Origin: an uncultured Pseudomonadales bacterium
GTDB lineage: Bacteria; Pseudomonadota; Gammaproteobacteria; Pseudomonadales; Pseudohongiellaceae
Length of the DNA stretch: 64,000 nt
Direction of reading: 5' to 3'
NCBI GenBank assembly: GCA_943789485.1
Contig: CALSUH010000010.1
Span: 16,457-80,456 of the forward strand
Shown here: positions 1-64,000 of the stretch, piece by piece
Numbering within the stretch: the stretch's first letter is position 1
Layout of the letters: every line of letters starts with the position of its first letter
Program-made: the position numbers and the translations under genes
The notes under the pieces: generated by a model
Database searches by the model: none
What the model was told of the DNA's origin: nothing
What the model saw: only the letters and a program-made list of their open reading frames with translations

Positions 1-178
1 GGACTAGCTCATTGTCATCATATTCGATGCTACGGATGCTGGATTTAAAGGTTCTATTGGAACCATCCCCTGGCAGGGTTATCGTCAGGGGGATGTTTTC
101 TTTTACAGCAAACTTTAGGTAAAGAAGAATGGCCTCTTGATCTGTGATCTTGGAGAATTCGTCAGAACTGGCCGTCAT
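1..178 (-). CDS. flgZ: FlgZ/YcgR-like flagellar brake protein, N-terminal part (cut by window edge)
   Basis: Only the first 59 codons are inside the window; the reading frame is open to base 1. The start is an ATG at 178, five bases after the flgN stop. The visible sequence (start MTASSDEFSKI, then a region with KENIPLTITLPGDGSNRTF) resembles the N-terminal YcgR-type beta-barrel that precedes a PilZ domain. In Pseudomonas a PilZ protein (FlgZ) lies downstream of flgM-flgN and slows the motor when c-di-GMP is bound. Position and the N-terminal pattern support that assignment, but the c-di-GMP-binding PilZ domain itself lies outside the window, so this is partly inference from gene order. Confidence 0.55.
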   Translation of the reverse strand, partial: MTASSDEFSKITDQEAILLYLKFAVKENIPLTITLPGDGSNRTFKSSIRSIEYDDNELV

Positions 179-183
179 AGTAT

Positions 184-696
184 TTAAATTTTGGACGGAT
201 ACAAGAGCGAGTCTTGGGAATTATCCGTGCTGTTGATACTGCCATTTTCCCCGTAAGTTAGGCTGTGCCTGTTGCCAGAGGCTGGCGATAGGCTGGCAAT
301 AGCTTGAGAAATAAAGTGAGTGTGGCGATTGAGAAGCTGGCCGACGAGCCTGTTTTCATCGAAGCATTGGCGAGCAAGTTTAGCGAGCTCGTTAAGCAGG
401 GTGTCCAGCTCAGCACCCAAGCTGTCTTGGTTCGGCTCAGAGCCATCAGTCGGTGAATAATCGCTTATGTTCAAGCCGTTATCCGTCATAAAAGTTAGGC
501 GTTCCGCCGTTGCGGCCTGCAGCTGTGTTATTCGTTCTTCCTTAGCCGCCACATTGGCGTTAATAAGGGCTTCATCGAGCGTGGCCAAACCGTCTCGCTC
601 TGTTTTGAGCGCAGCAAGCAGGCTACCAGCCGTGGTTATTTCACTTCTAAGCAGCTTGGCTAGGGGTGCACTGTACTTCTCGGTTGGCGCAGTCAT
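184..696 (-). CDS. flgN: FlgN, chaperone for hook-associated proteins
   Basis: Predicted 170-residue cytoplasmic, largely helical protein. FlgN binds the C-termini of the hook-associated proteins FlgK and FlgL and pilots them to the flagellar export apparatus. The FlgN pattern is visible as a long amphipathic first helix (residues about 10-45) with a Leu-rich heptad rhythm, a second helix around LGAELDTLLNELAKLARQCFDENRLVGQLL, where the conserved N-x-x-N/G-x-L segment near the middle is typical, and a Tyr-Gly region near the end. It lies four bases downstream of flgM, the usual flgM-flgN pair. No TM segment or signal peptide. The final 25 residues are Ser/Asn-rich and poorly conserved in this family. 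Confidence 0.85.
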   Translation of the reverse strand: MTAPTEKYSAPLAKLLRSEITTAGSLLAALKTERDGLATLDEALINANVAAKEERITQLQAATAERLTFMTDNGLNISDYSPTDGSEPNQDSLGAELDTLLNELAKLARQCFDENRLVGQLLNRHTHFISQAIASLSPASGNRHSLTYGENGSINSTDNSQDSLLYPSKI

Positions 697-700
697 GAGT

Positions 701-1042
701 TTAGGCCTGTTGCTCCGGCTTACTCACTTGCCCGGTTTCCATTTGAATGAGCTTGGAGGCGGTAACCTCAAGATCGTAGTTGAGGCTGCCATCGGCTATT
801 GCCTGACTCATTTGTGCGACCAGTTTATTGTCCACCGCAGGAATATCGGCGAGCATCGATTCAATGCCCTGCAGGCGCGCGACGGTGTCTGTTATGCTGA
901 CCTTATCCATTGCAGCGCTACTAGCGGTTGGTGCTGCAGATTCTGTCTTGCTAGCACTGCTCTGGTCAGAGCTATTGCTCTTGGAGGTTTTGGAACTGCC
1001 AATATTCAAAGGAAGATTGGTTGGCTGAATCTCGGTACTCAT
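701..1042 (-). CDS. flgM: FlgM, anti-sigma-28 factor
   Basis: 113-residue protein. FlgM holds FliA (sigma-28) inactive until the hook-basal body is finished, when it is exported through the flagellum. The first 45 residues are disordered and Ser/Ala/Lys-rich, as expected for a secreted regulator; the C-terminal half (VSITDTVARLQGIESMLADI, then VDNKLVAQMSQAIADGSLNYD) carries the FliA-binding helices, with the family hallmark R-x-x-A-I-x-x-G-x-Y reduced here to a QAIADGSLNYD version. It is followed closely by flgN, so the two are co-transcribed. A FliA-type promoter candidate lies 60-90 bases upstream. Confidence 0.85.
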   Translation of the reverse strand: MSTEIQPTNLPLNIGSSKTSKSNSSDQSSASKTESAAPTASSAAMDKVSITDTVARLQGIESMLADIPAVDNKLVAQMSQAIADGSLNYDLEVTASKLIQMETGQVSKPEQQA

Positions 1043-1101
1043 CTGAGTAACTCCCGGCTTTAGTGTTTGTCAGTATTGCTTCTATTACTACTAGTAATGC
1101 A

Positions 1102-1129
1102 TCTACGACAACTTCATCGAGATACTTTA
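1102..1129 (-). promoter_or_regulatory. FliA (sigma-28)-type promoter candidate for flgMN
   Basis: On the minus strand there is TAAA (1129-1126) followed after 16 bases by GTCGTAGA (1109-1102). It resembles the site in front of fliC, TAAA-15-GTCGTAAT. The family consensus is TAAA-N15-GCCGATAA, so the -10 match is only partial and the spacer one base long. The agreement between the two sites in this genome is the main support. Confidence 0.35.
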
Positions 1130-1151
1130 ACGTTTTTTTACAGTTTTACCA

Positions 1152-1916
1152 CTATAGTTTTACCACTACCGTTTTAGCGCTGACTACAGTGGCTTCAACG
1201 GTAAGGCCAGAATTGGCGTTGCGCACCGGGATCAAATCACCGTAGCTACCACTTTTCATAGCTTTACCGCCCATCTGTACCTGCACCCCCGAGCCATTGG
1301 CCTGAATAGTGACTTCCTGACCCTGCTTAACCAAATGTCGGACTTTCAGGTAATTTGAGGTCATGACGGCGCCAGCATTGATTGCTCGTGTAATCTCCAT
1401 GCCAGCTAGGGCATTGATTTCGCTGCTGTATTTTGATGGCAGCTTGCTAATCGCCATGTTCTGCAGGCGCATGTCACTGCCCTGAAGTAGTTCGCCTCTA
1501 TTAAGCGGCCGACTACTGACGACGACTTCTGCCTGACCATCGATAGACACCGGCACATAAAGCGTCCAGGGCTTTTCACCCTGACAGCGCACGCCCACGG
1601 TGGTGCGCAGTATGCTGCTGCCTGCTCCACTGGAGAATGCTTCTAGGGGGATATTGCAGTGCTTTAACTGGAGGCGAGAATCCAGAGCCGCCGCCTGCGC
1701 TGTAATATTGCTGAAACCTGGGTTTTTTAATTGCGCCAGCGCAAATTTTTCGGCGGTGGCTCTGATATTGCTTAGAGATTCAAATTCCGGTGGAATTTCT
1801 GCTCTAGCTGGTCCTGCCAATAAGCAACAAAAAGCAAATAGGCTCACGGCGCTAATACCCTTAGGCAAGGTCCGAAAAGTCATAATTGTGACAGTTAGTT
1901 TTCTAATTTTGATCAT
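1152..1916 (-). CDS. flgA: FlgA, P-ring assembly chaperone
   Basis: 254-residue exported protein of the SAF/FlgA family. In the periplasm FlgA helps FlgI monomers to assemble the P ring around the rod. A signal peptide is visible (hydrophobic stretch ISAVSLFAFCCLLAGPARA, cleavage after ARA). The C-terminal SAF domain follows from about residue 125 (VVSSRPLNRGELLQGSDM, then MEITRAINAGAVMTSNYL, then VKQGQEVTIQANGSGVQVQM), the typical order for FlgA. An ATG at 1883 (MTFRTLPKG) would give a more compact signal peptide; neither start has a clear ribosome site. The gene is divergent from flgBCDEFGHIJKL and has its own sigma-54 site. The chemotaxis genes cheV/cheR that often follow flgA in polar flagellates are not here. 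Confidence 0.9.
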   Translation of the reverse strand: MIKIRKLTVTIMTFRTLPKGISAVSLFAFCCLLAGPARAEIPPEFESLSNIRATAEKFALAQLKNPGFSNITAQAAALDSRLQLKHCNIPLEAFSSGAGSSILRTTVGVRCQGEKPWTLYVPVSIDGQAEVVVSSRPLNRGELLQGSDMRLQNMAISKLPSKYSSEINALAGMEITRAINAGAVMTSNYLKVRHLVKQGQEVTIQANGSGVQVQMGGKAMKSGSYGDLIPVRNANSGLTVEATVVSAKTVVVKL

Positions 1917-1990
1917 ATTAGCCAGTTTATTTACGTTTTCGAGGGCCTGAAGGCCAAAATTTGGCGATTTATCGCCTTTGATCTTTGAGT

Positions 1991-2006
1991 TGCAAACACT
2001 ATGCCA
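1991..2006 (-). promoter_or_regulatory. Sigma-54 promoter for flgA
   Basis: Reading the minus strand from 2006 gives TGGCAT-AGTGT-TTGCA, a close match to the -24/-12 consensus TGGCAC-N5-TTGCA with the GG and GC elements at correct spacing. It lies about 75 bases before the flgA start. With the FleQ and FleR activators encoded in the same window, sigma-54 control is expected. Confidence 0.7.
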
Positions 2007-2154
2007 GAAGCGCTGAACAGCCAGTTAAGCGATGCACAGCCGTGATAAAAACCGTTCCTGCCTAGCAGACTGCCCCTTACGCGTTAATTGAGTGCCTCAG
2101 GCCTTAGCGGAGGAGGCGGGCAGCAATCTGGCGAAGCGGCAAGGTTTGCCGCTT

Positions 2155-2195
2155 TGCCAGATAAGCTTGCCGCCTATGCCAGATAAGCTTGCCGC
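2155..2195 (+). repeat. Direct repeat, 19 bases twice
   Basis: The 19-mer tgccagataagcttgccgc occurs at 2155-2173 and again at 2177-2195, separated by three bases, in the space between flgA and flgB. A shorter relative (ttgccgctttgccag) lies just upstream. Function unknown; it could be an activator-binding region between the divergent sigma-54 promoters or simple slippage. Confidence 0.7.
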
Positions 2196-2257
2196 TAGCG
2201 CGCCATTGAGAAGCTAAAAAGAATTTAAGTAATTGATATATATCATTATTTTAATTC

Positions 2258-2274
2258 TGGCACAGCAGTTGCAA
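2258..2274 (+). promoter_or_regulatory. Sigma-54 promoter for the flgB operon
   Basis: TGGCAC-AGCAG-TTGCAA, essentially the sigma-54 consensus with invariant GG (2259-2260) and GC (2271-2272). The expected start of transcription is near 2284, about 28 bases before the flgB ATG. It is divergent from the flgA promoter, with about 250 bases between for activator binding. Confidence 0.85.
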
Positions 2275-2311
2275 TAATCCCTTCATAGAAGCCAAAACTT
2301 TAGGAATTGAC

Positions 2312-2707
2312 ATGAGTTGGATAGACCAAGCATTAGGCATTCACCCATCCGCACTGGCGTTTCGCTCCCAGCGCAGTTCAGTTCTAGCTGCCAACATCGC
2401 GAATGCAGACACTGCTGGCTACAAGGCAAGAGACTATGACTTCAGGACTGCCCTTCAAACTGCCGATCAAGGGCAGACTATGAAGATGAGGGCGACTCAT
2501 AGCCGTCACATCCAGGCCTCGGCCAGTGATCGCTTTGGCGATCTTAAATACCGGGTACCGACCAAATTTTCTAGCACGGGAAATACCGTGGAAGCTGAGG
2601 TAGAGCAGGCTGCGTTTTCCGAGAATGCACTTCGCTACCAAACCAGCTTGCAGTTCCTGAACGGGTCTATCTCCGGGATGCGTCTGGCGATCACGGGAAC
2701 TCGATAG
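2312..2707 (+). CDS. flgB: FlgB, proximal rod protein
   Basis: 131 residues, the normal size. FlgB forms the cell-proximal part of the flagellar rod in the periplasm and is exported without a signal peptide by the flagellar type III apparatus. The N-terminal axial-protein motif is clear (SSVLAANIANADTAGYKARD, the ANNLANxxTxGYKA signature), with a C-terminal helix of the rod family. A TAGGA ribosome site precedes the ATG. It is the first gene of the flgB-flgL run and follows the sigma-54 site directly. Confidence 0.95.
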   Translation: MSWIDQALGIHPSALAFRSQRSSVLAANIANADTAGYKARDYDFRTALQTADQGQTMKMRATHSRHIQASASDRFGDLKYRVPTKFSSTGNTVEAEVEQAAFSENALRYQTSLQFLNGSISGMRLAITGTR

Positions 2708-2806
2708 CTCGCTCAAGGGGCAAGTAAAGCCTAGTACAAGAGTAGCGTAAATAAAGAAGCACTGAACAGCACATAAAAGAGAAGAGTAAAGGGAAAGGCA
2801 ACACAC

Positions 2807-3265
2807 ATGGGACTATCAAACATATTCGAGATTACAGGTAGCGCGCTTAATGCCCAGAGTATCCACATTAATGTCATTGCCGGGAACATGGCGAATTCGC
2901 AAACCACCAGTGGCTCCGAAGCTGGGGCCTACCGTGCCCGCCGACCCGTTTTCGCCTCAGTGATGGCATCTTCAATGGGGTCTTTGGCTCTGGGACGACC
3001 GATGACGGCTAACACGTCTACGGGCTCAAATGTGACAGGGGTTCGCATCGACAGTTATGCGGACAGTAACACTCCAATTGAACAGCAGTTGATGCCAGAG
3101 AATCCTTTTGCTGACGAGGATGGCTACATCTATTTATCCAACGTGAACATGGTAGAAGAAATGGCTTTCATGATGGAAGCATCACGAAGCTATCAGGCCA
3201 ATATTGAAGTGTTGAACACCTCGAAAGAACTCATGCTGCGAACCCTTAGTATGGGTGCAGGCTAG
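2807..3265 (+). CDS. flgC: FlgC, proximal rod protein
   Basis: 152 residues. Rod subunit assembled with FlgB. N-terminal axial motif (SIHINVIAGNMANSQTTSG) and C-terminal axial helix (VNMVEEMAFMMEASRSYQANIEVLNTSKELML) are both present, the latter being the usual NVVxEMxxMIxAxRxYxAN pattern. The Tyr-Arg-Ala-Arg-Arg-Pro-Val-Phe segment around residue 44 is characteristic of FlgC. A 99-base gap separates it from flgB, with no sign of a terminator. Confidence 0.95.
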   Translation: MGLSNIFEITGSALNAQSIHINVIAGNMANSQTTSGSEAGAYRARRPVFASVMASSMGSLALGRPMTANTSTGSNVTGVRIDSYADSNTPIEQQLMPENPFADEDGYIYLSNVNMVEEMAFMMEASRSYQANIEVLNTSKELMLRTLSMGAG

Positions 3266-3297
3266 TTTGAAAAGCAACTTAAGGCAGAGGCAATAAG

Positions 3298-3963
3298 ATG
3301 AATGCGATTGATCAAATTTTTGGAGGTCAGGCCCAGGCACCAGTTGGGGTCGGTAAGGCGCCAGATGAATTGGGCCAGGAAGACTTTCTGAAGCTGCTAG
3401 TCGCGCAGCTGAAAAATCAGGACCCTAGCAATCCAGTAGAGAATGGGGAGTTTTTGGGACAGATAGCACAGTTCAGCATGGTGTCAGGCATCGACGATCT
3501 AGGCAGCTCTTTTGACAACATCGCGGGCAGTCTCTATGCCACTCAGGCTATGCAAGCTTCTCAATTGGTTGGCAAGGAAGTCTTGGTTGAGACCGATACC
3601 GCAGTTCTTGACGACGCAGAAACCATCAGCGGAGTTCTTAACCTGGACTTCGCAGCCGCCGATATTCGAGTCGGTATTTATGACAGCACCGGTGTGCTTG
3701 TCTCCAGTTCGCCTATTGGCACAGTAGCTGCCGGACAGCACAAATTTAGCTGGGACGGCCAGCTTGCCAATGGCGATAAAGCCCCAGCGGGAACTTATGT
3801 ATTCAAGGCAGAGGGTTTGGTTAACGGGTCGCTGCATCGCTTGCCAATTCAGTTATTCAAGGATGTTGAAAGCGTCTCTGTTGATCGAACGACCACCAGT
3901 GTGATGGTTAATCTCGAGGGCAACACCACAGTGAATCTTTCACAAGTGACAGAATTCAAATAA
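3298..3963 (+). CDS. flgD: FlgD, hook cap / hook assembly protein
   Basis: 221 residues. FlgD caps the growing hook and allows FlgE to polymerise; it is replaced by FlgK when the hook is complete. The N-terminal FlgD signature LGQEDFLKLLVAQLKNQDPSNPVENGEFLGQIAQFS is complete (residues about 25-60), followed by a FlgD Ig-like/Tudor region, with the GxYxFxAEG pattern (PAGTYVFKAEG) near residue 165. Placed between flgC and flgE as usual. Confidence 0.95.
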   Translation: MNAIDQIFGGQAQAPVGVGKAPDELGQEDFLKLLVAQLKNQDPSNPVENGEFLGQIAQFSMVSGIDDLGSSFDNIAGSLYATQAMQASQLVGKEVLVETDTAVLDDAETISGVLNLDFAAADIRVGIYDSTGVLVSSSPIGTVAAGQHKFSWDGQLANGDKAPAGTYVFKAEGLVNGSLHRLPIQLFKDVESVSVDRTTTSVMVNLEGNTTVNLSQVTEFK

Positions 3964-4014
3964 ACAAACACGACATCGAAATTTAATTATTTATAGAGCA
4001 ATCAGGAGTTAATC

Positions 4015-5277
4015 ATGGCATTTAATACAGCCGTCTCGGGTTTAACAGCAGCCAGTACTAATCTGGAGATCATTGGTAATAACGTCGCCAACGCAGGCAC
4101 CACCGGTTACAAGAGCGCACGTGGCGAGTTCGCAGACGTCTATGCCTCCAGCCAACTAGGTGCTGCTGCCAATGCGATCGGTAAGGGTGTGTCTGTAAGT
4201 GGCGTGACCCAGTCCTTTACTCAGGGCAATATCAGTTTCACTAATAACGTTCTGGACATGGCGATCAACGGCGGCGGTTTCTTCCTTCTCAACGACAACG
4301 GTTCTAACGTTTATAGCCGGGCGGGAAATTTCCAGGTTGATAATCAAGGCTTTGTAGTTAACCCACTGGGTAACAAGTTGCAGGTTTTTAATACCACAGA
4401 TACAGGCGAGCAAACAGGCGGTGTAGGTGATCTATTGATTGATACCTCCTTGATTCAGCCTTCCGGGACTGAAGTTGTTGAATTTACCGCGAACGTCGAT
4501 TCTAGAGACGTGAATTCAGTTCTACCGTTTGGCACCTACGATGCATTTGCTGTGCCTCCTACGGCGCCAGTCGCTGATGAATTTAATTCCTCTACCTCGG
4601 TAACTATCTATGACAGCTTGGGAAATTCCCATGTTATGAGCACCTATTTTGAGAGGACGGCTTCGAATCAATGGAATGTTCATACACTTATAGACGGTGT
4701 TAGCCAGGGTGCTGCAACGCCGGTTGAATTCCTCGACACTGGCGCAATTAAAGCGGGCGTCGGCCTTAATACCAGCATTACAGTCACGGCCTGGGCGCCT
4801 AAAAACGCATCCGGCGACCCGACTGGCGCTGCAGATCAAACCTTCGTTGTAGACTTGAGTGATATCACCCAGTTCGGTGCTGAATTTGCCGTCACCGATG
4901 TGCAACAGGACGGCTTCTCCACAGGCCAACTCAGCGGCATTGAAGTAGGTGACACCGGGGTGGTATTTGCCCGTTTTACTAACGGTCAGTCTCGTTCTCT
5001 AGGTCAGGTTGCGCTGTCTACTTTTACCAATGCTAATGGCCTTCAGCCTCTAGGCGGCAGTCGTTGGGCTGAAACTTTTATCTCAGGCCAGCCGATCATC
5101 AGTACGCCAGGCCTTGGCGGTGTAGGCCTTGTGCAGTCAGGAGCGCTGGAAGAATCTAACGTAGAGGTAAGTCAGGAGTTGGTGAACATGATTGTTGCTC
5201 AGCGTAACTTTCAAGCCAACGCCAAGATGATTCAGACCGAAGATACTATTACTCAGACTGTAATCAACCTGCGTTAA
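4015..5277 (+). CDS. flgE: FlgE, flagellar hook protein
   Basis: 420 residues, standard for FlgE. It polymerises into the universal joint between rod and filament. N-terminal motif NLEIIGNNVANAGTTGYKSARGEF, the FlgE-type domain (GFFLLNDNGSNVYSRAGNFQVDNQGFVV), and the C-terminal axial helix (LVNMIVAQRNFQANAKMIQTEDTITQTVINLR) are all present. A variable surface domain fills residues about 150-330. A good ribosome site (AGGAG) precedes the ATG. FlgE export ends when FliK (20184-21668) signals the switch to late substrates. Confidence 0.95.
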   Translation: MAFNTAVSGLTAASTNLEIIGNNVANAGTTGYKSARGEFADVYASSQLGAAANAIGKGVSVSGVTQSFTQGNISFTNNVLDMAINGGGFFLLNDNGSNVYSRAGNFQVDNQGFVVNPLGNKLQVFNTTDTGEQTGGVGDLLIDTSLIQPSGTEVVEFTANVDSRDVNSVLPFGTYDAFAVPPTAPVADEFNSSTSVTIYDSLGNSHVMSTYFERTASNQWNVHTLIDGVSQGAATPVEFLDTGAIKAGVGLNTSITVTAWAPKNASGDPTGAADQTFVVDLSDITQFGAEFAVTDVQQDGFSTGQLSGIEVGDTGVVFARFTNGQSRSLGQVALSTFTNANGLQPLGGSRWAETFISGQPIISTPGLGGVGLVQSGALEESNVEVSQELVNMIVAQRNFQANAKMIQTEDTITQTVINLR

Positions 5278-5401
5278 TGACTAAGCTCGGGATTAAGCTC
5301 GGGGGCTGACTCAGACCTTTTAAACCCAATAGTTACTAACAAAGTACTAAGAACGAAACCTAAGTCCATAAAAAAACTAAGTCACATAAGGTCGTTAAGA
5401 A

Positions 5402-6112
5402 ATGCACGAATTACTGTTATCAGTAACCAATGACGTCAAGCAGCTGATGCGGGCGCAGGCGGTGAATGCGAACAATCTTGCCAATGCCAGCACCGATGGT
5501 TTCAAGGCAGAGATTGCCTTTATGGTCACTTCCCAGCGTATGGGCTCGCTCGCTAGTGTGCCGGACTTGTCTAGCGGCTCGATAAAATCCACCGGCAGGG
5601 ACTTAGATGTAGCGGTCAATGGTGAAGGTTGGATTGCGGTGGTTGGTGCAGATGGCACCGAGGCCTACAGCCGCCGTGGTGATCTGCATATTGATGCTTT
5701 TGGTCAACTTAGCAATGGTGCCGGGCAATTGGTGTTAGGCAATGGTGGACCTATTGCGCTGCCGCCTTTTGGTGCGGTCGAAGTGGGTGCTGATGGCACG
5801 GTCTCAGTTTTACCGCTGGGCCAGAATCCTAATTCCATGGCGATCATTGACCGGATTAAGCTTGTGACTCTGGAAGAATCAGACATAGTCAGGGGCGAGG
5901 ACGGTCTGATGCGTTTGGCCTCGGGGAATATCGCGGCAAGCGATGCCTCGGTGCAACTATTGGCGGGAAATTTGGAGACCAGTAACGTCAACACAGTAAG
6001 TGAGATGGTGAAAATGATAGAGCTGGCACGGCGCTTTGAAGCCCAGGTGCAGCTGATGCAATCCGCCGAGGAAAATTCCCAGGCGCTGTCACGAATCATG
6101 CGAATGAGTTAG
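5402..6112 (+). CDS. flgF: FlgF, proximal rod protein
   Basis: 236 residues. Rod subunit of the FlgE/FlgF/FlgG family. The axial N-terminus ([22 protein letters not shown]), the DLDVAVNGEGWIAVVGADGTEAYSRRGDLHIDAFGQL stretch and the C-terminal helix (MVKMIELARRFEAQVQLMQSAEENSQALSRIMRMS) identify it. The order flgE-flgF-flgG is conserved. Upstream there is a 124-base gap with a short repeat (aagctcggg twice at about 5284-5301) but no recognisable promoter. Confidence 0.93.
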   Translation: MHELLLSVTNDVKQLMRAQAVNANNLANASTDGFKAEIAFMVTSQRMGSLASVPDLSSGSIKSTGRDLDVAVNGEGWIAVVGADGTEAYSRRGDLHIDAFGQLSNGAGQLVLGNGGPIALPPFGAVEVGADGTVSVLPLGQNPNSMAIIDRIKLVTLEESDIVRGEDGLMRLASGNIAASDASVQLLAGNLETSNVNTVSEMVKMIELARRFEAQVQLMQSAEENSQALSRIMRMS

Positions 6113-6161
6113 TCGGACAAGTAGACTGAAAGTAATTACGCAAATTTAGCAGGAGAAGACA

Positions 6162-6947
6162 ATGACCCAAGCATTATGGATAGCGAAAACAGGTCTTGAT
6201 GCGCAGCAGACAAAGATGTCTGTTATTTCCAATAATCTCGCCAACGCCAGTACCACAGGCTACAAGCGAGGAAGGGCGGTATTTGAAGACTTGCTGTATC
6301 AGAATCAGCGTCAGCCAGGTGCTCAGTCTTCACAAAATACAATCTATTCCACGGGTCTCATGATGGGAACCGGCGTACGCACAGTGGCCACTGAAAAGCT
6401 GTTCAGTCAGGGAAATCTAAGTAAGACAGAGAACCCCTTGGATATCGCTATTGAAGGCCGCGGCTTCCTGCAGGTGTTGTTGCCTGATGGCAGCCTCGGT
6501 TATAGCCGTGATGGTTCAATTCAAATAGATAATGCGGGACAACTGGTGACACCTACCGGTTATCCCATTCAGCCGAGTATCAATATCCCTATCGATGCAC
6601 AGTCGGTAACTATTGCTACCGACGGCACAGTGTCGATCAGCCAACAGGGTGTCGCGGCAACCACGCAGCTAGGCAATATCCAGCTTGCCGATTTCATCAA
6701 TGCCGCGGGCTTGCAACCTGTTGGTGGCAATCTATTTCTTGAAACCACCTCTAGCGGCTCGCCTCAAGTAGGTGCTCCGGGTCTCAACGGTTTGGGATCG
6801 GTTTTGCAAGGTTTTGTTGAAGGGTCAAACGTCAACGTGGTTGAGGAGTTGGTTAACATGATTGAGACGCAGCGTTCTTATGAAATGAACAGCCGTGCGA
6901 TCTCCACCGCGGATCAGATGCTGCAGTATGTCAGCAATAATCTCTAA
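6162..6947 (+). CDS. flgG: FlgG, distal rod protein
   Basis: 261 residues, typical for FlgG. It forms the distal rod that runs through the P and L rings. Visible: N-terminal [44 protein letters not shown], which is nearly the textbook FlgG start including the FEDLLYQ segment, and the C-terminal [34 protein letters not shown]. An AGGAG site precedes the start. The flgG stop lies 40 bases before the chosen flgH start. Confidence 0.97.
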
Positions 6948-6987
6948 GGTTGATCGAGAACAGTTGAGTTTACAAAGGAGAGTGGTC

Positions 6988-7656
6988 TTGAACATTACTA
7001 AAGTTTGCCAAGCTATCTTTATTTTGGCCACCGCCTTGCTAACTGCCTGTGCGGGGACAAGCCCTAGCACAGATGAGACTGTTGAAGCGGTGCCTAGCTA
7101 TCAGCAACTTGATTTCAGTAACAACGACCAACAGGGCTCTATTTTTCGGTCGGCTTCTGCAGTGGGTTTCTATGAGGACGTCAAAGCCAGAAGAGTAGGA
7201 GACATTTTAACAATTTTGTTGGTGGAACAGACCACGGGCCAGAACAGTGCAGATAACAGCGTTAATCAGTCCACTGACTTGAATATTGCGGCACCTTCTT
7301 TCAATGGTGCCACGAGACCCGATTTAGCAGTTGATCTGGGCTCAGAGAATAGTTTTAGTGGTGAGAGTGGCAGCAGCCAGAGCAATAGCCTCAGCGGCAG
7401 TATTGCCGTCACGGTTCACCAAGTATTGCCCAATGGTAATTTGGTAGTGGAAGGTGAGAAATGGATTCGGATTAATCAGGCCAACGAGTATGTCCGCCTC
7501 GAAGGTGTTGTTCGAGCAGTAGATGTTAGCACGAACAATTCCCTGCTCTCCACGCAGGTGGCCGATGCGCGAATTTCCTACGGGGGCAAAGGCGCCCATG
7601 GCAATACGCCAGGTTGGGCTGCCAAAATTATTTTTAGCCCGCTCTGGCCTTTCTAA
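6988..7656 (+). CDS. flgH: FlgH, L-ring lipoprotein
   Basis: 222-residue outer-membrane lipoprotein that forms the L ring. I place the start at a TTG (6988), because an AAAGGAG site ends 8 bases before it and the protein then begins directly with a lipoprotein signal (hydrophobic stretch and the lipobox LTAC, Cys about residue 21). A longer frame from 6895 would overlap flgG by 53 bases and has no ribosome site. FlgH hallmarks: DVKARRVGDILTILLVEQT, then NGNLVVEGEKWIRINQANEYVRLEGVVR and the end ARISYGGKGAHGN-to-GW...FSPLWPF. Confidence 0.93.
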   Translation: MNITKVCQAIFILATALLTACAGTSPSTDETVEAVPSYQQLDFSNNDQQGSIFRSASAVGFYEDVKARRVGDILTILLVEQTTGQNSADNSVNQSTDLNIAAPSFNGATRPDLAVDLGSENSFSGESGSSQSNSLSGSIAVTVHQVLPNGNLVVEGEKWIRINQANEYVRLEGVVRAVDVSTNNSLLSTQVADARISYGGKGAHGNTPGWAAKIIFSPLWPF

Positions 7657-7676
7657 GAGCCTGCCTGTGAACCGAC

Positions 7677-8813
7677 ATGCACACGAGACTTATGATCATG
7701 AATTCAAGCATTAAATACAAAACTCTGAGCCTTCTAGCCGGCTTGCTACTGGCAAACTTCGCCCATGCCGATCGGGTCAAAGATCTGGCTGAAATTGACG
7801 GTGTCAGGGCCAACCAACTAGTGGGCTACGGTTTGGTGGTAGGTTTGCCGGGCAGCGGTGACCAGACTAATCAGACGCCATTTACCGTTCAGAGCCTACG
7901 CAGTACGCTGGCTCAGTTGGGCGTAGTCATACCAGCGGATATAAATCCACAGCTGACGAATGTGGCCGCGGTGCTGGTGCATGCGGAATTGCCGCCCTTC
8001 ATAAAGAGCGGCCAGACTATTGATGTCACCGTATCCTCGGTGGGTAACGCCGGCAGCTTGCGCGGTGGCGCGCTGCTTATGACGCCTTTAAAGGGCGCCG
8101 ATGGTGAGACCTACGCGCTTGCTCAAGGCAACTTGATTGTGGGTGGTTTTGGTGGCGAAGGTGCCGATGGTAGTTCGGTTACAGTTAACATACCTAGCAG
8201 TGGCCGTATCCCTAATGGGGCCATTGTTGAACGCGAGGTAGTCAGCCCTTTCGCCAATGGTGATAGCAAGATCACTTTGAACCTGAATCGCTCCGATTTC
8301 ACCACGGCGATGAATCTGGCAGAGATGATCAATAATACTTTTGGTGCGGACACCGCGATAGCCTTGGATGGCACATCAGTTATTGTTAGCGGGCCTACCG
8401 ATCCAAGCCAAAAAGTAGCCTTTGCCTCTGTTCTTGAGAATCTCGAAGTGGAGTATGGCGCGTCAGCAGCCAAAGTTATTATTAATTCAAGGACTGGCAC
8501 CGTCGTGATTGGTTCACAGGTCAAGGTAGACGCCGCCGCGGTGGCCCACGGCAGTCTAATCGTGACAGTTTCTGAAGAACTTCTAGTGAGTCAACCAGGT
8601 CCGTTTGCTGGCGGCAACACCGCTGTTGTTCCTAACTCCGAAGTGGACGTTGTGGAAGAAGACACTCGCATGTTTGTGTTTCGCCCGGGTATTTCCCTGG
8701 ACGAACTGGTGCGGGCGGTAAATCAAGTAGGCGCCTCTCCCAGTGACATGGTGGCGATTCTCGAAGCTTTACAACAAGTTGGTGCTCTGCGAGCCCAGCT
8801 GGTTGTGATTTAG
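7677..8813 (+). CDS. flgI: FlgI, P-ring protein
   Basis: 378 residues. FlgI forms the P ring in the peptidoglycan layer, helped by FlgA. A Sec signal peptide is visible ([15 protein letters not shown], cut before [33 protein letters not shown]), followed by the usual motif [24 protein letters not shown]. The C-terminal [38 protein letters not shown] is nearly the family consensus. Two in-frame ATGs (7692, 7698) give a shorter leader and may be the true start; none has a strong ribosome site. Confidence 0.95.
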
Positions 8814-8873
8814 TAAGGTTTCAGTAAAGAAATTTAAACGAACAACCGTAGTAGTCGTAATTGGAATAAAGCA

Positions 8874-9200
8874 ATGGCTGAACAGATAGCAGGTGTTTAT
8901 AACGATTTTGTGGGCCTTGGCAAGCTGCAGACACAGGCGCGTGTGGCGCCTGAAGAGGCGGCACATGAGGTCGCTCAGCAATTCGAATCCCTGTTCGTCG
9001 GAATGATGATGAAAGCCATGCGCGAAGCGACCCCCAAGGGCGGGTTGTTCAATAGCGACCAGATGGAAGCCTATCAGCAAATGTTCGACCAACAGCTGGC
9101 GATAGACCTGTCAGCTAGTGGGGGTCTGGGCCTTGCTTCGGTTATTGAGCGGCAGATTTCTATGAGCTCCGCTGTCAGCCCAGCGCTTGCCAGTGACTAA
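8874..9200 (+). CDS. flgJ: FlgJ, rod-cap protein, rod-binding domain only
   Basis: 108 residues, about one third of the usual gammaproteobacterial FlgJ. The rod-binding domain is complete (AAHEVAQQFESLFVGMMMKAMREA, then LFNSDQMEAYQQMFDQQLAIDLS and GLGLASVIERQ). The C-terminal glucosaminidase (peptidoglycan hydrolase) domain is absent: the frame ends at 9200, and the 227 bases to flgK hold no continuation in any frame. FlgJ caps the growing rod; where the hydrolase part is missing, a separate lytic enzyme usually opens the wall. Single-domain FlgJ is known in other groups, so this is more likely a lineage feature than damage. Confidence 0.88.
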   Translation: MAEQIAGVYNDFVGLGKLQTQARVAPEEAAHEVAQQFESLFVGMMMKAMREATPKGGLFNSDQMEAYQQMFDQQLAIDLSASGGLGLASVIERQISMSSAVSPALASD

Positions 9201-9427
9201 CAGCTAAGGGCAGCTTGGGTTTGATTTCCATAACGAGTACTACACAGCAAATTAGGGATTACCGGTTGAGCGAGTCAGTTGTTGCAACGCCGATTAAGCG
9301 AAGCCCAAGCAGCGTTTAAGCTTGCTTAAAATACACGCGTATTAACTGATACGAGCGACTAGCAAGACAATTTCAAAGCAGACTGAGGCGTTCCTTGCCA
9401 GTGCTGCAGGCATAGAAAGAGACGACA

Positions 9428-11338
9428 ATGGCAGACTTATTGAGACTGGGTGCGGGCTCGCTGCAGAACTGGCAGTCGGCTTTGAACACAACGGGCCATA
9501 ACATCGCTAATGCTAACACTGAGGGTTACAGTCGTCAGACTGTAGAGATTGGTACAGCACGGGCCCTGCGTTTTGGTTTTGGTTACGTAGGCCAAGGTGC
9601 TGAAATTGTTAGTATTGATCGGGCCAGTAACAGCTTTGTGACCTCTCAGGTTCGCAACTTCACCTCCAGCGCCAGTCAGTATGAAACGTTCGTGCAATTC
9701 AGCTCCCGAGTGGACGATATTTTGGCGAACTCCCAAAATAGTCTAAGTGTGTCAATGGAGCGCTTTTTTAATGCAGCCAGTGATGTGGCGGCCAGTCCAT
9801 CGACCCTGCCCGAGCGACAGGCACTGATTGGCGAGGGGGATAATCTGGTGGCGCGGCAGCAAAGTTTTAACGATTTGCTTCAAGACCTCAATAGCGAGAT
9901 CAACAATGCTATTGGCCTGCGAGTCACAGAAATTAATGGTATAGCCTCCAGTATCAGTGAGATCAATCAACTGATTCTCAACACGAACAATTCCGGCGGG
10001 ACGCCAAATGATCTGCTGGATCAAAGAGACCGCTTAGTAGAACAGTTGTCCACTAAGATCTCAACCTCAGTAATAGAGCAGAACGACGGCTCCTTCAATG
10101 TGCTAATAGGTAAAGGTCAGGCCTTGGTTATTGGTGCTGTTCCCACCGAGCTTGAAGTCAGATTCAATCAATTCGATAGTAGTCGCCTTGAAATAGGTAT
10201 TAAAGGGCTCATTGGCAATGATTCCAGCCAGTTCGTGAAGGGTGGTGAGCTGCAAGGCTTGCTTGATTTTCGCTCTCGGGTGCTGAATCCGGCGCAGACT
10301 CAGCTGGGAGTCTTGGCTCTAGGCATGGGCGAGACCATCAATGCCCAGCATAAGGTTGGTGTTGATCTGAATGGTGTTCTTGGCGGCAACATATTTGCAC
10401 CTATAGCGATCTCGGTGGCCCCGGAGGGTTTTAACGCAGGAACCAGTGGCCCCGTGGTCACTCTGACCGATGCCTCTGAAGTTCGAGCCAGCGACTATTC
10501 CCTCGATTACAACGGCACCCAATGGCAACTGACACGGCTGTCTGACTCTACCAGTGTCAGTGGCGCAGGCCCTTTGGTGCTGGATGGCATGAGTGTGGAT
10601 GTTTCCGCCGGCGTTCCAGTTTCAGGTGACAGTTTTCGTATTAATCCTGGCCACGATGCAGCGGTAAATTTTGCTATGGCTATCAGTGATCCCCGCAAGA
10701 TCGCGGCGGCGTCTCCGGTGATTGCTGACACGCCACTGGCCAACGTCGGTATTGGTATCCTCACCGATCTAAAGGTAGCAGCGAGTAATACCTTGCCACT
10801 TGCTGCGCCGATCAGCCTAACTTTCAATGCGAATGCCGGTGGCGCCGGCATTCCAGGCTTCGATGTGGTGGGCGGCCCTGGCGGCAGCATCCTTTATGAT
10901 CCAGCTACCGAAGGTGCTGGTAAGGCCTTCACCTTTGCCACCGAGGGTGTGAGCTTTACTCTAGCCAACACCCCGCAGCCTGGCGACAGTTTTACTATTA
11001 CTAACAATAGCGGTGCCTTTGGTGATAACAGGAATATTTTACAGATAGGCGAGTTGCAGTATGCCTCGACTTTAAATGGCAGCGAGAACTCCTATCAAGA
11101 ATTTTATGGCGGTCTGGTGGCGCAAGTGGGTGTGATTAGCAACCAAGCAGGCTCCAATCTTACTATTGAAAACTCGTTGCTGAACCAAGCTACTGACTAC
11201 CGAGACAGCACCAGTGGCGTGAACCTGGATGAAGAGGCGGCTAATCTGCTGCGTTATCAACAGGCTTATCAGGCCTCGGCGCAGATGATTAAGATTGCAG
11301 ACCAATTGTTTCAAACCTTGATTAATTCGATACGCTAG
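9428..11338 (+). CDS. flgK: FlgK, hook-filament junction protein 1 (HAP1)
   Basis: 636 residues. FlgK is the first of two junction proteins between hook and filament. N-terminal axial region (LRLGAGSLQNWQSALNTTGHNIANANTEGYSRQTVEI) and the conserved FFNAASDVAASPSTLPERQALIGEGDNLV segment; the C-terminal end SGVNLDEEAANLLRYQQAYQASAQMIKIADQLFQTLI is the family hallmark. The variable outer domain (residues about 330-560) is somewhat large. A weak FliA-like sequence (TTAA/ACTGATAC, 9326-9352) sits upstream, so flgKL could be late genes. FlgN is the expected export chaperone. Confidence 0.95.
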   Translation: MADLLRLGAGSLQNWQSALNTTGHNIANANTEGYSRQTVEIGTARALRFGFGYVGQGAEIVSIDRASNSFVTSQVRNFTSSASQYETFVQFSSRVDDILANSQNSLSVSMERFFNAASDVAASPSTLPERQALIGEGDNLVARQQSFNDLLQDLNSEINNAIGLRVTEINGIASSISEINQLILNTNNSGGTPNDLLDQRDRLVEQLSTKISTSVIEQNDGSFNVLIGKGQALVIGAVPTELEVRFNQFDSSRLEIGIKGLIGNDSSQFVKGGELQGLLDFRSRVLNPAQTQLGVLALGMGETINAQHKVGVDLNGVLGGNIFAPIAISVAPEGFNAGTSGPVVTLTDASEVRASDYSLDYNGTQWQLTRLSDSTSVSGAGPLVLDGMSVDVSAGVPVSGDSFRINPGHDAAVNFAMAISDPRKIAAASPVIADTPLANVGIGILTDLKVAASNTLPLAAPISLTFNANAGGAGIPGFDVVGGPGGSILYDPATEGAGKAFTFATEGVSFTLANTPQPGDSFTITNNSGAFGDNRNILQIGELQYASTLNGSENSYQEFYGGLVAQVGVISNQAGSNLTIENSLLNQATDYRDSTSGVNLDEEAANLLRYQQAYQASAQMIKIADQLFQTLINSIR

Positions 11339-11368
11339 CATGACCAATAACGGAGTCGAAAAACCGCA

Positions 11369-12571
11369 ATGAGAGTCTCAAACATACAGGCCTACCGACA
11401 GGGTGTTGAATCCATGCAGGCCCAACAAGCAAAGTTGCAGCAAACTGAATTGCAACTGGGCAGTGGCTTGAAGATCATGAAGCCCTCTGACGATCCTTCC
11501 GGTGCGGTGAAGGTGCTGGATCTGAATAACAGTATCGGTGCAATCGATCAGTTTTCGCGTAATGCGTCGTTGGCAGAAGCATCCTTGGGTTTTGAGGAAA
11601 GCGTTGTCGCTAATGTAAATACCAATCTACAACGCATCCGGGAACTTGCGGTGCAGGGTAATAACGCTACCAATTCATCAAGCGACAGGGTCAGCATCGC
11701 CGAAGAAATTTATCAGCGTTTGGATGAATTGCTGGCTCTGGCTAACACGAGAAATGCCAGCGGCGAGTATATTTTTGGTGGCTTCAAGGTGGATGCCCCT
11801 CCCTTTGTTAGTAATGGCGGCACAGTAAGTTACCAGGGCGATCAGGGGCAGCGTTTTCTGCAAGTGGCTCAGGGCTCGCAAGTGGCCGTCGGCAATTCCG
11901 GTGACAGCATATTCCAACGCATCCGTTCCGGCGATGGCAATGTGCAGGTGGTCAGTTCTCCCGCCAACACAGGCACTGCGGTGGTGGGCGCCTTCGGCCT
12001 CAATGGCAGCTTCGTGTCCGACACCTATACAGTCACCTTTACCCAAGCTGTGTCAACTGACCCCATCACCTACACGGTAACCGATGGCGGCGCAGCGACA
12101 GTTGCCAGCGGCACCTACAATGAGGGTGACAGCATCGCTTTTGCCGGCGCCCAGTTTGCCCTTACTGGTTTGCCCGCCCAAGGCGATGAAATCACCGTGG
12201 CTTCTTCCCAGAATCGGGATGTTTTCACTACCGCGAAGGCTATTGCCGATGCCTTGGTGCGCCCGGCACCGCTGCCACAGGATGTGGCTCGCTTTCACAA
12301 TGAAATGGGTCAAGGATTGGCTAATCTTGACCAGGCCATCAGCGGCCTGAGCTCGGTGCGAGCTGGTATTGGTGCCCGGCTGAACAATCTTGAAACAATC
12401 GAAAGCATCAACCAAGATTTTAAATTGCAGCTGCAAACGGTGCTCTCTGAAACGCAGGATTTGGATTTCGCCGAGGCCATCTCGCGGTTTAATTTGCAGT
12501 TGACCTCACTGCAGGCGGCCCAGCAAGCATTTGTCAAAACTTCCGGGCTGTCGCTGTTTAACTATCTTTAG
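11369..12571 (+). CDS. flgL: FlgL, hook-filament junction protein 3 (HAP3)
   Basis: 400 residues. FlgL is the second junction protein, structurally a short flagellin. Flagellin-like N-terminus (QQAKLQQTELQLGSGLKIMKPSDDPSGAVKVLDL) with INxxxDDP-type motif, ASGEYIFGGFKVDAPPF in the middle as in other FlgL proteins, and the C-terminal coiled region (LNNLETIESINQDFKLQLQTVLSETQDLDFAEAISRFNLQLTSLQAAQQAFVKTSGLSLFNYL). It starts 30 bases after flgK and ends the flgB-L run. Confidence 0.95.
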   Translation: MRVSNIQAYRQGVESMQAQQAKLQQTELQLGSGLKIMKPSDDPSGAVKVLDLNNSIGAIDQFSRNASLAEASLGFEESVVANVNTNLQRIRELAVQGNNATNSSSDRVSIAEEIYQRLDELLALANTRNASGEYIFGGFKVDAPPFVSNGGTVSYQGDQGQRFLQVAQGSQVAVGNSGDSIFQRIRSGDGNVQVVSSPANTGTAVVGAFGLNGSFVSDTYTVTFTQAVSTDPITYTVTDGGAATVASGTYNEGDSIAFAGAQFALTGLPAQGDEITVASSQNRDVFTTAKAIADALVRPAPLPQDVARFHNEMGQGLANLDQAISGLSSVRAGIGARLNNLETIESINQDFKLQLQTVLSETQDLDFAEAISRFNLQLTSLQAAQQAFVKTSGLSLFNYL

Positions 12572-13157
12572 TCCTGTTTCGCTTGCCCCTTAACCGCTTT
12601 ATTCCTTTTGTGGCCGAGCTAACACGCAGATTTTGCCGCAGGAGCCAGTGCCAGAGGTTATTTTCTAGCGTTGCTTGAAGCGTGGCCAGCTGCGTCACAA
12701 CCTCTATTTTTTGGTGCTGTTCACGAGCCTACTGGCTACCAATCCCGGCAAGCAAGGACCCTGTGCTGCGTCTTTGCTCTGGATTGTAACGACTTGGCCG
12801 GCGAGGCTAGCCAGGGTTTGCTGTCACATCAGCGGGTCAATTACCAAATTCGATCACTTCTATCAATTCTATCAAGTCGATCAAGTCGATCAATTCGGCA
12901 GAGCCGGCCGCATCGCACAGTGGCCGTGTATGCGCGGCTCTAGTACACCGCTGTACCCCGCGATTGCCCATGCGCGTGCGCCCCAGTCGCGCCCCCCAGT
13001 CTCAAACTCAGCCACTTTGGTTGGTCTTTGAATAGCCTTTCGCGCCCTTGTTTACCCTCAATATCCAGACAACAACCCTTGCGCCGCTCTTTCATTTATT
13101 TTTAAGCTATTGATATGAATAACTAAAATGACCTTTTTAAAAAAAATGAAATTCAAG
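12572..13157. other. Intergenic stretch without a convincing gene
   Basis: About 590 bases between flgL and the fliC promoter. Two overlapping frames of 90 and 118 codons (12671-13031) occur, but neither has a ribosome site or recognisable composition, and they overlap in different frames. A short direct repeat (tcaagtcga twice, about 12869-12888) lies within tcaattctatcaagtcga-type sequence. The last 80 bases are AT-rich, as expected upstream of the flagellin promoter. Confidence 0.5.
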
Positions 13158-13184
13158 TAAAGGTTTTTCAGATCATGTCGTAAT
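13158..13184 (+). promoter_or_regulatory. FliA (sigma-28)-type promoter of flagellin
   Basis: TAAA at 13158-13161, exactly 15 bases, then GTCGTAAT at 13177-13184, about 100 bases before the flagellin ATG. The spacing is that of sigma-28 promoters; the -10 half agrees with GCCGATAA at only about four of eight positions but resembles the candidate before flgM. Confidence 0.5.
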
Positions 13185-13283
13185 GATCAGTGACAGCAAC
13201 GACGGTTGCACCCTTAAAACCGAAAGTATGAGTTCCTAAAAAACGCCTAAGTCAGGCAACAGGAATCGAGAGAGGACATAACA

Positions 13284-13865
13284 ATGGCACAGGTAATAAA
13301 TACCAATATTGCGTCTTTAAACGCACAGAGAAACCTGAACACGTCTCAGGGTATGCTTGGCACTTCGTTGCAGCGTCTGTCATCTGGTCTGCGTATTAAC
13401 AGCGCCAAGGATGATGCAGCAGGGCTAGCTATTTCCGAACGTTTCACAGCACAGATTCGTGGTCTTAATCAGGCTGCGCGTAACTCAAATGACGGTATCT
13501 CTCTAGCACAAACTGCTGAGGGTTCGCTGGGCGAGCTAACCAACAACTTACAGCGTATTCGTGAGCTGGGCGTGCAGTCATCAAATGCGACCAACAGTGC
13601 ATCTGACCGGGTGGCAATGCAGGCTGAGGTTACTCAGCTGCTAGCGGAAGTTAACCGTGTTTCTGCTCAAACCAACTTCAACGGCGTTGCTCTATTGGAT
13701 GGGACTTTCTTAACCCAGGCCTTCCAAGTGGGTGCTAACGTAGGTGAGACTATTTCGGTTTCTAGCATCATCGATGCAACAACATCCGGCCTGGGCCTGA
13801 CGGCGACTTCCGCTACAAGCACAGCCGGTACAGCGGTTACAGGCGCTGTTGCTGGGCACCGGTGA
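13284..13865 (+). CDS. fliC: Flagellin, N-terminal part (frame interrupted downstream)
   Basis: The first 193 codons of a flagellin. The conserved D0/D1 region is complete: [22 protein letters not shown], then [40 protein letters not shown], and the [21 protein letters not shown] segment. The strand, ribosome site (GAGAGGA) and upstream FliA-type site are sound. The frame hits a TGA at 13863, but the correct sequence continues in another frame from about 13849 ([19 protein letters not shown]). The C-terminal D1/D0 part resumes in the original frame (separate entry). The whole flagellin would be about 485 residues. It is therefore either a sequence with consensus errors or a recently damaged gene. 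Confidence 0.85.
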
Positions 13866-14210
13866 CTTGACGATCAATGGCGCTGCCGTCGCCGCTGCTG
13901 CTGACGGGCGCGAAGGCTGTTGCGGCTGCAATTGCAGCAGCTGGAACTGCAGGCCATGTGACTGTGGCTGCATCAGCATCAACTTCAGTTACCTTGGGCG
14001 CTTTCACAGCGGGTGCCGCTGGTGCTGGTACGAGTCAATACTTATGCTTTAACCGTCGCTGGCGTAGAGTCTTGGTACAGTTACTGCCGCCAGTGTCCGC
14101 AGCGACTGCAACTAATTTAGATACAGCGCTGAGCTGCCGCTACGGTTGGCAAGCCGATCTCGCATTGCTGCGGGTATTACTGTCCACTGGTACTTTTGCG
14201 GGTGGTAGAC
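13846..14210 (+). other. Frameshifted central domain of flagellin
   Basis: Within about 360 bases the flagellin reading frame moves through all three frames: frame of 13284 up to about 13848; then a second frame ([19 protein letters not shown]) up to about 13904, where GACGGGCGCG seems to carry one extra G; then a third frame (GAKAVAAAIAAAGTAGHVTVAASASTSVTLGAFTAGAAGAGTSQY) up to about 14040; then further switches (YALTVAGVE, TVTAASV, ATATNLDTALS, then AAGITV-like pieces) until VDITFTDADGDDI restores the original frame near 14205. Each piece reads as normal flagellin D2/D3-type Ala/Thr/Gly-rich sequence, so at least five single-base gains or losses have occurred. Confidence 0.75.
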
Positions 14211-14741
14211 ATCACTTTTACAGACGCCGATGGCGACGATATACTCATCGCTGAAGTCGTAAGTGATGGTTCTGGTGGTGCGGATTCGTATGCCGTAGAT
14301 CCTGCTTTCGCAGTAGGCGTTGGTAATACCGTCGGTTCAGTCGCCGTCACCAGCACCAATGAAGATCTAGTGATCGCCGGAACAGGTGTAGCGCTAGCTG
14401 GCTTAACAGCCGCCACTACAACCTCTGACCCGGCGGTGGACCAGAACGTACTTACTGTAGCCGATGCTGGTAGCCTTATCACAGCGGTTGATACGGCACT
14501 TGATCTGGTTAACAGTGCCCGAGGTACCTTGGGTGCGGTACAAAATCGCTTCGAATCGGTTGTAACCAGCTTGCAGATATCCACTGAAAGCCTCTCTGCT
14601 GCTCGCTCACGAATTCAGGATACTGACTTCGCGGCGGAAACGGCGAACCTGACTAAGGCGCAGATTCTGCAACAGGCGGGTATTGCGATGATCGCCCAGG
14701 CGAATTCGCTGCCGCAGAACGTTTTAAGTCTTCTTCAGTAA
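14196..14741 (+). CDS. fliC: Flagellin, C-terminal part
   Basis: 181 codons in the same frame as the N-terminal part. The first residues belong to the variable domain (VDITFTDADGDDILIAEVVSDGSGG); the rest is the conserved C-terminal D1/D0 region (LDLVNSARGTLGAVQNRFESVVTSLQISTESLSAARSRIQDTDFAAETANLTKAQILQQAGIAMIAQANSLPQNVLSLLQ), complete to its final residues LSLLQ. The ATG at 14196 is only the first start codon of the frame and not a biological start. Separated from the N-terminal piece by the frameshifted zone. Confidence 0.85.
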   Translation: MRVVDITFTDADGDDILIAEVVSDGSGGADSYAVDPAFAVGVGNTVGSVAVTSTNEDLVIAGTGVALAGLTAATTTSDPAVDQNVLTVADAGSLITAVDTALDLVNSARGTLGAVQNRFESVVTSLQISTESLSAARSRIQDTDFAAETANLTKAQILQQAGIAMIAQANSLPQNVLSLLQ

Positions 14742-14761
14742 TGAACAAGCGTTGAAACAGA

Positions 14762-14797
14762 CAAAGGTGTAGTCTCAAGATAGGGGCTGCACCTTTG
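14762..14797 (+). terminator. Hairpin after flagellin
   Basis: CAAAGGTGTAG (14762-14772) and CTGCACCTTTG (14787-14797) pair over 11 positions (one G-U) with a 14-base loop, about 20 bases behind the flagellin stop. There is no T-run, so it may act as a processing or stability hairpin rather than a strict intrinsic terminator. Confidence 0.5.
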
Positions 14798-14861
14798 CCG
14801 CTTAACTACTTAAATCACGCAGTCAAAGAAATCCGCTTACAGTGTTACAGTACAAGCAGGC

Positions 14862-14893
14862 GAATCAAAGAATCAAAGAATCAAGGAATCAAA
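14862..14893 (+). repeat. Octamer tandem repeat, four copies
   Basis: The unit gaatcaaa occurs four times in a row (one copy gaatcaag) about 110 bases before flaG. It is non-coding. It could be a slippage tract in the flaG leader; no function can be read from it. Confidence 0.7.
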
Positions 14894-15006
14894 GAAAGGA
14901 ACAATACAGCGAATCAGGCTTAGCAAAGCCTATTACAGTCAGACATAATTTAACAAACGTTACGTGAGTATTCTCTTACCTTGAGTCACAAACGGAGGCA
15001 AAGGTA

Positions 15007-15420
15007 ATGACACCACCAATTAACAGATTGGAACTAGCATCTACTGCTCCGCGTACTGACAGAGTGTCATCCGGAGAGGAGTCGGCACAGCGGCAAGGAA
15101 TTGCCGCCAGCGGAAACAACCTGCCTGCGGCAAAGGCGGCCACGGCTAAGGCTGAGGCGGTCAGCACTGGCAAGAAAGAACTGGATAGGGCTGTAAAAGA
15201 TGTCTCCAGTTTTGTGCAAAATTTGGCCCGGGACCTAAATTTCCGTGTTGACGAGGACACGGAAAAATTTGTGGTTACCGTCATAGACAGTACTACAGGC
15301 GAAGTAGTACGGCAGATTCCCACGGAAGAGGTGATGGCCATTTCCAAGCAGATAGCTGAAATCCAAGACCATTCAACAATGGATGGAGCGCGAGGCATCT
15401 TGTTTCAAGGTGATGCCTGA
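15007..15420 (+). CDS. flaG: FlaG family protein
   Basis: 137 residues. FlaG proteins accompany flagellin and fliD in polar flagellates and influence filament length; the exact mechanism is not established. The FlaG domain is C-terminal (VSSFVQNLARDLNFRVDEDTEKFVVTVIDSTTGEVVRQIPTEEVMAISKQIAEI), matching the family pattern L-x-F-x-x-D-x-x-x-x-x-x-V-x-V-x-D-x-x-T-x-E-V-x-R-Q-I-P. The N-terminal 60 residues are disordered, Ala/Ser-rich. GGAGG at 14994 serves as ribosome site. Position between fliC and fliD is the usual one. Confidence 0.92.
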   Translation: MTPPINRLELASTAPRTDRVSSGEESAQRQGIAASGNNLPAAKAATAKAEAVSTGKKELDRAVKDVSSFVQNLARDLNFRVDEDTEKFVVTVIDSTTGEVVRQIPTEEVMAISKQIAEIQDHSTMDGARGILFQGDA

Positions 15421-15457
15421 GGGCTTTAGTGAAGGGGTTTTGAATCGCCCCAGCCAT

Positions 15458-15474
15458 TGGCATGCATATTGCAA
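15458..15474 (+). promoter_or_regulatory. Sigma-54 promoter for fliDST
   Basis: TGGCAT-GCATA-TTGCAA, with GG and GC at the correct distance, 115 bases before the fliD start. It gives fliD, fliS, fliT and probably the PilZ gene their own sigma-54 transcript separate from fliC/flaG. Confidence 0.75.
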
Positions 15475-15588
15475 TTTCAAGGAGTTGGTATAAATAGTAA
15501 CAACTGACAACCGCAGAATTTCAGCTAGATGGCAAAAGCAGGCCTAGGTGCAGTGCAGGCAGGCGACAGTATGCAGGTGTAGTATTCT

Positions 15589-17619
15589 ATGATTACAGCG
15601 ACTGGATTGGGCTCTGGCCTCGATATTAACGCCCTGGTTAGTGGGCTGGTTGCCAGTGAGCGGGCCGGCAGCGATCTGCAGTTAGATCGGGAAAGCAGTC
15701 GCTACACCTCAAAATTTTCTGCATTGGGCTCTCTTAAGGGTTCCCTTGCCAGCTTCCAATCGTCACTGGGCAGCCTCGACACCCTCACTAACTACAGCAA
15801 GAACATGGCTAGCAGTTCAGCCAGTACCGAGCTTTCGGTTACTGCCGACAGCACAGCCATTGCCAATAATTACTCAGTGCAGGTCAGTCAGCTTGCCGTT
15901 TCCCATTCGTTGGCCAGTATTGCCGTGGCCGATACCGATACCACCGCTCTAGGCACTGGCACCCTGACTATTCGTCGAGGCACCACCGACTATGTGCCCG
16001 GCACCGATACTTACAATAGCTTTGCTCTAAATGCTGATGTGGGTGTGGCGAACATCACCATCGATGGCACTAACAATACCCTGGCAGGCATCATGGCGGC
16101 GATTAACGACGCCAATGTTGGTGTTAACGCAGCCGTAGTCAATGACGGCGGCGGTTTTAGATTGCTGCTGACCTCAGCGGACACCGGTGAGGTCAGCAGC
16201 CTGGAAATTACTGTTGCCGATGACGACGGCACTCATGACAACCTTGATGGTTTGTCACGCTTTGCTTTCAACTTGGCAGCGACCAATTTAGAGCAGACGG
16301 TCGCGGCAGGCGATGCAGCTTTTACTGTCAACGGCTTGGCAGTGAGCAGTGCCAGTAACACGGTGACCTCAGCCATCCCCGGGGTTAGCCTCAACTTGAA
16401 TCAGGTGAGCACGGCGCCTATTACTGTTTCCGTAGAGGCGGATTTTTCCACTATCGAGGCCGGTGTCGCCGGCTTTATCGCAGGCTACAATCAATTTGTT
16501 ACTACCGCGAATACGCTATCCTCTTACGATGTTGAAAATAATATTGCGGCAGCGCTAGTCGGTGATTTTACCCTGCGCTCCATAAACGGCCAGGTTGATA
16601 GCATTCTGCGTGGTGCTGTGGCTGGACTTTCCAGCACACTTAACAACCTTGCTGCGCTAGGCATCACCACCGGCAGTGACGGTACCCTGACGCTGGATAG
16701 CGCTACGCTCACTGCTGCGTTGGTGGCAGATCCAACCGAGGTAGCGCAGCTGTTTGCTGCCATCGGTGTGGCGGATGATGGGGATGTCAGTTTCAGTGGC
16801 GCGACTAGCGACACAACAGCAGGTGATTATTCGGTCAATATCACGACCCTGGCCAGTGCTGGAGTACTCACCGGCAGTTCGGCATTGCCGAACTTTGGTG
16901 GTGGCGGCACGCTAGTCATCTCAGCCGGCAACGATAATTATACTGTTGAAGTGAATGGCGTCAGTAGCGGTGAGTTGACCCTCACCGCGGGCACTTACAC
17001 CAGTGGGGCTTCTCTGGCTAATGAGATTCAGGCGCAAATTAACGGAGCTAGCGCTTTGGTTGATGCGGGTATTACGGTGGCGGTCAGCTATGACAGTGGC
17101 AGTGATTCGATTGCTATTACCTCCAATACCCTGGGCGCTGAATCCTCAGTCAATATTCTTGCCGCTGAAGCGGCTGACATCGGTTTGAGTGCAGTATCTG
17201 GCACCGATGGTGTCAATGTTGCCGGTAGCATCGCGGGCATCACAGCCACGGGTGTCGGCAATGTGCTAACTGGAGCTGCAGGTTCCGGTGCGCAAGGGTT
17301 GAGCTTAGTTATTGGCGGCACCACAACCGGTAGTCGCGGCAATGTTAATTTCACCCGAGGCCTTTCCAATCAGCTGGATAATTTTCTTGGGCAGATATTG
17401 CAGGCCGACGGTCCACTGGAATCCAGACTGGATAGCTATGAAGAAAGGCTGGAAGACGTGACGGAACGCCGCGCTGCGCTGGAGCTGAAATGGGCCATCG
17501 TGGAAGCGCGCTATGCTACTCAGTTTAACGCCCTCGATGGTTTGCTGGCTAGCCTGAATACCACTAGCACCTATCTGGAAACCCAGTTTGAAAGCCTAGT
17601 ACAACCGAATTCAACCTAA
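15589..17619 (+). CDS. fliD: FliD, filament cap protein (HAP2)
   Basis: 676 residues, at the long end for FliD. It forms the cap under which flagellin polymerises and often serves as adhesin. The N-terminal FliD_N domain is clear (ITATGLGSGLDINALVSGLVASERA, then ...YTSKFSALGSLKGSLASFQSSLGSL); FliD_C covers residues about 320-660, ending with a coiled coil (LESRLDSYEERLEDVTERRAALELKWAIVEARYATQFNALDGLLASLNTTSTYLETQFESL), the typical end RYxxQFxALDxLLSQLxxTSxYLxxQF. The extra length is due to an inserted Thr/Ala/Gly-rich, flagellin-like region at about residues 405-570. Confidence 0.95.
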   Translation: MITATGLGSGLDINALVSGLVASERAGSDLQLDRESSRYTSKFSALGSLKGSLASFQSSLGSLDTLTNYSKNMASSSASTELSVTADSTAIANNYSVQVSQLAVSHSLASIAVADTDTTALGTGTLTIRRGTTDYVPGTDTYNSFALNADVGVANITIDGTNNTLAGIMAAINDANVGVNAAVVNDGGGFRLLLTSADTGEVSSLEITVADDDGTHDNLDGLSRFAFNLAATNLEQTVAAGDAAFTVNGLAVSSASNTVTSAIPGVSLNLNQVSTAPITVSVEADFSTIEAGVAGFIAGYNQFVTTANTLSSYDVENNIAAALVGDFTLRSINGQVDSILRGAVAGLSSTLNNLAALGITTGSDGTLTLDSATLTAALVADPTEVAQLFAAIGVADDGDVSFSGATSDTTAGDYSVNITTLASAGVLTGSSALPNFGGGGTLVISAGNDNYTVEVNGVSSGELTLTAGTYTSGASLANEIQAQINGASALVDAGITVAVSYDSGSDSIAITSNTLGAESSVNILAAEAADIGLSAVSGTDGVNVAGSIAGITATGVGNVLTGAAGSGAQGLSLVIGGTTTGSRGNVNFTRGLSNQLDNFLGQILQADGPLESRLDSYEERLEDVTERRAALELKWAIVEARYATQFNALDGLLASLNTTSTYLETQFESLVQPNST

Positions 17620-17723
17620 GTTAACCTAAGTTGAACCTAATTGAACCGAAGAGTAGGGCACGATCACATCAACCCTGAATTCACATTATTAATTGCCGCC
17701 ATGGCAAAACACAGGAGACAGCA

Positions 17724-18119
17724 ATGTACAATCATTCAGCACTTAGTCAATACCAGAAAGTGGGATTGGAAAGCAAAATAGCCGCTAGCAATCCCCACGG
17801 TCTGGTCGCCATGTTATTGGATGGCGCATTGGAAAAACTGGCTAGGGCCTCTGGCTTTATAGAGCGCGGAGATGTTTCCGCACAGGGTGCGGCCATCAGT
17901 GGTGCCATTAATATTATTGATAGCCTGCGGGCGAGTCTGGATATTGATAAAGGTGGAGAGATCGCCCAGGGTTTGAATTCGCTGTATGACTATATGGAGC
18001 GTCGTCTGTTAGAGGCCAATATAAAAAGTGACAGTGCTATCGTCGCCGAGGTAGTTTCGCTGATTAGCCAGATCAAATCAGCTTGGGATGCAATTCCCAG
18101 TGCCGCAGAAAGTGCCTAG
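17724..18119 (+). CDS. fliS: FliS, flagellin export chaperone
   Basis: 131 residues. FliS binds the C-terminus of flagellin in the cytoplasm and delivers it to the export gate. Family features: the YQKVGLESKIAASNPHGLVAMLLDGALEKLARA start (the typical Y-x-x-x-x-V-x-T/S-A-x-P-x-x-L-x-x-M-L-Y/D-x-A), the IIDSLRASLDIDKGGEIAQGLNSLYDYMERRLLEANIKSD helix pair. AGGAG directly before the ATG. Overlaps the start of the fliT-like gene by about 30 bases. Confidence 0.95.
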   Translation: MYNHSALSQYQKVGLESKIAASNPHGLVAMLLDGALEKLARASGFIERGDVSAQGAAISGAINIIDSLRASLDIDKGGEIAQGLNSLYDYMERRLLEANIKSDSAIVAEVVSLISQIKSAWDAIPSAAESA

Positions 18120-18489
18120 TTTGCAATTGATTGCCAACACGCCACCGAACGATGAGCACCAGCGCGAGGCTCTGCAGCGCCAGAATCGCTTGCAGCTGGC
18201 CGCTTTGCTGCGTGCCACTGAAGAGATGCTAATCTGTGCCCAGCAGGGTGATTGGGAGTCGGTGGAAGAGCTGGAACATGCTAGAAAGCAAGACTTGGTA
18301 GTCTCCTTTGAAAACAACGCCCACGAGAACTCCGCGGTGATTGTAGAGGCGCTTGCTACTTTGGTGTATCTCAACAAACAAATATTTACATTGGTAATGC
18401 AGGCTAAACAGGAATTGATCAGCAGCCAGCAAGGTTTGCAGCAAGGCAAGTCCGCGGTGCAAAGCTACGAGAGCCATCAAGATATTTAG
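18088..18489 (+). CDS. fliT: FliT-like flagellar chaperone
   Basis: 133 residues, helical, cytoplasmic. FliT binds FliD (and in enterics FlhDC) and guides it to the exporter. Support is its location right after fliS and the pattern of helices with a Trp-Glu-x-x-x-x-x-Glu motif (AQQGDWESVEELEHARKQDLV) that is typical of FliT N-terminal regions; the family is weakly conserved. The start at 18088 overlaps fliS by 32 bases; the GTG at 18112 is an alternative. The final segment (LISSQQGLQQGKSAVQSYESH) keeps the GxxAxxxY end of FliT proteins. Confidence 0.75.
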   Translation: MQFPVPQKVPSLQLIANTPPNDEHQREALQRQNRLQLAALLRATEEMLICAQQGDWESVEELEHARKQDLVVSFENNAHENSAVIVEALATLVYLNKQIFTLVMQAKQELISSQQGLQQGKSAVQSYESHQDI

Positions 18490-18566
18490 CAAATCGCATT
18501 TATTTTGACTTTGTAGGAAAAATTCCCTAAAAGAGAGCTTTGGATCTAAAAACTAGGGGAGCAAAC

Positions 18567-19100
18567 TTGGATATCACTGATGAAGGGCTAGTGCTTACGG
18601 ACAGGCTGCCAGTATCTGTGCAAGTTCTCGATACCCTGCCTGAAAAATACGAATTGGCGGTGGCTGACCAAGAGAATGAAAGCTTCTTAAAGACCAGCCT
18701 GGTCTGGCAGGAGCCGGTGGATTTGGATGACTTAGATCAAGTGGGGCAAGAGCTCAGGCGGCAGGATCTCAAGATCAGTTTGTTGCTGGAAATGATGAGC
18801 GAGTTACTGGCTCAGAACAATACAATCCCTAAGCCGCGCAAATTAAAATTATCTACCAAGGGCCTGGCCTTTGGCAGCGGCACAGTTGAACTGAATGCAG
18901 GCCAGCAGGTCAGCGTGATGATCTATATCGTGCCCTCGTTTCCCAAGGCGCTGAAGTTATACGGTGAAATTCACAAGAGCGAAGACGGTAAAGTAACCAT
19001 GGTCGCGTTCGAGGGTGTGAGTCAGAATGTGAAGGATGCTCTGGATAAACTCATCTTCCGCCATCACCGCCGGGAAGTTGCCATGGTGCGTCGTCTGTAG
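18567..19100 (+). CDS. Atypical PilZ-type protein, c-di-GMP-linked flagellar gene
   Basis: 177 residues from the TTG at 18567, which has an AGGGGAG site 5 bases before it; a TTG at 18540 is weaker. The C-terminal part looks like a PilZ barrel: RKLKLSTKGLAFGSG corresponds to the D/N-x-S-x-x-G segment, and VAFEGVSQNVKDALDKLIFRHHRREVAMVRR to its C-terminal helix. The N-terminal RxxxR half of the c-di-GMP site is not seen. A long helix (residues about 65-90, ELRRQDLKISLLLEMMSELLAQN) precedes the barrel, as in the tetrameric atypical PilZ proteins. It shares that layout with the gene at 35537-36229. Position after fliDST suggests a flagellar role; c-di-GMP binding is uncertain. Confidence 0.65.
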   Translation: MDITDEGLVLTDRLPVSVQVLDTLPEKYELAVADQENESFLKTSLVWQEPVDLDDLDQVGQELRRQDLKISLLLEMMSELLAQNNTIPKPRKLKLSTKGLAFGSGTVELNAGQQVSVMIYIVPSFPKALKLYGEIHKSEDGKVTMVAFEGVSQNVKDALDKLIFRHHRREVAMVRRL

Positions 19101-19117
19101 TTGATTCACGGCGACTA

Positions 19118-19182
19118 AAGACGACATCAAGCGTCTTGCCTTAGGCAGAACCGGCTAGGCATTTGCCCCAGCCGTAGCCGGT
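19118..19182. terminator. Possible two-hairpin terminator between convergent genes
   Basis: Between the PilZ gene (plus) and fliN (minus) there are two hairpins: AAGACG/CGTCTT (19118-19123, 19132-19137) and ACCGGCTA/TAGCCGGT (19150-19157, 19175-19182). Neither has a clear T-run, so termination is inferred from position. Confidence 0.4.
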
Positions 19183-19191
19183 GGGCCAAAA

Positions 19192-19626
19192 TCAGAGACT
19201 TCGTGCTCTTTCTTCTAAGCTAATAATATCGGTAATTTGCAGGCCAAAGCGCTCGTCGGCAAGCACTACGACACCGTGTGCGATCAATGCGCCATTGACT
19301 CGGATATCCAAAGGCTCATCCAGCAATCTTTCAAGCTCGATGATCGAGCCTTCCTGGGTATTCAATAACTCGGTTAAAGTCATTTTGGTCCGTCCCACCT
19401 CGATAGAAAGAGACACGGGCACCTTGAGTAGGGCGTTAATATTGACGTCTTTGCCGCTCAGTGACTTGGCGATGTCTTCTGCGGTTTCTAAGCTTGCAGC
19501 TTCATCTGGGCTTGCTTGGGCAGCAGTTTCGCTTTCGGTGTCCCCGGCAGCAGCAGCTGGCTCCTGCGCTGCTTGCGGCGCTGAACTGGCTTCATCGGAG
19601 GCTGTGTCTTCGTTCTCTTCGCTCAT
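19192..19626 (-). CDS. fliN: FliN, flagellar motor switch protein
   Basis: 144 residues. FliN forms the lower C ring of the switch together with FliM and binds FliH at the export apparatus. The SpoA/FliN domain is complete (LLKVPVSLSIEVGRTKMTLTELLNTQEGSIIELERLLDEPLDIRVNGALIAHGVVVLADERFGLQITDI), the standard pattern; the N-terminal 60 residues are acidic Ala/Glu-rich and unstructured. It follows fliL after 50 bases. FliM normally stands between fliL and fliN; it is not here. It is the last gene of the fli block. Confidence 0.93.
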   Translation of the reverse strand: MSEENEDTASDEASSAPQAAQEPAAAAGDTESETAAQASPDEAASLETAEDIAKSLSGKDVNINALLKVPVSLSIEVGRTKMTLTELLNTQEGSIIELERLLDEPLDIRVNGALIAHGVVVLADERFGLQITDIISLEERARSL

Positions 19627-19676
19627 TCTGGCATCCTAAGTGTCCGGTGGTCGTACAGGCTGATTCTTGAGTCAGT

Positions 19677-20150
19677 CTACTGCATGACGAAATTAGTGAT
19701 AAATATTTGACCTTGATCGGCAATCTGCAAGGAATCGTAGTCGCTGATAATTTGATTAATAGCCAGCAACATCTGGCGGCGCAGCTGCTCTTTTCCTTCC
19801 AGTGAGCTGAGCTTGTCAAACTGTTGATCGCTCAGTAGCAGAATCAGTGAATTCCTAACCGCCGGCATGTGCCGTTCGATCAAGTCTAGAACTTGCTGGT
19901 CCGGGTGCATTGCTACCAGCGCTACTTGCAGGTAGCGTAGTTCACCAAGATGGGTGAAATTCACAACAAATGGAGGCTCGAGTTGAAGATAGATTGCGCC
20001 ACTACCGGCTTCGGTACTGGCTGTTGCTGGGTTATCAGATTCGCTCTCGAGTCCAATTGTTTCCATTATTGAAATATAGCCTAGGGCATTTGCAATGGAC
20101 AAGCAGCCGCCCGCTAGTAGAAACAGCACAAAGAAAGTCTTCTTGTTCAT
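19677..20150 (-). CDS. fliL: FliL, flagellar stator-associated membrane protein (copy 1)
   Basis: 157 residues. Single-pass inner-membrane protein that surrounds the stators and stabilises them. N-terminal TM segment (FFVLFLLAGGCLSIANALGYI), an acidic Ser/Ala linker, then the FliL periplasmic domain (YLQLEPPFVVNFTHLGELRYLQVALVAMHPDQQVLDLIERHMPAVRNSLILLLSDQQFDKLSSLEGKEQLRRQMLLAIN), ending with IFITNFVMQ, the usual F-x-x-F-V-x-Q finish. A second FliL with the same domain is encoded at 32845-33282. The chain is fliK-fliL-fliN. Confidence 0.92.
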   Translation of the reverse strand: MNKKTFFVLFLLAGGCLSIANALGYISIMETIGLESESDNPATASTEAGSGAIYLQLEPPFVVNFTHLGELRYLQVALVAMHPDQQVLDLIERHMPAVRNSLILLLSDQQFDKLSSLEGKEQLRRQMLLAINQIISDYDSLQIADQGQIFITNFVMQ

Positions 20151-20183
20151 TAATTACCCTATCAACTGGCTAGGAGCATCCCT

Positions 20184-21668
20184 CTAAACGTAGTGATCAA
20201 CCTGACTTGAGCTGATCCGCCGAATAGGCAAAGACTGATCCTCTGCGAGTACGCCAAAATCTCTATTAGCTATATCGCCGCTTCGGCGCTGTTCTTGACC
20301 CGATTGCTTGTCTGATAGATCTTTCTGAGAGACGTCACTTTGCTCTAACTGGAGGCCGCTGTTATTGAGCAACTCTCTGAGTCTGGGCATGGCTGATTCA
20401 ATCAGTTCTTTTGCTGCTGCGTTACTGGTAATGAAGCTGACCTTAGTCTGATTCTCTTCGGTGATAATTTTGATCTCCATAGCGCCCAATTCAGCAGGGT
20501 GTAACTTGAGTTCTGCAGAAGACAGTTTGACGTTGCTCATCCAGCGAACGCGATCGCCAACCTGATTACTCCAGTTAGTGCTACCTGCTGGGGAGTCTAT
20601 AACGAAACTGGAACTACTCTCCAATCCGGTGCCCGACGGCAGGCGCGCGGCATCGCTTCTTACTGGTGCGTTCAGCCCTGCTAGGTCGTTATTGGCTGCC
20701 GCTGATGTGGCAGCATTAATTTGTTGTTTAGACGCAGCAGGGGGCGAGTCTGCCAGCAGAATAGGGCCTTGGGGGCTGGTATCAAAGATTTGACTAAACA
20801 GGCCGGCCTTATTAGCTACTGTGTTTCGAAAACCGTCAATAGCTAGAATCGATTCACTCTTAGCTGGCAACTCAGGCTCGGTGCTGCGGCTTGCCAAAGT
20901 TAAGCCAGACTGCCCTTGGGTATCGGCTCTCTCGCTTACCGATAGCATTTGCTTTAGCGTCTGGCTGACCGTTTGCGGGTTGGCTATGACACTGGCAGGC
21001 AGTACCTTTTGCAGTGGGTCCGCACTGATCTCCTTGATTGTCACGGGTCGTCTGTCTTGCAAATTCAGGGTCTGGGTCAGAAGATCCCTGGTTAGACCTA
21101 CAGGCAAGGTCTTGCCGCTTGAGGACGCAATATTGCCGCTTGGGGGCATATTGTTGCCGTTTGCGGCCCCGTTCAAGGCAAGCTGGGCCGCCTTATTGTC
21201 TGCTAGCTGTAGCTGGGTAAGTTCTGTTGCGCCCGTGACAGCGATAAGCTCGGACTTGGTTATGAGATCTTGCTCGGATGCCGATGCGTCAACAGCAGCG
21301 CCGGCTTCTAAAAATGTGCCGTTTAGGGTTTTCGATAGCGCGCTGTTGTCTGTGTCTAAGGATTCTAAGTCACTAATAATAGTAGATAAATCTGAAAGTG
21401 GAGCGAGTACCGAGGGATCCTTCAAAGCGGTGCTGGCGATACTGAGTTGATCGGCCTCTATGCTTCGAATTGTGTTCAGCGTAGTGTCATCAAACCCAGA
21501 GAGCTCGGCGGATTCCCGCGGTTTTTCGGTCTCGACGTGTAATTTTCCACTAAGAATGGCACTAAAATCAGCTTCTGCATCTGCAGTGGGTTCGCGCCCG
21601 GGGTTAGGCGTTGCCTGTGGCCCTGCGTCCAAAGTCTCTGTAAGGCCTAAGCCTAGAGTAAAGTTCAT
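20184..21668 (-). CDS. fliK: FliK, hook-length control protein
   Basis: 494 residues. FliK measures the hook and switches the exporter from hook to filament substrates. Low-complexity Ser/Ala/Leu/Gln-rich N-terminal and middle part (disordered, as usual); the conserved Flg_hook domain lies at about residues 380-450 (VRWMSNVKLSSAELKLHPAELGAMEIKIITEENQTKVSFITSNAAAKELIESAMPRLRELLNNSGLQLEQSDV), with L-x-P-x-x-L-G-x-x-E/V-I motif. Own sigma-54 site upstream. The gene is followed by fliL after 33 bases. Confidence 0.9.
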   Translation of the reverse strand: MNFTLGLGLTETLDAGPQATPNPGREPTADAEADFSAILSGKLHVETEKPRESAELSGFDDTTLNTIRSIEADQLSIASTALKDPSVLAPLSDLSTIISDLESLDTDNSALSKTLNGTFLEAGAAVDASASEQDLITKSELIAVTGATELTQLQLADNKAAQLALNGAANGNNMPPSGNIASSSGKTLPVGLTRDLLTQTLNLQDRRPVTIKEISADPLQKVLPASVIANPQTVSQTLKQMLSVSERADTQGQSGLTLASRSTEPELPAKSESILAIDGFRNTVANKAGLFSQIFDTSPQGPILLADSPPAASKQQINAATSAAANNDLAGLNAPVRSDAARLPSGTGLESSSSFVIDSPAGSTNWSNQVGDRVRWMSNVKLSSAELKLHPAELGAMEIKIITEENQTKVSFITSNAAAKELIESAMPRLRELLNNSGLQLEQSDVSQKDLSDKQSGQEQRRSGDIANRDFGVLAEDQSLPIRRISSSQVDHYV

Positions 21669-21723
21669 AACTGCTCGCGTTTTTATGATTCAGGCGGCGT
21701 ATTTGCCGAGTACTCTAGTACAA

Positions 21724-21739
21724 AGCAATAGCTATGCCA
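21724..21739 (-). promoter_or_regulatory. Sigma-54 promoter for fliK-fliL-fliN
   Basis: On the minus strand, reading from 21739: TGGCAT-AGCTA-TTGCT, with the GG and GC pairs at the right distance. It lies in the 87-base gap between fliJ and fliK, about 60 bases before the fliK start, and would allow expression of fliK, fliL and fliN separately from fleSR-fliEFHIJ. Confidence 0.65.
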
Positions 21740-21755
21740 GAAATGAAAAAAGCGT

Positions 21756-22211
21756 TTAAAGCTTCAGCTGGGCCCGGTTTAGAACATACAGTCTAGATGC
21801 CAGCTCGTCGTTTTCTTTCTGCTCATTCGCTCTCACAACGCGCTCTTCTTGCGCTTTAATGTTCTCGGCGGCTCGGGTCATGGAGGTGACAGCGCGTTTC
21901 TTGTCTAACCAATTCTGCTGGCTTGAATCTACCTGCTGGGAACTGCGATTGACGACCTTAGCCTGGTCGTTGATGGCGGTATCGAGCATGGAGAAGAAGC
22001 GATGATAATCATCCATCAGGGTGGCGCTGGCTGAATTTTGCAGTTTTGCCTGCAGGCGTTGTTGATACTCCTGGCGGTAGAGTTTCAACTGTTCCAGCTG
22101 CTGTTCCTGCTGCTGGTGTTGACTCCTAGCGCAGTTCAACAGCGCACCGGCCTGTTGTTCGTGGCTCTGATTGATATCGGCTATTTTTTCTATGCGGGTT
22201 GAGCGTTTCAC
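21756..22211 (-). CDS. fliJ: FliJ, flagellar export chaperone-escort / ATPase central stalk
   Basis: 151 residues, almost completely coiled coil, Gln/Glu/Arg-rich. FliJ forms the central stalk of the FliI hexamer and helps the FlhA gate. Evidence is the length, all-helical composition with heptads over the entire protein (start KRSTRIEKIADINQSHEQQAGALLNCARSQHQQQEQQLEQLKLYRQEYQQRL), the internal WLDKKRAV-like segment and position directly after fliI. Coiled-coil proteins are hard to assign by sequence; gene order makes it secure. Confidence 0.88.
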   Translation of the reverse strand: MKRSTRIEKIADINQSHEQQAGALLNCARSQHQQQEQQLEQLKLYRQEYQQRLQAKLQNSASATLMDDYHRFFSMLDTAINDQAKVVNRSSQQVDSSQQNWLDKKRAVTSMTRAAENIKAQEERVVRANEQKENDELASRLYVLNRAQLKL

Positions 22212-22252
22212 TGTGTCTTCCTGTTTGCTTTGCCTGACTCGAATTTAATGTC

Positions 22253-23629
22253 TTAGCTTTCTTGACTGAGAACAGTGGTCAGAGCATTGAGGCTTTCCTG
22301 ATAACTTGCTTTATCGCCTGCCGCCTGTTGAATAAATTCCTGAAGGGCGGGGAAGTACCTGATGGCCTCATCAACAGAGGGGTCTGAGCCTGCCTGATAA
22401 GCCCCCACGGTTAGTAGATCTCTATTTTGTTCATACAGGCTATAGAGCTTTTTAAATCGTATGGCCAGCTGTGAATGTTGTTCATCGATAATGCTGTTCA
22501 TCACTCGACTGATGGAGCTTTCGATGGCGATAGCTGGGTAAATTCCTGCGTCGGCTAGGTGCCTTGATAAAACAATATGGCCATCGAGAATAGATCGAGT
22601 GGCATCGGCGATGGGATCGTTTTGGTCATCTCCCTCGGTCAATACTGTGTAAAACGCGGTAATTGACCCGGCATTTTTAGTGGCACCAGTGCCAGCGCGT
22701 TCGACCAGCTGGGGAATCTGAGCAAATACCGAAGGTGGGTAACCTTTGGTTACCGGCGGCTCGCCAATTGCCAAGGCCAGTTCTCGCTGGGCCTGAGCAA
22801 AGCGGGTCAGGGAGTCCATTAGCAGCAGAACATTAAGGCCTCGGTCGCGGAAGTATTCAGCGATGGCGGTGGCTCGCCAGGCACCATGAAGGCGCATGAG
22901 CGGCGGGTCATCTGCCGGTGTGGCAACGACCACAGCTTTACTCATCTTGTGTGGGCCAAAAATATTATCGACAAACTCTCTGACTTCTCGGCCTCGTTCG
23001 CCAATCAAGCCTACAACGACTACATCGGCATCGGTGTTCTTGGTCATCTGACCAAGGAGGACGCTCTTGCCTACGCCACTGCCAGCAAATAATCCCATGC
23101 GCTGGCCTTGGCCTATGCTTAATAATGAATTGATTGACCTGACCCCTACATCCAATGGCTTGGCAATTGATTTGCGCGCATAGGGGTTTATGGGGGGGCC
23201 CAATAAGGGGACATATTTTTCATAATCTATGGCCCCACCGCGATCAATGGGACTGCCATTGCCATCGATGACGCGACCGAGTAACTCGTCACCAACCCCG
23301 ACTTCAGGATAGTGTTGCAAGGGCGTTACCCTAGCACCTGGGCTTAGCCCTTTTATTCGGCCGATCGGCATGAGGTAGAGATTGCCATTGGCAAAACCCA
23401 CCACTTCGGCTTCAATTTCCTTACCTTCTGAGGCGAAGATGCTGCACCGATTCCCAATGGCGGCCTGGCAGCCTGAAGCCACCAGAGTTAAGCCAGTCAT
23501 TTGAATAAGTCGTCCCTGAACGGGGATTTGCGCTGGCCTGACATGGTCAGAATATTCGACTAGCTTGTGCTGCAATAGCTCCGCCCGGGCTTGTGATAGG
23601 GGGGCCTCGGTCGAGGCGGCGGGGGTCAT
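22253..23629 (-). CDS. fliI: FliI, flagellum-specific ATP synthase-like ATPase
   Basis: 458 residues. ATPase of the flagellar type III exporter, homologous to the F1 beta subunit. Walker A (AGSGVGKS, about residue 180), Walker B (LNVLLLMDSLTRFAQAQREL), GERGREVREFVD and the family signature PSVFAQIPQLVERAG are present; the region DVGVRSINSLLSIGQGQRMGLFAGSGVGKSVLLGQM is typical. Its start codon overlaps the fliH stop by one base, and fliJ follows. Confidence 0.97.
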   Translation of the reverse strand: MTPAASTEAPLSQARAELLQHKLVEYSDHVRPAQIPVQGRLIQMTGLTLVASGCQAAIGNRCSIFASEGKEIEAEVVGFANGNLYLMPIGRIKGLSPGARVTPLQHYPEVGVGDELLGRVIDGNGSPIDRGGAIDYEKYVPLLGPPINPYARKSIAKPLDVGVRSINSLLSIGQGQRMGLFAGSGVGKSVLLGQMTKNTDADVVVVGLIGERGREVREFVDNIFGPHKMSKAVVVATPADDPPLMRLHGAWRATAIAEYFRDRGLNVLLLMDSLTRFAQAQRELALAIGEPPVTKGYPPSVFAQIPQLVERAGTGATKNAGSITAFYTVLTEGDDQNDPIADATRSILDGHIVLSRHLADAGIYPAIAIESSISRVMNSIIDEQHSQLAIRFKKLYSLYEQNRDLLTVGAYQAGSDPSVDEAIRYFPALQEFIQQAAGDKASYQESLNALTTVLSQES

Positions 23630-24240
23630 TACAATGCCTCGCCACGTGAATCTTCAATGAACTGATTGACGATCAGATCTATGCAAGTGTCAATGTTGGC
23701 TTCCACTAGGGAGTCGTTACTAACGACTCTGCATTCATGTCGGGAAATAAGCGGGTCATCGACGAGAGTCCAAATTTTTTCCTGGCCATTGTTGTCGATC
23801 ATCTCGCGGATTAGCTTAGCGTCTTCGGGGTGTAAATGGAGGGTGATCTCACCGTGGTTGTCATTGAGTGCTGCAAGCGAGTCCCGCACGATTGTCATGA
23901 TCAGCTTGGGGTTTTCATGCAGTTCTTTTCGGATAACAGCCTTGGCAATTTTGCCACTCAATGCCGCTAGGGATTCAGCAAGCTGTTGATTCTGTTCATC
24001 GAAAGGTCGAGACAGCATAACTAGGTAATCAGTGACTAACTGAAGCTGCTGATCAGTCTCAGCCTTGGCCTGTTCCAGGCCAGCCTGATAGCCTTCGCGG
24101 TGGGCCGCATCATAGCTGGCCCGATCAGGGTCCGGATCATCATGACCTGCGGTGACATCGGTAGATTTTTCACCCATCAGGCTGGGAGATTTCCATTTGG
24201 AAAAACTGTTTTCTTTAGTCTGGCTGATTCCGCTACTCAT
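23629..24240 (-). CDS. fliH: FliH, negative regulator of the FliI ATPase
   Basis: 203 residues. FliH binds FliI and links it to FliN at the C ring. The glycine-rich/helical middle (DAAHREGYQAGLEQAKAETDQQLQLVTDYLVML) and C-terminal domain (LAALSGKIAKAVIRKELHENPKLIMTIVRDSLAAL, then HLHPEDAKLIREM and RHECRVVSNDSLVEANIDTCIDLIVNQFIEDSR) are the FliH/HrpE pattern. It overlaps the end of fliF by 8 bases; the fliG gene that normally lies between fliF and fliH is absent. Confidence 0.9.
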   Translation of the reverse strand: MSSGISQTKENSFSKWKSPSLMGEKSTDVTAGHDDPDPDRASYDAAHREGYQAGLEQAKAETDQQLQLVTDYLVMLSRPFDEQNQQLAESLAALSGKIAKAVIRKELHENPKLIMTIVRDSLAALNDNHGEITLHLHPEDAKLIREMIDNNGQEKIWTLVDDPLISRHECRVVSNDSLVEANIDTCIDLIVNQFIEDSRGEAL

Positions 24241-25873
24241 TGGCCAGCCAGTTTTGAATCAGGCGCGCCGCCTTAGCAGGTTCGTTTTGAACCAGTGTCT
24301 GGGCACGGAATAAGTTTTCTTCGTAGGGTGACTGGCGAGGCGTTTTGTTTGCTAGCAGCGCGTTTGGACTCTCGCCAGTAAGAGTGACATTGTCTGCACT
24401 TACACCTTGACCTGAAGCGGAGGTGAGCTGGCCTGGGACAATGACTGCCGCCTTCATTGCTGGGCGTAGAACTACAAAGATGAGTAACAGGACGACGATG
24501 CCCGCACCAGCTTGTTTCAGTGCCGAGAGGAGCCAGCTCTGTTCCCAGATTGGAGGTTCTTCGATAGGGGCTAACTCAGGCACAGCTAGAAATGGCTCAT
24601 TGATTATATTGACGCTGTCGCCGCGAGTGACATCGTAGCCAATAGCATCCTGAACTAGCTGAGTAATGCGATCTATGCGTGCCTGCTCATCGGTAAGGTC
24701 GACAGCAAGAGCATCAGCATCAGCATCAGCCTCGGCGCCGGCAGCAGCTTGGCCAAGATTGAGGTCCACCAGAACGGCCACGGACAGTTTGGTTATGTTG
24801 CCTGGCGTGCGGCGTATGAGGCTAACACTGCGGTCGATTTCATAATTTCGACTCAAGTTGGTACGTTCCTGGTTGTTAACCGAGGAGGTGTCTTGACCGC
24901 CACCGGCCGGTTGTTCTACCGGTGCATTGGCAGTCAGGGTTCCTGGCACCACAATCGCGGAATTGGTTGAGCCTACTGTCTCTTCGACAGACTGTTCGCT
25001 TCGGACGGCTGTGTTATTGGGGTTATAGATTTCCTCAGTGGTTTCAATAGAGGTGTAGTCGATGTCAGCGGAGACTTGGGTACGGACATTGCCCGCTCCA
25101 ACAATTGGCGTGAGGATATCGATAATTCTGCGGCTGTAGTCCTGCTCAATCTGTCGGGTATAGCGGATTTTCTCGGAGCTACCACCCATAACTGAGGAGC
25201 TATCCTGTGATAACAGGGTTCCACGCTGGTCGACTACAGAAACATTTTCTGGGCTCAAGCCCGACACGCTCGACGTCACAAGATGCAGAATGCCACTAAG
25301 CTGTCTGTCGCTTAGCGCCAGCGGATTCACCAGGTCTATCATGACCGATGCACTGGCCTGATTGCCGCTTCGCAGAAACGAGGATTGTTTGGGAATACTC
25401 ACATGCACTCTAGCGCTGCGAACACCCTGAAGCTGTTGGATAGTTGCTACAAGCTCCTGCTCAAGCGCGCGATTGTAGCGAGCCTGTTCCAAAAAATTGC
25501 TGGTGCCTAGGCTCTGCTCATCGTCTAGTATGCCGTAGCCCCGGCTGTTAGAGCGGGGCAGACCCTCACTGGCCAGTTGCATGCGTACCTGCTGGATCTC
25601 AGAGGAAGGAACAGAGACCAGCCCTGTTCGGCTATCGATGGTGAATTCAGTGCCTTGTTGCTCTAGCGCAGCGACGATGTCGTTGGCATCCTGAGTTGCC
25701 AGGTCCATATACAAAGGTGTCATGTTTGGTCTGGTTGACCACATTACGGACGAAGTGCCCAAGGCAATACCTGCCGCAACAACCAGCATGAAAACGAGCT
25801 GCTTGATAATTGGAAGCTGGCTCAAAGAATTGAGTTGGGCAACAGATGCACTGAAGGGAACTACATTAGCCAT
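24233..25873 (-). CDS. fliF: FliF, MS-ring protein
   Basis: 546 residues. FliF builds the MS ring in the inner membrane, the base on which the flagellum assembles. First TM at about residues 24-45 (LVFMLVVAAGIALGTSSVMWS), YscJ-type ring domains (PLYMDLATQDANDIVAALEQQGTEF... and the VARVHVSIPKQSSFLR-like ARVHVSIPKQSSFLRSGNQASASVMIDL), FliF C-domain, a second TM (AGAGIVVLLLIFVVLRPAMK, about 450-470) and the C-terminal FliG-binding tail (LFRAQTLVQNEPAKAARLIQNWL). A short Ala-Asp run (AEADADADALAVDL) lies at about 380-395. The FliG-binding tail is intact although fliG is not adjacent. Confidence 0.96.
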   Translation of the reverse strand: MANVVPFSASVAQLNSLSQLPIIKQLVFMLVVAAGIALGTSSVMWSTRPNMTPLYMDLATQDANDIVAALEQQGTEFTIDSRTGLVSVPSSEIQQVRMQLASEGLPRSNSRGYGILDDEQSLGTSNFLEQARYNRALEQELVATIQQLQGVRSARVHVSIPKQSSFLRSGNQASASVMIDLVNPLALSDRQLSGILHLVTSSVSGLSPENVSVVDQRGTLLSQDSSSVMGGSSEKIRYTRQIEQDYSRRIIDILTPIVGAGNVRTQVSADIDYTSIETTEEIYNPNNTAVRSEQSVEETVGSTNSAIVVPGTLTANAPVEQPAGGGQDTSSVNNQERTNLSRNYEIDRSVSLIRRTPGNITKLSVAVLVDLNLGQAAAGAEADADADALAVDLTDEQARIDRITQLVQDAIGYDVTRGDSVNIINEPFLAVPELAPIEEPPIWEQSWLLSALKQAGAGIVVLLLIFVVLRPAMKAAVIVPGQLTSASGQGVSADNVTLTGESPNALLANKTPRQSPYEENLFRAQTLVQNEPAKAARLIQNWLANE

Positions 25874-25919
25874 GGCTTTTTCTTAATCTCTCAAATTTAT
25901 ACAGGGCAAGTCAATGAGT

Positions 25920-26231
25920 CTAGACCTGCATATTCATTACATCTTGGTAGGCGCTCAACAGCTTGTTGCGAACTTCGGTAATGGCTTCGAAAGACAAGGA
26001 GGCTTTTTGTATGGCCACCATGACTTCGGGAATATCCACATTGGGGTCTCCCGTTTCGAAAGCGGTTTTCATTTCCGTAGCCTCGCGCTGCAGCTCGTTC
26101 ACCTGATTGATTGAATCATCAAGCAGTTTTGAAAAATCTGGCCTATCGATGGCATTAGTATCTGGTGTCTGATTGTTCTGCGTCAACACCCGCATCTGAT
26201 TCAGAACTTGTTGTACATTCATTTCACTCAT
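25920..26231 (-). CDS. fliE: FliE, MS-ring/rod junction protein
   Basis: 103 residues, standard. FliE connects the MS ring to the rod and is the first substrate of the export gate. C-terminal hallmark VDIPEVMVAIQKASLSFEAITEVRNKLLSAYQDVMNMQV matches the family (P-x-x-V-M-x-A-x-x-K-A-x-x-x-F-x-x-x-x-x-V-R-N-K-L-x-x-A-Y-x-x-I-M-x-M-x-V). It lies 20 bases after fleR and starts the structural run fliE-F-H-I-J. Confidence 0.96.
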   Translation of the reverse strand: MSEMNVQQVLNQMRVLTQNNQTPDTNAIDRPDFSKLLDDSINQVNELQREATEMKTAFETGDPNVDIPEVMVAIQKASLSFEAITEVRNKLLSAYQDVMNMQV

Positions 26232-26251
26232 GCTCTGGTCCTTTACATTTC

Positions 26252-27634
26252 TTATCCATGTCCGGCTACGGAGGGAACGGCTATTCCGTCATCTCGAAAC
26301 TGGGCAAGTTTATAGCGTAACGTGCGCGGACTAATGCCGAGCTTCTCTGCTGCTTCTTTACGACTACTATTGGAATTTACTGCATCGATAATTAACTCTT
26401 TTTCTCGGGTTTTGAGATCACACTCCAATGCGGTCGTTTTCTCTGTCCATGGTTCTTGATCTTGTGCGGACTGAAACTGTCCGTGGGGCACTATCTGTGG
26501 GGTCGTTCCCGGTTTGGAAATCTCCTCAAATACAATGTCTAGAGCCTGAATAGAGGTGCCGGCCTTGAGAATCAAGGCGCGCTGGATTACGTTCTCCAAT
26601 TCGCGAACATTGCCGGCCCAAGCATGGCAGAGTAGGGCCTCAGTGGCCGCTTCGCTCAGTTCTATGCCTTGGCCAGGATGAATTTTTTCGATAATTCGTC
26701 GGGCTAGAGGGACCAGGTCCTCACTGCGCTCTCTCAGTGGCAGCAAGTGCAGGGGGAATACATTGAGTCGATAGAACAAATCCTCGCGAAAGCGGCCTTC
26801 TTGAACTTCAAGTTTCAGGTCTCGGTTCGTGGTGGCGATTATCCTGACATCCAGCGGTATGGTTTTTGTGCCGCCTAGGCGCTCAACTTCTTTTTCTTGA
26901 ATGACTCTGAGCAGTTTAGCCTGCAATCCGATATCAATTTCAGAGATTTCATCCAGCAATAAAGTGCCGTGATTGGCTTGCTCGAACTTACCGGCGCGGG
27001 ACGTATAGGCGCCGGTAAATGCCCCTTTTTCATAGCCAAAGAGCATAGACTCGAGCATGGTTTCTGGGATCGCCGCGCAATTGATGGCACAAAATGGTTT
27101 GTCTTTGCGTGGCGAATTTTCGTGAATATAGCGTGAGTAGACTTCCTTGCCGGTGCCAGATTCGCCGCTGACCATGACAGTCACATCCGTTGCCGCAACG
27201 CGGCGGGCCAGCTCGGCCAACTTTTGACTGCGTCGATCGGCGATGACCATTTTGCCGCTATCGACGCTGCTGGGGTAGAGCCGGTGAACCATCTCTAGCA
27301 GCACTTGTGCCTCAAAGGGCTTAACAATATAGTCCGCTGCACCGTCTTGGATGGCCTCCACGGCTTTTGGTACGTTGCCATAAGCGGTCATTAGCACAAA
27401 AGGTGTCTCGGGTAATTGACGCTTAACGATTTTCAGTAATTCATGGCCATTCATGCCAGGCATCTGGATATCGCTGACGATAAGGCCCGGTGTGATATTT
27501 TCCAGTTTGATCAGGGCTTCTTCCGCGTCTTTGGCATCAATAACGTCGTACTGAGATAAGCTGATTGTGTCACACAAGGCTTCCCGCAGATTTGGGTCAT
27601 CCTCAACAACCAGGATTGGTTTCTGATTACTCAT
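26252..27634 (-). CDS. fleR: FleR/FlrC, sigma-54-dependent flagellar response regulator
   Basis: 460 residues. Partner of the FleS kinase; activates class III flagellar genes with sigma-54. Order: receiver domain 1-120 with phospho-acceptor Asp in LIVSDIQMPGMNG, AAA+ domain about 135-375 with Walker A (GESGTGKE), the sigma-54-contacting loop GAFTGA and Walker B (GTLLLDEIS), and a Fis-type HTH at the end (NSSRKEAAEKLGISPRTLRYKLAQFRDDGI). Its start codon overlaps the fleS stop by four bases. Its likely targets in the window are the sigma-54 promoters before flgA, flgB, fliD and fliK. Confidence 0.95.
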   Translation of the reverse strand: MSNQKPILVVEDDPNLREALCDTISLSQYDVIDAKDAEEALIKLENITPGLIVSDIQMPGMNGHELLKIVKRQLPETPFVLMTAYGNVPKAVEAIQDGAADYIVKPFEAQVLLEMVHRLYPSSVDSGKMVIADRRSQKLAELARRVAATDVTVMVSGESGTGKEVYSRYIHENSPRKDKPFCAINCAAIPETMLESMLFGYEKGAFTGAYTSRAGKFEQANHGTLLLDEISEIDIGLQAKLLRVIQEKEVERLGGTKTIPLDVRIIATTNRDLKLEVQEGRFREDLFYRLNVFPLHLLPLRERSEDLVPLARRIIEKIHPGQGIELSEAATEALLCHAWAGNVRELENVIQRALILKAGTSIQALDIVFEEISKPGTTPQIVPHGQFQSAQDQEPWTEKTTALECDLKTREKELIIDAVNSNSSRKEAAEKLGISPRTLRYKLAQFRDDGIAVPSVAGHG

Positions 27635-28878
27635 AGACTTGGTTCCCCATTGGAGCAGATTTCATTGCCATCGGTAATGGCAGGATTATCACCCCAGATA
27701 CCTGATGATTCGAGAATGCTGTCGTGCTGAACTGGCAGGATTAGTTCGATGACTGCGCCGCCTGAGTCGGCGGTTTTAATAGCGATCTCTCCTGACAATG
27801 ACTTGACCGCCGACATAACCACGGCAAGTCCCAAGCCATTACCCTGATGTTTGGTAGAAAAGAAGGGATCGAAGATTTTGTCTTTGATTGATTGGTTAAT
27901 ACCCGGGCCATTGTCTTCCACGGTGATTCGGTAGAAGCCGTTGGTTTCCAGAAGAGACAGCTTAATAACAGGGGCGCTTCCGGCAGCCTGAATTGCATTG
28001 TCGATAAGGTTGGTAAGCGCATTAAGCAACGCTTCTCTGTCGCCTGAAATCAGACATGCTGTGAGTGGTTTGGTAATTTCTAGGTGGCCGTTATAAGCCA
28101 GTAACAAAGGTTTTGTCGAATCGGCGACCTCTGTCACCAGGTCGGTGATGGAAAATTGTGAGCCACTATGGAGATCGCCCCTGATATAAGACAGCATGCC
28201 ATCGATTAGCCGCTCTATCTGCTGCAGTCGGTTTAGAATTTTGCCGCTAATTAGAGAACTGTCATCTTTCTGTTTCAGGGCAGGGTGGGAAAGATAAAGA
28301 ATGGCACAGCTAAGAGGTGTCCGCAGTTGATGTGCCAGTCGTGCCGCCATTTCGCCCAAGGCAGCTAAACGTTCTTCTCTGTTGATTAGACTGTTGAGCC
28401 GGTGATTCTCAGACACATCGGTGAGCAGGACTATAGTATCGCCCTGATCACCATAACTACTGCTGCTGATGGATATTCGTCTGCCATCTAAACAGGTGAG
28501 CTCGCCTTCTAGGCTGCTCTGGCCTTTACTGACCAAGGCTATTGTTTGCTGCCAACTTGCACCGACAGGATTCTCTCCTAGCAAGGCGATGGCGACAGGG
28601 TTAACTTCTTTAATCTGTTGCTGGGCATCCATGACGACTACGCCGCCGGGCAATGCGTCCATAAGAGAGGACAGTTTTGCGGCTAGCTGCTCTTTTGCGG
28701 TTAGCTCTTTAATACGGGCTGAGTGGGTCGCGGCGAGCTCTTCATTGAGCGCTGACACTCTTGCTTCCAGGGCCGTATAGCGCGAGCCCAAATCTGCAGA
28801 GACCTGATTAAAGGTGGCGAATGCGCGCTCCAATTGGCTTATGGAAGTTTTGGAGTTGGCCTGAGTGTCTGTATTCAT
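27631..28878 (-). CDS. fleS: FleS/FlrB, flagellar sensor histidine kinase
   Basis: 415 residues, no TM segments, so cytoplasmic as expected for FleS/FlrB. N-terminal coiled coil (LSALNEELAATHSARIKELTAKEQL), PAS-like domain about 70-165 (MDALPGGVVVMDAQQQIKEVNPVAIALLGENPVG), HisKA with the phospho-acceptor His in MAARLAHQLRTPLS, and HATPase_c (LTNLIDNAIQAAG, VEDNGPGI, GNGLGLAVVMSAV). The signal is not known; it is believed to sense hook-basal-body progress. Transcribed from the consensus sigma-54 site upstream, probably through FleQ. Confidence 0.95.
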   Translation of the reverse strand: MNTDTQANSKTSISQLERAFATFNQVSADLGSRYTALEARVSALNEELAATHSARIKELTAKEQLAAKLSSLMDALPGGVVVMDAQQQIKEVNPVAIALLGENPVGASWQQTIALVSKGQSSLEGELTCLDGRRISISSSSYGDQGDTIVLLTDVSENHRLNSLINREERLAALGEMAARLAHQLRTPLSCAILYLSHPALKQKDDSSLISGKILNRLQQIERLIDGMLSYIRGDLHSGSQFSITDLVTEVADSTKPLLLAYNGHLEITKPLTACLISGDREALLNALTNLIDNAIQAAGSAPVIKLSLLETNGFYRITVEDNGPGINQSIKDKIFDPFFSTKHQGNGLGLAVVMSAVKSLSGEIAIKTADSGGAVIELILPVQHDSILESSGIWGDNPAITDGNEICSNGEPSL

Positions 28879-28912
28879 TATTTTGGTTCTAGATTGTCTG
28901 TACTAGTCAGTA

Positions 28913-28928
28913 TGCAAGCCTCGTGCCA
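28913..28928 (-). promoter_or_regulatory. Sigma-54 promoter for the fleSR-fli operon
   Basis: On the minus strand, reading from 28928: TGGCAC-GAGGC-TTGCA, a perfect match to the -24/-12 consensus. It lies 35-50 bases upstream of the fleS start. FleQ (next gene upstream) is the expected activator. The rest of this 260-base gap (28879-29138) contains an AT-rich stretch and a small TGCGCT/AGCGCA hairpin (about 29068-29083) behind fleQ. Confidence 0.85.
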
Positions 28929-29138
28929 TATAATAAAATGTTTAAAAACAATAAGTTAAAATAATGGTGTCACGGTTTTATCAGCCATTGCTTTCACTAG
29001 TCATTATTTTCACACTTTGTAGGCGCTGAATACTCGGCTTCTAAGGGCTGCTATGGTCGTGGGAGTTGCGCTCTAAGCGCAGCCGCTTGCAGGCATGCAG
29101 GGAGCTGACTGGGTGCAGTCCCCAAAGCTGGCATAGGG

Positions 29139-30539
29139 CTAATTGTGCTGGTTAGACTTTATTTCATATTTGCGCATCTTCTGAATCAACGTTGTGCGCT
29201 GCAGGGATAGCAATTTTGCGGCTTTTGAGACAACGCCATCACTGCTGTCTAGAGCCTGGTTGATTAGGTCGCGCTCAATCATAACCAGATGCTGTTTCAT
29301 ATCGAAAGCGCCTTCGGAGAGCGTGGCCATATTAATGGGAAATGCGGGGCTAGGCGTTGGATGTTCTTGTTTTAATGTAGCGGATAGAGCGGCGGGTTGT
29401 AGCTCAGCCTGATAGCGCTGTGGCAGCATGCTCGGAGATATTGTCTCGCCGTGATGGAGAATAGACAGCCTCTCTATAAGATTTCGGAGCTCTCTCACAT
29501 TACCCGGCAAGTCATACTGGCATATCGCATCGATAGCGCTCTGCTCAAATCGCAGTGGTTCGGGCAAATCTAACTCTTTCGTCATTTTTTTGGCGAATAT
29601 TGTAATGAGAGAAGGGATATCAGTCTTTCTTTCGCGCAATGGCGGTAATTCGATGGGAAAGACATTGAGTCTGAAAAACAGGTCGGTGCGGAACTTGCCC
29701 TCGCCAATCTGGTCTTCCAGGTTCTGGTGGGTGGCGGCAATGAGCCTGACGTCGCTGCTCAGGGTCTTGGTGCCGCCAACCCGTTCATAGGCTCGCTCTT
29801 GAATGACCCGTAGCAGTTTGACCTGCATCGGTAGCGGCATATCTCCGATTTCATCAAGAAATAACGTGCCCCCTTCCGCCAGTTCGAAGCGACCCTTTCG
29901 GCTACTGATCGCGCCCGTGAATGAGCCTTTCTCGTGACCAAATAGTTCTGACTCGAGTATATCTGGGGGAATGGCGCCGCAATTTACGGCTACAAAGGGG
30001 TGGTCGGCCCGGGCTGATACATTATGAATAGACTTGGCAACAACTTCCTTGCCGGTGCCGGATTCGCCGGTAATCAGTACATTAGAGTTGGTCTGTGCAA
30101 CGTGGCGGCAGAGGTTATCTATACGGCGAATCGCTGGGCTGTCGCCGTCTAAGAGCATCTTTCGGCTTTTTGAATTATGGCTAAAGTTGTAACGTCGCTG
30201 GGTCTGGCTTATCAAGCGAGACAGGCCCTTAAAGGCTATTGGAAATTTGACACAGGCTGTCGCGTTTTCAGGGACTTCAAACTTTTCCTGCTCTGTTTGA
30301 TTACGTAAAACATAGAGCCCCAAGTTAGGGTAAGTCATGGCGATTTCATGCAGCGTTTTTCTTTCAGCGTCTTCATTAAGGCCGAGAATGGCAAACAGGA
30401 TGTCTTGTTTGCCGATAGCTTCCAGTGCGCTTTGGACATCGCCAGTAAAAACGACAGGCTGGCCTAGAAAACCCAAAATGATTTCGAGTTTTGCTTGCAT
30501 TTCTTCACTGTCGCAAACGACTAATAGGGCGGTGGACAT
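29139..30539 (-). CDS. fleQ: FleQ/FlrA, master flagellar transcription activator
   Basis: 466 residues. NtrC-family protein at the top of the polar-flagellar hierarchy, in Pseudomonas also a c-di-GMP sensor. FleQ N-domain (about 1-110, [30 protein letters not shown]) is receiver-like but without the phospho-acceptor motif. AAA+ domain with Walker A (GESGTGKE), GSFTGA in place of GAFTGA (this variant is typical of FleQ), and Walker [15 protein letters not shown]-terminal Fis HTH ([22 protein letters not shown]). Upstream lies a cluster of GTCAA/TTGAC half sites, so autoregulation is possible. Confidence 0.95.
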
Positions 30540-30610
30540 TGGGTTAGTGATTTCCTGTGGGTCAGAATTAGGCGTGAATTTGTCTCGCTCGCGAAGTACT
30601 ACTGTTACAA

Positions 30611-30699
30611 ATTTGACTGAATATTGCTACGGTTTTGTCAAAAGTAATTAGTTTGACTTTAAACTCCCAAGATATGTTGACTTTTGTCAATAAAACGAC
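30611..30699 (-). promoter_or_regulatory. Cluster of GTCAA/TTGAC sites, candidate FleQ operator
   Basis: In the leader of fleQ the half site TTGAC/GTCAA occurs five times within 90 bases (30613, 30637, 30653, 30677, 30686). GTCAA (30637-30641) and TTGAC (30653-30657) form an inverted pair, as do TTGAC (30677-30681) and GTCAA (30686-30690). The 14-mer GTCAATAAAACGAC (30686-30699) agrees at 12 positions with the FleQ box known from Pseudomonas (GTCANTAAATTGAC). The assignment is by resemblance only. Confidence 0.4.
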
Positions 30700-30997
30700 A
30701 TTATAATTGCGAATGTTAGCGATTGTCAGGGTAATCCATGGCGAAAAGGCCCAGTTAGCACTAAATTCTTGCGGCAAGCTTTGTTCGAGACTTACTTTTT
30801 TGTGAAATCAAATTCACCCTGTCCTGTTTTTGCCGATACAACAGCAATAGAGTTACTCGTTGTTCTAGGCTTGATCCAGCCCGGTGCGGGTGAATGCTGA
30901 ATTGGGTTGGCTCGAACGCGCACATTTTTGTTAGCCCACGCAGCACAGTCCCATCCACGAATAAGACTGAATTCTGGCTAGGGCGATAAAGGAAGAC

Positions 30998-32788
30998 ATG
31001 CCTAACTATATTGAGCAACTAAATCTGAGCCACGACCCTTTCGCTCCAGGGGTGGATTCGAAACCTTTTCTGGATATTGCTGATCGCCGCGATATTCTCG
31101 AGAATGTGCTGGAGTCTTCGTTATACAGTAACGGTATAACTGCTATTTACGGTCCTCTAGGGGCAGGTAAAACTATGCTCGCCGATGCCCTGGAAGCAAG
31201 CTTTGGTGAAGAAGCTATTTGCGTTCATCTAAGGGCGCCGGCGCTATCCGTTGACGAGTGTCTTTTAAAAATTGTCGCAGACCGGCTGGCTCTGCAAATC
31301 GATGCAGACACTGCATCCCCTTTAAGTGCTATTGCAGGCTTCGTCAGGACTCTCGAGACGGAGGCTAGAGTGTTGGTCTTGATGATCGATGACGCCGAGC
31401 AATTGACGGAAAGTCAGCTAGATGCCCTGAGAAAGCTGAATCAGTCATGCCCAGATTCTGCGGTGCATACCATTGTATTCGGTGAGCCTGTGTTAAAGGC
31501 GATGATTGCGGATTCCCAGCCGGCCGCCCAAGCTGGCGGGGTAAATTATCTACAGTTGGCGAAGCTGGATCGGGATCAGATTCGAAGTTACCTCCTATTG
31601 AAGCTCGAAAAGGCAGGATGGCATCGGGATTCTGAGTTACTTGATTCAGGGCCAATTAAGGATGTGATCGTCGAGGCTACAGGCGTGCCCGGTGCAATCG
31701 ATACCTTGGCATCCAAGGCGCTGATAGCCTTCCTTGTCGTCAAGGCTCGCGAAGAAGATGGAGATGCGCTTGATCAGGTGGACCTTGATAAGGCGCTTGA
31801 AGGAATCACTGCTGTGCCGGGTCAGGTTGAGGAACTTGAGGATAGGCAGAAAGTTGTGAACGCGAAGGCGGGTAACGATCAGTCGCCTGTATTTAGGGTG
31901 GCGGGGATGGTGTTATTGGCGGGTTTAGTTACCGGAATAGTTTGGTATATGGGTATTTTTGGTGAAGCGAATAGCATCGATGAGTCAAACTCAGCAGTGT
32001 CAATAACGCCAGCGCCGTCACCACAGACGATGACAACGCCTGAAATCGCTGCCCCTAGCGCTGCAGATGAACTTGCAGGGGCCGATGACAGCAATCCTGA
32101 CGAGCCGGCAGCACAGGATGAGCTGCTTGAATCGGTTGCTGCAAGCAGTGTCAATGAGGCTCTAGACCTGCCTAGCTCGGAGCTAGCAAACAAACCAGAT
32201 TCTGAATTGGAGGCTGAACAGCAGCCTGAGTTGGTGGCTCAGACAGCGGATGCTCTGTTGGTCTTGTCAGAAATTCCAAGCGAAGCAGTAAGCACAGCAG
32301 TAGCCAGGGTCGATGAAGCCGCCTCGCTCATTCAAACCGATTCGGCAGTTGTGGTGAAACAAAGCCTGGATCAAGATCTTTCTGCTACTGCGGAGCAAGA
32401 TAGTAGCGCGGCTCAAAGTAGTGCTGAACCGGAGAAAACCGCCAGTGATGCTCCACAGCCTTCTCTGGATGGCTTGTCAGGTTTTGAAGTCGAACTGCTG
32501 GCTAGGGCACCCAGCAACTTCACTATTCAAGTGTTGGGTTCCAGCTCGGAATCCAGAGTTAGAGAGTTTCTGGGCAACTTCAACGACATCGAGCTTGCGG
32601 GTTATATTGAAACTCGGTACCGGGACAAGGCGTGGTTTGTCGTTATCGTAGGAGACTATCCTAGCCTCCAGCTAGCTGCCACAGGCCTGGAAAGTTTTGC
32701 GCCGTCTTTAACATCAGGAGAGCCCTGGGTTCGTCCGTTCGCGGATATACAGGCAACTATCAGGCAGTTTCGAAGTGCCGAGCCTTAA
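30998..32788 (+). CDS. AAA ATPase with membrane anchor and SPOR domain (DamX/ExeA-like)
   Basis: 596 residues. N-terminal ATPase of the ExeA/MshM type: the start LNLSHDPFAPGVDSKPFLDIADRRDILENVLE, Walker A GPLGAGKT (about residue 53) and Walker B VLVLMIDDAEQL. A TM segment follows at about 293-313 (VAGMVLLAGLVTGIVWYMGIF), then a 190-residue acidic Ala/Ser/Glu linker and a C-terminal SPOR domain (about 505-590, FTIQVLGSSSESRVREFLGNF...YRDKAWFVVIVGDY), which in this class binds septal or denuded peptidoglycan. The layout is that of DamX. It stands between fleQ and the second fliL/pomAB, so a role in placing the flagellum or motor in the wall is possible but inferred. Confidence 0.8.
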   Translation: MPNYIEQLNLSHDPFAPGVDSKPFLDIADRRDILENVLESSLYSNGITAIYGPLGAGKTMLADALEASFGEEAICVHLRAPALSVDECLLKIVADRLALQIDADTASPLSAIAGFVRTLETEARVLVLMIDDAEQLTESQLDALRKLNQSCPDSAVHTIVFGEPVLKAMIADSQPAAQAGGVNYLQLAKLDRDQIRSYLLLKLEKAGWHRDSELLDSGPIKDVIVEATGVPGAIDTLASKALIAFLVVKAREEDGDALDQVDLDKALEGITAVPGQVEELEDRQKVVNAKAGNDQSPVFRVAGMVLLAGLVTGIVWYMGIFGEANSIDESNSAVSITPAPSPQTMTTPEIAAPSAADELAGADDSNPDEPAAQDELLESVAASSVNEALDLPSSELANKPDSELEAEQQPELVAQTADALLVLSEIPSEAVSTAVARVDEAASLIQTDSAVVVKQSLDQDLSATAEQDSSAAQSSAEPEKTASDAPQPSLDGLSGFEVELLARAPSNFTIQVLGSSSESRVREFLGNFNDIELAGYIETRYRDKAWFVVIVGDYPSLQLAATGLESFAPSLTSGEPWVRPFADIQATIRQFRSAEP

Positions 32789-32844
32789 GATTGCCTGTCC
32801 TAGGGCTGCTTCAAGGTCAAGTCTGATTCTCGGTAATGTGTTTA

Positions 32845-33282
32845 TTACTGGATGACAAAGCCGGTAAATAGCACTGACTCTATTTCCTCATTAGGAAATA
32901 AACCAACTATTTCACTTTCAGACGTTTTGCGTAGCTCTTCTTTGCCTTCCTGGCTTTCCAAGGCGGCAAAATCATAGGAACCTAGCAAAATAATCAACGC
33001 ATTCTGAATCAGAGGCGTGTTCAGTTTCAATTGCTCTAACGTGTCTTCATCTCTGGTTAGCACCGACAGAGTTACCTGAAGATAGCGCAACCTGCCATTG
33101 TAAGTAGAGCTGACAACCAGTGGTGGCAATTTATGAAAAAGAGGGGGTCGCGCCGTTTCTAAAGATAGGCCTTCTTCGCCATCAACTAGCGCTTCATCGG
33201 CACTAAAAAAACCCAGAAAATAGGCGCCTGCTGCCAAAGCCAAAATCAGAACTGGTATGCCTATGATGAGTATTTTTTTCAA
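32845..33282 (-). CDS. FliL family protein (copy 2)
   Basis: 145 residues from a TTG start with GAGG upstream. N-terminal TM (ILIIGIPVLILALAAGAYFLGFF), acidic linker and the FliL domain (PLFHKLPPLVVSSTYNGRLRYLQVTLSVLTRDEDTLEQLKLNTPLIQNALIILLGSYDFAALESQEGKEELRKTSESEI), ending VLFTGFVIQ. It has the same hallmark residues as the fliL in the fli operon (xYLQVxL, NxLxxLLxxxxFxxLxxxxGKEELR) but low overall identity, so it is an old paralogue. It is divergent from pomA; FliL proteins stabilise stators, so a special link to this PomAB pair is likely. Confidence 0.9.
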   Translation of the reverse strand: MKKILIIGIPVLILALAAGAYFLGFFSADEALVDGEEGLSLETARPPLFHKLPPLVVSSTYNGRLRYLQVTLSVLTRDEDTLEQLKLNTPLIQNALIILLGSYDFAALESQEGKEELRKTSESEIVGLFPNEEIESVLFTGFVIQ

Positions 33283-33755
33283 TTGGGTGACCTCTTTGTC
33301 TCTTTTACCTTAAGCGTTCGTTTAGATTACTCTTAACGGTTGGTGTTAATTTGAGAAATCGCAGTCAATTATAGCCTGACGGGCTTTAATTTGCTCAGTC
33401 CTTGGTAGGGTATTCATGATCCTAGCCAAAGCGACTCCATGCCAGCGCAAAGGCCGCCGTTTGCAGAGCCGATGATTGCGCTTTTAGGCCGCTAAGTGAG
33501 GCGGTTCACGCTAGTCTATGGCTGCTTTCTAATGACTAGCTAGATCCTTCGAGCCCTGCCTTGAAAATAAAGAAATTATCCTGTCCGGTCAATGAGCTAT
33601 GTTAAAGTCGTTACTACTAATTGAGAGGATAATTTGCTAACTTCTACCATCGGCAATAGGCGCCTGGCTATTGATTTGGCCTTTAGTTGTATCTCAAGGG
33701 ATAATTAGGGCTAAAAAATTCTATTCTCAGCAGCAGCATGGAAGGTTTCAAAAAA
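33283..33755. promoter_or_regulatory. Divergent intergenic region fliL2/pomA with a possible FliA-like site
   Basis: About 470 bases. The only flagellar-type signal I see is TAAA (33603-33606) with GAGGATAA (33624-33631), which agrees with GCCGATAA at six of eight positions but with a spacer of 17 instead of 15 bases. No sigma-54 site was found. The rest shows no gene or repeat. Confidence 0.3.
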
Positions 33756-34559
33756 ATGGATTTAGCAACTCTACTTGGCTTACTTGGCGCGCTATCCATT
33801 ATTCTCGTGGCCATATTCATTGGCGACGGCGATCCAGGGTATTTTTATAATCCGCCCTCAATCCTCATCGTTTTTGGTGGCACCTTGATGGTTGTTCTGG
33901 TCAAGTTTAGTGTGCTTCAGTTTATTGGAGCTTTTCGTGTCGCCGGGAATGCTTTCAAATCTAAAACACCAAAACCAGAATCAATCATTCCAAAAATTAT
34001 CGAAATGGCAACCCTAGCTCGAAAAGAGGGAGTTCTGGCGCTTGAGAAAATAGAAGTTGAAAATAAGTTTCTGAAAACTGGTATCACCATGCTGATTGAT
34101 GGCAATAGCAGTGAAGATACTAGGCAGATGCTATCCAAGGATATGCAGGAAATTAACGAGCGCCATAAATGGGGCGCCTTGGTTTTTAGGGCAGCCGGTG
34201 ATGTGGCGCCAGCCATGGGCATGATTGGTACCCTGATAGGCTTGGTGCAAATGCTCTCTACAATGGATGACCCAAATACCATCGGGCCAGCGATGGCTGT
34301 AGCGTTGTTGACAACACTGTATGGTGCGATATTGGCCAACATGGTTTTTATCCCGCTTGCTGACAAACTCACCTTGAGACGCGTTGAAGAGAGCAAGATC
34401 AATTCGATTTGTTTGGATGGAGTGCTGGCTATTCAAGAGGGGCAGCACCCAAGAATACTTGAGTCGCTCTTAAAGCTTTATGTAATACCCAATAAACGTG
34501 ATTTGGCTGATAAGCCTGTAGAGCAGAAAGCGGACACAGCCGCAGCCGCAGCCCCATGA
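33756..34559 (+). CDS. pomA: PomA/MotA, stator protein A (sodium-type)
   Basis: About 267 residues, four TM segments. Forms the ion channel of the motor with PomB. The sequence follows Vibrio PomA closely: MDLATLLGLLGALSIILVAI at the start, SILIVFGGTLMVVLVKFSV (TM2), VFRAAGDVAPAMGMIGTLIGLVQMLSTMDDPNTIGPAMAVALLTTLYGAILANMVFIPLADKL (TM3-TM4 with the key Pro residues), and the cytoplasmic charged loop with Arg/Glu residues. I use the ATG at 33756 because PomA starts MDLATLL and GAAGG-like GGAAGG precedes it; a start at 33738 adds six residues. Ala/Lys-rich C-terminal tail. Confidence 0.93.
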   Translation: MDLATLLGLLGALSIILVAIFIGDGDPGYFYNPPSILIVFGGTLMVVLVKFSVLQFIGAFRVAGNAFKSKTPKPESIIPKIIEMATLARKEGVLALEKIEVENKFLKTGITMLIDGNSSEDTRQMLSKDMQEINERHKWGALVFRAAGDVAPAMGMIGTLIGLVQMLSTMDDPNTIGPAMAVALLTTLYGAILANMVFIPLADKLTLRRVEESKINSICLDGVLAIQEGQHPRILESLLKLYVIPNKRDLADKPVEQKADTAAAAAP

Positions 34560-34569
34560 GTAGGTAATT

Positions 34570-35529
34570 ATGTCTGACGAAGATGAACAGGATCCTGCAC
34601 CAAGGATACCAGGGTGGATGGCGTCATTTGCTGACCTCATGACCTTGTTGTTGTGCTTTTTTGTTTTATTGTTGTCTTTTTCTGAAATGGATGTGATCAA
34701 GTATAAGCAGGTAGCAGGTTCCATGCGTCATGCTTTTGGTGTGCAAAGTGAGATACCCGCATCAGGTATCCCTCTGGGGACTTCCATTATCGCGCAGGAA
34801 TTTTCATCCGGGCGACCGGATCCTACTGTTGAAAATGTTGTGCAACAGCAGACCGTTGATAACTTGCAGATGACTCTGGAGGTTAGGCAATCTGAGGAAG
34901 GCGAAGCGCTCGGGTCTTTCGATGCCGACGAGGAGGCCGCTCGCGAATTACTGATCAGTAAACTAATAAGCATGCGGGCTGACACTGAAGCCGATGCTCA
35001 GGCGCTTGCGGAAGTCTTGGGAAAAGAAATTGCCGACGACATGATCGACATCGAGTCTGAGTTTAGATCGATCACCATACGAATTAGGGAGCGCGGATCT
35101 TTTGGCTCTGGCTCTTCCAGTCTCAATGAAGATTTTATTGATGTGCTGGAAAAATTAAGAAATGTGCTTTCAGATGTTGAGGGTCAGATTTCTGTTGAGG
35201 GCCATACTGATGATGTACCAATCTCTACCGAGTCATTATCATCGAACTGGCACTTGTCCTCGCAGCGAGCGCTGACTGTGGGGTATGAGTTACTCAAGGA
35301 TGATGTTATCGACGATTCACGATTTCAGATCGTCGGCTATGCGGATAGCAAGCCCTATGCATCTAATGAGACCCCCGATGGGCGTTCGCAGAATCGTCGC
35401 GTTGAAATAGTGATACGCCAGGGGGTGGACGAGGCAACATCAGCCGAGCTAAGAGAGTTGGATGGCCCTGCTCAAGACTTGCTAGATACTCTAGGTATTG
35501 AAGAAGCCGATTTGCTATCAAGAATTTAG
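34570..35529 (+). CDS. pomB: PomB/MotB, stator protein B with OmpA-like domain
   Basis: 319 residues. One TM near the N-terminus (WMASFADLMTLLLCFFVLLLSFSEMD) with the conserved ion-binding Asp (FADLMTLLL), a periplasmic linker and an OmpA/MotB domain (about 195-285, ISVEGHTDDVPIS, then LSSQRALTVGYELL, and SQNRRVEIVI) that anchors the stator to peptidoglycan. GxFADLMTLLLCFFVLLLSFSEMD is PomB-like, matching the PomA type. Starts 10 bases after pomA. The end overlaps a longer frame of the next gene, but the next gene's own start lies 7 bases downstream. Confidence 0.95.
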   Translation: MSDEDEQDPAPRIPGWMASFADLMTLLLCFFVLLLSFSEMDVIKYKQVAGSMRHAFGVQSEIPASGIPLGTSIIAQEFSSGRPDPTVENVVQQQTVDNLQMTLEVRQSEEGEALGSFDADEEAARELLISKLISMRADTEADAQALAEVLGKEIADDMIDIESEFRSITIRIRERGSFGSGSSSLNEDFIDVLEKLRNVLSDVEGQISVEGHTDDVPISTESLSSNWHLSSQRALTVGYELLKDDVIDDSRFQIVGYADSKPYASNETPDGRSQNRRVEIVIRQGVDEATSAELRELDGPAQDLLDTLGIEEADLLSRI

Positions 35530-35536
35530 GACTGCT

Positions 35537-36229
35537 ATGAATACGGAAAGACGGCGTTATTTTAGAATAATTGATGTTATAGATCTGTCATTCAGTGTTG
35601 TTAAGGATGTCATTGAGGAGCAGAGGTTGTCGAATCAGGCACCGACTGCAGCACAATTGCTGCAAGCCAGTGATGAGGAATTTGGCACCTTGATCAATGC
35701 AATCTGGAACGGGGATGCCAAGCTGGCAAAGGCCCTGAGTATTCTTAATCGTAAGGTCGACATCCTAGCTGCACATGTTGGCATTGATCCAGACGACAAT
35801 GAATCTTCGCTTTATGATCATAGTTACAAAGAGGTAGAGGTTTCCTTGAGTGGCTGCGGAATAGCCTTTTCTTGTGAGGAGCAGGTTGCGAAGGATAGCA
35901 AGCTCGCTTTGTTACTAGCTTTGAAGCCCTCTAGCATTAAAATTGAGGCATATGGCACCGTTGTCGCCTGCGAGGAGAACGACGCCGAAAGTGACCAGCC
36001 GTATATTATTCGAGTAGATCTCAAAATGAAGTCGCAAGAAGAGGATCTACTAATCAGGCATTGTGTGCAGCGGCAAGTAGCGCTTCTGCACAAGGACGAC
36101 CAGGACTGTCAGAGCGACCAAGACAACCAGAACGACCAAGACAACCAGAACGACCAAGACAATCAGAGCGACCAAGACAACCAGAACGACCAAGACAATC
36201 AGAGCGACCAAGACGATCTGAAGGCCTAG
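35537..36229 (+). CDS. Atypical PilZ protein with a repetitive Asp/Gln/Asn tail
   Basis: 230 residues from ATG 35537 (AGGA site 6 bases before). The N-terminus has TERRRYFRIID, an RxxxR-type c-di-GMP arm, followed by a helical part (about 30-85, with LSILNRKVDILAAHVGID), and a barrel with VSLSGCGIAFSCEE, corresponding to the (D/N)xSxxG half. It shows the same layout as the gene at 18567-19100. After residue about 185 the protein ends with seven hexads of the kind DQDNQN/DQDNQS, encoded by 18-base repeats. In the pomAB operon it could report c-di-GMP levels to the stator. Nothing shows whether the repeats have a function. Confidence 0.7.
   Translation: MNTERRRYFRIIDVIDLSFSVVKDVIEEQRLSNQAPTAAQLLQASDEEFGTLINAIWNGDAKLAKALSILNRKVDILAAHVGIDPDDNESSLYDHSYKEVEVSLSGCGIAFSCEEQVAKDSKLALLLALKPSSIKIEAYGTVVACEENDAESDQPYIIRVDLKMKSQEEDLLIRHCVQRQVALLHKDDQDCQSDQDNQNDQDNQNDQDNQSDQDNQNDQDNQSDQDDLKA
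36098..36223 (+). repeat. 18-base tandem repeat inside the PilZ gene, seven units
   Basis: Seven units of 18 bases, each encoding D-Q-D-x-x-x (gac cag gac tgt cag agc, then mostly gac caa gac aac cag aac or ...aat cag agc, last gac caa gac gat ctg aag). The middle units differ at only two or three positions, so length changes by slippage would stay in frame and add or remove six residues at a time. It ends six bases before the stop codon. Confidence 0.9.
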
Positions 36230-36617
36230 TGTCTAGGTTTTCTACTCTACCGGCCTGCGCTTACCGATAGCAACATCGCCGCGGTTGTTGTTGACCCCTG
36301 CTGTGGTCGATCTTTGTGTCGACACTTCGTCGCTGCAATCAAGGAATCTCATCACATGATCTAGCGAGATCGGTGAGTTCTTCCTCCATCTATTTTTAAC
36401 TGAACCGCTTTGTTGTCTCAACGCTGCTTAGCTCGATGAATTTTGGGTTCTAAATGGCAAGAGAAAGCTGATCAGATGTTTGAACTATCTTCACGGCTGT
36501 TGAATTCCCCTTTAATTTTCGTTATTTCCTCTAACAGCGCTAGTTATAGTTGCCTCATTCGCTCGCTAGAGTAAAATTCCGATTAAGACGTATAACCTTT
36601 GGAAACAACATCGCATT
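36230..36617. other. Intergenic region without recognisable features
   Basis: 388 bases between the PilZ gene and the nhaC-type gene. No gene, terminator with T-run or clear promoter was found; a GATTAAG segment (36581) is reminiscent of a -10 element but stands alone. The end of the flagellar block lies here. Confidence 0.4.
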
Positions 36618-38078
36618 ATGGCCAATCCTATAAAAGATTCAAAAGAGCCCGGATTTCTGCATTCCCTACTGTGTTTTGGCGGTGTCATGGTGATCGTGAT
36701 TTCTGGCATGTTATGGCTAGGCATCAGCCTGCATAGCCTTCTGGTAATCGCGGTTATTTGGGTTGCGTGGCACTCTTCATTGCTAGGATTCAACTACGAA
36801 GAGATCAAATCTGCGATGATTTCGGGCATCCAGAAAGGCTTGGGCGCGATCTTTATTTTTTTCCTGATTGGCATACTCGTCGCTGCACTAATTGAGAGCG
36901 GAACTATCGGCGGGCTCATCTATTATGGCCTAGACTTGCTCCATCCCACGTTCTTTCTGCCTGCGGGTTTGGTGCTATGCAGTCTTATGTCGCTTGCCAC
37001 CGGCACAGCGTGGGGGACAATTGCTACAATCGGTGTTGTCCTCATGGGCCTGGGTAGCGCGCTAGGCATTCCACTGCCACTCGTGGCTGGCATGGTTGTC
37101 TCCGGAGCGAGCTTCGGTGACAAAATGTCGCCAGTTTCAGACACAACCAATCTCGCAGCGATGAGTGCGGGTACGGATCTTTACTCCCACATCAAGTCAA
37201 TGATGTACACCACCGTGCCAACCTATGTCATCAGTATTATTTTGTTTACAGCTTTGGGGCTGTACTACAGCGGTCAGACCCTCTCGCCAGAGGAGCTATT
37301 AACATACACTCAGCACCTCGAAATCGAATTCGCTATCAACCCCCTGACTTTGTTACCGCTATTTGTGTTACTAACCCTGAGCATCAGACGAACCCCGGCC
37401 GAACTCAGCATGCTCGCAAGCGTGGTTACCGCTGTGGTGCTGGCAGTGACTATGCAAGACAGGACTATTCCACAGGTTCTTAATAGTTTGCATACCGGCT
37501 ATGTTGCCTCAACGGGGCTTGAGCAACTCGATACACTCCTAAGTCGCGGCGGCATAACAAGTATGATGTGGACGATGTCACTCGCGCTAATAGCATTGTC
37601 TCTCGGCGGCATTCTCGATCGTGCGGGTTTTGTTCGTGTGCTGCTCAGCGGAATGCTGATGCGCATCAAGCGCTCCGCTAGCCTTATGGCAGCTACGATT
37701 GGAGCCGGCATTGTTTCCAACATGAGTATGGGCGAAGGGTATCTCTCTATTATATTCGGCGGACAAATATTCAAAGATTCTTATGAGGAAGATGGCCTCG
37801 AGAAACACATGCTCTCGCGCTGCTTGGAAGAGGGGGCTACCTTAAGTACCTCGCTCATCCCATGGACTACCTCGGGCGCGTTTATTACTGGGGTTCTCAA
37901 TATGTCACCGTTGGAGTTTGCTCCATGGGCATTTTTTAATTATATCAATCCGTTGTTGTCTATAGGTCTTGCCTATATGGGCTTTGGGATTTTTCGAAAA
38001 ACTCAGAACTCTGACGAGCAGACTTCGAATAGACAGGCGATGGAAAGAGGAGCGCAGGAGCTCAAATATCCTGACTAG
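36618..38078 (+). CDS. nhaC: NhaC-family Na+/H+ antiporter
   Basis: 486 residues, about 11-12 TM segments. NhaC-type proteins expel Na+ in exchange for protons. Recognisable: the segment MISGIQKGLGAIFIFFLIGILVAALIESGTIGGLIYYGLDLLHP, SLATGTAWGTIATIGVVLMGLG, VVSGASFGDKMSPVSDTTNLAAMSAGTDLYSHIKSMMYTTVP (the family core with GDKxSPxSDTT), and LEEGATLSTSLIPWTTSGAFITGVL near the end. In an organism with a sodium-driven motor, such pumps keep up the gradient, but the gene lies 390 bases away and is probably a separate unit. Confidence 0.92.
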   Translation: MANPIKDSKEPGFLHSLLCFGGVMVIVISGMLWLGISLHSLLVIAVIWVAWHSSLLGFNYEEIKSAMISGIQKGLGAIFIFFLIGILVAALIESGTIGGLIYYGLDLLHPTFFLPAGLVLCSLMSLATGTAWGTIATIGVVLMGLGSALGIPLPLVAGMVVSGASFGDKMSPVSDTTNLAAMSAGTDLYSHIKSMMYTTVPTYVISIILFTALGLYYSGQTLSPEELLTYTQHLEIEFAINPLTLLPLFVLLTLSIRRTPAELSMLASVVTAVVLAVTMQDRTIPQVLNSLHTGYVASTGLEQLDTLLSRGGITSMMWTMSLALIALSLGGILDRAGFVRVLLSGMLMRIKRSASLMAATIGAGIVSNMSMGEGYLSIIFGGQIFKDSYEEDGLEKHMLSRCLEEGATLSTSLIPWTTSGAFITGVLNMSPLEFAPWAFFNYINPLLSIGLAYMGFGIFRKTQNSDEQTSNRQAMERGAQELKYPD

Positions 38079-38130
38079 CTGGATTCAGAGAAGAAAAATT
38101 CCGCGCAGTGAACGGCATTTTTTTTCAGGC

Positions 38131-38265
38131 TTAGTTGGCATTGCTGGAGAGAAAGGCAATGAGTAAGCCCTCAACGGATTCTCCGACACCCGGCACAAGC
38201 AAAAGGGTGAGCACGGTAAGCAATGAACCGGCGGCGCAAAGAATAAGATAATTTCGTAGTGTCAT
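38131..38265 (-). CDS. Small membrane protein of 44 residues
   Basis: Not previously obvious because of its size: ATG at 38265 preceded by GAGGA at the right distance (8 bases), 44 codons, TAA at 38131. The product (start MTLRNYLILCAAGSLLTVLT) has one strongly hydrophobic segment at residues 6-25 (YLILCAAGSLLTVLTLLLVP) and a second weaker one (34-39, LLIAFL). It lies 18 bases downstream of the hypothetical gene 38284-38832 and on the same strand, so the two likely form an operon. I recognise no family. Confidence 0.6.
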   Translation of the reverse strand: MTLRNYLILCAAGSLLTVLTLLLVPGVGESVEGLLIAFLSSNAN

Positions 38266-38283
38266 GGGTTTTTTCCTCGAATC

Positions 38284-38832
38284 TTAGCGTGGGGCAAGTT
38301 CGAATATCCAGCTATTGCCGTCTTCGATGTCTGCTCTGGATAGAGCGATAGCTTCAGCCGATACGGGTGTGGGTACACCGCTGTATTTAGCGAGTAACTT
38401 GGCCGATACGCCGTTTAGTACATCCCCTTCTTTAATTCGAATCAGCTGTCTGGGGTAGCGTACATTGTTCACGCGCAGCACGCCTTCGTCGTTACCTTCA
38501 TCCGCGTCGAACGCCCATTCCTTCCAGATTTTTCCAAGGAAGGACTTCATGTAGCCGGAGACAACGTAAATCTTTCCCTCGCTCTCCAGGATGAAAATGC
38601 GGCGTGTGGCCATCGGGTCGTTAAGCTGCAGTTCAATGGTAAAGATACCATCAGTGAAGCTCCAGTCTGGCTCAGGCCCTGTGTGTAATTCTCCAGCCAT
38701 CATTTCGCCGCCAGGAAAAACAACTGTTGCACCGTCAGCGCTGCTGCGTTGAATGCGCAGCGTACCGATCGTTACGGCGCCAATCAGCACAACGAAACCA
38801 ATCGCTTGTAGTGCGATCTTAAGAATTTTCAC
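38284..38832 (-). CDS. Hypothetical membrane-anchored protein
   Basis: 182 residues. N-terminal TM or uncleaved signal (ALQAIGFVVLIGAVTIGTLRI), then a soluble domain outside the membrane with a beta-rich pattern (FTIELQLNDPMATRRIFILESEGKIYVVSGYMKSFLGKIWKEWAFDADEGNDEGVLRVNNVRYPRQLIRI). Trp/Tyr-rich, no cysteine pairs and no recognisable motif. I do not recognise the family. Its neighbour is the 44-residue membrane protein downstream. Confidence 0.7.
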   Translation of the reverse strand: MKILKIALQAIGFVVLIGAVTIGTLRIQRSSADGATVVFPGGEMMAGELHTGPEPDWSFTDGIFTIELQLNDPMATRRIFILESEGKIYVVSGYMKSFLGKIWKEWAFDADEGNDEGVLRVNNVRYPRQLIRIKEGDVLNGVSAKLLAKYSGVPTPVSAEAIALSRADIEDGNSWIFELAPR

Positions 38833-38917
38833 CTGCTAGCCTCCCAAGAGTCAAAGTAAGGGAAATGATAGGCGATTTGTCGCAGCACGTCTTCCATTTT
38901 GAGGCGGTGTGGATCAC

Positions 38918-38991
38918 AAAGGGGACGGAGGGATTTATTTTTGATCAATCAAGCTGCCGATTGGTCAAAAATAAATCCCTCCGTCCCCTTT
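38918..38991. repeat. Large palindromic REP-like element
   Basis: AAAGGGGACGGAGGGATTTA... at 38918-38950 is repeated in inverse orientation at 38959-38991, separated by 8 bases (AAGCTGCC). The arms are 33 bases, with one mismatch. It is a perfect hairpin-type element in the 464-base gap between the hypothetical gene and the MFS gene. The GGGGAC start resembles the ends of the RAYT element at 55441. The rest of the gap holds the motif and promoter listed separately. Confidence 0.8.
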
Positions 38992-39003
38992 AATTTCGTG
39001 CAG

Positions 39004-39032
39004 TTGACAAAGTCTAGTTATGAAAGTTAAAT
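39004..39032 (+). promoter_or_regulatory. Sigma-70-like promoter overlapping the AAAGTCTAGTTA motif
   Basis: TTGACA (39004-39009), 17 bases, TTAAAT (39027-39032), about 265 bases before the MFS gene. The spacer contains AAAGTCTAGTTA (39009-39020), a 12-mer that returns twice in the ligase/oxygenase intergenic region. A repressor bound there would block the promoter. Confidence 0.45.
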
Positions 39033-39296
39033 GATCGAAGTGAATTGTTTAAAAGTTCAGATAAGCAATTAAAAGTGGGGCCGATGTTTAGTTTTTTCGC
39101 AACACAGTTATCAAATCTCAGTGGGGATCGCTGTGCCTAAATGAAGTAGCGCGCCTTTAGTAAAAATTTGCAATAGAGGGATTCTACAAAATGTGCCTTA
39201 AAAAAGTTGACCGTCACATGCCTTCTGTTACATCGGCAGAAACAGCTGCCGTATTGACAATCTATGTCGAAGTCAGTTGTTCGCTGACGAATCTAA

Positions 39297-40712
39297 ATGC
39301 TGCCGGCATCGTCGCTCAGAAACTACGAGCCTTTCGTGCAAGTTAATTCAGAGCTTAAAACAAACACCTATCCGAGCCCGCGGCGCGCTTGGTCTATGGT
39401 GAGTCTACTCACCATATTGTATATTTTTTCTTTTCTTGACCGCACTATTATTGTGCTGCTCATTGAGCCAATTAAAGCGGATCTGGGTCTAAGTGACACG
39501 CAAATTAGCCTGTTATACGGGTTTGCGTTTGCCTTGTTTTATACCTTTTTGGGTATACCCATAGCACGGCTTGCTGACCGGCGCAGTCGTCGAACCATAA
39601 TCATGGTTGGGGTCGCGATTTGGAGTGTAATGACTGCGATTTGTGGCATTACTCGTAATTTTGCGCAACTGTTTGCGGCGCGTATTGGAGTGGGCGTGGG
39701 TGAGGCAGCCTTGTCTCCGGCGGCTTATTCTCTAATTTCTGATTCTTTTCCCCCAGCTGAACGTGCCAGAGCCATGAGTGTGTACACGATGGGGCTATAT
39801 CTAGGGGTTGGATTTTCCTTGCTTTTAGGAGGGGTTGTCATTGAATGGATTGGTGCCACCGGGTCGGTTGAATTACCCATTGTTGGCGAGATCCGTGCCT
39901 GGCAAATGACCTTCATTGCGGTGGGCCTGCCGGGTTTGTTGTTAGCCGGCCTTATGATGACGGTTCGGGAACCGGTGCGTCAGGAGTTGGGTTTGGCCCA
40001 AGCGAACACTGAGGCCGACCAAGTCAGTTTGCGTGATTCATTCGAGTGGTTTGCCAAGCGCTGGCGTTTTTATGCCGTATTCTGCCTCGCCATGTCTTGC
40101 TTGGTGTTGTATTCATATTCGCTTACCGCCTGGACACCCTCTTTCTTCATTCGCACACACGATTGGACGTCGTTGGAGGTTAGTCGGTACTACGGATTGG
40201 TGGTTTTAATATTCGGGCCAACGGGTATATTGTTTGGTGGTTGGTGGGCGAGCCGTCGTGCACGGCGTGGTGATATTGTTGCCAACGTGCGCGTGGCTGT
40301 TGTCTGTTTTGCCTTGCTTATCGTGCCAGCGGGCGCGATGACACTGCTCGATGATCCGAATCATACGCTGGTCTTGATGGCGGTTGTAAAGTTTGTTTCT
40401 GGGCTACCCTTAGGTATAGCTGTAGCGGCGATGCATGAAGTGACACCTAATCGATTGCGGGCGCAAGCAGTCGGTCTGTACATGTTCACCATCAATCTAA
40501 TCGGCTTGGGCTTTGGGCCAACCGCCGTCGCTTTGCTGACCGACTACCTATTCGGTGACCCACAGATGTTGCGCTATTCCATGGCTATAGTTGGGTCTAT
40601 TTCCTGTTTCATTGGGTTGCTGCTAACGGTGTATGCGCAAAAACATTTTCGAGTGCAAAAAACGTCCTATGCCTCTTCTGAGCATCCTACCAATAGCATT
40701 GATGCCGTTTAA
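39297..40712 (+). CDS. MFS transporter (spinster-type permease)
   Basis: 471 residues, 12 TM segments. Start region (RRAWSMVSLLTILYIFSFLDRTIIVLLIEPIKADLGLSDTQISLLYGFAFALFYTFLGIPIARLADRRSRRTIIMVGVAIWSVMTAICG) is the classic MFS pattern with DRxxRR between TM2 and TM3; the FLDR and GVGEAALSPAAYSLISDSFPPAERARAMSVY segments are typical for Spns-like MFS carriers found with aromatic or steroid degradation genes. Substrate unknown. It precedes the acyl-CoA ligase (opposite strand) and shares the upstream motif, so it may import the substrate of that pathway. Confidence 0.88.
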   Translation: MLPASSLRNYEPFVQVNSELKTNTYPSPRRAWSMVSLLTILYIFSFLDRTIIVLLIEPIKADLGLSDTQISLLYGFAFALFYTFLGIPIARLADRRSRRTIIMVGVAIWSVMTAICGITRNFAQLFAARIGVGVGEAALSPAAYSLISDSFPPAERARAMSVYTMGLYLGVGFSLLLGGVVIEWIGATGSVELPIVGEIRAWQMTFIAVGLPGLLLAGLMMTVREPVRQELGLAQANTEADQVSLRDSFEWFAKRWRFYAVFCLAMSCLVLYSYSLTAWTPSFFIRTHDWTSLEVSRYYGLVVLIFGPTGILFGGWWASRRARRGDIVANVRVAVVCFALLIVPAGAMTLLDDPNHTLVLMAVVKFVSGLPLGIAVAAMHEVTPNRLRAQAVGLYMFTINLIGLGFGPTAVALLTDYLFGDPQMLRYSMAIVGSISCFIGLLLTVYAQKHFRVQKTSYASSEHPTNSIDAV

Positions 40713-40788
40713 CAATCTCTAGTTTGAGGTACATGCTGACAATACTTAGCGAGTCATTCGTTAGTCGGCACTAATGTAGCCAGCAGTG

Positions 40789-42489
40789 CTAGGTTAAAGG
40801 TTGTTTTTCATTAAACAGCGGTCGGAGTTCGCGCCTCAATACTTTGCCAGTAGCGTTGGTTGGCAGAGCACTGACAACGCGAAGCTGTTCCGGAAGTTTG
40901 AAAACGGCAATGCCAAGTTCTAGCAGGTAGGCAGATATTTCCTGTAATTCAATCGCTTCGCCTGGAGCGGGGACCACTACGGCTCCGACGCGTTCCCCCA
41001 GTATTTCATCATCGTAAGCTGTCACAGCGACTGCGCTGATTTTGGGGTGCCCGGCCAGCAAGCGGTCGATTTCATCGGGAGAAATGTTCATGCCGCCGCG
41101 TACAATGATGTCTTTCGAGCGACCAACGAAGCGATAGTACATTGATTTTTCTGGGTGTTCGGCTATCTCAAATACATCGCCAGTACGAAAGTAACCGTCG
41201 TCGGAAAACACCTCGGCATTGTCCTGCTCGGACTGCCAATAGCCGTCGAATACCGAGGGTCCTGATATTTCCAGTTCGCCCTGCTTTCCTGATACCAGGA
41301 TTTCATTCCGGGTATCGGGATCAACAATTCGTGTTTTTGTCATCTTGGAGATGCGGCTTTTCCATTGCACGTTTGGTAAGCCGTATCGAGGAAAGTAAGC
41401 AGCTCTATTTGCCGAGTCGGGCACATCAATGACAGTTGAAGACAAGCTCATGCCTTCGTTTGAGCCAAACATATTATTGATCGGAATGTTGTACTCAGAT
41501 TGAATCGTATCCACCAACCACTCCGTGAGGGGAGAGCCACCGGAACCAAGAATTCGTATGCTACTTAAATCCGCTGCCGCCATAATCTCTGGCTGCTTGA
41601 GCAGCATGTTGAGTACCGCGGGCGCAGCAACGGTATAGGTGATTTTTTCGTCGGCAATTTGCTGTAGGAAAACGTTGAGGTCAAGGGGGTGATGCATGAC
41701 CAAAGTGCCGCCACTGAGTAGCCAGGGAAATAAAAATCCACCCAGACCCGCCATGTTAACGATTGGGAAGGGACTTAGCAGCACATCGCGATGTGTCAGG
41801 TTGGCGGCATCCAAACTGGAGATGCCCGAAATTAGCCAGTGATTATGACTGCGCGGCACGCCTTTAGGTGAACCCGTTGTTCCAGAAGTCCAGCAGATGG
41901 TAAAGATGTCATTGGCGGATGCCGGGTGCTCATCAATATATGTTTGCCAGTGCTTAGACGATTTTTGCGTAGATAATGCCAACGGCAAATTCCCATCGGC
42001 AATCTGATCACCAAAGCTAAATACCAGACAACTATCCATAAACAACAAGCCATGATCAACGCTCAAATTTTTCCCTTTGAGGTTAGATAGCGTGACGTAC
42101 GCTGCCGGTGCGAGCTTGTCGATTGCTAGTTTTAGCTCGTGTGGTCCATATTGAACCGGAACCGGGCTAACTATTGCACCGAGTCGCGCCAGAGCCAAAT
42201 AGGTGATTGGCAATTCGATAATATTGGGTAGCTGTACCACGACTATATCGTTCTCACGTATTCCGCCATCAAAAAACGCGATTGATAGGGCATCGATATG
42301 CTGACTAAGCTCTCTGAAATTAAGGCGTTTAGGTAAACCGTCAGTTATTGTCGCGCGATTGGCAGGGTCGATTAACGCGAGGTGGTCTGGTCGCTTGGCA
42401 GCTTCTGAATATAAGTCATAGATGGTTCTATTTCCCCACCAACCGGCCTTCGTGTTCTCATCGATACGTTGTTGGGGGGTGGTTTGCAT
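40789..42489 (-). CDS. AMP-dependent acyl-CoA synthetase / aryl-CoA ligase
   Basis: 566 residues, ANL superfamily. Activates a carboxylic acid with ATP and CoA. AMP-binding motif TSGTTGSPKGV (about residue 200), the A5-like segment NMFGSNEGMSLSSTVIDVP, hinge region YFRTGDVFEI and the A10-like motif TNATGKVLRREL near the end with the catalytic Lys. Similar to the group of 2,3-dihydroxybenzoate-AMP ligase or cyclohexanecarboxylate-CoA ligase; the exact acid is unknown. It faces the carotenoid oxygenase divergently and shares a regulatory region with it. Confidence 0.88.
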   Translation of the reverse strand: MQTTPQQRIDENTKAGWWGNRTIYDLYSEAAKRPDHLALIDPANRATITDGLPKRLNFRELSQHIDALSIAFFDGGIRENDIVVVQLPNIIELPITYLALARLGAIVSPVPVQYGPHELKLAIDKLAPAAYVTLSNLKGKNLSVDHGLLFMDSCLVFSFGDQIADGNLPLALSTQKSSKHWQTYIDEHPASANDIFTICWTSGTTGSPKGVPRSHNHWLISGISSLDAANLTHRDVLLSPFPIVNMAGLGGFLFPWLLSGGTLVMHHPLDLNVFLQQIADEKITYTVAAPAVLNMLLKQPEIMAAADLSSIRILGSGGSPLTEWLVDTIQSEYNIPINNMFGSNEGMSLSSTVIDVPDSANRAAYFPRYGLPNVQWKSRISKMTKTRIVDPDTRNEILVSGKQGELEISGPSVFDGYWQSEQDNAEVFSDDGYFRTGDVFEIAEHPEKSMYYRFVGRSKDIIVRGGMNISPDEIDRLLAGHPKISAVAVTAYDDEILGERVGAVVVPAPGEAIELQEISAYLLELGIAVFKLPEQLRVVSALPTNATGKVLRRELRPLFNEKQPLT

Positions 42490-42543
42490 AGAATTACGCT
42501 CCGATTGTTGCGGTAAAATACCCTGCCAGGCCGGCGAAGAATG

Positions 42544-42709
42544 AAAGTCTAGTTAGCGCGAATATATAAAGCAACAGGCTAACCTTTAGTTGGTCCGCGA
42601 CATCTGTGTATTGCTAGTATTTATTGGCTGATTTGCGCTGAATTTGCTAATGATATACCCCTGAGTTTGTAGTCCTTATCATTAATGATATAGTAAAGTC
42701 TAGTTAGCG
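42544..42709. promoter_or_regulatory. Two copies of aaagtctagttagcg in the divergent ligase/oxygenase region
   Basis: The 15-mer AAAGTCTAGTTAGCG occurs at 42544-42558 and at 42695-42709, 151 bases apart, one near each gene. Its first 12 bases recur before the MFS gene (39009-39020). Just before the second copy is the palindrome TATCATTAATGATA (42677-42690). The double-HxlR protein at 44448-45371 is the nearest regulator and a possible binder. The region 42490-42765 contains no gene. Confidence 0.55.
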
Positions 42710-42765
42710 AAGTATGTCACCTATTAAAATTGTGCAACTCGGTACTATCAAATACAGAGGCAGTA

Positions 42766-44340
42766 ATGAGTGAATCCACCATTAATGATGCAGCGAGTAC
42801 AGCGCGGCTTAGCCCAGAAAATTTGCCCCTGACATTTCGGAATGTTGAGCCTCATTCGCCTGCTGGTGCTCCGCCTGAAGGAGGGCCGGACTGGATTTGG
42901 GAGGTTGACCACCCTTACCTGCATGGACTCTTTGCACCAGTGGATACGGAGGTGTCCGAAGATAAGCTCGTGGTTGAGCAAGGTGAAATACCGGCTGATT
43001 TGTACGGGATGTATGTTGTCAATGGCCCTTCGCAGCGATTTAAACCGGCGTCGAAATACCACTACTATGATGGTGACGGCATGCTCAATGCCATTCGCTT
43101 TAAAGATGGCAAGGCATCTTATGCGTCCAAGTGGATTCGGACATTCGAATTTAACGAAGAAGAAAAAGCGGGTAAAAACATATGGCCGGGGATATCGGGC
43201 CCATTTAATTATGAATTGCCGCACTCGCCGATAAAGGACAATTCCAATACCGATGTCATTTTCTACGCGGGAAAATTGATTAGCCTATGGTACTTGGCAG
43301 GCACTCCTTACAGCATTGAGCCGCTCACCCTGGAAACGCATGGCCCGGAAGACTTTAACGGCGCCCTGAAGCACAATTTATCTGCACACAGTAAAGTTGA
43401 TCCCCGCACCGGTGAGTTACTATTTTTTAACTATCAGGATAAAGAGCCCTACATGAGTTATGGGCTCGCTGATAGCTCCGGAAAAATGTTGTTCGACATA
43501 CCTATTGATATACCCGGCGCGCGTTCTCCACACGATATGGGGATTACCAAAAATTATTCAGTGTTGCATGACCTGCCTTACTTCCAAGATCCTAAGATAT
43601 TCAAGCAACATAAGCAGCGCGTTGTGCGTTTTCATCGCGATGTACCGGCTCGCTTCGGCGTGATTCCTCGTTATGGCGGGTCCAGCGACATTCGCTGGTT
43701 TGAAGCTGAGCCATGTTACGTTTTGCACGTGGTGAATACCTGGGAAGAAGGGGATGAAATCGTGATGGTCGGTTGCCGGCAACCAAACCCCGGAGGCGTT
43801 CGCGACAAGAGTGAAGCCCCGCTACATTCGCAACTTAGCGAGCGGCGTCGGCAACATGAGCTATACCAATGGCGCTTTAATTTAAAGAACGGCGCGACAC
43901 GCGAATGCGTATTGGATGATACCAATACAGAATTTCCAACCATTAATTCGATGCTTATAGGTGAGAAAACGCGGTACGCATACAATCAGCTGATTCCAAT
44001 CATGGATCCGAATGGCGGTGTAAGTGGTCGCTGCCAAACCTTTGATGCATTGTTTAAGTACGATGTCACCAATGGCAGTTACCAGCGCTACGATTATGGT
44101 GAACGACGATCGGGTAGTGAGACTCACTTTGCGCCCAAAAAAGGTGCTGGATTCGACATGGTGGAAGACGATGGTTATTTAGTCACCTATGTTCATGACG
44201 CAAACGATTGGACATCGCGGTGCCTGATATTTGATGCGCAGGATATCGAACAGGGACCGATTGCCATTGTGCGTATGCCCCGGCGTTTTAATATTGGGTT
44301 TCACGCCACCTGGGTTAGAGGTGAAGAATTGGGCTTATAA
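42766..44340 (+). CDS. Carotenoid/lignostilbene cleavage oxygenase
   Basis: 524 residues from ATG 42766 (MSESTINDAAS, AGAGG-like site before it; an upstream start adds 12 residues and is less likely). RPE65/CCD family, a seven-bladed propeller with Fe(II) held by four His. Candidate ligands are in SAHSKVDPRTGELLFF, GARSPHDMGITKNYSVLHDLPY, EPCYVLHVVNTWEEG and NIGFHATWV near the C-terminus. Family motifs VNGPSQRF(K), YHYYDGDGMLNAIRF support it. These enzymes split double bonds of carotenoids, stilbenes or phenylpropenes (isoeugenol type) into aldehydes. Together with the CoA ligase and MFS carrier it probably belongs to an aromatic or apocarotenoid degradation route; the substrate is not determinable. 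Confidence 0.9.
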   Translation: MSESTINDAASTARLSPENLPLTFRNVEPHSPAGAPPEGGPDWIWEVDHPYLHGLFAPVDTEVSEDKLVVEQGEIPADLYGMYVVNGPSQRFKPASKYHYYDGDGMLNAIRFKDGKASYASKWIRTFEFNEEEKAGKNIWPGISGPFNYELPHSPIKDNSNTDVIFYAGKLISLWYLAGTPYSIEPLTLETHGPEDFNGALKHNLSAHSKVDPRTGELLFFNYQDKEPYMSYGLADSSGKMLFDIPIDIPGARSPHDMGITKNYSVLHDLPYFQDPKIFKQHKQRVVRFHRDVPARFGVIPRYGGSSDIRWFEAEPCYVLHVVNTWEEGDEIVMVGCRQPNPGGVRDKSEAPLHSQLSERRRQHELYQWRFNLKNGATRECVLDDTNTEFPTINSMLIGEKTRYAYNQLIPIMDPNGGVSGRCQTFDALFKYDVTNGSYQRYDYGERRSGSETHFAPKKGAGFDMVEDDGYLVTYVHDANDWTSRCLIFDAQDIEQGPIAIVRMPRRFNIGFHATWVRGEELGL

Positions 44341-44447
44341 CAGATGCGTTGGGGGCTAGTGACTTTTCGATTTGAACTAGGAGTTAAACTAGCAATTGAT
44401 CTGTTGTTTAGTTTGCAATGCTAGACACTCGGTTTGATGGCTTATTG

Positions 44448-45371
44448 CTAACCCATCAGACGGCCTTGCCGGACATCTTCCATGTAGAGGCGACGATTAC
44501 AGTGATCGCATACCATGACAAAGCCTTCGATAGACCCGCAAGACTTGTGTTTAATGAGGTCAGCAGGCCCGTTGTTCCCAGCTAACCAACGGTCGCCCCA
44601 CTGCAATAGTGAGACAATAACCGGATAGACATCTTTGCCCATGGGTGTTGTGTCGTAGTGAATCATGCGTTTGTCGGTTGTGCTTTGGTTTTGAGTTAGT
44701 AAATTTAGCGATGACAGCATTTTTATTCGCGTTGACAAAACATTATTTGATATTCCCAGTGTTTTTTGTAGGGCATCGAACGTAATTACTCGATTAATAA
44801 TGGCGTTTAGAACAAGCAGACTCCATCCATCGCCAACGATAACGGTAACCATCTCGTTGGCGGCTTTGGACTGATACTGATTGACGATGCGAGTTCGTCT
44901 CGTGGCTGGCGGCGCAAACTTTGTATTGGGAAAACGCGCAGCAAAGGATAGCTCGCCAGCTTTAACAGAGCCTGTGCAAGATCGGCAGACAAACTCCGGC
45001 GTAATCTGATGACCACAGCTAGTGTGAATGAGTTGTTCTGGTAGATGGTGTGGAGTTTGGTGCCAATGTTTATGCCAGCGCCATACCCCAAGAATCATGG
45101 AGTACAAATCCACGCCCTTAGGCGTTAACCGGTATTCAAAGATGAGGCGACGATGTTGTACCGGCTTCTTGTAATAAAGCTGATTGATAACCATCTGCCG
45201 AAGGCGGAGTATCAGGGTTTGTCGAGGTATGCCTAGGCGAGATTGAAAATCTTGGAATCGCCTTGTGCCTAGAAATGATTCTTTCAGGATATGGAGTGTC
45301 CAGGGGTCGCCAATAACACTGAGTGACTTGCTCAGTGATATGGGTACATCCCTAGCCTCTGATCTGGGCAC
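44448..45371 (-). CDS. Double HxlR-type transcription regulator
   Basis: 307 residues (GTG start). Two winged-helix HxlR modules in tandem: about 1-95 (VIGDPWTLHILKESFLGTRRFQDFQSRLGIPRQTLILRLRQMVINQLYYKKP...YRLTPKGVDLYSMILGVWRWHKHW) and about 175-265 (VIVGDGWSLLVLNAIINRVITFDALQKTLGISNNVLSTRIKMLSSLNLLTQN...YDTTPMGKDVYPVIVSLLQWGDRWLA). Each is followed by a short Cys/His zinc-like stretch (CGHQITPEFVCRSC; CGSIEGFVMVCDHCN). Usual HxlR proteins have one such domain and work as dimers; here one chain may supply both. It is the likely local regulator of the ligase/oxygenase/MFS set. Confidence 0.88.
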   Translation of the reverse strand: MPRSEARDVPISLSKSLSVIGDPWTLHILKESFLGTRRFQDFQSRLGIPRQTLILRLRQMVINQLYYKKPVQHRRLIFEYRLTPKGVDLYSMILGVWRWHKHWHQTPHHLPEQLIHTSCGHQITPEFVCRSCTGSVKAGELSFAARFPNTKFAPPATRRTRIVNQYQSKAANEMVTVIVGDGWSLLVLNAIINRVITFDALQKTLGISNNVLSTRIKMLSSLNLLTQNQSTTDKRMIHYDTTPMGKDVYPVIVSLLQWGDRWLAGNNGPADLIKHKSCGSIEGFVMVCDHCNRRLYMEDVRQGRLMG

Positions 45372-45494
45372 TTGTAACCTTCAATAGATGTGATCTTCAA
45401 CAGTATACTTGGTCTGTTTCTGGATTGCATTTGCTGCCAAAAACTGAAGCAGATACAAGCAAAATAATAAACACTACTCGAGGGTATTATTAGT

Positions 45495-46424
45495 ATGAGC
45501 GAAAGAGAACGGCTAAATAAAAGGCTGCCGGTATTCTGCGCCCCGATGTTTCTAGTGTCGGGCCCAGAGTTAGTTATTGCTGCCTGCAAAGCTGGAATAT
45601 CTGGATCATTTCCATCCACTAACACGCGCACAATCGAAGAGTTGGATCAATGGATGAAGCAAATTTCTGATGCGCTAACTCCGAATGATGCTCCGTGGAT
45701 TATGAATCTCATAACGCATTCGAGCTATCCGCGGCTCGATGAAGATTTGGAGCTCGTTGCGAAATATAAACCGGCTGCTGTTATCACGGCTCTCGGCTCA
45801 CCGAGACCTGTTATGGAAACCGTTAAGTCCTACGGTGGTCTTGTATTCGCTGATGTTGTGAATCTAAGGCTCGCGAAAAAAGCAGCGCAGGCAGGTGTTG
45901 ACGGATTAGCTTGTATTAGCTCAGGAGCGGGCGGGCATACCGGGGAGCTATCGCCGTTCGCGTTTATCTCTGCTGTTCGAGAATTCTTCGACGGTTATAT
46001 CGCCGTTGGTGGAGGGATTTCCGATGGCGCTGGCATTGCCGGTGCCATCGCCGCCGGCGCCGACTTTGTTTATATGGGCACGCGGTTTCTAGCGGCTAAA
46101 GAAAGTATGGCGCCACAGGAGTACAAAGAGATGGTAGTTGCGGCGACATCGGAGGATTTGGTTGTCTCAGCTGCGATCACCGGAACGAAAGCGTCGTGGT
46201 TGAGGGCAAGCTTGCAAAAGGCCGGGCTAAATCCGGATAGTCTGGGCGAATCAATAGAGAGGAATTACACAGGAGTCTCGGGCAAAAAACGCTGGAACGG
46301 CATATGGGCAGCCGGTCAAGGTGTTGGCCGCAGTCGGACGATTGAGCCGGCTGCCGCTATTGTCGATGAACTGGAGCGTGAATATCGAGTCGCGGTTGAT
46401 CGCTTTAAGAGAGTTGTCGCTTAG
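45495..46424 (+). CDS. Nitronate monooxygenase / NPD-like flavin oxidoreductase
   Basis: 309 residues, TIM-barrel FMN protein. The family oxidises nitronates or acts as FMN-dependent enoyl/quinone reductase. Start RLPVFCAPMFLVSGPELVIAACKAGISGSFPSTNTRT is typical; the catalytic-His segment GAGGHTGELSPFAF (about residue 150), the IAVGGGISDGAGIAGAIAAGADFVYMGTRFLAAKES motif for FMN phosphate are present. No signal peptide. The stop TAG (46422-46424) is the first three bases of a repeat (46422-46539), so the original 3' end may have been replaced. Confidence 0.9.
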   Translation: MSERERLNKRLPVFCAPMFLVSGPELVIAACKAGISGSFPSTNTRTIEELDQWMKQISDALTPNDAPWIMNLITHSSYPRLDEDLELVAKYKPAAVITALGSPRPVMETVKSYGGLVFADVVNLRLAKKAAQAGVDGLACISSGAGGHTGELSPFAFISAVREFFDGYIAVGGGISDGAGIAGAIAAGADFVYMGTRFLAAKESMAPQEYKEMVVAATSEDLVVSAAITGTKASWLRASLQKAGLNPDSLGESIERNYTGVSGKKRWNGIWAAGQGVGRSRTIEPAAAIVDELEREYRVAVDRFKRVVA

Positions 46425-46539
46425 CAGAACGTGTGACCGATCCTTCAATTGAATCAAAGCACTAAAAGCACAAAGTCGCAGAGTGCTGCAGATTTATCAG
46501 TAGAAGTGGTCAGAACTACTGTATATTTACTCTGACCCC
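46422..46539. repeat. 118-base direct repeat, copy a
   Basis: Tagcagaacgtgtgaccgatcc... to ...tctgacccc. It is repeated at 48066-48183 in the same orientation with about seven differences over 118 bases. Its right end is a REP-B motif (CTGTATATTTACTCTGACCCC orientation). Its left edge supplies the stop codon of the nitronate monooxygenase. The pair of copies brackets the aldolase gene and the hairpin/tRNA remnant. Confidence 0.9.
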
Positions 46540-46567
46540 ATTACTTACTTAAACAGGCGGGCTGTCT

Positions 46568-47623
46568 ATGAAATTTTTACTTTTAAGCGTGGCTTTGTGC
46601 GGATCGTTGGCGGCAATCTCACTCACTGCATCGGCGCAGCAGACAAACACGACCACTGCAGATCCCTATGCCAATAATCCAAATCCCGGTGCAACAGTTT
46701 TTCCGCTGGCTGCTCCTCTCGGCGTAAACAGCGGAGCAGTTCGATCACCACTGGAAGGCGCAACCAACACCGGCCGTTTTAGCGCGGATAGCTGGACCTA
46801 TGGAAATGCTTACGACGCGCCCGCTGGATCTAGAATCTGGAATCCGGTGATGGCGAAATTGCGCGGTGGCGGCAAGGTTACCGGCGGAACCATTTTTTCA
46901 GCGAATGACCCCAGTACTTATTGCGCTATGGCCAATGCCGGCTACGATTTCACCTGGATGGAAATGCAGCACTCTCAGCACAACTGGGATGAAGTTTCGC
47001 GCATGTGGCGCACCTGTCCCCATGCTGCTGTGCCTGGCGTGCGCGTTGCCTATACCGACGAGCGAGAAATTCAGCACGCGCTGGATGCTGGCGCCATGGT
47101 GCTTGTGGTTCCTACTATAGATACCGTGGAAGAAGCGCAGGAGGTGGTGAACTGGGCCTATTTTCCACCGCTGGGTCGTCGCAGTAATGGCGGCGGCCAG
47201 GCATTCTCCCAAGAGGTGTGGGGTGGCGTTCCCGGAGGTTACCGCGCAACTGCCAACGATAACCTGGTGCTGGTGTTGATGATCGAAACCATGGAGGGCG
47301 TAGAGAATGCTGCGCAGATTGCCAAGGTTCCCGGCGTCGATGCAATTTTTGCAGCCAGCGGAGACCTGGGTAATTTTTCGGGATACCGACAGGGTACACC
47401 TGACTACGAACGAATTATTAACATTGTTCACGATGCCGCCATCGACGCTGGCATACGTCTTTGTGGTTCTTTGGCCTGGCGCGATCGCCCTGATTTCACT
47501 TGTTTTCAAGCCGGCAGTGAGACTGCAGCCATTTCCCGAGGCGTTACTCAGGAATTAGGTGAGCTGAAAAATACGCAGGGTAGGGTGCTGGAGGGACCAT
47601 TCGCTAACGACAATGCTAAATAA
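46568..47623 (+). CDS. Exported HpcH/HpaI-type aldolase
   Basis: 351 residues. A Sec signal peptide (KFLLLSVALCGSLAAISLTASAQQ) is followed by a HpcH/HpaI TIM barrel (about 90-330): KVTGGTIFSANDPSTYCAMANAGYDFTWMEMQHS, VPGVRVAYTDEREIQHALDAGAMVLVVPTIDTVEEAQEVVNWAYFPPLGRRSNGGGQ and LVLMIETMEGVENAAQIAKVPGVDAIFAASGDLG. The usual DxEH is changed to MEMQHS. Cytoplasmic members split 4-hydroxy-2-oxo acids (aromatic degradation or sugar acids); here a signal peptide puts it in the periplasm. The gene lies between inverse REP-B motifs at both ends, its stop directly against the downstream one. Confidence 0.85.
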   Translation: MKFLLLSVALCGSLAAISLTASAQQTNTTTADPYANNPNPGATVFPLAAPLGVNSGAVRSPLEGATNTGRFSADSWTYGNAYDAPAGSRIWNPVMAKLRGGGKVTGGTIFSANDPSTYCAMANAGYDFTWMEMQHSQHNWDEVSRMWRTCPHAAVPGVRVAYTDEREIQHALDAGAMVLVVPTIDTVEEAQEVVNWAYFPPLGRRSNGGGQAFSQEVWGGVPGGYRATANDNLVLVLMIETMEGVENAAQIAKVPGVDAIFAASGDLGNFSGYRQGTPDYERIINIVHDAAIDAGIRLCGSLAWRDRPDFTCFQAGSETAAISRGVTQELGELKNTQGRVLEGPFANDNAK

Positions 47624-47625
47624 AT

Positions 47626-47652
47626 GGGGTCAGAGTAAATATACAGTAGTTT
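47626..47652 (+). repeat. REP-B motif GGGGTCAGAGTAAATATACA, downstream of the aldolase
   Basis: GGGGTCAGAGTAAATATACA continues into GTAGTTTT. Its inverse stands at about 46513-46539 and 48157-48183, and a variant (GTAAAAATACA) at 58211-58238. Two bases lie between the aldolase stop codon and this motif. Such GGGGTCAGAG sequences are the kind that accompany REP-associated transposases. Confidence 0.8.
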
Positions 47653-47677
47653 TAGCGGAAACCGCGCCATCTGATCC

Positions 47678-47721
47678 GGGCGGGATAGGGGACACTAACG
47701 GGCGGGATAGGGGACACTAAC
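47678..47721 (+). repeat. 22-base tandem repeat, two copies (REP-C type)
   Basis: GGGCGGGATAGGGGACACTA-AC is present at 47678-47699 and again at 47700-47721, with no base between. It is non-coding. It is a third GGGGAC-type sequence class in this region. Its spacing suggests slippage or tandem insertion. Confidence 0.85.
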
Positions 47722-47790
47722 AATTTAACAATTTAAGATAGTGGACTGTGTTTCGGGCAGGCCAATTGCAGTGCGGCGGCTCGGGGCGAA

Positions 47791-48102
47791 AGAATTCAAA
47801 CAGACTTAAGCCTGTTTGTCCGCTCTAGCTTCTCGCGATGCGTTCGTTGCTTGTGCTTCGCAATTCGTGATTCGAATTTTGATTAAATCAAAATTCTCAC
47901 CCTGCGGGCGGCGTTGCGCCGTCTGCGCTGCTGCCGCCGCTTTTGAACCATATCGATGCCTCTCATCCAGTCCCTGAACGCCATACATAAAAAAGCCCAG
48001 CTTGAGCTGGGCTTTTTTATGTATGGCGTTCAGGGGCGGAATCGAACCACCGACACGCGGATTTTTAGCAGAACGTGTTACCGATCCGTCAATTGAATCA
48101 AA
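47791..48102 (-). other. Repeat element with long hairpin and 3' fragment of a tRNA-Phe gene, copy 1
   Basis: An element of about 310 bases, homologous to 58271-58510. It contains the small palindrome AAACAGACTTAAGCCTGTTT, a perfect 64-base hairpin (47972-48035; arms of 30 bases and a 4-base loop, with A6/T6 runs around GCCCAGC/GCTGGGC which would terminate in both directions), and, on the minus strand, the 3' part of a tRNA-Phe (48024-48067: CGTGTCGGTGGTTCGATTCC T arm, CCA end). The acceptor is CTGAACGCCA instead of CTGGGCACCA. The 5' half of the tRNA is absent; sequence from the anticodon loop onward is kept. Confidence 0.75.
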
Positions 48103-48183
48103 GCACTAAAAACACAAAGTCGCAGAGTGCTATAGATTTATCAGTAGAAGTGGTCAGAATCACTGTATATTTACTCTGACCCC
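48066..48183. repeat. 118-base direct repeat, copy b
   Basis: Same orientation as 46422-46539 and 118 bases long. Its left edge joins the tRNA-like fragment exactly at the anticodon-loop position; its right edge (TACTCTGACCCC) touches the stop codon of the esterase gene (TAG on the minus strand at 48185-48183). Confidence 0.9.
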
Positions 48184-49091
48184 TATTCTGTAGCTTTACC
48201 TAACAACCGTAATACGGCAGAGATGGTTGCATTGTAACCTCGCGACCCTTGTGTGTAGAAAGCGCCATGACTTTCATTGCTAATCAGGCGCACATTGATT
48301 TCATCTCCCGCTATCACGGCCAGTGCTGGATAGTCCGGTGGCGTGCGCATCGATGTCTTGCCCTGGGCCAGCACCCGGGGCAGCGAAACAGGATAGCGGT
48401 AGGTGCTTACAACATACTCTTGGGGGATGCCCCAGGGTAGCCACTCCAAAGGAGAGATTTGCAGGAAATTGTCGATATTGTCTTCCACCGAGCCACCAAC
48501 GAGTTTTTCCAGCAAGGGTTCACCGCAGTATATCTCTCCTGTTTCTCCAATAGAGTCGATCATCAAGGGGTTGATGTAAGCGTCCGTTATGACCAGCGCC
48601 ACTGGGCTCACCTGGGGTTCAACGTAGATCTCGCTGTTGGGCGGCAACTGAGAGCGCATGGCAAGCCAGGCGCCGAAATGCCCGCCGGATGAATGGCCCA
48701 CGACCACCGCTTGTTGCAAATCTACAGGGTAGCTCTCGCCAATTTCTTTCAATGCATCAAAGCCATTGCCCAGGTCCTGCCAAGTGCCTGGCCAACCGCC
48801 ACCGGGATTTGTGGCTCCTCGATATTGCAGGTTCCAGGTAGCAATTCCATGCTCGTTCATGGCTTTGGACATGACGCGATAGTTCTCGATCATGCGCTCG
48901 GAAGAGCGCCAGCAACCGCCGTGCAGAAGGGTGACTACTGGAAACGGCCCTGCGCCGGCGGGCAGGGACAATTCACCGTATTGCAGCGGATCCGGCCCAT
49001 AGGAGATTTTGATTTGCGCGAGTGTGCACACGGGCAAACCTAAGGCGATGAGGGTGAATGTCAGAACAAACAGCTTTCTTGCTATTTTCAT
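48183..49091 (-). CDS. Exported alpha/beta-hydrolase (BD-FAE/esterase type)
   Basis: 302 residues. Signal peptide (KLFVLTFTLIALGLPVCTLAQ), then an alpha/beta-hydrolase domain: oxyanion segment VVTLLHGGCWR, NLQYRGATNPGGGWPGTWQD and the nucleophile elbow VVVGHSSGGHFGAWL (Ser in GHSSG, about residue 155), and a C-terminal His in ESHGAFYTQG. The pattern HGGCW and SSGGH matches the BD-FAE/kynurenine formamidase-like group; acts on an ester or amide outside the cytoplasm. The last three bases of the gene overlap a REP-B motif. Confidence 0.85.
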   Translation of the reverse strand: MKIARKLFVLTFTLIALGLPVCTLAQIKISYGPDPLQYGELSLPAGAGPFPVVTLLHGGCWRSSERMIENYRVMSKAMNEHGIATWNLQYRGATNPGGGWPGTWQDLGNGFDALKEIGESYPVDLQQAVVVGHSSGGHFGAWLAMRSQLPPNSEIYVEPQVSPVALVITDAYINPLMIDSIGETGEIYCGEPLLEKLVGGSVEDNIDNFLQISPLEWLPWGIPQEYVVSTYRYPVSLPRVLAQGKTSMRTPPDYPALAVIAGDEINVRLISNESHGAFYTQGSRGYNATISAVLRLLGKATE

Positions 49092-49669
49092 GGGCTGTAC
49101 CTGCTTTTTTATAACTACGTGGTTCTTTTCCGGCGAACGTCGGCATTTGAAGTAGTAACAAGTTAAGCCTCAACAAAGGAAATATCAACTTTACTCTACC
49201 CAGATACAGGGGCTCGCATAAATTAACAACTTAGCAAGTTGTGCATTGTTTCTTTTGCGGGCATGAGCCAATTGTTTGTCAGCTAAACAGTTGGGAAAGA
49301 GCAACGAGTCTGGCCATATGAAAAACTCAGTAGCCGATGGTATGCGGCGCCAAGCCATTGCCAGCATTTGCAGGTATGCGGGAAAACCAGCGAGTGTAGT
49401 TACCGAATCCAATTTCCATCAGCATGCTTTAGAGAGTGTAAACTCTTAGGACATATAGGCATTTTTTGTTAATCTTCGAGACATGCCATTTACCCTTATG
49501 CTGGAAGCTTGCTTGGAGGTTACTATATCTGGCGAGGTTCACTGGGGTACACTGGCCTTCCAAGAGGAATAGTTTCTAATAAGCCAGGGAATTGCACACC
49601 GGAATTACAGGGGTTATCAGCTTCCTGCCCGTAATTAGATGACTGACAGATCAAAAATAGGGGCTCTAG
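49092..49669. other. Intergenic region between esterase and DUF1592 gene
   Basis: 578 bases. A minus-strand frame of 73 codons (49191-49412) has no ribosome site and no recognisable features, so I do not call it. No repeat of the REP types above is present. The promoter of the DUF1592-DUF1552-ankyrin operon must be here but I cannot point to it with confidence; AGGGG precedes the gene start. Confidence 0.4.
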
Positions 49670-52129
49670 ATGAACAGATCCGTTGCCGCTGTCTCTGCTG
49701 TAGTACTGGGGCTAGTCTTGGTGCTGGCACTGGTTGGATTCGAATCTCCCAGTGAGCGGGAGACAGAATTAAGCGTTTCTTCAGATCTTGATACATCCCA
49801 ATCTCCTAATTCTCCCAGCAGTCTTGAAGTTGAATCTGAGAACCTGACGGCCGTCGTTCAAACATACTGCCAGGTATGTCATAACGACGCGATGATGACA
49901 GGAAATCTCTCACTAGCGGGATTCGAAGTAGAAAACGCGCCGAACCACCCTGAAACCGCTGAAAAGATGATTCGAAAATTGCGAGCTGGCATGATGCCGC
50001 CGCCGGGCATGCCGCGGCCGAGCCCAGAGATTCTCTTGGCGCTAGTAGAAGAGTTAGAGACTCGAATCGACCAGAACGCTGCCGCGAATCCCAATCCTGG
50101 TGTTAGAAGATTCCAAAGATTAACTCGAGCCGAGTATGAAGAAAGCGTGCAGCAGCTTTTCGATTTGGAGATAGATGCAAGCCGCTGGCTACCACAAGAC
50201 ACTTATCTGGGAAATTTCAATAATCTATCCGCAGCCCAAGGCCTATCTGCCACGCTATTGGAATCCTATCTTAGGGCAGCGGCAGAAGTCAGCCGTGTTG
50301 CGCTGGGTAACCCGGATGCTGTGTCAGCTTCTTCCAAATACACCAATCCAATCCACGTCTCTCAACACGCATGGGATCATTTGGAAGGCACTCCATTTGG
50401 TACACGAGGGGGGATGGTAGTTACTCATGATTTTCCAACAGGCGGAGAATACGTCATTTCTATTGATACGCTTTTTGGTAGAGGTCTTCCCGGGCACGAT
50501 CTGGATATCACCATTGATGGAAATGCAGTGGCTCAGTTAGCGCTGGCACACAATGGCGATTCGGGTATACCAATTCAGACTAAGCCTATTTTTGTACCAG
50601 CAGGTCAACATCAAATTGCAGCGGCTTTTGTAAAGCGCATCGAAGGCCCCTACGAAGATCGGCTCAGCCCATTCATGTGGTCGTTTGTGGGAGGAGAAGA
50701 TGCGCAGCAGTGGGCAAACTATGGCATCACAGCGCTTCCGCATTTGTCTGACTTAATGGTCACCGGCCCAGTTACCTCTGGACCAGTTTCGGAAACTCGT
50801 AGTAGGAGCAGAATTTTCTCCTGCTACCCCGACACTGAAAGCGAGGCGGATGACTGTGCGCAGCAGATTATTTCTCGAGTTGCTACTCAAGCTTATCGGC
50901 GCGCCATAACTGATGAGGATCTTGAAGGGCCGATAGGTTTTTATGAGCAATACGCAGAGAATTCTGGATTTGAGATAGGCATCCGCACCGCACTACAAAG
51001 TATTCTTGCTAACCCGGCGTTTTTATTTCGATTTGAAGAGCAGCCTGAGGGTGTTCTGCCTGGGGAGCTCTATCAGTTAGATGCAACGGCTCTGGCTTCA
51101 CGTCTGTCATTTTTTATATGGGGGTCTGGCCCCGACGACCAGTTGAGGGAGTTGGCTATTCAAGGTGAGCTCTCCAACCCCGATGTGTTGGAAGCCGAGG
51201 TTGAGCGAATGCTGGCGGATCCGCGCTCCAAAAATTTAGCCACGAGCTTTGCCTCACAGTGGCTGAGGTTGCAGGAAGCTGGAAAGAATGACCCTGAGCC
51301 TTATCTATATCCCGATTTCACGGGGCAACTCAAAGAAGACATGATTCGGGAAACTCAATTGTTTTTTGAGAATCTGATCACCGAAGACAGAAGCTTGTTG
51401 GAGATCGTATCAGCCGATTACACTTTCGTGAATGAAAGACTCGCCGATCACTATGGGATTGAAGGCATCATTGGCAACGAATTTCAGCGAGTTAACTATC
51501 CGGATGAGAATCGCCGTGGCCTGTTCGGCCATGGCAGTGTGCTCATGCTGACTTCTATGTCGAATAGAACCTCCCCGGTGCTAAGAGGCAAGTGGGTCAT
51601 GGAAGTGATCATGGGCAACCCACCTCCACCCCCGCCACCGGACGTGCCTGCGTTGGAAGCAACTGGGGGATTTGAACCAGGAAAAATTCTAACCACCAGG
51701 GAGCGGATGGAAATACATAGAGCCAATCCCACCTGCAACGCTTGTCACCAGTTCATGGATCCCATCGGCTTGGCATTGGACAACTTTGATGTCACAGGTG
51801 CCTGGCGAATTCGGGAAGATGGAAGGGAGCTGGACACATCGGGTACTTATTACGATGGCACAGAAATTGATACCCCGAAGGATTTGAACGAAGTAGTAAT
51901 AAAACGGCCAATTCCCATTGTGCGTAGTTTTACAGCCAATCTTTTGGCTTATGCCATGGGCAGGCGGATTGAGTATTTTGATCATCCAACTGTTCGAAAA
52001 ATAGTTAAAGACGCAGAGGCGAGTGACTATCGATTGTCCTCGTTCATCTTAGGGGTCGTACGCAGTGATCCCTTTCAAAAGATGCAAGCTCCACTATTGT
52101 CAGTTGCTGATACTAACAAAGGAGTATAG
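49670..52129 (+). CDS. DUF1592/DUF1588/DUF1585 cytochrome c-like protein (PSCyt type)
   Basis: 819 residues, exported (N-terminal hydrophobic segment AVSAVVLGLVLVLALVGF). Heme c site CQVCH in the N-terminal PSCyt-type domain (about residue 67), then DUF1587, a CBM-like beta-rich section (about 220-330), DUF1595/DUF1592 (DATALASRLSFFIWGSGPDDQLRELA), DUF1588 (RRGLFGHGSVLMLTSMSNRTSPVLRGKWVMEVIMGNPPPPPPPDVPALE) and DUF1585 with a second CxxCH (CNACHQFMDPIGLALDNFDVTGAWR). Such genes are common in Planctomycetes and Acidobacteria and also found in marine gammaproteobacteria, practically always with a DUF1552 gene; the function is unknown, perhaps periplasmic redox breakdown of a polymer. Confidence 0.9.
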   Translation: MNRSVAAVSAVVLGLVLVLALVGFESPSERETELSVSSDLDTSQSPNSPSSLEVESENLTAVVQTYCQVCHNDAMMTGNLSLAGFEVENAPNHPETAEKMIRKLRAGMMPPPGMPRPSPEILLALVEELETRIDQNAAANPNPGVRRFQRLTRAEYEESVQQLFDLEIDASRWLPQDTYLGNFNNLSAAQGLSATLLESYLRAAAEVSRVALGNPDAVSASSKYTNPIHVSQHAWDHLEGTPFGTRGGMVVTHDFPTGGEYVISIDTLFGRGLPGHDLDITIDGNAVAQLALAHNGDSGIPIQTKPIFVPAGQHQIAAAFVKRIEGPYEDRLSPFMWSFVGGEDAQQWANYGITALPHLSDLMVTGPVTSGPVSETRSRSRIFSCYPDTESEADDCAQQIISRVATQAYRRAITDEDLEGPIGFYEQYAENSGFEIGIRTALQSILANPAFLFRFEEQPEGVLPGELYQLDATALASRLSFFIWGSGPDDQLRELAIQGELSNPDVLEAEVERMLADPRSKNLATSFASQWLRLQEAGKNDPEPYLYPDFTGQLKEDMIRETQLFFENLITEDRSLLEIVSADYTFVNERLADHYGIEGIIGNEFQRVNYPDENRRGLFGHGSVLMLTSMSNRTSPVLRGKWVMEVIMGNPPPPPPPDVPALEATGGFEPGKILTTRERMEIHRANPTCNACHQFMDPIGLALDNFDVTGAWRIREDGRELDTSGTYYDGTEIDTPKDLNEVVIKRPIPIVRSFTANLLAYAMGRRIEYFDHPTVRKIVKDAEASDYRLSSFILGVVRSDPFQKMQAPLLSVADTNKGV

Positions 52130-52133
52130 AGGC

Positions 52134-53555
52134 ATGAAATTCATCACCGGAAAACATCTTTCACGCAGGGCGTTTATTGGAAAGATGGGTGCAGGCGTTG
52201 CACTGCCTTTCTTGAGTGCCATGGTGCCAGCAGGGCGCGCATTGGCAGCTAGCTCCAATGCTTCTACACCCGCAAGGCTTGTTTGTATTGAAGAGTCTAT
52301 GGGATGCGCTGGCGGGAGTGATTGGGGGCATGGCAGAAATCTCTTTGCTCCTCAGGGCACAGGCAGCGATTTTATCATCGGCAACGATAGCCAGCTGAAA
52401 CCGCTGCAAGCCTATCGGGATTATCTCACCGTTGTGAGCTCTACCGATTGCAATATGGCGAATCCTTTTAATGCAGACCAAATCGGGGGCGATCACGATC
52501 GTTCTACCGCTGTTTTCTTGACTCAAGCGATGCCAAAGCAGACGCAAGGGTCTGATATGGAAATTGGAGTCTCTATCGATCAACTTCATGCACAACGCTT
52601 TGGCCAGGATACGGTGCTGCCATCGCTGGAGCTGTGTATTGAAGAAATCGATCGTGGTGGTGGCTGTGCCTATAACTATCACTGTGCTTACACAACTTCT
52701 CTAGCTTGGGCATCACCGAGCCAACCTTTACCCGCTATTCGGGAGCCCCGCGCTGTGTTTGAGCGCTTGTTTGGTGCAGGAGACTCCGAGCAAGACAGAA
52801 TCCAGAGGAGGAGCACGGATAAAAGTATGCTGGACTGGATGGTTTCTGAGGTGGACAGATTGAGTAAATCATTAGGTGCTACGGATCGAGTGGCTCTGGA
52901 TGAATACCTGCAACATATACGGGAAGTAGAACGTCGAATTCAATTGATGGAATCTCGAAACGTTAGTGGCGATGAAAGAGAAATGCCCGAGGCGCCTTCC
53001 GGCATACCTGGTACTTGGGAGGAACACATGCAGATTATGTTTGACCTGCAAGTGCTGGCTCTGCAATCGGATATGACGCGAGCAATTACATTCAAGACTG
53101 GTTTTGATCAGTCCAACAGGACGTTCCCGCACAGCGGAACTACCAAGTCAATTCATGGTGCTTCGCATCACGGTAATGTGCCTGATGATATTTTGGATTT
53201 CCATAAGATCAATACCTATCGCATGGGTGCGCTCGGCTACTTTCTGGACAAGATGAAGAATACGATTGATGGCGATGGATCTTTATTAGATAAAACTGCA
53301 ATCGTTTGGGGATCTCCCATGGGTGATTCCAACCTGCATAATCACATCCGCTGTCCTTTGCTGTTGATGGGACATGCTAACGGTGCTCTGCAAGGCAATA
53401 TGCATATCGCTGCCGCAGAAGGAACGCCAATGGCTAACGCGTTCGTTAGCTTAATGAATGGTCTGGGCCATGAGCTGAACAGCTTCGGCGACAGCAATGG
53501 TGCTCTGGACTTGTCGATGTCTAGAGCTGTGACATCAACAGGAGCGGCGGTGTGA
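52134..53555 (+). CDS. DUF1552 family protein, exported
   Basis: 473 residues from ATG 52134 (MKFITGKHLSRRAFIGKMGAGVALPFLSAMVPAGRALA; GGAG site before it; the longer frame is not needed). A twin-arginine signal (SRRAFIGK) with an Ala-Leu-Ala end. The DUF1552 domain follows: DRSTAVFLTQAMPKQTQGSDMEIGVSIDQLHAQRFGQDTVLPSLELC, ERLFGAGDSEQDR, RRSTDKSMLDWMVSEVDRLSKSLGATDRVALDEYLQHIREVERRIQ and a His-rich GASHHGN. It is related to alkaline-phosphatase-type folds (DUF1501). Tat export suggests cofactor uptake in the cytoplasm. Paired with DUF1592 above. Confidence 0.9.
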   Translation: MKFITGKHLSRRAFIGKMGAGVALPFLSAMVPAGRALAASSNASTPARLVCIEESMGCAGGSDWGHGRNLFAPQGTGSDFIIGNDSQLKPLQAYRDYLTVVSSTDCNMANPFNADQIGGDHDRSTAVFLTQAMPKQTQGSDMEIGVSIDQLHAQRFGQDTVLPSLELCIEEIDRGGGCAYNYHCAYTTSLAWASPSQPLPAIREPRAVFERLFGAGDSEQDRIQRRSTDKSMLDWMVSEVDRLSKSLGATDRVALDEYLQHIREVERRIQLMESRNVSGDEREMPEAPSGIPGTWEEHMQIMFDLQVLALQSDMTRAITFKTGFDQSNRTFPHSGTTKSIHGASHHGNVPDDILDFHKINTYRMGALGYFLDKMKNTIDGDGSLLDKTAIVWGSPMGDSNLHNHIRCPLLLMGHANGALQGNMHIAAAEGTPMANAFVSLMNGLGHELNSFGDSNGALDLSMSRAVTSTGAAV

Positions 53556-55438
53556 TGAGCATGTTCACTAGGCTCCGGCTTGCAGCATTGGTCGGGCTAT
53601 CGTTTTTAGTGTTTGCATCTACATTGAGTGTTGCCTCCGAGTTGATAGACGCAACTCGTGCAGGTGATGCGCAAAGAGTAGCAAGACTGCTTACCGATAG
53701 ACCTGATTTGAATGAGGCAACAGGCGATGGCATGACAGCCGCGCACTGGGCAGCTCAATCAGGGCATGTCGCAATCCTCCAATTTCTGCTGGACGCAGGT
53801 GCTAACGTAGACCCGGCGACGAGAATAGGTAGTTATACGCCGCTACATATTGCCAGCGGTCAGGCAAACGGCGCCATTGTCAGCTTGCTTTTGCAAGCTG
53901 GTGCAGACGTCAATGCAAGCACTACCAATAGTAATGCTACGGCTTTGCATCTGGCCGCCCAGGCGGTAGGTGGTGCTGAATCGGTAGAGGCGCTACTCGA
54001 ACATGGTGCCGATGTTAACGCCAAAGAGGGAGCGGCTGGGCAGACACCTTTAATGTTCGCTGCAGCCAAGAACAGAGTTGAATCTGTCGAATTGCTTCTA
54101 GCTGCCGGAGCGGATCCGTCCGCTTCGACAATCGTTGTGGAAGTATTGAAGGAAGTTTTTGCTGATCGACAGGCAAGTCGTTTTTTACAAGATGCGCTCT
54201 CGGAGTACGAGTACACCAATAACGACAAAGCCCTGGATTCTTCCGCCGTAGATAAAGTTCAAGCAGCGATCAAAGCGCAGCGAGAATTTTTGCAATCAGG
54301 CGAGGCTTACCAAAATTTTAGCCCTGAAGCCTTAATTACTTTGCGTCCAGATTATCCAGAGGGGCCAGATCTGCCAAGACCTCCTTATCGTGAATCCTTG
54401 GTGGGCGCTACCGGTGGCATGACGGCTTTGTTGCATGCGGCCAGAGAAGGGCATTCAGAATCTGCAATTGCGTTACTTAAAGGCGGTGCGGACGTTAATC
54501 AGGTGAGCGGCGCAGATGCAACATCCCCGTTACTAATAGCGGCTCTTAACGGCCAATTTGACGTGGCCATGCTGCTTATCGAGCACGGCGCCGATCCCAA
54601 TCTAGCAGCAAAAACCGATGGCGCAGGTCCGCTATTTGCGACACTGCAGACACAATGGGCGCCTAAATCCAACTTTCCTCAGCCCAGAGCGCAGGACTTA
54701 CAAAAAACCGAGTACATGGAAGTTGTAAATGCGTTATTAGAAGCCGGCGCCGATGCCAATGTTCGTCTCAACACCCATCTTTGGTATTTCGAATACGGAC
54801 TGACTAAAATCGGAACCGATCTAAAGGGTGCGACGCCTTTCTGGCGAGCGGCATATGCTCAGGACATCGAAGCCATGCAGTTACTCCTCGCGCATGGTGC
54901 TGAACCGAATATCCCAACCGCCTGGCCAGCGCCAGAAATGCGCGAGCGCAGGCAGCAGGACGGAAGACAGCAGGAAGATTCAGGGCTGCCGTATATTCCA
55001 AATGATGCATTTAATGCTTACCCAATTCATGTAGCTGCTGGGGGTGGATTTACCGGACTGGGATCATTCAGTGTCCGGAGTGTTCCTGAAAGTTTTATAC
55101 CTGCTGTTAAATATCTCGTGGAGGAACTCGGCCAGGATGTGAATACTCTGGACTCATGGGGTTTTACTCCGATGCACTATGCTGCTTCCAGAGGTGATAA
55201 CGAGTTGATTCGGTATTTGGTGTCAGCAGGTGGTGATGTATCTGTGATTACTCGTTTAGGGCAATCGACAGCCGATATGGCGCGAGGAGGGCGGTCCGGT
55301 TTCTTTACCAGGGTTGCCTTTCCTGAGACTGAGAAGTTGTTAATCGAATTGGGATCTACTCTGGAATGTCTGCATACGCATTTTTTGGATACCGGAGATT
55401 TTTGCGAGTTGGCGGGGGTGGAGGATCCTTGGAAGTAA
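53552..55438 (+). CDS. Exported ankyrin-repeat protein
   Basis: 628 residues (GTG 53552, or ATG 53555 which overlaps the DUF1552 stop). Signal peptide (LAALVGLSFLVFASTLSVA) and about ten ankyrin repeats in two blocks (about 25-185 and 280-600), e.g. DGMTAAHWAAQSGHVAILQFLLDAGANVD, TPLHIASGQANGAIVSLLLQAGADVN, TPMHYAASRGDNELIRYLVSAGGDV. Ankyrin proteins of this type are the regular third member of DUF1592-DUF1552 operons; presumably an adaptor or scaffold in the periplasm or outside. Translational coupling (stop/start overlap) supports the operon. Its stop is two bases before the left end of the RAYT element. Confidence 0.92.
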   Translation: MMSMFTRLRLAALVGLSFLVFASTLSVASELIDATRAGDAQRVARLLTDRPDLNEATGDGMTAAHWAAQSGHVAILQFLLDAGANVDPATRIGSYTPLHIASGQANGAIVSLLLQAGADVNASTTNSNATALHLAAQAVGGAESVEALLEHGADVNAKEGAAGQTPLMFAAAKNRVESVELLLAAGADPSASTIVVEVLKEVFADRQASRFLQDALSEYEYTNNDKALDSSAVDKVQAAIKAQREFLQSGEAYQNFSPEALITLRPDYPEGPDLPRPPYRESLVGATGGMTALLHAAREGHSESAIALLKGGADVNQVSGADATSPLLIAALNGQFDVAMLLIEHGADPNLAAKTDGAGPLFATLQTQWAPKSNFPQPRAQDLQKTEYMEVVNALLEAGADANVRLNTHLWYFEYGLTKIGTDLKGATPFWRAAYAQDIEAMQLLLAHGAEPNIPTAWPAPEMRERRQQDGRQQEDSGLPYIPNDAFNAYPIHVAAGGGFTGLGSFSVRSVPESFIPAVKYLVEELGQDVNTLDSWGFTPMHYAASRGDNELIRYLVSAGGDVSVITRLGQSTADMARGGRSGFFTRVAFPETEKLLIELGSTLECLHTHFLDTGDFCELAGVEDPWK

Positions 55439-55440
55439 AT

Positions 55441-56251
55441 GGGGACAGACCACGTTTAATCGGAATTGGTATGTGGTCGCCCTGGTTTTCCCGGTCTTGT
55501 TCTTTTTCCTAGAGCTAATTCAATTTCTCGCTGAAACCTGTCATTCCCCAGAACAAAGTTTCCATTTGTCGCGGAGCGAATCGCGTTTATTTCTCGTTCG
55601 CTCAGCGCACTCTTCAACAACTCTTGATAAGCAAGTAATCGCTCTCCTGAATCAACCGCAAGATTCGAATAAAGTGGGTGTGGACTGATAAGGGAATTAG
55701 GTTGTCCAGCACCATTAAAGCTGAAGCTCGACCATTGATAATCTTGCGGATGACCTACCATTCCCGCTCTCACTGGGTTTAGCTCAATGTATCGATAACA
55801 AGATAGGACATACTGGTCTTCTTGAGTGATGCATGACTTGAAACGACCTTCCCAGAGGGTGCCTGTACGTTGGTACGTTCTGTTGATGAATTGGACAAAA
55901 CGCTGCCCTAGGTTTTTCATCATTAGTGAAGCTGAGTCGCTCTCAGCAGGTGTAACCAGTAGATGCACATGATTAGTCATTAAACAGTAGGCATGAACCT
56001 GACAACCAAACGTTTCAGCCTGCAATTCCAACTGCTCAAGAAAAAACAGATAGTCTTCTTGGTGATAGAAACACGCGCTGCGATTATTTCCACGTTGAAT
56101 GATGTGCCATGGTATGCCGGCTAAGGCGAGGCGGGCTCTTCGGGGCAAATTGGGTTCCTGAATCGAGAATTCAATTATCTAAGAGAAGAGCTATTAAGGT
56201 AGTTGACCCTTCTCAGAACACCAAATTTTCTATAAAACGTGGTCTGTCCCC
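55441..56251 (-). mobile_element. RAYT element with 17-base terminal inverted repeats
   Basis: GGGGACAGACCACGTTT at 55441-55457 recurs as its reverse complement at 56235-56251. The transposase frame ends within the left repeat (stop at 55456-55458). The 811-base unit looks complete: transposase plus two ends. A palindrome of the same GGGGAC type stands alone at 38918-38991. Confidence 0.85.
55456..56148 (-). CDS. REP-associated tyrosine transposase (RAYT, IS200-like Y1 family)
   Basis: 230 residues. Y1_Tnp domain: start MPRRARLALAGIPWHIIQRGNNRSACF, the HUH motif in LMTNHVHLLVTP (His-Val-His) and the catalytic Tyr in VLSCYRYIELNPVRAGMV; W-S-S-F/Y element (YQWSSFSF) follows. These enzymes nick and join single strands at REP palindromes and spread them; they usually occur once per type, flanked by REP sequences, as here. 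No damage seen, so probably functional. Confidence 0.93.
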   Translation of the reverse strand: MPRRARLALAGIPWHIIQRGNNRSACFYHQEDYLFFLEQLELQAETFGCQVHAYCLMTNHVHLLVTPAESDSASLMMKNLGQRFVQFINRTYQRTGTLWEGRFKSCITQEDQYVLSCYRYIELNPVRAGMVGHPQDYQWSSFSFNGAGQPNSLISPHPLYSNLAVDSGERLLAYQELLKSALSEREINAIRSATNGNFVLGNDRFQREIELALGKRTRPGKPGRPHTNSD

Positions 56252-56464
56252 GATTTAATGAGTTGCCTTGTGATTAAATCGTGCAATAAACTCAGCACTG
56301 TCATCGACTAAGGTATCTATAGATTACAATTCTGCTATTCATCATGCTGGGTGCACACGGATGATTGGCCAGCTCTTGGCGGAAGAGATAGCTGATGACT
56401 ATGTTTCATTCGCAATGGTTTGAAAAACAACATAATGGTCTCTATCTGACCGTAGAAGGCTCAT

Positions 56465-58105
56465 ATGGCTGAAGATGGTAGGAATGTAATTTCGGTGATG
56501 AAGATCACGCTTGGTGTTGTGGCGCTGCTACTGGTGGCTGTCGCTTCAGTTTGGTGGTTCAGCCAACCGCGTCCCATTGAGGGAACATCACAGACCAATT
56601 ACCTTCTTGACTGGCCAGAACGCTCGACCATTAATACCCAAAGAGGCGCAGTGACCGGGCTCAGTGATGGCAATTCGCTGGCGTTTCTTGGTTTGCCTTA
56701 TGCGCGCCCCCCGGTCGGTGAGAGACGTTTCAAACCAGCTGAGCCCTTAGGCGAGCCGTCTGGTGATGTAGACGCAACTAACTTTCCTAATATCTGTATT
56801 CAAAATGATCCCCCCGCATTGTTCGGTGCGAATAGATCCACAAGATCGGAAGACTGCCTGTACTTAAACATCTTCACCCCATCGACGGAGGGGAAAGCGC
56901 GCCCGGTGCTGGTGTGGATACATGGTGGTTCGGCCTCGGGTTCTGCCAATGACACCGACGGATCAATCCTTGCCGAGCAGGGTGACGTGGTGGTCGTGGC
57001 AATCAACTTCCGAGTGGGTATGCTCGGTTTTCTCGATCTCTCGGGCTATGGCGATGAATTTGACGGATCTGCCTCTAACGGCCACAGAGATCAGATTCAG
57101 GCGTTGCGATGGGTGCGCGATAACATAGCTGACTTTGGTGGCGATAAAGACAACGTCACCATCTTTGGCGAATCCGCGGGTGGCCAAGCTGTTCTGGCGA
57201 TCATGTCGGCACCTATTGCGGACGGGCTTTATCACAAAGCCATTGTGCACAGTGGCGGGGATGTCAATAAGCCGCCAGTTGATACTCGAGCTACATTGGC
57301 GAAGCAACTTCGGGCTGATGAAGGGGAGTTGCTCGAAAAGTTGCGCACCCTGCCAGCGGAAACGCTACTTGCCGCGCAGACCGCAATTTCCTGGGGTGAC
57401 CCTGGCCACATTGATGGCGTGGTTGTCACGCGAAGCGCAAAGAACGCCATTATCGAGCGGGGCACCGATGGCGTACCGCTAATCGTTGGTAGCAATCTTG
57501 ACGAGGGTACGATGTTTTCGTATCTGATCCCCTCGTATCTTTTTGGACTTGTTGTTGAGGCTATCGGGGGCACTGTTCTAGAGCAGATGGATGGCAAGCA
57601 ATATGTTGAAGAACTGAAAGCCGCATTTCCTGAAGCCAATCGCACACAAATTCTTGAGCGTGTGTTTACCGACTCAATAGTGCGGACCGGGGTGAATGCT
57701 GCAGCAAGGGCAAGTGCAGAGGGTCCTGGTGGTTGGTTGTATCGGTTCGACTTTCCCGTGCAACGTTTACCTGGCCTTGGCGCGACCCATGCGGCCGAAA
57801 TTGCTTTTACTTTTAACCAGTTTGTTCGTGAGTTACCGGACACCGCCTATTGGTACGATCCAAATGACGCCACGGTGCGTCAACTGGCGAACGATTGGTC
57901 AAATACTGTCATCCAATTTGCAAAGACAGGAGACCCAAATGGGGCAGGGCTTCCAACATGGCCACGTTACACGGCTGAATCACGTCATGCACTTCTCCTG
58001 GACGACAATCCGCGAGTGATTAGCAACCCGCATGCGGCAGACCGAGATCGTTGGGGTGACATCGAAACGTCTTCGTCTGAATACCTGACTTCGAGAGCCC
58101 GTTAG
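56465..58105 (+). CDS. Type B carboxylesterase
   Basis: 546 residues. N-terminal hydrophobic segment (ITLGVVALLLVAVASVWWFS) as signal anchor. The carboxylesterase/cholinesterase fold: GAVTGLSDGNSLAFLGLPYARPPVGERRFKPAEP, SEDCLYLNIFTPS, VLVWIHGGSASGSAND (oxyanion), the nucleophile elbow VTIFGESAGGQAVL (Ser in GESAG), Glu in SNLDEGTMFSY and the catalytic His in LGATHAAEIAFTFNQF. A ribosome site GAAGG precedes ATG 56465. It hydrolyses an ester; no specificity can be read. It stands alone between RAYT and the tRNA-fragment repeat. Confidence 0.92.
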   Translation: MAEDGRNVISVMKITLGVVALLLVAVASVWWFSQPRPIEGTSQTNYLLDWPERSTINTQRGAVTGLSDGNSLAFLGLPYARPPVGERRFKPAEPLGEPSGDVDATNFPNICIQNDPPALFGANRSTRSEDCLYLNIFTPSTEGKARPVLVWIHGGSASGSANDTDGSILAEQGDVVVVAINFRVGMLGFLDLSGYGDEFDGSASNGHRDQIQALRWVRDNIADFGGDKDNVTIFGESAGGQAVLAIMSAPIADGLYHKAIVHSGGDVNKPPVDTRATLAKQLRADEGELLEKLRTLPAETLLAAQTAISWGDPGHIDGVVVTRSAKNAIIERGTDGVPLIVGSNLDEGTMFSYLIPSYLFGLVVEAIGGTVLEQMDGKQYVEELKAAFPEANRTQILERVFTDSIVRTGVNAAARASAEGPGGWLYRFDFPVQRLPGLGATHAAEIAFTFNQFVRELPDTAYWYDPNDATVRQLANDWSNTVIQFAKTGDPNGAGLPTWPRYTAESRHALLLDDNPRVISNPHAADRDRWGDIETSSSEYLTSRAR

Positions 58106-58210
58106 ACCGCAAGAATTCTACAGGCTTTCACTTTTGTTTTTAGGCGGCCATTCGCATAGATAAAGAGAAGGGCGAAAAGTGAGGTGGAAGAATCAAAGAA
58201 ATGAATAAAA

Positions 58211-58238
58211 GGGGTCAGAGTAAAAATACAGTAGTTTT
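58211..58238 (+). repeat. REP-B motif, variant copy
   Basis: GGGGTCAGAGTAAAAATACA followed by GTAGTTTT. Same orientation as the copy at 47626 and opposite to those at 46513 and 48157. It leads into the second hairpin/tRNA element. Confidence 0.8.
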
Positions 58239-58270
58239 GATAAACAGTGTGCTATTGAAATCGGGACGGA

Positions 58271-58510
58271 AGAATCCAAACAGGCTTAGGCCTGTTTGTC
58301 CCCTGCGGGCTTCGCGCGTTGCGCTCGTTGCAAATTGCTGGCGCAATTAGTCGAACCACATCGATGGCTCTCATCCGTCCCCTGGACGCCATCCACAAAA
58401 AAGCCCCGCTGAAAGCGAGGCTTGTTGTGTATGGTGCCCAGGGGCGGAATCGAACCACCGACACGAGGATTTTCAGTAGACAGCGTGACCGATTCTTTAA
58501 CTAAATCAAT
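58271..58510 (-). other. Repeat element with hairpin and 3' fragment of tRNA-Phe, copy 2
   Basis: Homologous to 47791-48102, shorter. Contains palindrome AAACAGGCTTAGGCCTGTTT, an imperfect long hairpin (58379-58444) with an A6 run, and on the minus strand the 3' part of tRNA-Phe (58477-58432): anticodon loop CTGAAAA with GAA, 3' anticodon stem TCC, T arm and CTGGGCACCA end. Upstream of the loop the sequence does not pair as a 5' anticodon stem, and no D arm or acceptor 5' strand exists, so the tRNA is incomplete. Direct orientation relative to copy 1, 10.4 kb apart. Confidence 0.75.
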
Positions 58511-58580
58511 ATGTTGCAAGCTAGAAAACAGAGTGTGCTAAGAAGTGTGCTAAAAAATTCTTAGATATTAGAGGAATTGC

Positions 58581-58611
58581 TTGTTCCTGTAGTAGGTTCA
58601 GGTACTACTAT
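58581..58611 (+). promoter_or_regulatory. MerR-type promoter candidate for the HMA-thioredoxin gene
   Basis: TTGTTC (58581-58586), a 19-base spacer, TACTAT (58606-58611), with the inverted pair GTAGTA (58589-58594) and TACTAC (58603-58608) inside. An over-long spacer with a GTAGT/ACTAC dyad is the mark of promoters activated by MerR proteins, and it resembles the clearer site at 59759-59789. It lies 40 bases before the gene start. Confidence 0.45.
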
Positions 58612-58650
58612 TGGGCTACGAATCCTTTAATGAAATATTTTCCGCCCCCA

Positions 58651-59352
58651 ATGAATAAGCGCACTAATAACATTGTTAAGGCTCTCGCTATTGCTGTAGC
58701 AGGATTGATGCTCTCATTCTCGGTCAAAGCTTTGGCCGTTGAAGCAGAAATGTCGCACGTCACATTGTTCGTCGAAGGTATGATGAAGAGCCGTGGCGGC
58801 GTCACTTGAATGAGCTGACCCGACAGCGTCGTAGTAGCTCTGTCAGAGCTGCCAGGAATAGAAGAAGATAATATTGTAGTTAACTTGGAGAGAGATGCTT
58901 TTACTCTGAGTTACGATCCCGCTCGAGTTACGCTCGAGGATATGTATCTGCAAATTACCGAACTCGGATATTCGCCCGGAATAGAACCTCCTGATGCGCT
59001 GGAATCTGATGAACGGGGAGAAGCAGAAGTTTCGCCCGTTGAAGAGGCATTAGCAACGGCACAACGAGAATCTAAATTGGTGTTTGTAGACTTCTCGGCG
59101 GAGTGGTGTTTGGCTTGCAAAATACTCGAAGAGCAGGTTTTTTCTGATTCAGCTGTACAGGAAGCCCTTAGTAGCTACGTGTTCGTGGAAGTTGATACCG
59201 ACGAGTATCCACAGACGGCTACTACATACCAAGTCGTGGGAATGCCTACGTTGGTGATACTGAGTTCCGAAGGTAATGAGCTATTTCGCTCTGTAGGAAT
59301 AATCGAAGCTGCTGATTTACAGCAAAAACTTGAAGAGCTAGTTAGAAAATAG
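58651..59352 (+). CDS. Exported HMA-thioredoxin fusion with two in-frame TGA codons, probable selenoprotein (UxxU)
   Basis: One continuous frame of 234 codons from ATG 58651 (a second ATG at 58630 is possible) to TAG 59350, except for TGA at 58807-58809 and 58816-58818. Order: signal peptide (IVKALAIAVAGLMLSFSVKALA), HMA domain about 34-115 (HVTLFVEGMM..., then GGVT-TGA-MS-TGA-PDSVVVALSELPGIEEDNIVVNLE), linker, and a thioredoxin-type domain about 130-233 with WCLACK (DsbD-gamma-like) and the cis-Pro segment VVGMPTLVILSS. Aligned with MerP (GMTCSACPITVKKAIS), the TGAs stand exactly at both metal-binding Cys. TGA is a normal stop elsewhere in the window. An 8-bp hairpin (58834-58852) with GU in its loop follows at SECIS distance. 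A start at 58885 is only the part a gene caller would see. A pseudogene is the alternative but less likely. Confidence 0.75.
58834..58852 (+). promoter_or_regulatory. Candidate bacterial SECIS hairpin
   Basis: GTAGCTCT (58834-58841), loop GTC (58842-58844), AGAGCTGC (58845-58852): eight pairs, one of them G-U. The loop starts with GU, the bases that SelB contacts in known bacterial elements. The loop lies 23 bases after the second TGA and 32 bases after the first, inside the usual range. Short stems of this size occur by chance, so folding and comparison are needed. Confidence 0.45.
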
Positions 59353-59739
59353 ACTGTCAATGATCGGGCACTCAGGCACATCGCCCTTGCTGCAGTGCTC
59401 TATCATTTCTTCCAATACTAATTCCATTTGTTGAAGAGTTTGAATCTTTTCTTTGACGTCTGCTGCGTGAGTAGCGGTCAATTCGTGTATCTGTTTGCAA
59501 GTGTAATTTCCATCATCTACCAAGCTCAACAAACTCATAATTTCCTTTAGAGAAAAACCTAAGCCTCGGCAGCGATGGATGAAGTTAAGACGCTTTACAT
59601 CCGCATCATCATAGATGCGTCTACCCGCAGCGCTGCGAGCAGGGACAGGTAAGATGTTCTGCTTTTCGTAGAAGCGAATAGTTTCGATATTAACGCGTGT
59701 CCGTGTAGAGAGTTCACCAATAAGCAAAGACTTTGTCAT
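59338..59739 (-). CDS. MerR-family metal-responsive regulator
   Basis: 133 residues from ATG 59739; the frame is open further upstream only because it runs through the hexamer repeat. HTH_MerR (LLIGELSTRTRVNIETIRFYEKQNILPVPARSAAGRRIYDDADVKRLNFIHRCRGLGFSLKEIMSLL) and a C-terminal coiled coil with metal-site cysteines: C in NYTCKQ (like MerR Cys82) and EHCSKGDVPECPIIDSL (like Cys117/Cys126, spacing shorter by one). It resembles MerR/CadR/PbrR; Hg, Cd or Pb are possible. Convergent with the HMA-thioredoxin gene, the two overlapping by 15 bases, and next to a typical MerR operator. It probably controls both that gene and the czc operon. Confidence 0.9.
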   Translation of the reverse strand: MTKSLLIGELSTRTRVNIETIRFYEKQNILPVPARSAAGRRIYDDADVKRLNFIHRCRGLGFSLKEIMSLLSLVDDGNYTCKQIHELTATHAADVKEKIQTLQQMELVLEEMIEHCSKGDVPECPIIDSLFSN

Positions 59740-59758
59740 AAAAGTGCCCGCAATGTGC

Positions 59759-59789
59759 TTGACCTTGTAGTTACTACAGGATACATAAT
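59759..59789 (+). promoter_or_regulatory. MerR-type promoter/operator for the czc operon
   Basis: TTGACC (59759-59764), spacer of 19 bases, CATAAT (59784-59789). The spacer contains the dyad CCTTGTAGT-T-ACTACAGG (59763-59780), nearly identical in type to CadR/PbrR/MerR operators. It points toward the genes at 60008 and beyond, and away from merR, whose own promoter must overlap it on the other strand. Confidence 0.85.
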
Positions 59790-59797
59790 GTCCGATA

Positions 59798-59855
59798 TAC
59801 AAGTACAAGTACAAGTACAAGTACAAGTACAAGTACAAGTACAAGTACAAGTACA
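59798..59855 (+). repeat. Hexanucleotide microsatellite (TACAAG), 9.7 copies
   Basis: TACAAG is repeated nine times without an error, followed by TACA. It starts 8 bases after the -10 element of the MerR-type promoter and therefore lies in the 5' leader of the czc transcript. It could encode (Gln-Val) repeats in one frame, but the nearest ATG (59788) overlaps the -10 box and is not transcribed from this promoter. Length is likely to vary between strains. Confidence 0.95.
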
Positions 59856-60007
59856 GGCACAGGCACTTTCCATAAAGGCGGTTTACAGAATCTCTATGAA
59901 TTTTCTGGCTCTCGACAAAATTGGTGCCTTTGGCACATTAGGCTCTGCACCTATGCTATGCATATTTGGGTTTAATCCCACGCAGATGTGAGATACTCTG
60001 GTCAGAT

Positions 60008-60412
60008 ATGAAAAAGCAAATCAACACAGTACAAAGTATACCGGCGTTTTTGGCCGTGCTGCTGCTGTTGATTGCCAGTTCTTCACACATCCATCTCCGC
60101 TACTGCCTCGATGGAGATGAAGCTCCTGTATCAATTCACTTCGAAACTAACGACTCGCATCCAAGCGAAATTGATTTAATTAGCGGGATTGCCGAAGCTG
60201 ATCAATCGGATATAGAGAGTGAGCTTTCTCTAGATACTCTGCGAGATAAAAGTTCCAAAATTTCAATAGATGCAGTCGCATCATTTAATAGCTACTCAAC
60301 TGTAGCTGTATCCCTGTCTCCAATTCTATTCTTGCTTCACCCGCCCGAGACTCTTCCCAATAAACCAGCAACACTTCGTCCTCTCACTCGCGCACCTCCT
60401 GTATTAGCCTGA
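60008..60412 (+). CDS. Hypothetical exported protein of the czc operon
   Basis: 134 residues from ATG 60008 (the longer frame from 59966 has no ribosome site). Hydrophobic N-terminus (IPAFLAVLLLLIASSSHIHL), then a His/Asp/Glu-containing part (HIHLRYCLDGDEAPVSIHFETNDSHPSEIDL) with single Cys and several His, suited to bind metal, and an Ala/Pro tail. Small proteins of this appearance are found before CzcC genes in marine gammaproteobacteria, but I cannot name the family. The gap to czcC is 74 bases. Confidence 0.6.
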   Translation: MKKQINTVQSIPAFLAVLLLLIASSSHIHLRYCLDGDEAPVSIHFETNDSHPSEIDLISGIAEADQSDIESELSLDTLRDKSSKISIDAVASFNSYSTVAVSLSPILFLLHPPETLPNKPATLRPLTRAPPVLA

Positions 60413-60486
60413 AGACTATCTAAGTAAGTTGGCTCGAACTCTTTTTTGAGTCGTTGCCTATACCGGCTATTTGCAGGGGAAAACTA

Positions 60487-61740
60487 ATGAACATGAATTG
60501 CTTAGTGATTGTGGTGTGTGCTGCAGTCATAGGCCCAGCGTCAAATGCTCAGGATATGCTGACTGGCACTATCTCGTTGCGTAATGCGCTGAATGCCACA
60601 ATTGAAGCCCATCCTAGCCTGCGGAGTTTTCCACTTCGCAATGAGGCATTACAGGGTACTAGAGAAATTGCTGACTTAAGACCAGCCTTCACGATAGGAG
60701 CCGAAGTAGAGAACGCTCTCGGCACCGGCGATATTAGAGATTTTACCGGGGCAGAGGCAACCTTGAGGCTGTCCAACGTCGTTGAAATGGGTGGTAAGAG
60801 GGCGGCTCGGGTAGGTGTAGTGAGTCGAAGAATTGAAGCCTTAGATGCAGAGCAACGAGTTGTTGAACTTGATTTACTTGTGGAAGTAGTCCGAAGGTTT
60901 ATTGACGTAGCAACTACCCAAGAGCAAGTGGAGTTGCAGTCGCAGTACACAGCTATAGCTGAACAGACTATCAATATCATCCAACCATTAGTCACTGCTG
61001 GTCAGGCACCACAGTTAGAACTGGATAGAGCGAATTCAGCATTGCTGCGAGCGCGCTTAGCTGAGCAAGCCGCGACTGCCAGACTTGAGAGTTCAAGTAT
61101 TCGTCTCGCTAATATGTGGGCGAATAACTTTCCAAGATTTGACGCGGTGGATGCTGACTTCTTATCCGTTGGACAAGTCGGATCGATTGAATCAATTTTG
61201 TCGGAATTGTCAGAGAATCCTGATATTGAGTACTTCGCTGCTGAAGCCCGCCTTCTAGAAGCGCAACTTCAATTAGCGCAAACACGCCAGCAAGGCGACA
61301 TATCATGGTCGGCGGGAATTCAGCACCTGAAGGAATTTGATGATACCGGATTAGCTTTCGGTGTCACGATACCACTCTCTAATAAAGCTCGCGCATCAGG
61401 CGCCATGCGAACAGCGCGTGCTAATTTGCAGGAAGTAGAAGCGCGTCGACTCACAGCGCTTAATGCAATTGAAGGCGAAATTCGATCGCTGCATCAGTCG
61501 TTGCGACAAGCAATTACAGAAGTTAACAGCCTGCAACAACAAGTTATTCCAGTTCTTCAAAATGTGCAGCAGCAAACGCAGTCAGCGTATGCGGTCGGCA
61601 ATTACAGTTATGTCGAGCTAATAAGTGCGCAGCAAGAGTTTTTGGATGCTCAGCTTTCACTCATCTCAAGCGCCAGCAATGCTCACAAAATTCGAGCAGA
61701 AATTGAGCGGCTCAGTGGAATTCCACTGTCAGGACAATAA
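60487..61740 (+). CDS. czcC: CzcC-type outer-membrane efflux protein
   Basis: 417 residues from ATG 60487 (AGGGG site). Signal peptide (CLVIVVCAAVIGPASNAQ). OEP/TolC family: LRNALNATIEAHPSLRSFPL, the central coiled coils with DLLVEVVRRFIDVATTQEQVELQSQYTAIAEQTINIIQPLVTAGQAPQLELDRANSALLRARL, and SQRTLxAYAVGNYSYVELISAQQEFLDAQLSLI near the end. Forms the outer-membrane duct of the tripartite heavy-metal pump. Transcribed with czcB and czcA, controlled by the MerR-type promoter. Confidence 0.9.
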   Translation: MNMNCLVIVVCAAVIGPASNAQDMLTGTISLRNALNATIEAHPSLRSFPLRNEALQGTREIADLRPAFTIGAEVENALGTGDIRDFTGAEATLRLSNVVEMGGKRAARVGVVSRRIEALDAEQRVVELDLLVEVVRRFIDVATTQEQVELQSQYTAIAEQTINIIQPLVTAGQAPQLELDRANSALLRARLAEQAATARLESSSIRLANMWANNFPRFDAVDADFLSVGQVGSIESILSELSENPDIEYFAAEARLLEAQLQLAQTRQQGDISWSAGIQHLKEFDDTGLAFGVTIPLSNKARASGAMRTARANLQEVEARRLTALNAIEGEIRSLHQSLRQAITEVNSLQQQVIPVLQNVQQQTQSAYAVGNYSYVELISAQQEFLDAQLSLISSASNAHKIRAEIERLSGIPLSGQ

Positions 61741-61753
61741 CGAGGATAAGATC

Positions 61754-64000
<2,247 letters not shown>

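What the first reader, a model, noticed from the sequence alone, without database searches (positions are those of the whole stretch)
58651..59352. Probable double-selenocysteine HMA-thioredoxin protein: TGA codons replace both cysteines of the GMTCxxC metal site
Seen directly: from ATG 58651 one frame runs through signal peptide, HMA domain and thioredoxin domain, with only two interruptions, TGA at 58807 and 58816. Reading them as X gives GVT-X-MS-X-PDSVVVALS, which lines up residue by residue with MerP GMTCSACPITVKKAIS; the X stand at the two metal-ligand cysteines. The protein pattern before and after is intact, with no frameshift or other stop, and hydrophobic positions are kept. TGA is the normal stop of other genes here. 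Downstream is a small hairpin with GU in the loop (58834-58852). Established: Sec in place of redox or metal-binding Cys is the classic selenoprotein signature. Inference: the cell has selA/B/C/D, and the protein binds a soft metal such as Hg through two selenolates, the thioredoxin part recycling it. I do not know whether a UxxU HMA-thioredoxin family has been described. A standard gene caller gives only the C-terminal part (from 58885).
Basis: partly seen in the sequence, partly recalled or inferred. Interest (0 to 1): 0.94.

Follow-up and report, generated by a model that had tools for sequence, protein, structure and literature searches.

The report
Double-selenocysteine metal-binding thioredoxin fusion protein
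A gammaproteobacterium carries a gene in which two in-frame stop codons, kept in every intact relative whose DNA we read, are likely translated as selenocysteine at the metal-gripping spot of a mercury-chaperone-like domain joined to a thioredoxin-like domain, so the protein would likely capture mercury or a similar soft metal through two selenium atoms.

Summary
One frame (58651-59352) runs through an HMA domain and a DsbD-gamma-like thioredoxin domain, interrupted only by TGA at 58807 and 58816, the two metal-ligand positions. All 19 intact genomic homologues have TGA/TGA; all 23 metagenomic proteins that reach the site read Trp at both (TGA read as Trp); no Cys form was listed in three protein searches. 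The genome has selA, selB, selC and selD. A GUC-loop hairpin 32 and 23 nt after the UGAs meets the published bacterial SECIS model in 20 of 20 genes, under strong synonymous constraint. A MerR regulator with three metal-site cysteines lies tail-to-tail in 14 of 20 loci, a MerR-type promoter precedes 19 of 20 genes, and mer or CzcA-type genes are near in 7 of 20. A UxxU HMA family is already known (NF041115), but this gene scores 36 bits against its cut-off of 95 and adds a thioredoxin domain. Verdict: new variant of a known kind, an apparently obligate double-Sec MerP-like/thioredoxin fusion, probably for Hg(II) or another soft metal; selenium incorporation, metal and chemistry are untested.

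The parts
58651..59352 (+). gene of the double-Sec HMA-thioredoxin fusion (233 aa; residues 53 and 56 predicted Sec)
58807..58809 (+). first in-frame TGA, predicted Sec53
   Evidence: TGA in 19 of 19 intact homologues besides the window
58816..58818 (+). second in-frame TGA, predicted Sec56
   Evidence: TGA in 19 of 19 intact homologues besides the window
58834..58852 (+). bacterial-SECIS-like hairpin, loop GUC at 58842-58844, 32 nt after UGA1 and 23 nt after UGA2
   Evidence: the 25-nt stretch folds this way in 20 of 20 genes at -8.5 to -10.9 kcal/mol, codons +11 and +12 invariant; one pair with a compensatory change
58756..58980 (+). HMA (MerP/CopZ-like) domain with UxxU site, about residues 36-110
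   Evidence: Pfam HMA residues 50-107; beta-alpha-beta-beta-alpha order in the model, low confidence at the site
59062..59334 (+). thioredoxin domain, DsbD-gamma-like, active site W152-C153-L-A-C156
   Evidence: Pfam; DsbD C-terminal domain is the best solved relative of this part by sequence and by fold
58581..58611 (+). MerR-type promoter/operator: TTGTTC, 19-bp spacer with CTGTAG..CAG dyad, TACTAT
   Evidence: same layout upstream of 19 of 20 genes, by a pattern written after seeing the sequences
59338..59739 (-). MerR-family regulator, three conserved metal-site Cys; its end overlaps the end of the Sec gene by 15 bp
   Evidence: TIGR02051 126.1 bits, cut-off 150.85 not reached; Cys align with those of 4ua1
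59759..59789 (+). second MerR-type promoter (TTGACC, 19-bp spacer with TGTAGT-T-ACTACA, CATAAT) in front of the efflux genes
   Evidence: sequence printed, read by eye
60454..61740 (+). outer-membrane efflux protein, IhpA/CzcC-like
   Evidence: NF045679 132.4 bits, below its cut-off
61742..62689 (+). efflux adaptor, IhpB/CzcB-like
   Evidence: NF045680 208.1 bits, below its cut-off
62701..64000 (+). CusA/CzcA family RND pump, cut by the window end
   Evidence: TIGR00914 619.5 bits over the first 425 of 1051 positions, cut-off 701.45 not reached by this piece
58401..58560 (.). tRNA-Phe-3'-half-like repeat (possible integration site) just upstream of the gene
   Evidence: 20 further matches in the own genome, some of them neighbouring pieces; tRNA identity by eye

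Best explanation
The gene at 58651-59352 keeps two in-frame TGA codons in all 20 intact copies read and is predicted to make a double-selenocysteine protein, likely periplasmic, whose HMA domain with a UxxU site would bind Hg(II) or another soft metal through two selenolates while its DsbD-gamma-like thioredoxin domain likely keeps that pair reduced. Shown: the frame, the conserved TGAs, the Sec machinery, the SECIS-like hairpin with constrained codons, the two domains, the MerR regulator with three metal-site cysteines, MerR-type promoter layouts before the Sec gene and before the efflux genes, and mer or RND metal-efflux neighbours at 7 of 20 loci. Inferred: that both UGAs are read through in the cell, probably from one SECIS serving two UGAs 9 nt apart; that the protein is exported; that the MerR protein switches the gene on when metal enters; that the metal is Hg(II); that C153/C156 of the thioredoxin domain reduce the U53-U56 diselenide or displace the metal, with electrons from DsbD or a similar membrane donor; and that the captured metal goes to MerT/MerA or to RND efflux, or stays sequestered.
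For: Both TGAs in 19 of 19 intact genomic homologues and in a more divergent copy. Of 133 proteins held after three searches, 24 reach the site: the query and 23 others, all 23 with W at both positions, the sign of TGA read with table 4, none with Cys. selA 569.8, selB 382.8, selD 284.4, tRNA-Sec 66.9 bits in the own genome, all over cut-off (of 14 control genomes 1, 2, 2 and 5 are over those cut-offs); 13 of 15 homologue genomes have selB and 13 of 15 tRNA-Sec over cut-off. The hairpin meets the SECIS model of PMC13188914 (loop 3 nt starting GU, 8-bp stem, spacing 32 and 23 nt, MFE -7.5 or lower) in 20 of 20; Leu CTG at +11 and Ser TCA at +12 in 20 of 20, where codon usage predicts pairwise identity of 0.17 and 0.18; synonymous-shuffle P 0.007 to 0.053 per gene; one pair goes from C-G to U-A in two sequences together with an Ala-to-Val change. 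Upstream of the TGAs pN/pS is 0.10. MerR tail-to-tail in 14 of 20 loci and 2.7 kb off in one more, three Cys in all 15; promoter layout in 19 of 20; merT-merP-merA in L009, merC- and merT/P/A-like genes in L027, merC-like in L022 and L025, CzcA-type genes in the window, L012, L023, L025 and L027.
Against: No Cys homologue was found, so the usual Cys/Sec pairing test could not be made. Among 15 homologue genomes G376 lacks selB, G377 tRNA-Sec and G383 both over cut-off, and G414 has the gene without selB; all may be gaps in incomplete or misbinned MAGs. tRNA-Sec also exceeds its cut-off in 5 of 14 control genomes, so it is weak evidence alone. Thirteen of 20 loci show no mer or RND neighbour in the DNA held, which is short or one-sided for some. 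The MerR protein misses every NCBIfam cut-off and its last two Cys are 8 apart, one fewer than in 4ua1, so Hg versus Cd/Pb/Cu is open. The best solved relatives of the whole profile are copper-ATPase HMA chains. The model is weak at the site (pLDDT under 50 at residues 45-54). The hairpin is part of the minimum-energy fold of the 66-nt stretch in 9 of 20 genes only. Covariation is modest: as many or more both-side pairs in 120 of 500 shuffles, and a one-base slide has 7 cells with both-side changes against 2. A generic promoter score put the MerR-type layout among its best two in 5 of 20 genes (7 with a one-base shift).
Confidence: 0.62

Rival explanations
1. It is a double-Sec protein, but a redox enzyme rather than a metal carrier: the HMA-fold UxxU pair cycles between diselenol and diselenide to reduce a periplasmic oxidant or substrate, with the thioredoxin domain as its reductant.
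For: [quoted passage not shown] similar view in PMC13188914 section 7). The fused domain is a DsbD-gamma-like thioredoxin. Thirteen of 20 loci lack a mer or RND neighbour in the DNA held.
Against: The UxxU pair sits at the metal-ligand positions of an HMA fold, the adjoining regulator has the three-Cys metal site of MerR proteins, and a promoter layout of MerR type precedes the gene.
Confidence: 0.22
2. Sub-case that overlaps the best explanation: a double-Sec carrier for a soft metal other than mercury, such as Cu(I), Ag(I), Cd(II) or Pb(II), serving the neighbouring RND efflux pump.
For: In the window the nearest system is an IhpAB/CzcA-type RND efflux operon; CadR-PbrR (115.5 bits) and CueR (111.0 bits) models score close to MerR (126.1 bits) on the regulator, all below cut-off; CopZ models score higher than MerP on the HMA part; copper-ATPase chains head the solved relatives.
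Against: mer-type genes (merT, merP, merA, merC) occur at 4 of 20 loci, and of the neighbours given to NCBIfam none reached the cut-off of a copper- or silver-specific model (only some 20 proteins were given); the first Cys of the three-Cys site is present in all 15 regulators.
Confidence: 0.25
3. The gene is broken, or the UGAs are real stops: a short N-terminal peptide and a separately started thioredoxin protein, with the hairpin a regulator of re-initiation.
For: Gene callers start the protein after the second TGA in most records; three genomes with the gene (G376, G383, G414) lack selB over cut-off; one further copy, L040, is indeed broken.
Against: Both TGAs, never TAA, TAG or a sense codon, in the 19 intact copies read; no frameshift in these; the HMA domain would be cut in the middle; full Sec machinery in the own genome; low pN/pS on both sides (0.10 upstream, 0.20 at codons 4-16).
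Confidence: 0.04
4. TGA codes for tryptophan in these organisms, as the metagenome gene calls with W at both sites would suggest.
For: 23 of 23 metagenomic predictions that reach the site carry W at both positions.
Against: They lie on contigs of about 0.7 to 5.6 kb, where a table-4 call is a likely gene-calling artefact; the window uses TGG 136 times and TGA as a stop in 3 of 36 ORFs; Trp at both metal-ligand positions would not bind metal; tRNA-Sec is present.
Confidence: 0.01

Closest known systems
NCBIfam NF041115 UxxU_metal_bind, 'metal-binding (seleno)protein' (in PMC13188914 Table 1: metal-binding protein / putative mercuric reductase, UxxU, 2 Sec, traced there to the Olavius algarvensis symbiont paper, which is not held)
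   Same: HMA fold with Sec at both metal-ligand positions (UxxU)
   Different: 74-position single-domain model; this gene scores 36.3 bits against a cut-off of 95, has a longer loop before the site, and carries a thioredoxin domain; no Cys form was found here
'Mercuric transport protein MerP' selenoprotein of the Global Ocean Sampling survey (PMC2398784 Table 2, 2 sequences, no Cys homologue counted)
   Same: Sec in a MerP-type protein, no Cys homologue, marine
   Different: cannot tell: no motif is given in the table and the sequences lie in a supplement not open here; they could even belong to this family
NCBIfam NF045683 MerT_CopZ_Se, MerT/CopZ fusion-like heavy metal transport selenoprotein
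   Same: Sec in a protein of MerT plus MerP/CopZ type (by the model's name)
   Different: fused to a MerT membrane part, not to thioredoxin; matched here, below cut-off, only by neighbouring or second-locus merT and merP, not among the 25 matches of this protein
MerP (TIGR02052), periplasmic mercury-binding protein
   Same: HMA domain, mer-type regulator and sometimes mer genes beside it
   Different: Cys-x-x-Cys, single domain; this gene scores 21.8 bits against a cut-off of 92.55
DsbD C-terminal (gamma) domain (PDB 1vrs_D, 2fwf; NF001419)
   Same: thioredoxin domain with WCxxC, closest solved relatives of that part by sequence and fold
   Different: no membrane domain, no alpha domain; HMA in front instead
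Prx-like 2 and FmdB-like UxxU selenoproteins (PMC2398784, PMC13188914)
   Same: two Sec in a UxxU motif
   Different: peroxiredoxin-like or FmdB-like, not HMA

Membership tests
bacterial selenoprotein gene | in-frame UGA kept in homologues | tested here: met
   19 of 19 intact homologues have both TGAs
[quoted passage not shown]
   20 of 20 genes, for both UGAs, on the local 25-nt fold; in the wider 66-nt fold the hairpin is part of the minimum in 9 of 20
bacterial selenoprotein gene | selA, selB, selC, selD in the genome | tested here: met
   all over cut-off in the own genome
bacterial selenoprotein gene | Cys homologues with Cys at the UGA positions | tested here: inconclusive
   no Cys form of this fusion among the hits listed (one search listed 120 of 168 hits); other HMA proteins have Cys there, e.g. 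MerP of L009
bacterial selenoprotein gene | selenium found in the protein | not testable with these tools
   needs 75Se labelling or mass spectrometry
NF041115 UxxU_metal_bind | score over the curated cut-off (95 bits) | tested here: not met
   36.3 bits; matched at E 0.001 or better by 18 of 18 members of A1, best E 3.5e-10
NF041115 UxxU_metal_bind | Sec at both metal-ligand positions of an HMA fold | tested here: met
   at the level of codons: TGA at both
MerP (TIGR02052) | score over the curated cut-off (92.55 bits) | tested here: not met
   21.8 bits
Pfam HMA PF00403 | score over the gathering cut-off | tested here: met
   29.5 against 24.8 bits, scored with C in place of U
DsbD (NF001419) | full-length protein with membrane domain, score over cut-off | tested here: not met
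   only model positions 463-572 of 574 match, 71.2 against 330 bits
MerR Hg(II) regulator (TIGR02051), for the neighbour | score over the curated cut-off | tested here: not met
   126.1 against 150.85 bits
MerR Hg(II) regulator, for the neighbour | three metal-binding Cys | tested here: met
   aligned with the Cys of 4ua1, one gap before the third; present in all 15 neighbours listed

The most novel reading that the evidence does not exclude
A self-recycling mercury trap: an obligately double-selenocysteine MerP-like domain grips Hg(II), perhaps also methylmercury, with two selenolates in the periplasm, far more tightly than a Cys pair could, and its own DsbD-gamma-like thioredoxin arm reduces the diselenide and helps hand the metal on; it is switched on by a dedicated MerR protein, read from one SECIS that recodes two UGAs 9 nt apart, and travels between gammaproteobacteria on tRNA-Phe-targeted islands. 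It would be a natural selenium-for-mercury detoxification system in bacteria.
Probability: 0.33. Interest if true: 0.87.

Novelty: new variant of a known kind. Interest (0 to 1): 0.74.

Why it matters
Start-to-stop gene calling sees only a truncated thioredoxin, so the metal site is lost in the database entries found here. If right, it is a metal-trafficking domain that has apparently given up cysteine altogether at its ligand pair, with a fused reductase-like domain that may explain how an easily oxidised diselenol pair is kept working. It makes the long-known selenium-mercury antagonism directly testable as an evolved bacterial function, and it offers a clean case for asking how one SECIS can recode two closely spaced UGAs.

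Tried and rejected
Rfam scan of the region: five matches, all far below their gathering scores. Viral contigs: 32 pattern stretches, no relative. Plasmids: 41 records, none covering 80% of the query; the 15 rows shown match from residue 107 on. Class-wide search with A1 (369 genomes): 209 had a match at E 1e-15 or better; in the rows shown, only the own genome is full-length (366.9 bits), the next best (86.8 bits) and the rest cover residues from 84 on, mostly in frames of DsbD-like length. Phylum-wide (398 genomes): 1 match at E 1e-27 or better, the own genome. TGA as Trp and pseudogene readings were rejected (see rivals).

Literature. The Olavius paper (PMC1976440) and Haft and Tolstoy 2025 (PMC12013261) are not held and were not read; what is said of the former comes from the table and reference list of PMC13188914. 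Seen: PMC13188914, abstract, sections 5 and 7 (parts 1-2 of 3, with the whole of Table 1) and passages; PMC2398784, passages and section 6 parts 1-2 of 3 with Table 2; PMC9312934 and PMC12013277, passages only. That an HMA-thioredoxin UxxU family is not in print rests on these, on the paper searches (open-licence papers only) and on NCBIfam release 20. The two GOS MerP selenoproteins were not seen and could be members.

Rows dropped. Of 39 loci (L009-L027) are counted as full homologues, L040 is a frameshifted copy that still has both TGAs, and 19 (L028-L039, L041-L047) match only residues from 105 on. Of 133 proteins held, 109 show no EGMMKS motif; the start words printed for 90 of these lie after the site, the other 19 were not looked at one by one, and a few (P0099) have another N-terminus. 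One search scored 7998 candidates and listed 120 of 168 hits. The 15 genomes hold all 19 loci (L011, L019, L023, L025 share MAGs with L009, L018, L015, L020). L086, L087, L088 and L090 share their tested stretch with L023, L016, L014 and L015 and were not counted again, so three of the four same-genus relatives with the gene are MAGs already counted. L019 was left out of A1, A2 and the pN/pS count, L025 out of A1; N-terminal limits of rows in A1 are approximate. L018's weak merA match (30%) was not counted as mer.

Full report
Observation. The frame 58651-59352 has 233 codons and two interruptions, both TGA, at 58807 and 58816. With Cys in their place Pfam recognises HMA and Thioredoxin over the cut-offs. 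Gene calling by start and stop alone gives only 58885-59352. TGA is a rare but real stop in the window: 3 of 36 ORFs of at least 200 aa. The host is a gammaproteobacterium by kinship: MAGs so titled (L014, L015/L023) are genomes of its genus.

Conservation of the TGAs. A scan of one genome per species gave 39 loci; 19 are relatives over most of the protein (L009-L027), and all 19 have TGA at both codons with no frameshift or other stop in the gene. L040 has both TGAs but a one-base shift before them and is broken. A more divergent copy in G414 reads TGA-Leu-Asp-TGA. In the 5.8-billion protein set, 23 entries reach across the site and all 23 read W-x-x-W, as expected if gene callers used table 4; none has Cys. 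The HMA-only search (residues 30-112) scored 44 candidates and gave 40 hits: 22 of those W entries and 18 that lack the site. So within the reach of these searches the family appears obligately UxxU.

Machinery. The own genome (84% complete) has selA, selB, selD and tRNA-Sec over their cut-offs; of 14 control genomes 1, 2, 2 and 5 are over the same cut-offs, so tRNA-Sec is the least telling. Of 15 homologue genomes, 13 have selB and 13 tRNA-Sec over cut-off, 12 both; G376 lacks selB, G377 tRNA-Sec, G383 both. Among 58 relatives (own genome counted), 5 of 37 in the same genus have the gene and 30 of 37 have selB, against 0 of 21 and 4 of 21 elsewhere in the order; of the 5, only G414 (73% complete) lacks selB. 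The gene is thus a patchy accessory of a largely Sec-using genus.

SECIS. The hairpin 58834-58852 has an 8-bp stem and the loop GUC. Its loop begins 32 nt after UGA1 and 23 nt after UGA2; both lie in the 16-37 nt range of the published model, whose other constraints are met by the local 25-nt fold in 20 of 20 genes (model: PMC13188914 section 5; data). In the fold of the 66 nt from UGA1 on, the hairpin is part of the minimum in 9 of 20. Synonymous identity at codons +10, +11 and +12 is 1.00 where codon usage predicts 0.25, 0.17 and 0.18, and Ser +2 is AGC in 20 of 20; the observed fold is more stable than the mean of synonymous shuffles in every gene, P 0.007 to 0.053. Over 16 distinct of 19 sequences 100% of cells pair; sliding the partner gives at most 58.3%. 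Three of six pairs never vary, two vary on one side, one changes on both sides (C-G to U-A) in two sequences, together with an Ala-to-Val change. Against this, 120 of 500 shuffles reach that number of both-side pairs, all 500 reach the number of pair types, and a one-base slide has more both-side cells (7 against 2); the covariation score and the cells paired are reached by 3 of 500. The synonymous constraint carries more weight. Upstream of the TGAs (codons -22 to -1) pN/pS is 0.10, so the N-terminal part is selected as protein.

Protein. The HMA part has about seven residues more than canonical HMA before the site. Over the whole profile the best solved chains are copper ATPases, through their HMA domains; for the thioredoxin part they are the DsbD C-terminal domain by sequence (4ip1, 2fwe) and fold (1vrs_D, 2fwf), with WC-LA-C. 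The predicted model (mean pLDDT 72.9, pTM 0.51) gives the two domains but is unreliable at the site and linker, so no geometry is claimed. An N-terminal hydrophobic stretch suggests export; no signal-peptide program was run.

Setting. In 14 of 20 loci the next gene, tail-to-tail, is a MerR-family regulator; in L025 it lies about 2.7 kb off; L014, L016, L018 and L019 show none in the DNA held and L023 ends 195 bp after the gene. All 15 regulators have three Cys, which for the window protein align with those of 4ua1; the model TIGR02051 MerR scores best but below cut-off. Upstream of 19 of 20 genes (not L018) lies TTGNNN, a 19-bp spacer of the kind CTGTAGTAGGTACAGGNNN, and a -10 box; the pattern was written after seeing the sequences, so no probability is given, but its strict core occurs once in the whole window, at 58581. 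A generic score had this layout among its best two in only 5 of 20 genes. By eye the same layout stands between the regulator and the efflux operon in the window, before merT in L009 and before the merC-like gene in L027. L009 continues merT-merP-merA (merA over its cut-off, merT and merP below), L027 has merC-, merT-, merP- and merA-like genes, L022 and L025 a merC-like gene, and CzcA-type genes occur in the window, L012, L023, L025 and L027: 7 of 20 loci with a metal gene; the other 13 show none in the DNA held.

Same organism, second case. A search with NF041115 in the own genome found a MerP-like gene with a single TGA at the first ligand position (T-U-V-G-C) directly before a merT-like gene. 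It scores below all cut-offs, and that search did not list the window gene itself, so it is not exhaustive; but it suggests that this organism uses Sec in mercury-transport-type domains more than once.

What is known. A UxxU HMA family exists as NF041115 and stands in the 2026 catalogue as a two-Sec metal-binding protein; a MerT-type and a P-type ATPase selenoprotein are catalogued, a MerT/CopZ one is modelled, and the GOS survey lists two MerP selenoproteins whose sequences I could not see. No entry of the catalogue's Table 1 (119 families by its text) is named as an HMA-thioredoxin fusion. I file the gene as a new variant: it would work like a MerP, but it is a member neither of MerP nor of NF041115 by their cut-offs.

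Confidence. That the gene makes a double-Sec protein: about 0.93. That it handles a soft metal: about 0.75. That the metal is mainly Hg(II) with the thioredoxin part as recycler: about 0.45. These are judgements, not computed.

Noticed in passing
L091:1381-1710 (own genome, G000 contig C14): Second Sec candidate in the same genome: MerP-like HMA protein with TGA-V-G-C (UxxC) followed by a merT-like gene at L091:1758-2120, both below family cut-offs. The minimum-energy fold after the TGA gave no convincing SECIS.
   Followed up: partly
window 58401-58560 and 47993-48101: A tRNA-Phe-3'-half-like sequence with a terminator-like hairpin and GTGTGCTA repeats; the 160-bp query has 20 further matches in the own genome, 13 of them on contig C6 (some neighbouring pieces). 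They look like attachment sites of tandem integrative islands; similar sequence lies near the homologous genes or their MerR in L011, L025 and L027. The tRNA identity is by eye; ARAGORN finds no intact tRNA in the window.
   Followed up: partly
window 59801-59854: Nine AAGTAC hexamer repeats between the MerR gene and the efflux genes, just after the second MerR-type promoter.
   Followed up: no
L018 and L019; L009 and L011; L015 and L023; L020 and L025: Four MAGs carry two copies of the Sec gene. In PACB-20200414-m62 (L018, L019) they are nearly identical but have different surroundings, and L018 lacks the MerR-type promoter; in the other three the copies are more divergent.
   Followed up: no
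window 55456-56148: ORF with the look of a REP-associated or IS200-type transposase (by eye).
   Followed up: no
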